Below are positions 1 through 51,257 of a stretch of 51,257 nucleotides of DNA, one piece after another. The notes beneath the pieces are model-generated. The model saw only the letters and a program-made list of their open reading frames with translations, did not search any database and had not been told where the DNA came from. The stretch is from Ectocarpus siliculosus. Taxonomy: Eukaryota; Sar; Phaeophyceae; Ectocarpales; Ectocarpaceae. Numbering within the stretch: the first letter of the stretch is position 1; each line of letters opens with the position of its first letter. Made by a program: the position numbers and the translations under genes. Where the stretch lies: contig FN647968.1 of NCBI GenBank assembly GCA_000310025.1, forward strand, positions 183,388-234,644, written 5' to 3'.

Positions 1-1379
1 CAACCAGATGCAACTTCATCTTGCGGTTGGGTTTGCTCACTGACTACTCTGTAGATACAGCGGTCCCTTTGAGAGAAGGCCCGTGTATACACAAGCTTGG
101 TGTAAGATGCCCCGATCGTCACAAGGAAACTGGAATGCGCTCTTCCTCGAGTTTGTTTATGCTTGCGGTAAACGATGAATGTGAGCGTGTGGGTGGGGCT
201 GCTTTACAGCAGCGAGAGGTTGCGCGGGAAGTTGATGAAAAAAAAAACGCAGATTACCTGCCCTTTCGAAAATTCGAAGAATGTGCTTCTTGGTGGGGAA
301 GTGCATTGGACCGCGTGGCGTATGCATCTGGCCGTTTCGGACAAAAACAAAAAAGCCCGTGCTGTGTCGCGTTTGTTTGTTATAAGGGGGGGTATACCCA
401 TGTTATTGCGACATGCAACATCGACCGCGTGTGTTCGTCCCACATCTATTCCGGCGCCGGTTTACAAGCAAACCGAGTTCCCAATTACCCAACCAAGTGC
501 ATTCAGACCACACCCGTACTTTTTTGTCTTTTCGTCGAGTTGTATGTGTCATCACTGCATGATGCTCCTTCTTCTCCACGTAGGTGTTGCTTGAAGGTGG
601 TGGTGGTATGCATGCAACCGCGGTATATAGCAGCAGCAGCAGCAGTATACAACAATGAGTAGAAAGCACACACTACAGCAGTACAGGAGCCAACAAAGGG
701 TTGCTAGAATCTATCTTGCTGGACTTATTATGGAGAGTGAATGAGCGTGATGGTGATGGTTCGTGCGGTCCTCACGGGGCGGCTGGGAATTTTTCAACCA
801 TTTCTGCCAAGGCGCTAGGTCAGCACCCAGCGCTGCAGCAGCAGCTCTCAGAGCTTGTTGTTCCTGCGCCGAGATCCATCTGCTGTTGGTAGCAGTTATT
901 TTTCAGAATGGATGGGAGCTAACTGACGCGAGAATGGATGGGATGCCGCATCCTTGGTCAAACATGTCGAAGCTAGCTGCAAGATGTCGCTGTGCTGCTC
1001 TCATGCTCTGACTGGGACTTCTCGCATGTGGCTGCCTGGGCACTGGGCACCTGCGCAGTCTAGAGAAGTATACTGACCTAGATTGTACATACTGTAGAGA
1101 CATGTAAATAATACATGTAATACGAAGCCGAAGCAGGTAGATTTACATCTCGGCGGCCTGCAGAGAGAGGCGGGCACGGGGTGCACGCGCCCGTGCACGC
1201 GTTTTTTGGGGGGGTTTGAAGTTCTGCTGAGATTCGGAACCAACCAGCAGAGTTCGGGATTCCGTGCACCAAGTCACACATCACCATATTATAATACTAC
1301 AGCAGTATGCAGCAGTATCCCCTCATACCCTCTCACACATAATGGTAGGCTACAGCAGCAGCAACGAAAGAACGAACAA
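1..1379. other. No supportable gene
   Basis: Open frames here are short, overlap on both strands and show no recognisable domain or paired splice signals. A (CAG)n run lies near 630-645. It may be intergenic or intron sequence of a gene starting outside the window. Confidence 0.5.
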
Positions 1380-1683
1380 TGACGCGATTCTCTGCTCTTT
1401 ACGCCGCCTTGTTTGCGGGGGCCGTGACATCGGGCACTCGCGTGTCGTCGACGTGGGGAGCTGCACCGAGTTCGCAGCCGTAGACCGCAAGGAAGGTCGA
1501 AACCGAGGTGACGATCACCGCGAGGCCGACTTTGCTTGCGACGAGTACACGAGCCTGTCGATCCGCAGCGACATGGTGCTCAAGTCTTCGGTGGGCAAGG
1601 TGACCTTCACCAACTTTGCGCTGAAGGTGTACGGGTCGCTTACGGTGGAGCCGGACGTGGTGTTCACTGGGGTGTCTCTCGTG
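1380..1683 (+). pseudogene. First exon of a secretory-type protein with broken reading frame
   Basis: The ATG at 1380 opens a typical signal-peptide start (MTRFSALYAALFAGAVTSG), but that frame stops at a TAG near 1482. The next frame, from about 1465 to the donor, reads like real protein: it contains ACDEYTSLSIRSDMVL and then FTNFALKVYGSLTVEPDVVF. A short stretch (VETEVTITA, about 1498-1524) fits the same style but lies back in the ATG frame, so at least two frame changes are needed. The exon ends at a good donor (GTG|gtaagt at 1684). The alternation of hydrophobic strands and turns resembles right-handed beta-helix (pectin-lyase-like) secreted proteins; that is inference. No downstream exon was found before the retrotransposon. 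Either a decayed gene head or a draft sequence with indels. Confidence 0.4.
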
Positions 1684-1975
1684 GTAAGTGGTGAGCGTCA
1701 ACCTCATGCAACGGTCATGTCGAGACAATCATTTTTTTTTTTTCTTGTCTTCACTTCAAGTCAGCGCTCATAGCACTACAGTAGTGCCGTTTACTCCAAC
1801 CCGTGGTCACACAGAACAACCCCTCTCTACCCTCCCATCCTGCGGTACTTTGCCTTCGATTTTCAATGCGAGAAGAGTTCAGCACTCTCTTCCCTCTGTG
1901 TACACACGAACTAGCGCTATCCACTAGGCCAGGAGCGGAAGCGAGAGAAAAGCTCACTTTTTGCAAGAAAAGCTC

Positions 1976-2047
1976 GCTTGCGTCGGGATTCGAACCCCTG
2001 ACTTGACCTCTAGAAGGTTTCGAGGATACCAACTAGACCACCGGGGG
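1976..2047 (-). tRNA. tRNA-like sequence (tRNA pseudogene or SINE head)
   Basis: On the minus strand there is a clear box A (TGGTCTAGTTGGT, positions 8-20 in tRNA numbering) and a perfect box B (GGTTCGAATCC). Their spacing gives T33, a TCT anticodon and A37 in register, suggesting an Arg(TCT)-like or Glu-like ancestor. The acceptor stem does not pair, the D stem is poor and only the outer anticodon-stem pairs form, so a working tRNA is unlikely. A second box-A-like sequence (TGGCCTAGTGGATAGCG) lies at 1914-1931 on the same strand without a good box B. This fits a tRNA-derived SINE or a composite of decayed tRNAs. Confidence 0.5.
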
Positions 2048-2159
2048 GACGATAGCCCGCCTGAATCAGAATTCACCGCAGCAGCAGCAGGGTCGGTGCA
2101 GCCTGTACTTTCTGGCAAGGAGCTATACATAGGATCGTTTAATTTGCATAAAGGGAGCA

Positions 2160-2245
2160 GGCCAAAGAGAGAGAGAGCGAGAGCGGGCACGAAAGGGAGA
2201 GAGCGAGCGAGAGCGAGGGCGCGAGAGCGCTAGAGAGACCGAGAG
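2160..2245. repeat. GA-rich low-complexity tract
   Basis: Imperfect (GA)n/(CGAGAG)n purine-rich stretch between the tRNA-like sequence and the retrotransposon. Confidence 0.75.
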
Positions 2246-2639
2246 ATGTTTTACCTAAAAGGCGGCCAAATGCGGAAAATGGAAAAGGTACTGAAGACGT
2301 ATGTTGTTGAAGCAGATGCCACCACCGCACACTTGGAACATACCTCGAACATACACACTGCACAGCAACCTTTTGTACTACTATGCATACATACAAAATG
2401 TAGCACAATTTGTCGCTGGTGTTGTACTTGGACTGTAGACTTACATATATCCTCATCCTCTTCAGAGAGCTTTCGACAAAGTCCTACACTACATATACTT
2501 CCACGCTTCTCTTGCACGGACAGGGGGGGATCACATCTGTTACAGCTGTCAGCAGACCCTTGTCTCTATCACGTGTAACCAGCGGTGGGCGAGGTTCTTC
2601 AGCACCCTACTCAACACCAAATCCCCCACCCTGAACCCA

Positions 2640-4770
2640 GACATCATCGAACGAGTGACGCAGCGGCCAGCGACACGTGACACTCAACGGTTGGGAGAGG
2701 TGCCAGAACTCGAGGAGGTGAAACGGGCAACGAAAGACCTCAAGAACTGGAAGGTACCCGGCCATGACTCCCTCCCTGCCGAGTTGCTCAAGATCGATGA
2801 CGACGAACCCTTCGTCCTGGGGCACCTCTATACCATCCTCGTAAAGGTGTGGAACGGAGGAGACATTCCGTAAGAGTGGAAGGATGCAACCATCAAGGTG
2901 CTGTACAAGAAGGGTGGCCGGTCCAACTGTAACAACTACAGGGGGATTTCGCTACTATCTCAATTAGGCAAGGTCCCCATCAAGATCATCACCAACCGTC
3001 TAAGCGCCTTCTGCGAAGCCAACAACATCCTCCCGGAGGAACAGTGCGGATTTCGACCCGGGAGATCCACCGTCGACATGCTTTTCGTCGTGCGCCGCCT
3101 CCAGGAGCTGGGGCGGAGAAAGAAAATACCGCTCTACATGTGCTTCGTCGACTTGAAGAAGGCGTATGATTCGGTGGACCGAGAGATGCTATGGGAGGTG
3201 CTGGCCAGGGCCGGGATTCCCGCGAAGCTGATCAAAGTCATCCGCCAATTCCACGATGGAATGCGCGCCCGGGTGCGCACGGACGACGGAGCGATAGGTT
3301 CTTCGTCACACAGGGCGTGCGACAAGGATGTGTGCTATCCCCACTGCTGTTCAACATCTTCTTCGCCGAGGGCCTCAAGGTCGTCGTCATCCGATTCAGC
3401 GAGGATGGTGTTGTTCTGCGGAACCTGGTGTGTTTGGAGGAGGGGAACACGGAAGCGGGGGGGGGGAGGAGGAGAAACCCCTTGACCGAGTACGGAGGGC
3501 AGTATGGGGGATGCTGTATGCCGATGATGCCGGCGTCGTATCGAGGTGTGCAGAAGGACTGGCGAGAATGATGACCATCATCGTTGAGGTGTTCGGGGAG
3601 TTCGGGCTAACGGTGTCGGAGAAGAAGACGGAGACGCTCCTGATACGCGCGAAGGACAAGCCGACTACAACAGCACAGCCCCCCCCGCCTCCACCGCTGA
3701 CCATCGAAGCCGCGGGACAGAAATACACCTAGACGACCGAGTTCCGGTACCTCGGTGGCCTCGTCAACGAACATGGCGACCTCACCCGGGAGATCAACTA
3801 CAGGAGCAGAGGAGCGTGGGCGTACCTCAGGCGATATGGCCGGGAGCTCTTCGACAGACCGAAAGCGCCATTCCGACTCAAGATCCGCCTGCTCCAGGCG
3901 GAGGCGATGGAGGCACTGCTGTACGGCTGCATGACATGGCGACCACTCCGCGGCCACTATCAGACGCTACGGTCGACACACCACCGACTGCTCTGCCGAG
4001 TTATCGGGTAAAAGCGCAAGAAAGACACCTACCGGCAGCTCTCTTACGCCCAGACGCTGAAGAGGGTCGAATGCCAAAGCGTTGAAGCCACGATCCGACA
4101 ACGACGCCTACTGTTCGCGGGAGCACTGGCAAGGTAGCCCGACGGGCGACTCCCGAAACGACTGATGCTCGGCGAACTGGCGGGGGGGGAGAAGCGACGT
4201 AGGGGGGGACAGGAGCAGAACTGGCCGAAGTGTGTGTTCGACGACCTGAAGGCATGCGGGGCCGACCACGGATCTACGAAAACCGATCCATGTTGTCTCG
4301 GAATCCCGGTACCGAAAGACACGGCACCGAAGTTAAAGTGGACGGAAGCCGCGAAGGTGGAGGGGGGAGTATCCTGGCATGCGGCGGTGCTGCAGGGAGC
4401 TGAGAGGTTCATGACCTCCTGGCACGAGAAGGAAGAAGAGGCCAGCCTACAACGAGCGCTCAAACGAAACCACAAGCCAACAACCAATGGGGCAGGAGAA
4501 GTGTTACCTCGATCGCCTGCAAAGCACAACGGTGGAGTCCTCACATGGCGGATATCCTGATGACGCAGCTCCATCGAGGACTCCGCAGGCTATCGGGGTG
4601 ACGTTCTCGTCTTTGAGTGGCAGCACCACTTTTCACCCGTGTTTGCCCGACTACCTTAGTGTCTTTCTGGAACAGGCTCTTGAAACAACCGTTAGAGAAG
4701 TTCCAACAATCAATCTCTCTCGTGTCCCCGGACTCAGCTGGAGGCCATGGAGGTGGCGGCAGGGGTAAGG
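2640..4770 (+). mobile_element. Decayed LINE (non-LTR retrotransposon) reverse transcriptase ORF
   Basis: The order of motifs is that of a LINE ORF2 reverse transcriptase: a KNWKVPGHDSLPAELLK segment (2745-2795), [15 protein letters not shown] (2932-2976), [13 protein letters not shown] (3049-3087), the palm motif A with [20 protein letters not shown] (3143-3202), [17 protein letters not shown] (3307-3358), the catalytic YADD box (3520-3531), and the thumb-region EFRYLGG motif (3739-3759). It is broken: a TAA at 2871, a frame change near 3290-3300, another near 3480, and stops near 3730, 4009 and 4135. The coding-like 3' part runs to about 4560, ending with a basic stretch. I saw no endonuclease domain upstream, so it is probably 5'-truncated. 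A diverged copy of its 3' part lies at about 36220-36480. It sits directly upstream of the headless cullin. The 3' limit is approximate. Confidence 0.9.
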
Positions 4771-5070
4771 GTACGATTGAGCCGATGCCATTTGGCGGAA
4801 AGTGTCAGGCCAGCGGACTGGCTGACATAGGTTGACCTCCGTGCCAAAAAAAGCAAACAAATATACCTTACGTCATGCCCCATGCCGCGCAAGTTGCTGT
4901 CTCGACCAACTGTTCCGCTGCTCGTACTGGGCATATGGATACTTCCGCCTCGTCATGAGGTAAAGTCAAGGTATTGTCTGCCCCATCTCTCTGCGTCTTC
5001 CCCCATTGAAACTTTTCTGTCTTCCTTACGCGTTGTGTTTGCGATCTGCATGATGACGTCATGAATGCAG

Positions 5071-6601
5071 TACCTGTCGGGGACGGTGGTGAACGCCCTG
5101 AGGGAGCAGCACGGGGAGTTCCTTCTGAAGGAGCTCGTGCGAAGGTGGTCCAACCACAAGATCATGAACCAGTGGATGCAGAAGTTCTTTCAGTACCTCG
5201 ACAGGTGAGCAGCTGGTTTTTGGCTTTTCGGGAAATCAGATCAACCTTCGAGGAGTGTGGCATCGTACAGTACCGCCATCGCTCCTCGGCGAAGGCCATT
5301 CCTCGGCGATTCCTGTGTTGGCCTTGACAACGCGCCCAACGGCCCGCCTCCGAACCGTGATATTTTTCCGGCGTCACCCACCTAATTTTTCGTCGCCCTC
5401 TGAAACACCTTTTGATGTATTGGCGATGGGATAACAACTGCCAGACTTTTTTGTCGTTTTGCATACGTCGCCTTGAGCCGATCCCAGCCGAGGGCTTGGC
5501 GATACAGCAGCCGGTTTTGTGTAGCTCATGGTGATGTTGTCGGGGGGGAGTAGCAGCTGCTACTGCTGTACTCGTGGCAAAAGTGACTTAACATCCCAAA
5601 CCCATGCCGCTAGAATTCGAAGCATGGGGTTTGGAGGTAACTTGCCGCAGAATTACCTGCTGGCCACCTACCGCTTTTGTAGAGAACATGCCAGTGCCAG
5701 ACTCAAAACTCGAAAAAAAATTACGTTGAGAGTTTAATGCTGCCATGAATGCTATGCGTACCACAACAGTCGCACTTTTTTTTTCTCTTCTGTGTGATGT
5801 ATGTATCTACCTCGAACGTAATGCAATGCAGGTACTACGTGAAGCACCACTCGTTGCCATCGTTGAAGGAGGCGGGGCTGAAGCACTTCAAGACGCTCGT
5901 CTACGATGCCGTCAAGTCGGTGCGTGTTTCGTGCCATCTCTTCTCGGGCGGTGGCATTTTCCCGCGGGTGTCTTGACTTGTCTGCGTTTTTTTCCAAATC
6001 CGTTGATGCTGTTGTTGCTGTTCTTGTTGCTGTTGTCCCTCGCGTTCTTTTGGCGGCTGTTTCCCACGGTTCTATTGACTTTACTGCGATTTTGTCCATC
6101 TTGGTCGTCGTTGCTGCATCTGCAGTCCCTCGCGTTCTCTTGGCGGCATCTTCCCACGGTTCTCTCGAATTGACTCCGGTTTTTTCCACTTCAGTCGTTG
6201 TTGCTGCGTCGTTGTTGCTGCGTCTGCAGTCCCTCGCGTTCTCTTGGCGGTATGTTCCCACGGTTCTGTTGGCTTGACTGCGGTTTTTTCCACCCCAGTC
6301 GTCGTTGCTGCGTCTGCCGTCCCTCGCGTTCTCTTGGCGGTATTTTCCCACGGTTCTCTCGACTTGACTGTGTTCCACCTCTGCTGCTGTCCCTTGCGTG
6401 CTCTCTCGGGCTTCGTCGCGTGCGGTGTTGTGTACTGTACGTGCGTGTGCTTGTTTCTCTTAGACGGTGGTGAACGCGATGCTGGACGTAATCAACAAGG
6501 AGAGGGAAGGGACCATCATCGACCGACCGCTCATTGGGTGAGTAGAGGAGAGAGAGGGACGAGGGAATGTTGGAAAGACACTCACAGAACACAGAAAAGA
6601 G

Positions 6602-6686
<85 letters not shown>

Positions 6687-8882
6687 TAGAGAGAGAGAGA
6701 GGGAGGCCGGAGTACGTATCCTAATTTTAAGTTCTTAACTCCTCTGTATTTGCATCATTACATCTTTTTTTCAGATCGTGCGTGGAGTTGTTCGAGTCGA
6801 TGGGGATGGCTACGCTGGACTAGTACGTGGCGGACCTCGAGGAGGCTCTCCTGGCCAACACCAAGGACCACTACACCAGGAAGAGCCAGGAGTGGATAGC
6901 GACAGACCCCACGCCGGACTACATGATCAAGGTGCCGTATCTTGTAGACAGGATCGAATTGGATTTTAGTAGGCAAGAGGTCGGTATTGTAAGGAAGAGC
7001 CAGGAGTGGATAGAGCCAGACTCCACGCCCAACTACGCGATCAAAGTGTTTTTTCTAACAATACACGCGCTAAAGCTGGAGCAAGGGCACTGCTAGTATT
7101 TTCATTTTCTTTCTGCGTTCCCCTTGTTGTTGTTGTGTGCCACGTGGTATGGCACTTTGAGACCCACGTGCAAGAAAAGCTGGTGCGCTTCTTCCTGTTT
7201 TTTGTTGTTGTCCTTGTTTCAGGCGGAAAACGCCCTGGAGGCTGAGAACTTCGGGTGGACAACTACCTCAACCCTTCCACGGAGGCGAAGCTGCTAAGTG
7301 TCTGCGACGACGAGATGCTCGAGAAGAGGTGGGCAGGGCAGAGCGCAACTCGACGGGTTGGACACCGAATCGGCGGTTTTGGAAGAGTAGTAGACGTGTC
7401 TGGGAGCATGAAGGGGGGACAGCCTACGTGTGATTTTGGTTTTATTGGGACGTTGGGTGGTTGGGAGCATGACACCGAATTGGCGGTCTTGAAAGAGTAG
7501 TAGACGTGTCTGGGAGCATGAAGGGGGGACAGCCTACGTGTGATTTGGTTTTGTTGGGACGTCATGGGTGGAGTTTATGGTTGGGAGCGTGAGGGGGCAG
7601 CCTGGTGCGGGAATTGGTGGTTTGTAGTTGATATTGTTGCGAAGTCCGTGTCGGGTGTAGTTTGTAAGCGTGCCCGTGTAACTCAAGAACTCTGTAGGTA
7701 CGAAGAAGTAATCGAACTATTGAGTTTTTTTACCTTCGTTTGGTGTCGTTGTCTTGGCTTGGCACCACGCAGAGAGAAGATCTTGCTCGAGAAGGCAGGC
7801 AGCGGGTGCAAGGTCCTCCTGGCCAACGACAAGTCCGACGACCTCAGCCGGACGTACCGCCTCTTCAACCGCCTCCCCAAGGGGCTGGAGCCCATGGCAG
7901 AGATCATCAAGGACCACATCACCGAGGTAGGTCTTGTCTCGTTTCAGGCGCACACACGCGGCGCATTATTGTGTTACTGCGCGAAACGCCCCGCTGCTCT
8001 GTGAGGCGCCCAGAAGTGAGGATTCAGATTGAGCTAATAATACTCATCCCTTTTGTGTACGATCGAACACAAAACAAACACAAACAAACGCAAACTGAGG
8101 ATTCAGGTTGAGCTCAAACACTCACCTCTCTTGTGTAAGATTGTAGACAAAACAAACGAAAAGTGAAGAAATGACCCCACCCCACGGCTTGGTCTTTTTT
8201 GTACAGATGCGGAACGAGATCATCAAGCGACCGGGGGCCAAGATCGAGGGTGGGGAGAAGGACATCAACCAGGACCCCAACTTCGTGAAGGAGCTGCTGG
8301 CCCTGCACGGCAAGTACATGGCCGTCGTCAACGACCAGTTCGTGGGAAACTCGCTGCTGCAGAAGGCGCTCGCCTCTGACGGGGCGCCGCGGGTTGCGTC
8401 GGGGGGGGTGGGGGTGTTCCGACCCTGCTGTTTCTGGCTCCGGTGTGCTTACGGGGGGGGGAGGGCGCCGCGGGTTGCGCATATGTGGCAGGTGTTCCTT
8501 CCCTGCTATTTTCTGTCTCCGGTGTGCCTCCGGGACGATGATCGGGGGGGGGGGGCGTTAGTCGCGTAGTGTGTGTGTGTTCCGTCCCTGCTATTTCTGG
8601 CTCCGGCATGCCTCCAGGACACTGATCGGCGTGCGGGGGTTGTGTGGGCAGGGGTTTCTTCCTTGATGTTTTTTTTTGCTCTGGTGTGCCTGCGGGACAA
8701 TGATCGTGATCGAGGGGATGATGAACGATACACCATTGCTATTGCTATCTGTTGCAGGCGTTCGTGGGCTTCGTGAACCGCGACGTGGGCAAGTTTAAGA
8801 ACGCCGACTTGATGTGCAGCTTCTGCGACCGCATCATGAAGACGGGGGGGGAGAAGCTCGGCGATGCGGGGTGGGTGTTGGG

Positions 8883-8950
<68 letters not shown>

Positions 8951-9940
8951 TCTCTCTTTGTGCGTTCTTTATTTTTGTTACGGTGATAGCATCGATCGCA
9001 CAGCTGGCCAATGAACAGACATGATCCTCAGTGGCGGCCGGTGATACCGAAAAAGCCCTTCTGAAGGCCATGTGTGTGTATGTCCTTGGATAGGTATCGT
9101 CGGCCGCGCTAACCAGCAGCTGACCAATGAAACTATGCCTCTGCTGTCGCTTCTCCGTAGACGTTGCTGACCCGACGTTCCCCCTTGACGTCCTCTGAAC
9201 TTGCCTGGACTGGCCATACGCCGGTCATCAGGTAGAGGAGTATCTGGCGAAGGTGGTTCAGCTTTTCTCCTACCTGGCGGACAAGGATCTCTTCGCGAAA
9301 ATCTACCGCAACCAGCTTGCCAGGCGTCTGCTCAACTCGCGCTCTGCGTCGGACGACATGGAGAGGCTCATGATTGGTGCGTTTAGTTTGTTTGTTGTGT
9401 TCGTTGTTTTTCCGAACCAGTACGTCCCCACAACGTATTCCTATGCATGCTGGACTTGCTGGACGGCTGTTGTAAACAGTGCGTGTTTTACTATTTTTCT
9501 CATAATAAATAACAATACTTTTTATTGCAACCAGGTACATGTTACGTCCTTTTACTCTTGGCGACGTACCCGAGTTGCGGGACAATAGTTTGTAAAAATC
9601 CTTTTACAGCACGTGGCCCACGCGCTGTCATCCAACGTTGGTTGTTGCTGGTGTACTTCTTTGGCATACAAGTGAGTTTTATGTCTTTTACCCTCTTTTG
9701 CCGAATTCTTCTTCGTGTGGTGGCGAAAACCTTTAGGCAAGCTCAAGCTCAAGTGCGGGTCGCAGTTCACGTTTAAGATGGAGGGTATGATGAACGACTT
9801 GGCCATCGGCGGCGACCACGAGGCCGCCTTCTCGGCGTACCTGAAGGACGGGCAGGAGACCAGGAAGATCGACGTCGCCAAGATAGACTTCAACGTTCAG
9901 GTGTGTAGTAGTGGTGCTATCGGTACTTGTTGTTGTTGTT

Positions 9941-9978
<38 letters not shown>

Positions 9979-12900
9979 CACTGCGCTAACCGGCTGACCA
10001 ATGAGAATACGTCAGTCATACAGCGGGATAACAAACGCGCGAACACGCCTTGAGTCCAACTGTGTGTGTGTCGCAAAGACAACTAAAAACAACAACGAGG
10101 ACGACGACGACCATCACAACGGCAACGGCAAACGAAACCTGCAACTATTAGTGTATCCTCTCATCTACTGTACCTTCTCTTGTTGCAGGTGCTTACGACG
10201 GATTACTGGCCAGCGTACAAGCCGATGGAAGTGACACCCCCTTCCACGATGAAGGAAGTGCACCGAGGTCTTCAAGAAGTACTACGCCGAGACCACGTCG
10301 TGAGTTATTGCAGTGCAATAAGCAAGTCTAACATGATTCTTTTTTTTTTGTTGACTCAAGGTCACATGGATTTGAAGCAGATCGTCAACGGGCAGTACTA
10401 GGAAGGATATTTTTTGAGATTGTTCATGTTTTGTTTTTGTTGTTGCCAGTTTTGAAAGAACCGATATCGAGACGACGTACGGAGTACACGGGAATGTAAG
10501 AAAATATGCGTCTAATTTAGACCTTGCAAGCATGCACGATACAGTGCCTTGGTTGTTTCTCACTGGCATCGTTTTTCACGTGCCCGATCCCTGAATATCC
10601 CCCCTTTCTGTGTCGATATCCTTGTCGGTCGTATCCGTCCTATCCACCGTTACGGCAACGCCTGCGTAAGGATGCGGCGTCCCTCCCCTCCCTCTGTCCA
10701 ATCATCGTTCACTAACCACGCCGCCACCGATGGAAAATACCTTTCACAGCAAACGCCGCCTGGGGTGGTCGCACACACTCGGAAACGTGACTATCCGGGC
10801 CAAGTACCAGAAGTCCTACGACTTGCAAGTCACCACTCTCCAGGTCAGTTGATAGCCTTCGCAGGGTTTTCCTATCAAGTACTAATCCTGTTGGATAAAC
10901 CATGCAATCGGGGAAGTTAGGTTAGGGTTTGCGTTAGGGAATTGGGGTCTGTTTTCGCAAAACTTAAGTGTGTCACGAAGGAGGCGGTCCCTCCAGGTAC
11001 AGTATATATTGCGACACGCAGGATAGGGTTAAAAGTTACAGGGTTTGTGGTGCGGACCGGCGCTGCTGACGCCAGTCGGGAGATAGTGACAAGTCTCCTA
11101 GTCGTGAGGAATCTCCCACACTGACGGTGGTGCGGAATCTACGACAGCACACGTGCGGATCGTGAGAAACTTACTTGCCACACTGACCGCGGGGAGAGGA
11201 ATCTACGATGCTGCTGCCTGGGCCGTGCAGATTGCCGTCTGGCAGCCGTCGACAAAGCTCGTTTCATTCTCGTCGTAGAGGTTGACGTATTGCTGCTGTG
11301 TGAACCCACCCTGATGTTGTACTTTTCCCTCCCATGCTCGGTGTTGGGCACGGTTTTCGGCTCTGCTGGTGGTGCGGGTGATTCGTTTGGTCCTGCAACT
11401 TGCTTGTGTGTGCTTGTTTTCTTGTCTTCTTTCAATTAGCAATGAATCATTTTCATTTTTTGGATTGGTCGAATGCATATCGTCGCCGCCCTCCCTCCCT
11501 TTTCAGGCGTGTTGCCTGATGGTGTTCTTCGTTCCGTGTACAACTCTGTTTGTTTTTTTATTTTTGTTGTTGGTTGATCGAACGCGTGTCGTCGCCGCCC
11601 TCCCTCCCTATCCAGGCGTGTTACCTGATGGTGTTCAGCAAGGAGACCAACACCCTGGTCCTGGGAGAGGTGAGCCAGCGCCTCCACCTGCCCGACGACA
11701 CCGTGAAGCGGATACTGCACAGCCTCAGCTGCGGCAAGTGCAAGGTGCTCAAGAGAGAGGGACAGGGGGGCCGCATCAAGGCAACGGACAAGGTGTGTGC
11801 TCGAGAAAGAGGGGAGGGGGGGGGGGGGGGGCGTAGTCAGTTCGACGGAGAAAGGTGGAGTGGGGGGGCAGGGAACCAACCTTTTTGAATTTTTTTCCCA
11901 ACCTTGGGTCCCCCCCCAACCCCGTAATTGACGCCCCCCCTAATGCCCCGGGGGATTTTTTTTTTCATGGGGCACCCATGCCCCTTCCCCCGGGACAAGT
12001 TTTTCTTCTTACGGGGGGTTATTCCCCCCCCCCCCCCCGTTTTTTTCATTTTTTGGAAAAGTCCAAGAAATGAAAAAAACCCCCCTTTTTCGGGATATAA
12101 CCCCAGTTGGGGGGGAGGGGTTGAAGTTTTTTCAGGGAATGGGGGAAATTTTTTTGTCCCCATGCCCCCCCCCCCCCCCTCCCTGCCTCTTTCGGTGACG
12201 CCATCCCGCCACCACTCCTATGCGCTTGCGTCCGCAGTTCGCCTTCAACGCGTCGGTCAACTGCCCGCTGCGCAAGTTCCGCATCCCGATGGCCTCGCTC
12301 GAGGAGAGCCACAACCCCAAGCGAGTGGAGGAGGACAGAGGGTGAGAACGAAATAAAAGAAAAGAACAGAATGAGGCGTGTACCGCACCAGGGTGTTTGG
12401 TTGTGTGGTGTAGCATTCGATTGTCACGTGTGGGGGTTGGTGTCATGGGTTGATGGGTGTATGGGTTGTCGGATGTGTTGGGTGTATGGGTTTGGTGTAT
12501 GGGGTGGGCGGAAGAGCCGGGTGTATGGCTTGGGTGAAGTGAGTTGGGTGGGTGGATTGGGTGTGTGGGTTAGTGGGGTGGTGGCAGCAGCTCTGGTCGC
12601 GCTTCTGCTGTGTCATGCCGCAAGTTTCGTGTGAGACCCTCCACGAGAGAGACCCTAAGAAAAGGCCCCACAACGCGCCCTCTGTCATATATACTAGACC
12701 AGTTTGCCATGTCATGACGTCTACCGGATTATATGCTATCCCTTTCCCCTCACCCCCCCCTCCCGTCTCTCTTGTTTTCCACCTCTACCGTGTTTTTTTC
12801 GTTTTTTTTAGCATTGCGATCGAGGCGGCGATCGTTCGCATCATGAAGGCGCGCAAGACGATCGGACACCCTCAGCTGGTAGCGGAGGTGCTGAGCCAGC

Positions 12901-13603
12901 TCTCATTCTTCAGCCCCAACCCCAAGGTATGTTTTTACTTATGTTTTTTTTTTTTTTTTGCGACCCCTATATTAGTTTTAGAGACTCGTGCGTGTTTCGC
13001 CCCCTGCGTACCATACCCTGCACTTGTGCTCTTGTCGTCGCGATTCCACACGCGGCTGGCGCCTGGAGCGATGTTGTGGAAGGACAGATTCGGACAATGA
13101 TTCTAGTGATGAACGGTTCAATTATTTCAGACTTGATAGATTTTTATTTGTCTAGTCCTTGCTTGGGATGACGCGAACTTGCCGTTTGTGTTTCACACCA
13201 CAATCAGGTTGTAATCTGAGCTTGTGAAGAGACATACATGTAGGCACCAGGCATCCCTCCCCCCTGTTGAGTTTTACTGCGGGGGTTTGAGTGCTGTCCC
13301 CACGTTTTTCTCCCCCTCTCCACTACTGTACTGCCGTTGTTGTCGACTCTGTTTTTGTTTCTTTTCATTTGTTTGCCGAGAAATCATGTAGTACTGCTCT
13401 GTTACTGACCCGTTTATTTTTTCTCATATTCTGTCCATAATGAAGTAACCCTTCTCTGCCCGAATCTCCCCACCCCCCCCGAAACCTTTGAAAATCGCCA
13501 TTTGTTTGTTCAGGTCATCAAGGCCCGCATCCACGGTCTGATCGAACGCGAGTACTTGGAGCGCGACGCATCCCAGGTCAACCACTACAACTACCTCGCG
13601 TGA
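5071..13603 (+). CDS. CUL1: CUL1-type cullin, 5'-incomplete, with coding lesions
   Basis: Cullins are the scaffolds of cullin-RING ubiquitin ligases; CUL1 joins SKP1/F-box substrate receptors at its N-terminus to RBX1 and E2 at its C-terminus. Exons: 5071-5204, 5832-5919, 6464-6537, 6775-6931, 7223-7328, 7773-7926, 8207-8365, 8758-8870, 9232-9376, 9737-9900, 10189-10299, 10750-10843, 11616-11792, 12238-12341, 12812-12926, 13514-13603, about 661 codons against 740-780 usual. Exon 1 reads LLKELVRRWSNHKIM then FFQYLDR|YYVKHHSLP, very like plant CUL1. The homology domain has KDLFAKIYRNQLARRLL, SASDDMERLMIG and GSQFTFKMEGMMNDLAIG. The neddylation motif is AAIVRIMKARK, and the end is YNYLA-stop. 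About 100 N-terminal residues are missing upstream of 5071. Lesions: TAG at 6821, a 1-base deletion near 7252, no GT donor after 8365, a phase mismatch at 8870/9232, and a 1-base excess near 10250. Family is certain; functionality is not. Confidence 0.92.
5940..6405. repeat. Minisatellite in cullin intron 2
   Basis: About five degenerate units of 90-105 bp, each with a CCTCGCGTTCTCTTGGCGG-like core (near 6037, 6126, 6230, 6322, decayed near 6391) followed by TTCCCACGGTTCT. It fills most of the intron between the YDAVKS exon and the TVVNAML exon. Confidence 0.85.
6604..6702. repeat. (GA)n microsatellite in cullin intron 3
   Basis: Nearly pure GA dinucleotide tract about 95 bp long with two interruptions near its 3' end, between the exon ending at 6537 and the one starting at 6775. 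Confidence 0.97.
6992..7046 (+). repeat. Partial duplicate of cullin exon 4 inside the next intron
   Basis: Repeats the last ~52 bases of exon 4 (6880-6931) at about 85-90% identity. It still reads RKSQEWIEPDSTPNYAIK, against RKSQEWIATDPTPDYMIK in the exon, and is followed by a GT. It has no convincing acceptor of its own, so it is probably spliced out with the intron. Confidence 0.85.
7356..7562. repeat. Two-copy ~107 bp tandem repeat in cullin intron 5
   Basis: Two copies of a unit running from GACACCGAATYGGCGG through AGTAGTAGACGTGTCTGGGA to a TTGGGACG end. They are nearly identical, so the duplication is young. Confidence 0.9.
8378..8725. repeat. Minisatellite abutting cullin exon 7
   Basis: About four degenerate units of 85-95 bp sharing CCCTGCTATTTCTGGCTCCG, GTGTGCCTCCGGGAC and GATGATCGG-type cores, with GGGCGCCGCGGGTTGCG at the start of the first two. 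The array begins within about 15 bases of the expected exon 7 end, where no GT donor is found. Confidence 0.85.
8885..8958. repeat. (CT)n microsatellite in cullin intron 8
   Basis: Nearly uninterrupted CT dinucleotide tract about 70 bp long, starting just after the donor that follows the KLGDAG exon. Confidence 0.97.
9927..9978. repeat. (TTG)n microsatellite in cullin intron 10
   Basis: About 17 TTG/TGT triplets with one TTA interruption, directly after the exon ending FNVQ. Confidence 0.95.
11466..11655 (+). repeat. Duplicated acceptor and exon start at cullin exon 13
   Basis: About 60 bp around the exon 13 acceptor occurs twice (about 11470-11530 and 11578-11640): GTCGTCGCCGCCCTCCCTCC, a CAG acceptor, then GCGTGTTGCCTGATGGTGTT or GCGTGTTACCTGATGGTGTT. 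The downstream copy runs on into real exon (CYLMVFSKETNTLVLGEV); the upstream copy loses coding sense after about 21 bases. It may act as a decoy acceptor. Confidence 0.85.
11800..12180. other. Homopolymer-inflated, probably low-quality sequence
   Basis: Long runs of G, C, T and A (up to about 15) alternate with short ordinary sequence, a texture typical of low-quality Sanger read tails rather than of genomic DNA. It lies within the cullin intron between 11792 and 12238; the flanking exons are intact. Confidence 0.6.
12425..12590 (+). repeat. G/T-rich GGGTGTATGGGTT-type repeat
   Basis: Degenerate short-period repeat of TGGGTGTATGGGTT-like units in cullin intron 14. Dense GGG runs on the plus strand could form G-quadruplexes; only the base pattern is directly seen. 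Confidence 0.7.
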
Positions 13604-15760
13604 TGGAGTGTGGTGGCGGTAACGGTTTGGGGGGTTGGTCGAACAACCTTGGCTTGCGTTCCTCGTGAAGATGTGATGCCATTATTATCATACAACTGTC
13701 TCGCGTGGCCGGCGTGTGTTTCGGGGTGTTCCAACAAACTTGGCTTGCATTCCTGGTGAAGATGTTATTCCACTACAGCTGGCTCGCGTGATGGCGTGTG
13801 TGTGGGAGGGTGGTGGAGAACAAGCTTGGCTCGCGTTCCACGTCATGGGGTGACCAGGGCTCTTGTTGTGTCTGGCACTCTTCACACGGGGCCCCCGCAT
13901 GTGCCCAGGCTTGGGTCTGAAGCATCCGTATGTGGTGCTGTCATTTTTTTTCTCGGCCGTCGTGCCTCTTCTCCGCGTCGGAGAAGCGGCTCTGTTCGCG
14001 TGTGGAGCGCGTTGGAGGTGCTTCGTTCGTGTTTGTGGCAAGATGTGTTGTTCCGTACAGGACGCACAACTGCGCAACCAGAACTAGATGACAACTGGAA
14101 AATAGGTATAGAGTGATGGGTCGCGTGTGTGGTAATCATGTTGTGTCTCGTTGTTTTAGAGTGCGCGATACACACAGACACAAACACGACACGCGAGTGC
14201 GCGCGCCAGCCCGGCTTGTTTTTTTCCTCTCTAGAGGTACGCGTACGATTGACGCGTGCCTTTCCCCAACGCCCTTTGCTTCCGTTCGCGACGATAGCAC
14301 TAGTTTCAGCGTTGTTTTCTACAAGTGTTTTGGCTTGAGGCCGAAAAGCTGGAGTTGGCGTTTGGCGTGGAGGTTCCAGCGGAAAAACGATTTCGGCATG
14401 TGCTGCTCGGCACGATATTTCCAAGGCATATCATAGGGCAAGTGGCCAGGGGTAGCTATTGCAGTAGCCCCCCCCCCCCGCTCAACGGACCATATGGAGG
14501 CTCGCGAAGTTATCACTGATGCTTGACCTGCTCGTCTATCTATCCTGTTTTGAACGTCGGCTATGGCGCCTCTTTCTTTTTTTGTCTACAGGATACATAG
14601 CGGTCGTCCTCAGTGCTTGTATCATCTTGCGGTGGCCGATTCGACCCGTTGGCTGCGAACGCGGGCCTTTCGCCGCGAACGCTTAAAGTGCAGGGTGCCC
14701 ACAGTGACCCACCCGGGGATGGATACGTTTGCCCCGGCTCCTTGTGTTTGAGAAGGCGGACATTTTTCGAGGCGACAACTACAGTAGGTATGTAGCTGCA
14801 GTTTTGCGCTTTGTGTGATCACATACATGCAGTGCGGTGATCACATGCATGTCAATGTGTGTTGATCACATGCATATGTGACTAAAAACGAGAAAAAAGA
14901 GAAACTATTAAGAACTTGTACAATATGCGTAGGTGGAGGATAAGACGACGCGGAAAGTCTAAGCCAGCGTTTTGATATCTCGTGTGTCATCGTCCGGACC
15001 TTGCTCGTGGAGGCGGTAATGCCTCTGAAATTGTCAACCCCCCCAAGCAAGGGGCTGCAGATGAGACCAGGGTGAACCGACCGCCAGGCGGCCATCGATT
15101 ATTGGGGGGGGAATCTGTGGCGGTGTCTGCCAAACCCGTGGTGATGTCGGACTGAACAGGGACGGCCGAAGCTCGAACAAGAGAATGTTTGTCCAGCGCA
15201 GCTTCAACAGTCTGCTGGCCATGCACGAATAACACGTTCCACCGTATGTACGCCACACACAAGTCAACGCTGATGCGCCTGCGGACTGATCCCCACCCCG
15301 GCGGTGGGACTGTTGCAACAATAAAAACACGGTTCCTCCGCATACAATTTCTTCAAGACGCCAAGTAGGCGCCAAAGCCGAAACAGACTCTCCCCGAAAA
15401 AATTTAGGGTGGCGTGCATGCGGAGAACTTTCCACATGCCACGCCGCCGCTGCAGCTAGCCTCTGCATCCCGGTGTAAAACACGCACGATCCTGGGAAGA
15501 GTCACTAACAGACTGCTGTAACAACTAATAAACTCCTCGATTCATGCAGAGGAAATGACCGAGGAAGGAGTCCCACACTTCCCGTCTGCGCATCTGGGTA
15601 CATCAAAATCAAGGTACAAATCTGGATTTTTTTTTTGCCGTGTGGCAGGGTATATACCCCCGGCTATTTGGGAAACGGCCGGGTGAAAGTGGACGTTGAC
15701 CAATCAGCTGGGCTCGTTTGACGCTGTCAATGAGTATGTACCCAGCTGGGTCGCTTTTCG
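13604..15760. other. Cullin 3' flank without a supportable gene
   Basis: Holds the cullin 3' UTR and flank. At 13620-13850 there are three degenerate copies of a ~90 bp unit containing AACTTGGCTTGCRTTCC and GTGAAGATG; the first begins right after the stop codon. At 14816-14876 there are three copies of TGATCACATRCAT spaced 22-25 bp apart. Open frames on both strands show no domain. Confidence 0.5.
14816..14876. repeat. Three TGATCACATGCAT repeats
   Basis: TGATCACATRCAT occurs at 14816, 14838 and 14863. The core TGATCA and the ATGCAT are each palindromic, giving a cluster of near-symmetric sites in intergenic DNA. Function unknown. Confidence 0.8.
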
Positions 15761-15984
15761 ACCAGGGGGCATGTATGTATATAAATACATATCATGTAGT
15801 ACAGTAGTCTACCCTGTTTTGTCTTTTACCCGAAAAACACACCCGCCGCCGCAATCAATCAATCTAATAAAGGCCGTCATCGTGCAGGGCAGAATAATTG
15901 ATGCATATGTACCAGCGTGAAGAACTTGTCACGGTCACAGGCGAGAAGATAGATCGAACGCCAAGCTTTTTGCCGCACGCAGCA

Positions 15985-16526
15985 ACAGCAACACACAACT
16001 CGTTGCTCCTCCTCTCACCACTCCTCGTTACTCATCCTCTCACCACTCCTCTTTGGCATCAGATCCTGAAAGCCACCTCTTGTGTGGGCAGGCACGACCC
16101 CAACACAAGTAAGTGTACTAATACCAGGTACGTACTAGGGAACGAGCAACAAGTTGACTGGTCTGCCTGATAAAATCTGCGTGTGTGTGTGTGTACCAAC
16201 CATTTCATTCGGTTCCTCCGCATTCGGTCGGGCCAAACGACACCGTCTTGTTCGTTCGTTCGGCCGACGGATGGAAATCACTGAGATTGGATGATGAAAC
16301 GTCAATGATGGGTGATTGACGCTTCTCGCATAGGGTCGGGGCAAGACCGAAAGAATATCAGAACCACCGCCGAAGCTTACGTGCTGCAGTCACCTGCAGC
16401 GATCGATTTGTCCGCCCGGTGTGCAGTATACCGATGACGCTCGCTCGTCGTACTCTATATTCATCCATGCTAACAACGCTTGAGGGTAGAGGGAAAAGAG
16501 AGAGGTGGAGCGTCAAGTTGTTGCCG

Positions 16527-16590
<64 letters not shown>

Positions 16591-17220
16591 CTTCACATCA
16601 AAAACCGGTCTCCGCTCAGTACCACCTTCTAAATATGTCCGTACCTTGGTCCAACTGACGCGGACGCCTTTTCCTTCCGTGATCACAAGCCAACTGCCCC
16701 CCCCCAAAAGGGCGTAGACCTTAACCCTACAAATAAAAACTTGGAACATAAAGTGCTGCTGCTGGTTACATGATACAACCCGTCGAGTAGATTGCCGCAA
16801 AGTTGTCGAGGAGAAAACGTACCTGGTACATAAATTTTAGATCTACATTCTTGTCAGAATTGGCATGTATACCGTGACTCCAGCCCGTCGTCCACAGGGG
16901 GGGAGAAGATCCATCACGAATAATTTGCCACAAGATCGAACGCGTGCCACAAGCTCGAACGCGAAGGTGTGCCACACCCACCGGACCTCCCACACACAAA
17001 CAGCCACCACACCTCATTACTCCTCCTCTCATTCTCGCCAACAGCAGCAACAAGAATCTGCTCTTGGGCAGGTACGATCTCAACCAAAGCACGACGGACT
17101 GGGGAATGAAGTGGAAATTAATGTGTGGAGTGCTAACAACCAGCCCGCGTGCTTCATCTTGATTGTTTTTTTTCGTTCGGGCGGAATGAGATCTTGGTAG
17201 GGTCGAGGCAAGGCCGAGGC
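15985..17220 (+). repeat. Pair of diverged ~300 bp segments
   Basis: Segments at about 15985-16350 and 16960-17220 share, in the same order, a CAACACACAA / CTCCTCCTCTCA stretch, an exon-like GGGCAGGYACGAYCYCAACC core, and a later TCGGGGCAAGACCGA-like core. The second can be read as LLLGRYDLNQSTTDWG and the first as SCVGRHDPNTS, followed by a possible donor. I do not recognise the family. A (TTG)n tract lies between them. Confidence 0.45.
16525..16590. repeat. (TTG)n microsatellite
   Basis: About 22 uninterrupted TTG/GTT triplets. It produces long poly-Leu, poly-Val or poly-Thr open frames that are artefacts. Confidence 0.97.
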
Positions 17221-20200
17221 ATCATGGTTGAAGCCAATAATACATGGTCTGCGACGATCTGCCGATTGCCCGGCATGATGAACCGATGACGCTCCTGGGA
17301 GTCGTAGCGATACATTGGACTTATATCCGTGGAAGAGCTGAACTTGTGTGTTGTTGTGATGCGCGAAAACGCCATCGATAGGTCTTCTCCGGCATTCCGA
17401 AAATTGCCGAAAACCGCGCCGCTATACGACAGTATGTAAAGGGAGGGTAGAACATACATGTAGACTCTAGACTGTATACTACACGGGGTTGGGCTGCGTT
17501 CTCGTTTTGTGTTCCTATGCATAGCAGCGCTTTGACATTGGGCTTGCCCAGCCTATCGTCATCAATGCTTACAGGGAAAAGGTGCAATGGAAGGAAAGTA
17601 CCGTAATGGTCGGAGAGATGGTACCGGGTGGGATCGTTTTTTGTTAAATGTTTTTTCCTCGTTTTTTTTATAGCACCCTGGTGCATCTCTCCGACCGGTG
17701 ATATCTCTCCGACCCCGGTGCGGAAATAAATTTGCTTTTCGGTCTATCCGTCTACACATCCGTCCGTCACGTTCTGGTCGCCCGCCCCATTGCTGGGGGG
17801 CGGGGGGCCAATCCGTCACCCTATTGTAAGCATTATGGATGGTGGTATTTTTTTCGACTGCTCAATGTATATATGTGCGTCTGGACTCTGAACAATGACA
17901 AACTGGTTCTTTTTTTACTTGCCGGAACTGAGCAATAAGTAACGGGCTCTCTCTCGCACCATATGTATGCTACTTCTGCTGTTGCTGTACAACATGTATT
18001 GTCACAGCTATAGGCTTTACACACAGACAGACAGACTGGGACACAGAATAAATAGTCGGGATGCTGTGGAATGGATGTGTTCAACCGGGCCCCATAACGG
18101 TCGCAAAACGCCGGACGAACTACAGTATAGCCGCTCCGTGTGGAAAGAGCTGCAAACGCGCGGCATCTGTCGGTGTTAAACACTTTCCGCCCGAGACTGC
18201 CAACAACAACGAACGCCCGTCTCGCTGGACAACACTCTCCTTCCAAGGAAATACGAAGCTGTTCTTATAATTTCAAGGCCAAACACTACACCATGGTATG
18301 TATCACATTTAAGAGGTTCCGCTTTCATTTTGAGGAACACGTATTGTTGAGTGATGTGAGTCGTTGAGATTTATTCCGTCTTACCTTTCTTTGCAAGAGC
18401 TATACATGTAGTCCATCCTAAGCTCCACTTTCCGGGGATGGTTTCACACACGTTAGGCCCCGAACAATTGATGGATCAGGCCTAGACACATGTCAGTAGC
18501 CAAGTAAAAATACTTTACATTTGGAGGTTCTTTGATCTTCATGTAGCGCCCAACAATATGTAGCGCCGGCCCAACGCCATGTTTCAGATTTAGAGCTTTT
18601 CGCTTTCAAATGGATATGGGAATCTTTGCTTCACGCTCTTAGCAGGCGCTTCATCTTCTGTCGTCCCTGACGCGTCTTATCATTCAAGTTGTGTGTTCTC
18701 TTTCGAGGGCTATTGCCACCTCAATCTTTGTCCTTGACTGTCGTTTCTTTCTGACTGAACGGTTTTGAGACGTATCTCTGTGTTTGCGGTCTTTTCCCTA
18801 TTATTTTCCTCCTTGTGTCAAGTTAATTTTGCTACATTGTATCGTCGCTTGTGTCTTCGTGTCGAGGGCAATGAAAAATTGAACAGAAGTTTCTCCGCGG
18901 TTCCATTATTCATATTCCTGACGCACTGGTTTGAACATTTAGTACCATACGATTTCGGCCTGCTCCTTCGATTCTTCTATCATCTATTTTTCATTTTCCC
19001 ACATATTGTAGGTACGGCTTTGCCGCTTTGGCTGACCTTACCGGTCCACCACGTCAGTTTCTTTTTTTATCGGGGGGTGCGTACCTCTTCCGGCGTCTAC
19101 TTCCTTTTCAGACTTCTTTCCTTCGAAAAGAGATTTAATTTGCATATTGTTCATTTTGTTCGGCAATCGCAATCGATTCGTTGTTGTTAATATTGCGTGG
19201 GAGATTAGGAACGGCGCGTTGTTTCAACCTCTGCCCAACAACGTTTTCATGCTGGATTCAAATGGGATATCCCGGTCTTTCGAACCGGTTGTGCGGCGTG
19301 TGATAGTATTGCCATGTGCTGTCCTTGCCATATGCTGTTCGAGCTTGATCCTTCGACACCTCGACCTTTCCCGCTGTGTGGCGGTGGCTCACCAACACCG
19401 ATTTCATAAAGGCCAAACATAAATTATTTCACGATCCAGTTCATTTCACGGTGGTGAATGGGTTCAAAAGTACATGGTTTTCAGGAAGGATGCAGACAGA
19501 CGCGTCGTGGCGACAAGTGGTGGCATGTTGGTTGGTGTAGCGTGGAGTCTTCAGCGGTACACAAATCTGGCATCATGGCATGTACATTCGGCTCCGGAAG
19601 AAAATAGCTTACTACTTCACATAATATCTGTGATGGGCGGGGGACACTTCTTGTCTGTTGTCAAGTGGTGCTTGGGGACAACCTCCAAATCCGCAAGTAG
19701 CTGAGAACTTCTCAATGTTTCTGCGAATAGTCCCCGACATTTGACCTTGGGGCGAATAATTCTACTGCGAAGTAACACACCCAAGAACCAAAGGACACAT
19801 GAAAACCCTACTCCTCCACCATGTCACAGTGGTTATAACGCTATTGCTTAAGGTAGCTGACTCATGTGTTAGCGTAACAAGCACTGGCTAGGGTTCAATT
19901 AGTTTCTTCCATTTCATGGTCAGTTTCATCTATTTCATGGTCAGGTTCATGGTCTCTTACCATTTGAGTCCAGGGGTGGACTAACAAGGGGGGGCTAATC
20001 AAGAAGGGACTAGCAAGGGAGGTATATCTCCTGCATTGACTCACAACTGGTTGCTGCTTAGCGATGTGGGTCAAAGTTCCTCTTCCGAGATTGGCCGTGT
20101 TAACAGTGAGCGATCACCCAAAACACGTGTTGAGGCGGAGCTCTAGAGGGGCTCCGCCAATGATTCAGGTACACCCTGGGGTATACCCTAGCCCTCCTCA

Positions 20201-21150
20201 AACCATCGTGAAACGGAATGAATCTCAGTATTTAGCGTCCGTTCATGCTACCGTGACAAAACCATGGGTCCAAACATCATCAAAATCCAAGCGTAGTCAA
20301 GCCGACGCAATCATGGAGAGGGGCTGGCGATGAGCCTACCGCAGTGGGGGCATCACCTTCTTCGCCACGTGCAACACCCGGTACACAATTGAAATTTGCC
20401 GTACGTTGTACTTTCATTCACTTCCGGAAGCTCCTTCCACGTCCCTCAACAAGACGAAACCGCCGCTTCTTGAAGCGCTTTCGCGATGAGCTCCTACGCC
20501 CTCCTTCCTCCTCCCCCCCCCCCCCCCTTCCCACGGAGACTGTGTTAATCGTGATCATTCTCTCCAAGCTTTCTCCCTCTTTCCTCTGCAATGGCACCGT
20601 CGGCTGCGGTACGCACATTCGCCCAAAGGTCCACTACGTGGATTGTACTTGCTGCCCACCGTGCGTAAAATGTGTCCCACTTATATACGATTCAGTATGG
20701 GATTTTTCATGTAGGGAATTAATTGGCGTTTATTGGGGGGGCGGGATGCCCCCCGGAGAGGTCCAAATTAACGTTTTTGGAGGTTAGGTGTCGGGAAGAG
20801 TTTTTTTCTTTGTGCACCTGCCCGTGTGTTTCGTTGAACTTCAACGAATCTCCGGCGGACGCCCATACCTTCCCCGCCTACCGGTTGAAATGTCCCTGCT
20901 AAGAACGTTATTCGATTTCGGACGCTGACAAGCTGTTCTTGTCTTGGTGATGGGAAGCTCGATTCAAGAGCGCTTTTTTATCGGTAGGTGAACGTGACTG
21001 GCATGCAATGCTTCTCCTGTGAAATGTCACCCCGCGGTAGTGTCACCCGTACCCCGCCGCCTTGCCTTTGGCCTGTAAATTTACTCCCTTTTTTCGTCGT
21101 ATTGTTTTCGATGGTCTACACAGGAAAGTTACAAAGACAGGTTCGTCAGG
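17221..21150. other. Region without a supportable gene, upstream of the LNR-WSC gene
   Basis: The part from about 18.2 to 19.5 kb is more AT-rich than the rest. Open frames have no motif, no cysteine pattern and no matching splice sites. The promoter and any 5' UTR exon of the LNR-WSC gene should lie in its last part, but I cannot place a transcription start. Confidence 0.45.
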
Positions 21151-24100
21151 ATGAAGGTGCTGTCCGCGTTCGTGCTGGTGCTGCCTCTGCTGCCGATCGT
21201 CAGCGCCACGGAAACAGGTAAGAGTACTGATGACAGCTTAGGTTAGATATATTGTCTATTGAAAACATATTGTGTGGAGATTGCGAAAGGCGAGTTGATG
21301 TATATTATTGGAGGAAGGATTTGGCGTGTATTGATGAGGAGGGCCTTGGAGATGATTTCCCCCTACCCCCCGGTACTTGATCCTACTTGGACAACAAGAT
21401 GCCTCCTTCGACAAGAAACCAGGCGGACCATGTCAGCTGTCGCCAAGCTTGGATACTAACAACCCGCCCCCCCCAACAATTCATATCCTATAATGTAACA
21501 GCCAGAAACATGCATACCGTGCATTTCGATGCCCTAAGCCTAGAACATGCTGATCTCGACCTGCCGGTCTTTCCATGTCTCGCCCTTGCGAGGAACATGA
21601 TTTCCTCGGCATAACGGTCATTCCATGCTCTGCTCGTAACCCAGAAAGCGCCAACCTTGACCTTCGTCAGACACGCCTGCCCAAGCCTATAACATGCTGA
21701 CCCTGTCCTGCTGGTTCTTTCCATGTCTCGCTCGTACCAGAGACAGGATATTCTCGACTGCCGTTCCAACTTGCCCTCTTAAAAACAAATAAAATGAATA
21801 TCTAAATTAATAAAATAATTTCACCCCGTAACTTCTTTGTCGTGTACCTTTCTATGCCCGCCTCAACAGGCCTTGTCCGCCCGAACCATACTTCCTTCCG
21901 ACCTCAGTTTACTACTCACGTAGTCCATTCAGTCCAAGTCACACTCCGTGCTTTTGGGTGGGAAGGGGGGGATAGAACCGACGATGCTTTTGCCCTCTCT
22001 CTGTCTGTCTCCTTCTCTTGCTACGCTCTCGCATCCTTGATATTCCTCCTCAAAAACTCCTCACTTCCCGGTTTGCTTGGCATGGTTCCCCTGCGTCCGG
22101 ATGGGTCTGTTGTGGGCAGGAGTCCAAATCCATCTGTTTTCTTGTTTTGAGTTTGGGTTCCCTTACCCGCCTACCCAATTCAGCTAATCACCAGGTTGTG
22201 CGACACAACCTTCCACTTTTTCCTGTGTTTCTCGAGGATACGTTTCTCAACGATGGCGCATGCACATGTATTCTGATCTTGCAGCTGTGAAAAGTTTGTC
22301 TTGTAGAATACACCATGCCCTCTTTCATTTCTTTCGGCGCTTGGACATATCCACCCTTGGGCTTAGAATGTTTTCCCCCGTCGTTGTCGCGATGTCTCGA
22401 CGACGAGGCTGTGATCGATCCATGAAGTTTTCGCATCACCAACGACAGTTTTCTCAGCCAATTCTGGAACGTTCCATCCATAATCGAGTGACTTCTTCGA
22501 CGAAGCGTGTGCCGGCGGTATGCTTTGTACACTGTTGCGAGAGAAAGTTTCGATGAATTTCATGAACATTTCTTCTTACGTTTTAGCATCGTCTATGCGC
22601 AAACAAGGGTGTATGCGCCGGCTAAATTAGCGCATATTAACTTTATTGTAGGTTAACCTGATCCGTTATTTACTCAAATTCCGATTACACGATTACAAAA
22701 GGTTCCTTTATGAGTATTTGACCCTACACAAGTAAGCTTAGCCTTTAGCCTCATTCTATTGCAGGTCCGCCGGGCTAAATTTTGGAGAAGCTTACAAGAA
22801 ACTTAGGAAAAAGCGCGCCCCCTACTGAAGAAAACGCACAAGCCTCCACATGTCTCTACAAGAATGACCCGGGCGCGCGCGCGGCAAAGAGGGAGGGCAG
22901 TACAGGAGGCGACGAGGCACAACAACCAACCCTATACCCTCGGTCTTTTCATAACAGCAGCAGTCCGTCATGTTATGACCACCTTGTCTTGTTATCTATA
23001 CCACAGCAAGCAAAGCAAATATTCCGAGCAGCCCGCTACAGCACAGCAGCACTGCACAGTCGTACATACCTCGAAATTTCAAACTGTAGCATCGTTATCA
23101 TCGTCAGCGAACAACCGCAGATCAATCAGCGGTTTGCCGTTCTCTTTCCTCGGCAAAAAGATATACCATCACTGTTTCGTTAAGTACTATAGTAACAAGG
23201 TTAGTCAGTCGTATCTTGATCATGTCTTGTAAATGTTGTCAGTTTGTGGTCGGTCGTCCTTGAAAACAGAGCGGAGGCGAGTCAAACTCGCCCGCCCCGC
23301 TTCTTTTACACACCCCACCCAGCGAACGTCGGATAGAGAGAAAAGTACAGGCCTTACGAAATAATACCAACGGAGGAGCTCTTTAACCGCTTTGTGATGA
23401 TAAGGAGGGGTTATTTCTTGACGTTCTGCAGCAATCGCTTTGCGCATCCACGCCTTTTTCAGGCTGAGTAAAAAATATTTTACTACGACGCCTCTTTCAA
23501 CAGATACAACTGATACTAAGACAGAACAACGCGCTCACTGGCAGCGCACACACGGTATGAACATGCTACAGCAGCTGAAGCCGTTCGAGTGAGATGGTTA
23601 CAATACCGAGCTGTGTGCGTGAAGAACTCTTCTAAGGTCTCCATGGTGCACTCCATCATTCGAGATTCGATGCGATTGAATGGTGGAGACAGTGAACGGC
23701 GCACCTTCCACGTCATACATATTACGGGGCCGGAGAGCCTGGCTGCTACTGGCAATAGGACGTTCGTGTCGCTCGTGTCACAACCCACCGATCGCAGGCG
23801 AACTTATCACCCACCTCATGATACCCGGTTTGCGCGTTATATCTTGCAGAATATCCTGAGTGCGAATCGAACGGTGGAGTCATCGAAAGGATTGGGGATG
23901 GCCGCTGTGACTACGAGGGTAAGCTCTGAGCCTGATTGTCGGTCAGATACTTGAGACTCATATGGACAAAAAGGGGATGATTCATTACCCATCCCGTTTA
24001 CGTTAAGACGGAGATCAACATACATGTATTATGTCTGCGGGAAGCCAGTTGACGCCCGCGGTGGGGTAGAGTTCAACGTAGCCTTCGAGCATGCATGAGC

Positions 24101-27100
24101 AACTGTGGTGTCGGCTGCGAAACCGCACTCGCCAACGGCGCGCTAAGGTCCGCAGTGGTCGTATAGTCTACATGTATGGGGACAGCAACATCCGGATTCT
24201 TCGTGATTCAACGCTTGGCACAGTCCATTGTATTTGAGTACACCATTTTCTTTGCGTAGGTTGTCCTGTGATCACGGAATCGACCGCGTCAAGTGTTGAA
24301 TCGGTGCGTACAGACGAAGGCACTGGGTAGAGAGTCAGGGGCAGTTTTGTTAATGTGAAGACGACGACAAAGCAACAACAACAACAACAACAACAACAAT
24401 AACAACAGTGTGAAGCCAGGCAACAAGAACCGAGAGCCCTACCCCATTGCTGTGTTGTCCCGTGCGTTTCAGGTGATCACATCAACAACATCGAAGAGTG
24501 CGGGTACGACGGTGGAGATGTGAGTCTACGGCCGGCCTTTCGACACCAACGATTGCTGGTCTTGACTTACTGGGTGGCGTTTGCATCAGAGTGCTACGTC
24601 CGATGCATCGCTATGAGTCGAATGTTGTTGCTACAGTTGTATGGCTGCGGTTAGCATGCGCCGATTCAGACATACATGCGAGCCCGATGAACAAAGCCGG
24701 TTCGATCAAAGGCCTCTGGCGCTACAATGCCTAGGCGTTCTCCTCACCTCAGGAGTGTGGCTGTCTCGATCGAGGCGCCACCTGAAACGGCCCCGGGAGT
24801 CTCCGATGCGACGCTACAACTAACCATAGTACCGCCGCCCTCCACTCTTCGATACTGCCGGTGCAGTGCTGTGTCTGCGATTGTGAAGATGGGGAGTACG
24901 CATGCGGCGCAGACCGATACAGTTGCCTGGACCCTGCCTCGACTTGCCACTACCCTGATTGCACCGCGAACGGGGGAGAGCTGTCGTGGCTTCCGGATGG
25001 CTGGTGTGACCTCGGTACGCTCTGAGTCTGATTGTCGGGGCCAGAGATGTGGCAACAAGGGAGGATGCAGACGTGTACCGGAACCGTTTTACGTGGAGAC
25101 GTGGATCAACATACTGTAGGCATATCTGCTGTGGGAAGCCAGTTGACGTCCGCGGCGGGGGTAGAGTATGAAGTGTCCGCTCGGAGTATGCATGCACCCT
25201 CGGCGCCGGTGACGAAGAGCCGCAGTGCCCCTGCTAGGGTCCGCAAGCCGTCGTGTGAATAGGAACAGGTGTTCCACATTTCTTGGTGATTCTACGCTAG
25301 GCACACAGTGTGAACCCACGCACAGAAGAACTGAGAACCCTGTCCCTCTCCTGTACTGTCACGTGCGTTTCAGAGAACAACATCGAAGAGTGCGGGTACG
25401 ACGGTGGAGATGTGAGTATGCAGCATCGCTGTTGTACATACGTTTGAAGACTTGTATTGTCGACTCGGGGTTGGTTGCGTATGCACCGAGTTGGACCCAT
25501 GCGTCGATTGAGTGATGATGGGTCTTCCGTCATTACTGCTCATAGTCAATGCCGAGTTGTATACGCGTGTCTGAATTGACGCAACCGCGTCGATCGGAGC
25601 GCCGTGTGAAATGTGCTCCGTGGGCTCTCAACCGCCTTGTTCCTACTCGGTCCTTTGCAAGATTCTCCGTGGGGCTGTGATACCATCAGGAGTGCGCTGG
25701 CCTCGACAGAGACGTGGTGCTCACTGTAGAACTCTCTCTGACCTAACCCCTCCCCCACCGTTTCGAACATCCTACCACGCAGTGCTGTGGGTGCGAATGT
25801 ATAAATGGGCTCTACCGTAAGTGCGGCATTGCCGGATACGACTGTGAGCACCCAACGTCGGCGTGCACAGGTGGGTCGTTGATGACGTTGGCTGGTCACG
25901 ATGCCTGTCTGGTGAACACACTGACGGGGGGCGCTCCACCACGTTAACTACGGAGTAGGCATGACGCCAGCGTTTCTGACTATATATATCAAGAGAAAGG
26001 CTTCATGGTATTGATTTTGTTGCTTTTCGCCTTGAATGTACTTTTCGGTGGCCTACGGAGGGAGACATGCCCGGTAGTACCACACGTTCTGCACGGCACA
26101 AAGCCCCCGCGGTATCCTAACGCGTATCTCTGGTGCTTTAAAACACGAGAGCTCCGCAGGAACACACCCCAGATGGGACGGAACTGTTGTACAGTATACC
26201 AGTCTCGGGCGACTGGGCCTCCCAATGGTACATACTATCATTCAAATAACAACCATTGCGACTTCTCTTGATAGCCGCTTCGGGAGACATGTGGAATAAA
26301 GTATACGGCAGTTTACAAGGTCGTACATGATTGGTTGTCGAGAAGTGTCGGTCCACATGATACGTATCGGAGAAGGAATGGGGCGTGACTTTGACGATGA
26401 GATATAGATGCCTCGTCCCGGTCAGTCCTGAATAATGAAGAGCTGGTGTGTCAGCCAACGGTCTTGCATCTTGACTGTCGGTAGTATATGCATGATGTCA
26501 AACGGCGATACGTGAAAGAGGGAAGTGAAAAATGATTACGATCCGAGTTAGCGTCGTTACCACAGTCATCTTACCGATGTGCCACCGCAGTCATCTCGCC
26601 GAGGAGTTTGACCAAAGCTTGCGCATTGTGCTGTACGGGTACCACAGTCATCTTACCGATGTGCCACCGCAGTCATCTCGCCGAGGAGGTTGACCAAAGC
26701 TTGCGCATTGTGCTGTACGGGTACTGCTCCCAGCATGTGTGACATTCCATCCTCCGAAAAGCAGTGTTGGATTAGGTAGAGCGGAAAAACGTGAAAATCG
26801 TATCAACAGGTGCGTGTCCGTTACCTCAGCAACCAGAGGTTACCGGCCCAAGAATTTCGACGGCAGAGTTCGGCACCCTCAGAACCGAGGGACCAATATC
26901 GGGGACACCAATAGTTGCGTTTCTCTGTTGGTACGTACAACCGTACAGCCTTCACCCGTATTACGCACGTAGACTATCCCTACAGTACCTCCTGCGACTG
27001 ACTTTGGTACTTTGGGCGCTTTCTAGTACCGATCTTGTCAGTTCGTAAGGCCCGCGTTGTCTGGCTGTTGCCGAAGCAGGTCAGTTCGTGTCTTACCTCG

Positions 27101-30100
27101 GGTGCTTCTCGGACCCTCAAGACAACCGCGTCTTCGAATTCAAGTCTTCCGACTCCGCCATGACCGCAGAGGTGAGTGACCAATCGATGGCTCGAAACGC
27201 ATGTGGATGCACGATGTGCGTGTGTATATTATTAGCATCGACCGCGCCAACTGGCTTACCAATGAAAAGGCGCCAGTCTCAAGTGCGGTTACAAACACAA
27301 AACACTTCAAAATGCCATCAACTGGGGCGGACCCCGTAAGGGGGCATCATGGGGGAGGCTAAGCTACTGTATGCATTCTCCGGCTTGAAGACAGAAACGG
27401 TAGCAACAGAAGAAATCTTCCCGTGTTTGTCAATCCTGCCACCTTGCACTCGAGTTCGTTTCGGAGTGGTTTCACCACCCTCCTTGCTTTCACCACCACC
27501 AGTCTCATCGCCATTGTTACACGTGCGTGTGTTTGGTTGCAACCGTTGTCCACGCGAGTTTGTGCGCGATGGAATGTACCCTTTGCGTTGCCTGATGCTT
27601 GTGGCAAGTGTTGCTTGCTGGCGGTGTATGGTAATGGCACAGACAGGAGTTTGTCCACGGTTGAAACTCACCACCACACCCAGCGTTTCCATTTGTTCAA
27701 CACATTGTCTGTGCACACGTCCATTACTGCTTGCTCCCCCCGTCGCCAAACGTGGATTGTCGACCGCTTTGGTTGTGCACACGGCCTTTCGACAACAGGT
27801 CTGTTCCGTGCTCTGCTCCGGCTCGCTCTTCTATGGCACCCAGTACTCGACAGAGGTATGCTACGAATTCTTAGATTTGGAAACAACGGGGTCATACGTC
27901 GATCAACGGTACTGTAGAGGTGTAGATCACGATAGTACATATTTGATGATGGACATATTGGGGACGGGGGCTGTGCGTTATCGCGAAAATGCTTGCACGT
28001 TGGTCGTCGTGCAATCTCCGTACCTGCGAGAACAATGGCAAGACGGTTCCAACGTGCCAACCGTTCTACGTTGCCTTCCTTGTAGACCATGCCATCGAAG
28101 ATCATTGGTATATGTTCGCCACACATTTCTCTTGTCTGACTGGTCGTTCGGTCCTTGACACGCTCACGCGCAGTCTGCGCTACACATCCATGGGGGTCAG
28201 TTTCTCTCTTTAGACTAACGATGACGGACTGCAACAACATGGACACAAACGATCGTTGGAATGGTTGCCTCAGGATCGGAGCGCGTCTTTCGTGCATTTT
28301 CAGATAAACTCATTCTTTCCTCGACGGTTGCTCGGCGGCACCCCAACACCTCCACCCGAACTATTCCCATGGTATTCTAGACAACGCCGCACGCCACTCT
28401 CGCAACCACAACACCTGAGCCCTTGGTCTCCACTCACGCCATCCTTTTGCCCCCGAAACGTTCGCCGATGGTTTGAAAACAGTGCTGGTGCGGTGACAAC
28501 GCCGACTACGACGCCAACGGCCCCGGCGTGTGCGACATGTCCTGCTCCGGCGACTCTGATGAGACATGTGGCGGACGGGACGCGCTCTCGGTTTACGTCA
28601 ACGGCGTGACCCCGAACGACCCGACGTTTCCTGAGTGCGAATCGAACGGTGGAGTCGTCGAACGGATTGGGGATGGCCGCTGTGACTACGAGGGTAAGCT
28701 CTGAGCCTGATTGTCGGTCACTAAGATAGACAAAAGAGAAGGACTCATTACCCATACCGCTTACGTGGAGACGGGGATCAACATAGGCATTATGTCTGTC
28801 TACGGGGAGTCAGTTGACCCCCGCGGTGGGGTAGAGTTCATCGTGTTCTCCGAGTATGCATGAGGAACCGCTGTGTCGGCTACGAAACCGCACCCGCCAA
28901 CGGCGTGCTAAGGTCCGCCAGTGGTCGTATAGTCTACATGCATGGGGACAGCAACATCACGATTCTTCGTGATTCAACGCTTGGCACAGTCCATTGTATT
29001 TGAGCACACCATTTTCTTTGGGTAGGTTGTCCTGTGACCACGGAATCGACCGCGTCAAGTGTTGAATCGGTGCGTACAGATGAAGGCACTGGGTAGAGAG
29101 TCAGGGGCAGTTTTGTTAATGTGAAGACGACGACGAAGCAACAACAACAACAACAATAACAACAGTGTGAAGCCAGGCAACAAGAACCGAGAGCCCTACC
29201 CCATTGCTGTGTTGTCCCGTGCGTTTCAGGTGACCACATCAACAACATCGAAGAGTGCGGGTACGACGGTGGAGATGTGAGTCTATGGCCGGCCTTTCGA
29301 CACCAACGATTGCTGGTCTTGACTTACTGGGTGGTGTTTGCATCAGAGTGCAACGAACGATGTATCGTATCATATACACTATTTGGAGAAACTACGAGAA
29401 CTCTCATGAGAATTATGAAAACCTCGAGAGGCCCTATGGGAACCCATGAGAGCCCATGAGGGTCCATGAAAACTCATGAAAACACAGGAGAACCCATGAG
29501 AATCCGTGAGTTCCCATCAGAAAACCCATGAGATCCTATAAGAAGCAGAAAAAAAACATGAGACCGATGCATCGCTATGAGTCGAATGTTGTTGCTAGAG
29601 TTGTATGGCTGCGGTTAGCATGCGAGGACTCAGACATACATGCGAGCCCGATGAACAAAGCCGGTTCGATCAAAGGCCTCTGGCGCTACAATGCCTAGGC
29701 GTTCTCCTCACCTCAGGAGTGTGGCTGTCTCGATCGAGGCGCCACCTGAAACGGCCCCGGGAGTCTCCGATGCGACGCTACAACTAACCATAGTACCGCC
29801 GCCCTCCACTCTTCGATACTGCCGGTGCAGTGCTGTGTCTGCGATTGTGAAGATGGGGAGTACGCATGCGGCGCAGACCGATACAGTTGCCTGGACCCTG
29901 CCTCGACTTGCCACTACCCTGATTGCACCGCGAACGGGGGAGAGCTGTCGTGGCTTCCGGATGGCTGGTGTGACCTCGGTACGCTCTGAGTCTGATTGTC
30001 GGGGCCAGAGATGTGGCAACAAGGGAGGATGCAGACGTGTACCGGAACCGTTTTACGTGGAGACGTGGATCAACATACTGTAGGCATATCTGCTGTGGGA

Positions 30101-33100
30101 AGCCAGTTGACGTCCGCGGCGGGGGTAGAGTATGAAGTGTCCGCTCGGAGTATGCATGCACCCTCGGCGCCGGTGACGAAGAGCCGCACTACGCGTGCTA
30201 GGGTCCGCAAGCCGTCGTGTGAATAGGAACAGGTGTTCCACATTTCTTGGTGATTCTACGCTAGGCACACAGTGTGAACCCACGCACAGAAGAACTGAGA
30301 ACCCTGTCCCTCTCCTGTACTGTCACGTGCGTTTCAGAGAACAACATCGAAGAGTGCGGGTACGACGGTGGAGATGTGAGTATGCAGTATCACTGTTGTA
30401 CGTACGTTTGAAGACTTGTAGTGTCGACTCGGGGTCGGTTGCGTATGCGCCGAGTTGGACCCATGCGTCGATTGAACGATGATGGGTCTTCCGTCATTAC
30501 TGCTCATAGTCAATGCCGAGTTGTATACGCGTGTCTGAATCGACGCAACCGCGTCCATCGGAGCGCCGTGTGAAATGTGCTCCGTGGGCTCTCAACCGCC
30601 TTGTTCCTACTCGGTCCTTTGCAAGATTCTCCGTGGGGCTGTGATACATCAGGAGTGCGCTGGCCTCGACAGAGACGTGGTGCTCACCGTAGAACTCTCT
30701 CTGACCTAACCCCTCCCCCACCGTTTCGAACATCCTACCACGCAGTGCTGTGGGTGCGAATGTATAAATGGGCTCTACCGTAAGTGCGGCATTGCCGGAT
30801 ACGACTGTGAGCACCCAACGTCGGCGTGCACAGGTGGGTCGTTGATGACGTTGGCTGGTCACGATGCCTGTCTGGTGAACACACTGACGGGGGGCGCTCC
30901 ACCTCGTTAACTACGGAGTAGGCATGACGCCAGCGTTTCTGACTATATATATCAAGAGAAAGGCTTCATGGTATTGATTTTGTTGCTTTTCGCCTTGAAT
31001 GTACTTTTCGGTGGCCTACGGAGGGAGACATGCCCGGTAGTACCACACGTTCTGCACGGCACAAAGCCCCTGCGGTATCCCAACGCGTATCTTTGGTGCT
31101 TTAAAACACGAGAGCTCCGCCGGAACACACCCAGATGGGACGGAACTGTTGTACAGTATACCAGTCTCGTGCGACTGGGCCTCCCAATGGTACATACTGT
31201 CATTCAAATAACAACCATTGCGACTTCTCTTGATAGCCGCTTCGGGAGACATGTGGAATAAAGTATACGGCAGTTCACAAGGTCGTACATGATTGGTTGT
31301 CGAGAAGTGTCGGTCCACATGATACGTATCGGAGAAGGAATGGGGCGTGACTTTGACGATGAGATATAGATGCCTCGTCCCGGTCAGTACTGAATAATGA
31401 AGAGCTGGTGGTGTGTCAGCCAACGGTCTTGCATCTTGACTGTCGGTAGTGTATGCATGATGTCAAACGGCGATACGTGAAACAGGGAAGTGGAAAATGA
31501 TTACGATCCGAGTTAGCGTCGTTATCACAGTCATCTTACCGATGTGCCACCGCAGTCATCTCGCCGAGGAGGTTGACCAAAGCTTGCGCATTGTGCTGTA
31601 CGGGTACTGCTCCCGGCATGTGTGAAATTCCATCCTCCGAAAAGCAGTGTTGGATTAGGTAGAGCGGAAAAACGTGAAAATCGTATCAACAGGTGCGTGT
31701 CCGTTACCTCAGCAACCAGAGGTTACCGGCCCAAGAATTTCGACGGCAGAGTTCGGCACCCTCAGAACCGAGGGACCAATATCGGGGACACCAATAGTTG
31801 CGTATCTCTGTTGATACGTCCAACCGTACAGGCTCCACCCATATTACGCACGTAGACTATCCCTACAGTACCTCCTGCGACTGACTTTGGTACTTTGGGC
31901 GCCTTCTAGTACCGATCTTGTCAGTTCGTAAGGCCCGCGTCGTCTGGCTGTTGCCGACGCAGGTCAGTTCGTGTCTTACCTCGGGTGCTTCTCGGACCCT
32001 CAAGACAACCGCGTCTTCGAATTCAAGTCTTCCGACTCCGCCATGACCGCAGAGGTGAGTGACCAATCGATGGCTCGAAACGCATGTGGATGCACGATGT
32101 GCGTGTGTATATTATCAGCATCGACCGCGCCAACTGGCTTACCAATGAAAAGGCGCCAGTCTTAAGTGCGGTTACAAACACAAAACACTTCAAAATGCCA
32201 TCAACTGGGGCGGACCCCGTAAGGGGGCATCATGGGGGAGGCCAAGCTGCTGTATGCATTCTCCGGCTTGAAGACAGAAACGGTAGCAACAGAAGAAATC
32301 TTCCCGTGTTTGTCAATCCTGCCACCTTGCACTCGAGTTCGTTTCGGAGTGGTTTCACCACCCTCCTTGCTTTCACCACCACCAGTCTCATCGCCATTGC
32401 TACACGTGCGTGTGTTTGGTTGCAACCGTTGTCCACGCGAGTTTGTGCGCGATGGAATGTACCCTTTGCGTTGCCTGATGCTTGTGGCAAGTGTTGCTTG
32501 CTGGCGGTGTATGGTAATGGCACAGACAGGAACTTGTCCACGGTTGAAACTCACCACCACACCCAGTGTTTCCATTTGTTCCACATATTGTCTGTGCACA
32601 CGTCCATTACTGCTTGCTCCCCCCGTCGCCAAACGTGGATTGTCGACCGCTTTGGTTGTGCACACGGCCTTTCGACAACAGGTCTGTTCCGTGCTCTGCT
32701 CCGGCTCGCTCTTCTATGGCACCCAGTACTCGACAGAGGTATGCTAGGAATTCTTAGATTTGGAAACAACGGGGTCATACGCCGATCAACGGTACTGTAG
32801 AGGTGTAGATCGCGATAGTACATATTTGATGATGGACATATTGGGGACGGGGGCTGTGCGGTATCGCGAAAATGCCTGCACGTTGGTCGTCGTGCAATCT
32901 CCGTACCTGCGAGAACAATGGCAAGACGGTTTCAACGTGCCAACCGTTCTACGTTGCCTTCCTTGTAGACCATGCCATCGAAGATCATTGGTATATGTTC
33001 GCCACACATTTCTCTTGTCTGACTGGTCGTTCGGTCCTTGACACGCTCACGCTCAGTCTGCGCTACACATCCATGGGGGTCAGTTTCTCTCTTTAGACTA

Positions 33101-35385
33101 ACGATGACGGACTGCAACAAGATGGACACAAACGATCAGTTGGAATGGTTGCCTCAGGATCGGAGCGCGTCTTTCGTGTATTTTCAGATGAACTCATTCT
33201 TTCCTCGACGGTTGCTCGGCGGCACCCCAACACCTCCACCCGAACTATTCCCATGGTATTCTAGACAACGCCGCACGCCACTCTCGCAACCACAACACCT
33301 GAGCCCTTGGTCTCCACTCACGCCATCCTTTTGCCCCCGAAACGTTCGCCGATGGTTTGAAAACAGTGCTGGTGCGGTGACAACGCCGACTACGACGCCA
33401 ACGGCCCCGGCGTGTGCGACATGTCCTGCTCCGGCGACTCTGATGAGACATGTGGCGGACGGGACGCACTCTCGGTTTACGTCAACGGCGTGACCCCGAA
33501 CGACCCGATTTTCCGTGGATGCTACTCCGACCCGGCCGACAACCGTATTTTCGAGCTTGTGGTTTCCTCTCAAGACATGACTTCCGAGGTGAGTGAGCAA
33601 GCAAGCTAGATTTGAACATCTCGGGTCATGTATTGAGCTGTTGGTGATGTGATCTTGTCTCAATGTCACGTGGGTTTTGCTCTGAGTGGTACTTCTGTGT
33701 TGATATTCGAGGTTTGTCGTTGCACGGCATTTTTCACCAGCGTTCGAAATCATCGTTGGACCAGCACGCCAAACACACCCAACAAACTTGCATGTTATTC
33801 CCATTTCACTTGTCTCGCGCTTCTTTTGACCGATCATTGGCTTCCCTCCAATGTGAACAATCGGCCACAGACCTGCATGGGGCACTGCAGTGCTTACCAA
33901 TACTACGGAACTCAGTATTCGACAGAGGTGAGAGTTCTAGTTCTGCCGCACATAACCCGTGGTATGGATCGCGGCGTGTCCATGTTGCGCTAACGTGTGT
34001 CGGAACTGCATGACGGCCGTTGAAATCAACAATCACGCCCACGGTCATGGTCTTGGTGGATTTTTCAAGTCACCGACGTGCCTCGGATCATATCTGTGTC
34101 GTACGATTGCCTTCGCTGCTCTGTGCACCCGCTCGAAATCTATGGATCACTCATCATGGGAGTCGTGGCTTGTGCACAAGCGGCCCGCCAAGTACATCGT
34201 ACAAGGTAGTTGGTGTTACGATGTTCCGTATAGTATGGTCGTCGCGCGGTTCGGAGAAGACCGGCCTCCGTCGACCACACTTGTGAAGTGGACAACGTGT
34301 GTATGCTGTTCTCATCCACCAGCGACTGAAATGCCGAGTTGTTTGGTCCCCGTCATCTTCTCTCACTAGCTTTATGCTCTACTGTAGTGAGGAGCCTCGT
34401 GCTTACAAGCTAGTACGCACCACCCGTCCCAGACACCATCACAGAACGCTTGTCATTACGTTAACCCTCTTACAGTATTCTAGTACTGGAAGCCCTTTGG
34501 GGACGACTTGGGGACACATATGCCTATCTCAACTGTCTGTTTACGACACCACAATCGCCCTAGGCTCCGCTGTGTGAAATAAACGCACGTGAGAACCCTT
34601 GGTCTATCATGCTTGGGTGAGGTGGCACGCTGTGCGATATTCTGTGTGATGCCTATTCTCGGCCTCTAACTTGAACACCTAGGTTGTACAACTGTACATA
34701 GCCTGGTACTGGAAAAAAATGCTGACTTGGCTTCAGTATGAAAAGGGTCCCCACCTGGGGATTGGGATGGTATGGTCCAATGCCTTTCGTTCCGACGCGA
34801 GAGGTCCACGGCGAAGTGCTTGCTTGCGACGGGGGGTGCCCCGGCCAGTCGAACCGAAGCAACACCGTTGGGGCACGTTCTGCCCTCGGGTTCCGTTGGT
34901 TTTTGTACAGGCATGGCCTCCTCAAATCCTTCTGATAACACGCCTAGGCACTCGTCAGCACAACGAGGTTGTACACATCCCCAACCGTGCCCTCTTAGCG
35001 CGATGGCTGTGCTTGGATCGGAGTATGCTTCTTCTCGAACCGATTGCCGTAAGTCATCAGCGACGTTTCTCGTGCTGCGTGATACGTGCTGACACCATCT
35101 ATACATCTCCCTCATTTCACCACGAACTACTCCACGTTATTCGAGTCATCTTTTGCTTAATATTGGATCTTTTCACACAACAACGCTCCCTGTCCTCTGA
35201 TTCCACGACACCCTGAACGAACGCCTCACTGCATTTTCCATCCCTACCGAAAACAGTGCTGGTGCGGTGACGTCAACGCCCAATACTCCGTCAACGGCGA
35301 AGGAGTCTGTGACATGCGCTGCTCGGGCAACTCCGAAGAAACCTGCGGGGGGTACTTCAGCATGTCGGTGTACGAAGCCATTTAA
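21151..35385 (+). CDS. Secreted LNR/WSC multidomain protein, 18 exons
   Basis: Exons: 21151-21217, 23850-23918, 24473-24519, 24867-25014, 25374-25411, 25783-25870, 27080-27171, 27799-27855, 28483-28693, 29230-29276, 29831-29978, 30338-30375, 30746-30833, 31963-32054, 32682-32738, 33367-33588, 33871-33927, 35257-35385. All are GT-AG with consistent phases, giving 564 residues. Signal peptide MKVLSAFVLVLPLLPIVSA; then Notch-type LNR repeats at about 26-62, 93-124, 254-289 and 320-351, each with GDGRCD or DGWCD and NNIEECGYDGGD, the Ca-binding LNR signature with fewer Cys than animal LNRs. Cys-rich linkers (CCVCDC, CCGCEC) follow. WSC domains lie at about 157-241, 384-468 and 477-564 (YLGCFSDPQDNRVFE, SLFYGTQYSTE, CWCGDNADYDANGPGVCDM, TCGGRDALSVY). 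No membrane anchor is seen. WSC domains bind carbohydrate in other families, so a wall or matrix role is inferred. Residues ~25-249 recur at ~252-476. Confidence 0.9.
21218..23849 (+). other. Intron 1 of the LNR-WSC gene (2.6 kb)
   Basis: Bounded by ACAG|gtaaga and ttgcag|AATATCC, phase 1. Two diverged copies of a ~60 bp unit (AGCCTAGAACATGCTGA ... CTTTCCATGTCTCGC) lie at about 21535-21600 and 21685-21745. No other exon with signal was found in it. Confidence 0.7.
24375..24408. repeat. (CAA)n microsatellite in the LNR intron
   Basis: About ten CAA/AAC triplets; the matching place in copy B (29139-29163) has a shorter tract, as expected for slippage after duplication. Confidence 0.9.
26558..26722 (+). 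repeat. ~82 bp tandem duplication private to copy A
   Basis: Two near-identical units starting ACCACAGTCATCTTACCGAT and ending at GTGCTGTACGGGT. Copy B (about 31525-31607) has one unit. This accounts for one of the length offsets between the two 4.8 kb copies. Confidence 0.92.
28623..33505 (+). repeat. Tandem duplication, copy B
   Basis: Contains the 3' part of exon 9 and exons 10-15 plus most of exon 16. It begins inside exon 9, where the end of a WSC domain (VNGVTPNDP) runs without intron into the start of an LNR (PECESNGG). In the original arrangement (23850) that LNR starts after an intron acceptor. After 33505 the sequence continues into the third WSC domain (FRGCYSDPADNR) instead. Confidence 0.95.
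29355..29565. repeat. ~207 bp CATGAG-repeat insertion in copy B
   Basis: Present only in copy B, between the shared GCATCAGAGTGC and CCGATGCATCGCTATGAG sequences. It carries roughly a dozen degenerate 12-16 bp units built on ACCCATGAGA / CTCATGA. It lies in the intron between exons 10 and 11 and so does not touch coding sequence. Confidence 0.85.
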
Positions 35386-36219
35386 CCGGCCGTCGACGTG
35401 GTTGCGTCACCAAGGTAAGGAACAGCCACCGCTTTTCACCTGGAAATTGACTTAACGGGCAAGAATTGCCCACGAATAGTTTAGCCCAGAGCAGAGCAAT
35501 ACCGAACACCCGGAGTCATACGTAGAAGGTTCTTTCTTTTGTCTCATGCAGGATGCGTTGTCAAGAGGTCCATGCGACTCGCGAAAGAGATGTCTGACTG
35601 CATACCTCCTCCGCGAGCGTGGGGCGCTGGATTGAGTGCCATGTAGAGCCGTGGGTTTGCGAGAGACGATGGGTGAAAAGCAAGAAATTGTTGAGGAATC
35701 GACAACTCCGCAACGATCTAGCAAGGCAGGTTGTTCGTCTATGAAGCGACATTCTGGTTGCAGGACAATATAGAGATATTCTGGCGACATGCCCCTAGGG
35801 GTACCGCCTGTGCCGTAAATCTCTCCGCTCAGCCAGTCACCATCCCGAAAAATCCGGCCGTGAAGTGCTGGTGAACGTACGTCCGGCGCACAACTCGCGT
35901 CTTAGGCGGTACATGGTGCAGTGTGGCTGTGACATTCCCGGTGGGTTCTAAGACAACGGTGTTGCGAATGCCTCCGCATTCTCTGGCATGTGACATGTAA
36001 ACATTTTCGCGGCCCCTCGATCTCGATGCTGCCGTGGACCATCTCTTGTTCCGCAGACACGTCGCCGACCTGAGGGATTTACGCTAAATGTGGTGTCCAC
36101 AAGAGCGAGGTGTAGTCAGTCGTGTTCCTCGACGCAATTGACAAACCTCGGTTGGTGTACGTTCTTCGACATCAAACAAGGGCGATGAGTGCGTCGCACC
36201 AAAGGAAATAGGGGGACAG
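35386..36219. other. 3' flank of the LNR-WSC gene
   Basis: Presumed 3' UTR and intergenic DNA after the TAA at 35383-35385. No open frame with recognisable content and no clear poly(A) signal. Confidence 0.5.
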
Positions 36220-36480
36220 CTTTCGAAGACATTTCTGCAGCGTACGTTCGGGGCTGAGCACGGGTCTACGGACGACGAGCCATGTGTTTTCGGAGTTCCG
36301 CAACCAACTTAGATGGAAGCAGCGAAGGTGGTTGGGGGAATTCCATGGCATACGGGGGTGCTGCAGGGAGCTGAGAGGTTCATCTCCTCCTGGCACAAAG
36401 ATCAAGAGAAGGCTAGCCGATAACGAGCGCTCAAACGAGACAACAAGCCCAGCAATAGTGCACATGTGGCAACAACCGAT
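36220..36480 (+). mobile_element. 3' fragment of a LINE related to the one at 2.6-4.8 kb
   Basis: Collinear with about 4255-4480: CACGGRTCTACG, then GAAGCRGCGAAGGTGG, GTGCTGCAGGGAGCTGAGAG, CCTCCTGGCAC and ACGAGCGCTCAAACGA. Identity is moderate, with frame-breaking differences. It is only the terminal coding part, consistent with a 5'-truncated insertion or a decayed remnant. Confidence 0.85.
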
Positions 36481-36959
36481 GGGGCGGGAGGGGGGCGGCA
36501 GACGGACGAGACAGCGAGGGAAGACAGCAAACGAGAAGAGGCGGATCGAGTGGCGCGATATGTACCGGATTTACTGCAGTTTATTTTTCTTTCGGCCAAT
36601 CCCCCCCCCCCTCCCGACCCTGAACCATTGCACCAACCTTCCCCACGAGCGATGAGATACCCGTGCTGTCGCTGGTGGCTGTGTTTTTTTGTGTGTTTGT
36701 TCGCTTAGTAGAATACTGTCGCGGATTGTTTTGCGTGTTCCTTTTTTCTGGTTTCTCTTTATTTTTCTTTCTCTTCCACGTGGTCGTCTCTTTTTGTGCT
36801 GTGAAGTACCAAGATTGAGCCAGGGGATGGGTGTACTTCTCTCTCTGGCCCGTGATGCTGTCTCCCAGTTTCAGTTTTTGCCTCACATGGCGTGTAGAGG
36901 GAGCAGAGGGCTCCAGACTTTCTGTCGTTGATTTCTATTGACTTACGGGCCTCCTTCGG

Positions 36960-37115
36960 TCCATGTTTGTATTAAGTGTACCATCATTAGGATAAGTCAG
37001 CCTGTGACCATGGGAATCGACCTCATCAAGTGTTGGATCAGTACGGACATATGAAGATGCTGAGGGTAGAGAGATCGAAGCGGTTTTTAATGTGAAGACA
37101 ACAGCAACAGCACAT
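36960..37115 (+). repeat. Relic third copy of the LNR-gene intron segment
   Basis: Diverged match to 24235-24385 and 29000-29145: TTTGTATT, CCTGTGACCAYGG, GAATCGACC, TCAAGTGTTG, ATCRGTRCG, GGGTAGAGAG and TTAATGTGAAGACRAC in the same order. No exon is recognisable next to it. It is either a remnant of an older, larger repeat array of this locus or a dispersed intronic repeat. Confidence 0.75.
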
Positions 37116-37251
37116 CGAGCGTTGTTGTTGTGGAATTACGGTAGCGTCGAGAAGACTTGAAGGTGAAAACTGGAAGCAGGAAAGATCTCCAGGCTATCCG
37201 AGCTACGGTACAACTGCTGCCACTATTGCTGCAGCGGGGTCATGTACATCA

Positions 37252-38239
37252 TTTGAGTTAAAAATGAGGCCCCTCGTGAGCGATCATGAGCCATCATGAG
37301 CCCTCATGAGTTGTTCCACGACGCCTCATAGGATGGCTCATAGGATGGCTCATGACGGGCCTCATGGGACACGCCACGGCGCCTCATGACCACTCATGAT
37401 CGCTCATGACAGCTCATGGCCGTTTGTGACCGCCCATCGCAGCATGATCGCTCATCACCGCTCATGAGACCCCATAATGCCTCATTAGCGTTCCTAAGCG
37501 CTCGTGGCCGCTATAGATGCCTTATGCCCGCTAATGACACGTTATCACTGCTCATGACACCTCATGATCGCTCATGACCACTTATGATCGACTATGATAG
37601 CTCATGACAGCTTATGGGCGGTCATGACCGCTTGTGACCGCTCATGACACCTCATCTTCGCAAATGACCGCTGATGCTCATGAGCGCTCGTGTCCGCTGA
37701 TGACACCTCATTAGAGCTCATGACATCTCATGTCCGCTCATGAGCCCTCGTGAACGCTCATGACACCTCGCGTTCGCCGATGGCGCCTCATGACACCTCA
37801 CAACGCGTCAAGACCGCTCATGCCACCTCACTAATGACCGCTCATGATGGCACATAACCTCTTGTGACCGCTCAAGACCGCTCATGACACCCCACACCGC
37901 ATAAAGAGCGCTCATGAGCGCTTGTGACCGATCATGACATCTCATGAAAGCTCATTACACACGAGCGGGATCATGAGCTGTCAAGAGCGTTCACGATCTG
38001 TCATGAGCGGCCATGAGCGTTCATAAGGTGTCATGATCTGTCATGAGGTGTCATAATCGACCACGAGCGGTCAAGGGGTGTCATGACCACTCATGAGCGG
38101 TCATGCGCTGTCATGCGCTGTCATGAGCTGTCATGAGCGGGCGTGAGCTGTCATGCGCGATCATGAGCTGTCATGAACTATCATGAGCGCTCATGAGGCC
38201 TCGTGAGGTCGCTCATGAGGGGCCTCATGTTTTGTTTGA
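37252..38239. mobile_element. Foldback-like element of TCATGA-core repeats
   Basis: About 960 bp of degenerate 8-20 bp units. Up to about 37965 they read CGCTCATGACACCTCATGA-like; after that the orientation flips to GGTCATGAGCTGTCATGAG-like, so the two unequal arms (about 700 and 270 bp) are reverse complements in style. Both ends carry the inverted repeat ATGAGGCCCCTCRTGAGCGA (37264-37283, and its complement at 38209-38228, one mismatch). TTTGA occurs directly outside both ends (37252-37256 and 38235-38239), a candidate target-site duplication. No coding sequence. The structure recalls Foldback elements, whose terminal inverted repeats are themselves tandem arrays. Confidence 0.75.
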
Positions 38240-39469
38240 ATAATGACATGGTACTGCAGCTAGCTGGAGGTTCATAGATTTTTCCATCGAGTTGGGAGTT
38301 TTGCTGTAGTGTTGCGTGTTTTGAAGCTGGTGAGAGGACATCGCTTAGCCTACACAAGTATACTACATGCCAAGAACATGCATCTTCAAAACCAGTTGCG
38401 TTTTCAACGCTGGAGTGAATCCTGGTGCAGCGTAGTTACGAGCTTTCACCCGCCCTCCGCTGACCTCAGATCACTCGAGTACTGGAAAAGAAAGACGTTC
38501 TTGTGCGTCCAATAGTTTAGTCTATAGAGGGAAGAGGCTTCAACTATCGACGGAACACGATAACGCATCATTCAGTAGTGTTGGAGCGATGTAGAGCGAC
38601 CATTTACGCAGGCGTTTCGCGAAACAGTCACTCGCTCGCTTGGACGAAGACATTGAGCGGTTCAACGATGACGGATTGATGCAGTCTCGCCGACAGGACT
38701 CTGGTAGCTTCAACCCCCTCCTCCGTCTTGAAGATCCAGCACCACTCCACTCCACATGCCACTGTCCAACGCCACAACCGACTCGGGACGAACCACACAA
38801 CGGCAAGGCACACGGATGAGGCAAGTGGTCCATCCATTGGAAGAGAGAAGACGAGCCCGCTACAACCGGTCAATGCTTGTCCGGTTGTAATAGAGAAGCG
38901 CTGAGGGTCGTAGCAAAACCTCTCCAGGCGGTGAATATCTCCCGGTCTTGCCCTAGGCTATCGGTCAGCGTTTACGACGGAGCTAGCTGTTTCAAAGCTG
39001 CTACGTCATTCGCGTTCTGTACTCAGGGAAAATACTACAGAGGACACGCAGAGAAGGTGGATGACTCCATACAAGCATGACGGTTTGCCCTCCAGTGGTG
39101 AATGCGATTGAATGCGGTTGAGGCGTCATACATTGATTGTACAAATCTCGTCCGAGCAATAGTCTATGGCACGCTCGTCGAAGAAAACGAGACCATTTCG
39201 TAGCCACCTATGGCGGTCAGCGCGTCTATCCTTAAGCGTACCAACGCCCTCCCTCGTGTGCTGTTAAGCTTTGAGCCCTGCGGCCGCGACGTGTTATTCC
39301 TCGTGACAGCCCAGGAGGTACAAAACGTCTTATCTTCGTGATCCCGGTGGTTCGACAAATTTCGATTATCGTTGAGGGAAACTCCAGTGGGAGGGACTTG
39401 GGGGCGACACTAGCGGCGCTTTGTTCGAAACAATGGATAGAGAAGGGTTGTGGAAGTTGGTTTGGCAAG
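38240..39469. other. Region without a supportable gene
   Basis: Short open frames on both strands without motifs or paired splice sites. Nothing else seen. Confidence 0.5.
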
Positions 39470-42400
39470 GGGCGATCCCACGCAGGTGAGTGAGTGAACG
39501 AGGTGTGGGTTGGGATGCACAGAATCAGACTAGCGAGGAGATCGGGTGTGGACGCGAGATGGTATAGGCGAGAGAAAGGTCAGACGAGGGGTTGCCTCGA
39601 CAAGGAGCAATGCCACGCAGGTGAGAGCGTGTCAACGAAGGGTGCGCTGGCAGAGAACGAACTGATCGAGCCAAGAGCTTGGGTGGGTGGTAGATTGCAT
39701 GGCGGGAAATAGGTCGGCCATGGGAACGGTTTGGCGAGGAGCGTTGCAGGACAGATGTGAGAGAGCCAAGGAGTCGCTGGGTGGCAGGCATGGAATCGAT
39801 TTAACCAAGGAGTTTGGGTGGGACGCCAAATAACTTGGCTGGAGAACGTGTAGGTTTGACGAGGAGCAATGCCACGCAGTTCACAACATGTAAGTAAGGC
39901 GTTGGCTGTAGAAGGAAAGGAATCGGTGGTGCCAGAAGTGGAGGCAGAATGGCATGGCGAGAGAAGGTTCAGGGAAGGGGTTGGCTTGACGAGGAGCGAT
40001 GCCACGCTGGTGAGAGTGAGTGAAGGAGGCATGGGCTGGAGAAGTGCAACGAACCGGTGTAGACAGGAGTTCGGGTGGACGCGAGCTGATATGGTAGGAG
40101 GAGGATCGGCCGGAAGGAGCCGGTTTGAAGAGGATGCCGGGCAGGTGAGAATGAGTGTAAGAGTCGTGGGTTCGCCGGCGTAGAAAGTGGACCCCGAGAT
40201 GACATGATGGGAAACAGGTCGAGGACGGGATTAGTTTAGCGAGGGGTGACTCCACGCAGGCGGGAGTGATTAGAAGAAGCTTGGGTTGGGTGAAAATGAT
40301 TCGATCTACTGTAGCCAGACGCCCGAGCGGACAAAAGACGACATGGCAGGCGAAGAGCAGGTGAAAGGGGGTGAGCGATGCCACGCTTGGGTATTGTGAG
40401 TAAATCAGCCGTGGATTGGGAGGCAAGGAGTACACCTAGCCATGAACTCGATGGGATGCGAGATGACGTAGCGGGAGAGGGAAATAGGTTGGTTGGGCCA
40501 GGAAAACTTTTATGCAGTTAAGAGTGAGTGAACAAGGCATGAACTTGAAAGTAATATATTGGTTTAGCGAAGAGCTCGGATAAGCACAGGGGAACGGGGT
40601 CTGTTTGGCGAAAATCGATACGGCCGAAGAGTAAAGGAAGGATGGGCTGGGAGCCAGGGAGTCGATATCTGCAGGAAGCACGAGCGAGTGAAGACGGAAT
40701 GGGCTGCAAGGCAAGGAGTCGATCGAGCCAGGAGCTCAGGTAGACTGGAGATATCACAGCGGGATAAGGGTCGACGAAGGAGTTGGTTTGAAGAGGAACG
40801 ATGCCACACAGGTGAGAGTGAATGAACGAGTCGGGCACGCGAGATGGACTAGTGGGAGAAAGGTAGGGAAATTGTTTGGCTAGAGGAGGAACGACGCTAC
40901 GCAATTCACAACGAGTGAGCGAGGAGGTGACTGTACGGCAAAGAGTCGGTGTTGCCTGGAGTTCGGGTGGAGCCGGGATGGCATGACTAGAAAATAGTTG
41001 GGAAATGAGTTTGGTTTGACAAGGAGCGATGCCACAAAGATAAGAGTGAGTATAGAAGGCACAAGCCGGAGTTCCAGGAACCGATGTAAGCCAGGAAGCT
41101 CCGGTGGACGCAGGATAGCATGGATGAAGCAGCGTCAGGACGGGGTCTAGTATGGCGAGGGGCGATGCGACGCAGGTGAGAGTGAGTGAAGCAGGCGTGG
41201 GTGGACGGGACGGCGTTGGTGCAGCCAGGAGCACGGGTTGATTGAAAAAATGGCATGGCGGGGGAACTATCGGGGAAGGATTGATTTGGCGACGACCGAT
41301 TCCACGCTGTTGAGAGAACAGTAAAGGAGTCGTGGAGTGGCAGGGGTGGCACCGTCGTAGCCAGACCCTCGGGAAGGCGCGAGATGACATCGTGGGAGAA
41401 CGATCGGGGAACGGTTGGCTTGCCACGATGATATGCTTGTGCGAGTAAATATGACTTGGATAGGGAGGTCTTGAATCGATCTAGCCAATAATTCAAGTGG
41501 AATGCGATAAGGCACGCAGAAGGGCCGGGGAAGGGGTTGACTTGGTGAAGAATGATGCCACGCAATTCCACCATGCGAGCGAGGCGTTGGCTACAAGAGA
41601 AGGGATCGGCGGGATTTCGGGTGTAGGCAAGATGGAATGGCTGGAGACGGGATGGGGAAGGGGTTGGTCCGACGAGCAGCGATGACACGCATGTATGAAG
41701 AATCCATGAGCTGCAGGAGGGCAGGGGGTGTTTTCTCTCCAGGAGTTCCGGTGGGCGCACGATGGCATGTCAGGAATTTTGTCCATAAAGGAGTTGTGGT
41801 GAACCAAAGGGATGCTACTCAAACATGAGTGAGTGAACTCGTCGATGGTTGGAGTAAGGTGTGAGTTGAGCCTAGAGCTCGGGTCGGGGCTAGATAGCAT
41901 GGCGAGGGAAGTTCGGGGAGGTGTACGTTTGACGAAGAGCGAGGTGTCCGCGGCAAGAATGAGAACAGAAAGCAGTCCTGGAGGGCAACGAGTCGATCTA
42001 TGGGTGGCATCGCTGGAGAAAGATCGGGGACGGTATTGGTTGGACAAGGGCTGACGTTACGCAGTCAACAACGAGTAAACAATGCTTGGGTTGGAAGTCA
42101 GAAATCGGCGAAGCCTGGAGTATGTGTGGCCGCGATATGATATGACTGGAGAAAGCTCGGAGGATGGGTTGGGAGGACAACGAGCGATACCCCGCAGGTC
42201 AGGGGGAGCGAAGGTATGGGGTGGAAGGGCAAGGCATCGGCGTAACTAAGAGCTCGGTTGGATCCGGGCTCGATGGGATGGCCGGCGAAAGGGCTTCATG
42301 TCGGCGAGGAACGATAACACGTACGTGAGAGTGAACGAATGGGTCGTGGCGTCGAAGGCAGGGACTCCATCTTACCGGGAACTCGGGTGGACGCGAGATG

Positions 42401-42870
42401 GCCTGGCGGGCGAAACGGTGGAAATTTTGTTTTTTGAGGAGGAATGCTGCCATGCACTTCACAACGAGTGAATGAGGTGGCGAATACAGGGCAAAGGATC
42501 GGTTTTGCCGGGGAGTCGAATGGACTTAGGACGGCATGGCTGGCTGGGCCAGCAGCTGGTTTGGCGAGTTGCGATGCGACGCAGGTGAGCGTGAGTGAAG
42601 TAGACGTGGGTTGGAAGGGACTGCTGCGTTGCAGCCGGAGCTCGGGGTGATTGGAAGTGATATGGCGGGCGAAACGTCGGGGAAGGTGTTTGACGACTAG
42701 CGATGCCACGCTTGTGCGAGTGGGTACACCAGGCGTGAATTGGGAGGGGCATAAAATCCACTTAGAGATGATCTCGGTGGGGAGCGAGAAGGCATGGCGG
42801 CAGAAGGGTCGAGGCGGGGTAGGGTTTCCGAGAAACGCTGCTGTCCAGTTCATAACATGTGAGCGAGGCG
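39470..42870. repeat. Satellite array of about 26 units of ~130 bp
   Basis: A purine-rich degenerate unit on the plus strand: GAGGAGCGATGCCACGCAGG, TGAGAGTGAGTGAA, a GTRGGCTGGAAGG-like stretch, GTCGATCTAGCCAGGAGCTC, GGGTGGACGCGAGATGGCAT, GGCGGGAGAAAGGTCGGGGA. The CCACGCAGG core recurs every 125-135 bp (for example 39478, 39611, 40002, 40803, 41164, 42572). Units differ by perhaps 20-40%, so the array is old. Some units replace GGTGAGAGTGAG with TTCACAACGAGTGAG (near 39870, 40900, 41555, 42450, 42840). Long minus-strand open frames (up to 302 codons) arise because the unit is poor in stops on that strand; they carry no known domain. Confidence 0.88.
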
Positions 42871-43169
42871 TTGGCTAGAATGGACAGACTTGGATTTGCC
42901 AGGAGTTGGTTGTTCTTGACTATGTTCGCAGGCCGATGGTGTACGCAGGCCGCCAACAGTCTTCGGAGGTACTGCAGTGGATTCGGCACGAAGGATGAAC
43001 CGTCCTTCTACTATATTTGTATCGTTATGTGAAAGAAATGTTTTGCATTGACTGTTCAACACCAAACACAGTCGACGTCTGACGCCTTTTCGTACCTTCC
43101 TTTAGAAAAACTGTCAAGACATTAGAAGGTCAACCACGGGCTTTTGACAATCACCGATGCAGTACTTAC

Positions 43170-43371
43170 TTCTGATCGCAACCCTTCCTGCAGCTCGAGC
43201 TGCTGCGGCACGAGCTGTTGCCCTCTGGCTGGTTCCGCGGACTATGATGAGCACGCTCAATAGCACGACCAGCGACGCCGGAATACTCCACAACGGCGAC
43301 AAGGAGGCAACCGGCAGCGGTATCCAGCCGAGAATTCTGATGTACACCCTCACGGGGACGTTGCCATCCCG
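43170..43371 (-). CDS. Possible minus-strand exon with one membrane segment
   Basis: On the minus strand a strong acceptor (polypyrimidine then TCTCAG|CGGG) and a strong donor (AGAA|gtaagt) bound a 202-base open stretch. It reads RVYIRILGWIPLPVAS, then LWSIPASLVVLLSVLIIV (a convincing single transmembrane helix), followed by a basic Ala/Arg-rich tail (about RATARAAAARAAGRVAIR), as expected for a type I membrane protein's cytosolic side. I do not recognise the family, and no confident start or stop exon was found. It may belong with the candidate exons at 44178-44262 and 45232-45400. Confidence 0.4.
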
Positions 43372-44177
43372 CTGAGACAGAAAAATAGGTTGAAACAACA
43401 ACGGACGGCAGAAAAAACAACACGATGAGTGTATTCACGAGGTGTTACAAGAACAGGGGGGCACATGCCGACGGCAGCAGGGTATGGACGACCACGCGCC
43501 GCTATCTTCGGCGAGCCTCCTGCGTGTGGGCTCTTTGTCTACTAACAGCGGGCTTACTTGGTGGTTGAAGAACACTTGGTGGATTTCTAGAACTCGATGG
43601 GTGGTTGGAACGTGTTTTTCGGAATCCAGCGACAATTACGTAAGAGAACTAGTACGAGATCTCGGTCAGACACATGAAACTTCCAAATCAATGAATAATG
43701 GTTTGTCCTTCGGGGGGTGCGTATGGGGGGTGAAAGCGTCTCCTAAATCCCGGTCAAAGAGTGTCCCTCAACCTTATCGCCGCCCAGAACATGATTGTAT
43801 TGACACACGATCAACTCGCGACAAGCTCTCCGATGGTTTCCACGGGCACACGGAACTTAAAGACTTGTGGTTGGAATCATAGGTGTTTGAAGGTTTCAAG
43901 TGAACGGGTTAGACACGCGGTGAGTTTCGCCCTGACTCCATGACTGCATCGACGCATTTTTGCACATTTCATGCACAAAGAATGGCCGAGATTCATCAAG
44001 AGTATGGTGGAGAGAGAGAAACATACCTAATGCCGACGAATTGGCCTCCTTTGGGCGAAGTTTCTCGGATAAACGTGCTGGGGTCGGGCGCGTAGAGGGT
44101 TTTAGTGGAACAACTGGAATTTGTTTTCTCCACATCAACAACACTGCGGTTTGGTTCGGAATATGTCCCCACCTCAC

Positions 44178-44262
44178 CGGCAACACAGGTCGTGCTTCCA
44201 GCGCCGCCGCCGTCCACGGCTCCGGCGAACCGCAGGGGCTGGTGGAGCACCAGCTTGCCTCC
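44178..44262 (-). CDS. Possible minus-strand exon (GGKLVLHQPLRFAG)
   Basis: Bounded on the minus strand by ctcaccag|GGAGGC and GCCG|gtgagg. The 85-base open stretch reads GGKLVLHQPLRFAGAVDGGG and on to TTCVAG. The strand-turn style is that of beta-helix surface proteins, but this is weak. A second, broken copy of the exon lies about 316 bp away at about 44500-44578. Function unknown. Confidence 0.35.
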
Positions 44263-44725
44263 CTGGTGAGATGGAGTCGAGCAACGCCGCGACGGTCGTG
44301 AACCGAAGGTTTGCGAGATACGGACAGGTCGTTGGTTCTCGAGACACGGAGTTGCTGGAAACTATTCACGCTCTTCCACGCCGAAAAGGCTCCCTTCCAC
44401 CTCTATTTGGCATGTGTCCCCAACATCATGGACAAACCAAATCCTCAATCACAGCGTACCCGAGGTGCCTCCCCCTGTTCGCCTATGGCGCTTCCGGCGC
44501 CCTCGCCGCCGTCCACGGCTCCGGCGAACCGCAGGGGCTGGCGAACCGCAGGGGCTGGTGGAGCACCAGCTTGCTTCCCTGGTGAGATGGAGTCGAGCAA
44601 CGCCGCGACGGTCGTGAACCGAAGGTTTGCGAGATACGGACAGGTCGTTGGTTCTCGAGACACGGGGTTGCTGGAAACTATTCACGCTCTTACACGCCAA
44701 AAAGGCTCCCTTCCATCTCTTTCCA
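44200..44725. repeat. ~200 bp segment duplicated ~316 bp apart
   Basis: 44208-44402 and about 44507-44722 are nearly identical. The second copy contains an extra internal 17 bp repeat (GCGAACCGCAGGGGCTG twice), which breaks the minus-strand frame that the first copy keeps open. Confidence 0.92.
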
Positions 44726-45231
44726 CAAACAATCCACAGTGCTCCGTGGGGCGCAAACCACGTAGCAAGCGGATATTTACGGACGGGTTTTAGATATTTC
44801 GGCTCATGTATCGTCAGGTCATGACTGCAATTGGATTATGTATTAGTTGGAAGTCGTGGAGCGAGGAAAACGAAATGTCGATGTATTGATCACGTCCGTG
44901 CAGGAACGAGGCGCGCGAAACACCTGAGATCACTTTGATCACATGGACAGACATCACGACTAGATCGACAAATCTCCTAAATCTCTTGGGCGTCTGTCAG
45001 AACGATGTTTCAAAGAGGCTTCCTTGCTTTGCCCTCGACCCCTCCTCGGTGGCAACACCCCCCGTTTTCTGAACTTTGAAATTCCTACGTGACAACATGT
45101 ACAGCTATGGTGAAGACCGTGTAAAGCTAGATACCTTGAGGGTAGAGGCACTCGCGGGCTCCTGGGCGGCCTCCTTGACGTCCTCCACGTTTCACAGAAG
45201 AAACGGAAGCCCTGCAGACATTACCTGTGCT

Positions 45232-45400
45232 CCGTGCAGGGTCACGCGGGCGATCACATGCAGGCCAGCCGCAGTTGCCGAAACGCCAGTCACAGGGCCC
45301 ACTGCAGCTGTCGCGAAAATGGCGACCTTGGCGGACGTTAGGCAGAACCTGCCAGTGGTTTGCACGGTGGCGGCAGCGGTGGCGGCCAACAATGGGGGGG
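45232..45400 (-). CDS. Possible minus-strand exon, hydrophobic Ala/Thr-rich
   Basis: On the minus strand the open frame reads RFCLTSAKVAIFATAAVG then VTGVSATAAGLHVIARVTLH and ends at a plausible donor (CACAG|gtaatg, about 45230). The 5' limit is unclear because the upstream acceptor is not convincing. One moderately hydrophobic segment could span a membrane. It could be an earlier exon of the same minus-strand gene as 44178-44262 and 43170-43371. Low certainty. Confidence 0.3.
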
Positions 45401-45499
45401 GGGGAGGAAATGTGAACGAAAATAAATGTAGCATTAGCCAGCAGAGCAGCACGCCAGTTCGAATGCCTTGGGCCGACATGTTTGTTTGCGGCGCTGCTC

Positions 45500-48400
45500 T
45501 GTAGCCTTCATTGGGGGCTTACATGGACGTACCGCAGATATGTTGGTCGCCAGGAGCCTAAACTTTGAACTGCTGTCGATCGTTTCGAAGGCTGAGATGT
45601 GCTTGGGAGAGAGGGCACTCGACACGACATATTTATGATCTAGAAATCACGCCCCGGAGCCAATCTACCGCGAGGGAGGGGGCTGTCGAGAGTGAGCGGG
45701 GGGGGGGGGGGGAGGAGGTGTACTCTTAGTCGTGCATGCCGTAGTCGTTAGGCCATTGAACTCGCATCCCTACAAAGCTGGGACGGAGCACGCCGGTTCC
45801 CATCGGACCAGGTTCTCACTTCACGAAGCGCCAAGTACCGTGAGGTATTGCTCGAGTCGTATGGAGGGTGCGCTGCATCCTGCTAAGGGTGTTCGGCATC
45901 TTGTGCTTACTTCCTTGCGTACGGATGACAGCTGCATATGACGTAATTCATTCATTTTCTGGTGCTTTCACCTCCAGGGACAGTTATAAGCACGATGTAG
46001 CTGCCTCGAGGGTGCTTGATCAACTACACACAACGTGGTGCGATCCCCCCCTTTGCGCGGAGTGAGGGTTCTCGACCCCGCACAACATAATCTACTCGGC
46101 TACCATCATCGTCGCCGCAATAAATAAAAACAAAGGCAAAAAACAGCGGTAACTTGGTTGTCGAGCTCACGAAGTGATCGGCTTGTTGTACAACGTCGTT
46201 ACCAAGCGACGACAACCCAACCTCGATGCGGGGGCAGGGGGATTCAGGGGGGGTTCTCGTGAGGTGGAGAGGGATAAAAACTGCTGCCCACCCCGTCTAT
46301 CCCAGTGGAATCGTAACCACCTCTTGTTTTTTTTTTTGTATACTGTTGACAGCTCGGCGGTTTCAGCCACAACAACAAGTCCGCCAATAATAGCAGCGAG
46401 CCTGCACGCCACGAAATCGTCGAGTTGTCCGTATATGCCGCGCCTGTCTCCCCACACAACACAAGAGTACGCGACGAAGGTATTCACATCCATCCGTCTT
46501 GCATCATCTCTAGTATTTCAGCGAGGGGGCTACACCTCGATGCGTTGAAGCCCCGAAGGCCGACCCGTGTCGGTTACCACACCTTCGGCGATTTGATATT
46601 TGAAGGAGCGGCGGGAAACAGTCGGAATCTCGCCCCCCCCCTCCCCCCCCGCCCAATCATGGCCTTGTAAAGTTGAAGGTAAACCGCATGACTGGGGAAA
46701 TTGGTCTTCGAGAAAATGGACCGAGATTGATAGAGTCTAGGAAGGCAGACGGCGAAGACTTCAATTTTGGACGCGGCTTGGATCTCGAGTAAAAATATAA
46801 CTGGTTGTTGTAGTCGCGGAATGCCCGTTGTACGAAAACAAGCGAGAAATATACATGCTATGATTGGGCTGGGGAAAATTGAAGGGCGCTATAGAGAGAA
46901 GTGACGCATGGAAAGCAGACGGTAGCCACACTGGGGCACGAGGAACGGCGTAGGCAGGTCAGCAGTAGTATAGAGAGGATAGGGGAAAAGCTTTGTTTGC
47001 CACCTGTGCCCAAAGTAGGAGGGAACGATTGGCCATCAGCGATCGGTCCTGCGGGAACAACGTCCCATCCTCTCGAGCGCGCGTGGTGTATGGTTCATGA
47101 TCTAAGGCGTGAATAATGATGAGTGCTCCCCGATCACCTTTTTGGCCGAAAAGCAGGAAATCGGAGATTGTGTCGCCCGGGATTGGTCCTGTTCCGGAAA
47201 AAACAAAATCGACCTGTTCTTTCCTCCCGGGGTGCTTATTTTCAAACACACGAGTTTCAACCCTGGCCGTTTGTATTTTCCTCTGTTGGAGTCGTTTCTT
47301 GGCATCGAAAGACACTACTGAAAGCATGAATATGACGGGAACACACCATCTACAACTCGGCGTTTCGAACGAGAGTTTATTGGCCACGTTCAATTGGGGG
47401 GCATGTCGCCGATATTGCATCATCATTGTTGGATAGGGTGCTCTCGTTTCGTCTCGCATTACCTTAATCGTTGGGGGGTTCTTCCCCCCTTACAAGAAGA
47501 AACCCCTCACCCTTCCGGAATTGTCCCCGGGGGTAGATCGTATTCGGGGAAGAAAGACAGGAGGAACCCTCCCCTCTCCCGAGGAACAATTTCCTCCCCG
47601 GGTGGTTTGGGGTCAACAACCAAGAAAAATCCCTAGCCGGGGGGAAACTCCGACGATAATGTATGTTTATTTTGTTTTCTTTCGAATTGCTTCATTATTT
47701 CTTCGGTTTCTAGGCTACGTGTTGGGGAGAGAGACGCACGAAACGCTCATCGTCTCTCCGGCCGCGTTAGCTGCAAAGGCCGGCGTCAACTCTTACAAAT
47801 CCATCTCTCTCCCCACAAATACTAGCCGGGGGACTACGACTGCAAACGCAGGAGTCCCAAAACTGACCAAGTCCTCAAATGGTACACACCATTCTACAAC
47901 ACCTGACTAGATACCGAATATTCCCGAACTTATGCCCCCACCTTCGAAAGAAAAGGGATGGGAGGGCGGGATTTTCTAAACTGCCGCCGCTACTGCGTTA
48001 GGCGGCTGCTGCTGTCCTTCCGTTGCTTCACGCGCTCTGTAGCTGTCACACGTTACCCGACTTTGCTACAGCCCCTGCGTGGACTCGATCACGGAATGAC
48101 ACCCCCAACTACCAGACTAATAATTCCAAACACCGTGACCCTGGGTTTCCGGTAGAAAATGAAGCCAAATTCTAATTCGACTCTTACAAAATAAACACCA
48201 GTTTATTCTATCTGCTTCGACGAACAAACCTTCCTGTGTCTGTAAGCAGGTTACTGGGGTGCAATTTTGTGTCCCGAGGCTTTTCTCGGCAAACAAATGG
48301 CAAGAACTACTTTGCTCGCGTGCATGTGCACCATATTGGACACTACACGTCTTGAACGTCAGACTACCTGAGGATATTCGTGTACGAACACCGACTGACA

Positions 48401-51257
48401 CAGGTCAGCTTGAGCTCGCCCCCGCACCCCAAGCACACCCGAAACAAGCGTCGAGCATCTGGAAACGGTTATTGAGCTACTGCCTTGTTACACTACCTTG
48501 TAACTCGGACAACATTCCACAGCCTCCTCCTTTCCCTAATATAAGGTAGAGCTACGCTCAGCCGCCTGCTTATTTCTTAGCTTTGCGTCACGCGGCCATG
48601 GGAACATTGCTGCTGCCTGTGCTCAATTATCAATGGTGCCGGAGGTGGAGTGTGATGGTATGCATGCACATGCTGGTATACATGCACATGTGTCGGTAGA
48701 GAGACCAGGTGGCGTGGGTTGGGGAGGGGTTCACGAATCAATGTCGTTGCACATGCTCTACTATTATTTCGGTGTCTCTAAACCGGGACATGTTGATGTT
48801 TTCAACAATCGTAACTGGGGTGATAGACCCCCAAGCCAGTAGCGGTGTACCAAGTTTAGAAGGAGCGCCCCCCCCGAAAAGGATGCACGGTGTATATGAA
48901 AGTGCCCTCGCACCAAAAAAGCAAAGTGTCCCCCCGACGCCCTCCCTTGTTGCTACTATTGAATAATTGGTGACCAGCGGAAGACTCATCAATACTGCAA
49001 TCTAAGGAGAGCCTCGAGAAAAAATATAATTTTCATCAATTAGATAAATAGTCCCCGAAACTACAAACAAAACAACGGCACTACTTCTGTACAGTCCCTC
49101 GCGTTGGCAGCAGGAAAATCTGCAATATGTAGGTGGGCGTGAACTTTCAGAGCGCTTGCTGAAATGTACTTGGCTGGAGGTAAATCTAGACTTCGCGCTG
49201 TCAGAGTACAAGCAAGCGGGTTTCTTTCGTGTCGGTGTCTTTCTCTCCTCCATCGGGGGAAAAAAAATACGAACGTGTGCGTGCATTGAAAGTACGAGCT
49301 GCGCTGCCGTTTCTGCTTGGCCGCGATCGACGAGAAACAAAATGATCCATCTAAGCAACACTAGTCTACATGTATCCCCAAAGTGTCACAATGCCCTTGC
49401 CTTAGGACGCTGCTCCTGCTTCGGGGAAGAGAGGGTCCCGTTCGCTGCTTCGTCTTTCCTGAAGGGAAGCTTGAAGCCGACACATGGCCGCTGAGGAGCG
49501 AAGCACGCCAGAAAGACGCACAGCTTCGTCCCCCAACCGTGCTAAAGAGATGGTTTCTTGTAGCTTGAACTACAAATATTTGCACTGCGAACGCCACAAG
49601 CTAAAAAAAGCGGCGCGTTCAAGCGCTGCGCACGGATTGCATGGCAGCACTTCTCATACGCTTCCCAGTCATCCGTTTGTGTGAGGCTGGGTTGCGCGCC
49701 ACACAGAGTCAGCAGCCAAGCAAAAACGGGAGACATATCGAAGCAGGGACGTACAGCGGACGACATGTATATCCCCCAGTAACACGAGGTCATGTATGTG
49801 CATATTTCATTTACTCCAGGATTCAACATTGTGTACAACGGATCAGCCGTATTTTTCGCTTCTGTTCAGCGGTATTGTTAGTTGGAATGCGGGGCGACTG
49901 CAGAGGGCTTCAAAACAAATTGGCCAACATACACTACGAGCGAATCTCAACTAAAACTACAGCAACTGCTTCCTTCTGATGCCAAGACTGGCACGACCAC
50001 CGTGAACCAAACGCGCACCCTGCACACCCTACTATCTCCCATCTGACACAACATCCCGGGTTTCCAAGTCTTGACGCAGTATCAGATGCATACGCTTGAC
50101 AGACGGAGACACCAGCACGCGGACTGGATACCCAGCCATGGCCGCGTCCTGTGGCCGAACAAAACGAAAAAAATCGATCAATACATGCTGATCACCAGCC
50201 CAACACCTCCAGAAAAAAAAAAAGGGGTGGACTTGTCTAGCGGAACGAGGGCACGAGGACTACATAAAACAACCCATAACACAACCCGTAACACCAAGCA
50301 CAGAGTCGCCACTTCACCAACACGCCTGCTGCGGAAAAACAAGTCGAACAACGTACGGGGGGGCCAAACACGCACAAACCAGCCACGGCGCTCGGGCGTG
50401 TTTCTTTCGCTATTTACACGGGCGGAAGAATGACACAACACACAAATCCCACCCAGCAGTGCCTAAACAACTGTGAAAAAATATGAACAACGTGTGTCAA
50501 GAGCCCGGGCACCTCTATCCATGGGCGGATTATTGTTCCATGGTTTTGCCGGATGTACAATACAAAAAAACGCCGCAAATACCGAGTCGCTGCCTCCTTC
50601 CAAAGCCAACCCCCACTCAAGGACGCCGCACACAACCTATCGACCACCAACACGAAGGGTGGGTCTCAAACAAAACCAGGGCTACATAGTCGCCAAAACG
50701 AAGCAGCGCAGCCTACCCCCGCGCAAAAAAAACATTTTATTTCTTGCGTTCAGAGACGGGGCCCGTGTATCGCCCCCCCCCCCCCCCCCCCCTTGGGGGG
50801 AAACGGGGATTTTTAAGAAAGAATAATTTTTTCCCTTCTTTCCACCCCCCCCCCCCTCCGGAAGATCAAAAAACACCTTAAACCCCCAAGGGGGGGGGGA
50901 AGGAAGGGGGGGCCGGGAACGGAAAAAAAAAAAAAACCAGGGGGGGGAAACAAAAAAGGGGGGGGGAAACCCCCGCGAAGGGAACCCCCAGGGCCCCCTT
51001 TCCGGAATGAAATATCCCGCCCAATCCCCTGGCCCCCTTTTCCAACAAAAAGGGTTGGGCCCGGCTTTTTCGGTCTGAAAAAGGGAGGGCCCGGGAAGAA
51101 AACCGGGACCCACCGGGGAGGGGAAGCCCTTTTTTGGCGGAAAAAAGCGTTTCCAAGGAAAACCGTTTAATCCCCCCCGCGGGCCAAGGAAAAAAAAATT
51201 TAACCCAACCGGGCCTAAAAAAAAGGGGGGGAAAAATGGGGTGCGGAAAAAAACCAC
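45500..51257. other. Region without a supportable gene; ends in poor sequence
   Basis: Short open frames on both strands, none with domain, signal or splice support. There is a 17-18 base G run near 45700. About 47460-47650 and 50765-51257 consist of alternating inflated homopolymers, typical of low-quality reads; the last stretch fits the end of a contig. Frames there are artefacts. Confidence 0.5.

Follow-up and report, generated by a model that had tools for sequence, protein, structure and literature searches.

According to the parts of the published accounts drawn on here, repeated domains in proteins are mostly gained when several domains are duplicated together, and not every case can be put down to exon shuffling (Bjorklund et al. 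2006, PMC1553488). In the ROCO genes of brown algae, LRR exons have been duplicated and shuffled (Teng et al. 2024, PMC11378527, citing Zambounis et al. 2012), and in brown algal PR-1 genes of two species, the CAP domain has been tandemly duplicated within the gene, CAP being also found joined to WSC (PMC12879055). Homogenised iterated introns and repeats have been described in the MaSp2 silk genes of spiders (Baker et al. 2022, PMC9779670). WSC-domain proteins, for their part, are counted among the cell-wall proteins of brown algae (PMC8307928). For the locus analysed here, a non-exhaustive search of the literature found no title or abstract opening on the subject.

Here, we report the analysis of a window of 51,257 nucleotides from Ectocarpus siliculosus, by which we mean the whole stretch of DNA that was examined (C41:183,388-234,644 of a 189.5-Mb assembly consisting of 492 contigs). 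Our main reading, to which we assign a probability of roughly 0.78, is that one gene in the window underwent an in-frame intragenic duplication of about 4.8 kb, after which the two copies diverged and were later homogenised.

The gene was modelled by splicing in a script, with the exons picked by hand and the domains as a guide. All 17 of the 17 predicted introns are GT-AG with phases in agreement, and the preliminary description was right that the spliced frame stays open across both copies, as one frame of 18 exons in the predicted splicing. The main parts of the model are as follows.

21,151-35,385, + strand: whole predicted gene, 18 exons, 564 amino acids, consisting of a signal peptide, two successive blocks of LNR-like, LNR-like, WSC, and a further WSC (in-script splicing; Pfam WSC)
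21,151-21,217, + strand: exon 1, signal-peptide-like, MKVLSAFVLVLPLLPIVSA, with phase-1 donor GTAAGA (gene model)
23,850-23,918, + strand: exon 2, start of the first LNR-like repeat in its original 5' context, with acceptor TTGCAG (gene model, junction comparison)
25,783-25,870, + strand: exon 6, end of the second LNR-like repeat, with phase-1 donor GTGGGT (gene model, comparison with C23 and C21)
27,080-28,628, + strand: WSC 1, exons 7 and 8 and the WSC part of exon 9 (gene model, Pfam)
31,963-33,510, + strand: WSC 2, the copy B counterpart of WSC 1, exons 14 and 15 and the first part of exon 16 (gene model, Pfam)
33,511-35,385, + strand: WSC 3, outside the duplication, remainder of exon 16, exons 17 and 18 and the stop codon (gene model, Pfam)

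Among the four starts listed in 20,900-23,860 at a hydrophobicity of at least 1.6, the ATG of exon 1 is the only one followed by a consensus phase-1 donor. The repeat period of the predicted protein is exactly 227 residues; each LNR-like repeat is trailed by a short Cys-rich segment, and the stop codon follows the third WSC. Both copies preserve the frame and every splice site. We consider it probable that the predicted splice model is the one used in the cell.

The WSC assignment is clear: the Pfam model (PF01822) scores 141.7 bits in the predicted protein against a cut-off of 27.8, over three stretches, and the solved chain 7pz2, which we take to be a WSC domain, matches the same region with an E value of 6.8e-6. 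Canonical LNR repeats have six cysteines along with calcium-binding acidic residues. The repeats in this protein have four cysteines each and retain the motifs DGxCD and ECGYDGGDC, and the LNR/Notch model (PF00066) stays below its Pfam cut-off of 21.2 bits both for the whole protein (17.8 bits) and for the LNR pair alone (20.1 bits). Because four of the usual six cysteines are present and the score is below the cut-off, we label these repeats LNR-like; the preliminary description had called them LNR. The phosphotransferase 7s05 matches the LNR-like region with an E value of 2.4e-4, presumably through its own LNR. A designed protein, 6z2i, also matched this region (5e-5) and was taken as a chance hit, none of its stretches passing alone.

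No membrane or GPI anchor was seen when the predicted protein was read by eye. The signal peptide and domain content suggest a surface location, and the protein may act by multivalent WSC binding of wall or matrix carbohydrate, with the LNR-like modules in between.

Comparison of the window with itself (self-BLAST) revealed tandem copies at 23,854-28,631 and 28,629-33,514, matched in three blocks with identities of 90.6% over 765 columns, 98.1% over 2,046 and 98.2% over 1,993. Together with the alignment of the two copies, it delimits the following features.

23,854-28,628, + strand: copy A of the duplicated block (self-comparison and alignment)
28,629-33,513, + strand: copy B of the duplicated block (self-comparison and alignment)
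29,355-29,561, + strand: insert of 207 bp present in copy B only, carrying a minisatellite with a 10-bp period at 29,436-29,544 (A/B alignment)
26,558-26,724, + strand: tandem duplication of 82 bp in intron 6, present in copy A only (A/B alignment)

The insert in copy B and the 82-bp duplication in copy A account for most of the change in offset along the two copies. Sequence similar to the insert was also found by assembly search on at least four other contigs (C4, C16, C18 and C33). Searches of the 189-Mb assembly, one of which scored the best 40 of 2,181 first candidates, listed no third copy of the 4.8-kb unit among their matches. The window holds two adjacent direct copies with their introns, which in the gene model would belong to a single transcription unit. 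Two further repeats were encountered in the window: a second small direct repeat of 181 bp with 97% identity (44,224-44,404 and 44,540-44,720), and a roughly 300-bp repeat in the intron that separates exon 7 from exon 8 (about 27,214-27,521, and by offset also 32,097-32,404), which has at least 34 relatives of similar length across the genome at 76-81% identity.

The two copies meet inside an exon.

28,483-28,693, + strand: exon 9, a fusion of a WSC tail and an LNR head, with the junction at about 28,622-28,631 (junction comparison, gene model)

The parental sequences are GCAGAATATCCTGAG on the 5' side and GACCCGATTTTCCGTGG on the 3' side, and the join reads GACCCGACGTTTCCTGAG. The parents have about 3 bp (TCC) in common at this point, and the join contains one net extra base, owing to which the LNR frame is kept; a plain TCC join would be out of frame. 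In the gene model, the reading frame runs on across the junction, as expected of an intragenic tandem duplication. Strict exon shuffling, with breakpoints in introns of matching phase, is not what is found here: both breakpoints lie in exons, so that intron-intron shuffling does not apply. The preliminary description had proposed that the end of a WSC domain is fused to the start of an LNR within an exon, which is borne out, and that the frame was maintained without a new intron, which is also correct except that the extra base was needed.

How unusual such a join would be by chance was estimated from 100,000 random tandem duplications simulated in the gene with one unit taken out. Exon-exon duplications made up 1,188 of the 100,000, with 393 in frame, and intron-intron duplications 79,419, with 40,583 in compatible phase. 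Hence, the exon-exon kind represents about one in a hundred of the frame-keeping outcomes expected by chance.

Divergence between the two copies is distributed very unevenly. In the MAFFT alignment, substitutions affect 38 of the 276 aligned sites (13.8%) in the first 290 bp or so, as against 79 of 4,394 (1.8%) in the remainder, and the break near 24,141, a 7.7-fold change, is sharp, with none of 2,000 permutations as extreme.

23,919-24,141, + strand: strongly divergent part of intron 2 in copy A, with 36 of 211 intron sites differing; position 24,141 pairs with 28,906 in copy B (A/B alignment)
24,142-28,628, + strand: tract in which the copies are alike, read as homogenised, with 79 of 4,394 sites differing, including 75 of 3,778 in introns (A/B alignment)

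The break persists in introns alone (36/211 on the left vs 75/3,778 on the right), so that coding constraint does not explain the change in divergence, as gene conversion predicts. By blastn, the 290 columns of the left part contain 29 mismatches and 10 gap openings, and the disagreement with MAFFT indicates that the size of the break, not its presence, depends on the aligner. The longest run free of substitutions between the copies spans 560 bp, longer than expected (P about 0.002).

Exons differ less than introns (6 of 681 aligned sites, a count to which the junction codon contributes two, vs 111 of 3,989; P = 0.002), and the A/B alignment contains no indels inside exons, the single exonic gap column being the end of the aligned block. 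At the codon level, there are 3 synonymous differences in 144.7 sites vs 3 non-synonymous differences in 530.3 (the junction codon accounting for 2 of the latter); with P = 0.12, selection on both copies is suggested but not proved.

We infer that conversion between the copies produced this mosaic, from which it follows that what the 98% identity dates is more likely a later homogenisation than the duplication itself. Under the main reading, the ancestor would have been one gene encoding a secreted protein with a signal peptide, two LNR-like repeats and two WSC domains in that order. In a tandem duplication some 4.8 kb long, one breakpoint would have fallen a little way into the first LNR exon and the other within an exon, where the two WSC domains meet, and the ends would have been joined through about 3 bp of common sequence plus one net extra base, the frame happening to survive. 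The protein would thereby have been lengthened by a 227-residue LNR-LNR-WSC block. Copies A and B would then have diverged, and gene conversion (or unequal exchange to the same effect) would later have evened out everything downstream of about 24,141, with the 5' edge of the unit left unconverted.

Such a history modifies several earlier statements. The preliminary description had spoken of two almost identical adjoining copies of about 4.8 kb, introns included, of a gain of 227 residues in one step, and of a duplication seen in recent form. The adjoining copies with their introns hold, as does the addition of 227 residues (LNR-like, LNR-like, WSC). Near identity needs qualifying, given the 207-bp insert in copy B, the 82-bp duplication in copy A and the substitution level of the 5' edge; the recent form and the single step find no support in the mosaic divergence, which better fits an older, later homogenised duplication than a single recent one.

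One alternative to duplication followed by homogenisation is a single duplication without conversion along the unit, recent enough for a divergence of about 1.8%, the 5' edge having either evolved fast or been replaced by a foreign LNR intron. In its favour, only about 290 bp are strongly divergent, most of them in an intron; LNR introns are alike across the genome, making an ectopic donor conceivable; and a second change point in the right-hand part is not significant (365 of 2,000 permutations). This reading is, however, hard to reconcile with so abrupt a substitution change at one point, and the 560-bp substitution-free run indicates conversion elsewhere in the unit. As for a donor, when the genome was searched with 28,600-28,800, a query that includes the first 172 bases of copy B, the matches listed were the sequence itself and copy A, and thus none nearer than copy A. 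Comparison of 41 left-edge sites (3 of them just before the unit) with five LNR introns, namely that of the second LNR of this gene and both of C23 and of C21, shows differences falling on both sides, with 19 sites A-like, 17 B-like and 5 ties, a distribution that fits an ectopic donor and old divergence alike. To the left of the break, polarisation with C23 and C21 assigned 4 of 38 differing sites to B and 3 to A, with 31 not clearly assigned; of 33 differing sites in 24,142-25,960, 10 were assigned to A, 10 to B and 13 to neither. On this evidence, we regard a single recent duplication as unlikely.

LNR pairs and WSC genes occur apart in this genome, which raises another alternative, namely, that the locus holds two neighbouring genes rather than one, a secreted LNR-LNR gene product ending at 25,947 and a WSC-WSC product starting near 26,005, and that the duplication made a chimeric WSC-LNR-LNR third gene between intact parents. 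Genes with LNR-LNR and no WSC in the stretches read were found on C23, C30, C21 and C389, and C25 carries a WSC gene that has a signal-peptide exon of its own and, in the 3.9 kb read upstream of the first WSC, no LNR. If unspliced, exon 6 is open to the stop at 25,947, and in the C23 and C21 genes, too, the frame past exon 6 runs on until a stop at a comparable position, in C21 with a 6-base difference that is in frame. Exon 6 of both nevertheless retains a GT donor, and downstream of it, each has a Cys-rich probable exon with a phase-compatible acceptor; the donor and the joinable downstream frame suggest that exon 6 is, in this family, probably an internal exon. Being near-identical to C21, C30 and C389 do not count as independent cases. 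A Pfam search of three further C23 frames and one C21 frame yielded nothing beyond a sub-threshold WAP match. The tail past exon 6, judged by eye, varies equally at all three codon positions, which speaks against the two-gene arrangement, and the gap between the two genes would be just 57 bp.

A further point in favour of two genes is the putative start itself. The sequence MVLILLLFALNVLFG at 26,005 in intron 6, retained in copy B at 30,968, is signal-peptide-like and very hydrophobic, and the 390,366 bases scanned contain 6 starts of such hydrophobicity that have any phase-1 GT, those at 26,005 and 30,968 included. The start is thus unusual and leaves some room for a second gene, but it lacks the consensus phase-1 donor that both exon 1 and the C25 signal exon have. 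A different stretch of the same intron resembles the C25 signal exon but has neither ATG nor donor.

26,252-26,318, + strand: possible decayed trace of a WSC-gene signal-peptide exon (C25-like) in intron 6 (alignment with C25; moderate)

With a lenient gap cost, intron 6 and the C25 upstream region gave no signal (p 0.54). Under stricter costs, the signal-exon stretch was matched or exceeded in 0, 0 and 1 of 400 shuffles (three scorings), and the whole C25 upstream region against intron 6 gave p values of 0.005, 0.045 and 0.415; given these mixed whole-region values, we grade the trace as moderate. It may be the remnant of a WSC gene start left after LNR and WSC genes were joined. Taken together, these observations make two neighbouring genes at this locus quite improbable, and we retain the origin of the duplicated block within one gene.

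That two haplotypes or a misjoin were set in tandem by the assembly is very unlikely: near-identical sequences do occur on separate contigs here (C30, C21 and C389; 99.93-99.98%), but the mosaic divergence (13.8% and 1.8%) is unlike an erroneously copied block, the copies differ in length by the 207-bp and 82-bp segments, an in-frame exon-exon join arose in only about 0.4% of simulated draws, and the copies lie inside a 443-kb contig rather than at its end.

WSC exons are abundant in this genome, with at least 102 matches. The Pfam LNR model found only 2 matches genome-wide, neither at this locus, and the LNR pair of this gene used as a query found 61, its own locus counted; the same query had no match on the viral contigs searched. 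Within the unit, LNR 1 and LNR 2, inner introns included, are older copies of each other. Among 13 locus pairs compared, LNR gene pairs lying 19-35 kb apart on C11 (two), C17 and C27 are about 81-97% identical over long stretches; four of the 13 comparisons were uninformative because the loci overlapped, and the remainder gave short or weaker stretches except for a WSC pair on C456 (96%). The paired loci (L047/L051, L054/L056, L058/L061 and L052/L055 on C11, C17 and C27) represent tandem gene duplication in the same family. The kinship of LNR 1 and LNR 2, along with these paired loci, indicates that growth by duplication at several scales is common around this family.

Two observations on other members of the family were made in passing. 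The LNR-LNR gene copies at C30:1,610,741-1,614,839 (L070), C21:1,407,734-1,411,832 (L071) and C389:12,699-16,729 (L072) are 99.93-99.98% identical over 4 kb and are either a recent dispersed duplication or leftover haplotype contigs. The LNR gene on C23 (L069 with L086, C23:1,888,121-1,895,000) seems to extend into two more exons, one Cys-rich and WAP-like and the other reading GDPHMTGFRGQKFDFTG; the latter had no Pfam match and strikes us as reminiscent of von Willebrand D-type sequence.

Around this gene, LNR pairs and WSC arrays are found separately as well as joined, with a phase-1 intron at the boundary in each of the four modelled loci (this gene, C23, C21 and C25), and so offer a small system for the study of protein assembly. 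The locus itself is a legible example of block gain in a multi-domain secreted protein, with breakpoint, parents and aftermath all preserved, and a caution that the percent identity of tandem copies can date the last conversion instead of the duplication. One might speculate further that the two copies form a live cassette of variable length, in which ongoing conversion and unequal exchange yield alleles with one, two or three blocks in natural populations. We consider this improbable; if true, such a cassette would let a wall-type protein family tune its binding valency by recombination.

Both intragenic tandem duplication and repeat homogenisation are already known; what the locus adds is a new and well-preserved instance rather than a new mechanism. 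As in the cases surveyed by Bjorklund et al. (2006, PMC1553488), a multi-domain block has been doubled beside itself within a gene; unlike those, as far as the part of the survey drawn on here describes them, the block mixes LNR-like repeats with WSC, and the breakpoint, introns and mosaic are legible at the level of single bases. With the brown algal PR-1 genes (PMC12879055), this gene has in common intragenic duplication and the combination of WSC with other domains in brown-algal proteins, although a different domain family was duplicated there, and detail on junction and introns is given, relative to the portion of that account used here, for the present gene only. The resemblance to the ROCO genes, in the excerpted account (PMC11378527), lies in the duplication of repeat exons within genes for recognition-type proteins of brown algae; there, however, single LRR motifs are separate exons bounded by phase-2 introns, whereas here the join falls inside an exon and the unit contains seven introns. 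The MaSp2 genes, as partially described (PMC9779670), similarly carry near-identical intron-bearing units within one gene, read as homogenisation, but in those genes the units are many, whereas in the gene described here there are two, with the unconverted 5' edge still visible.
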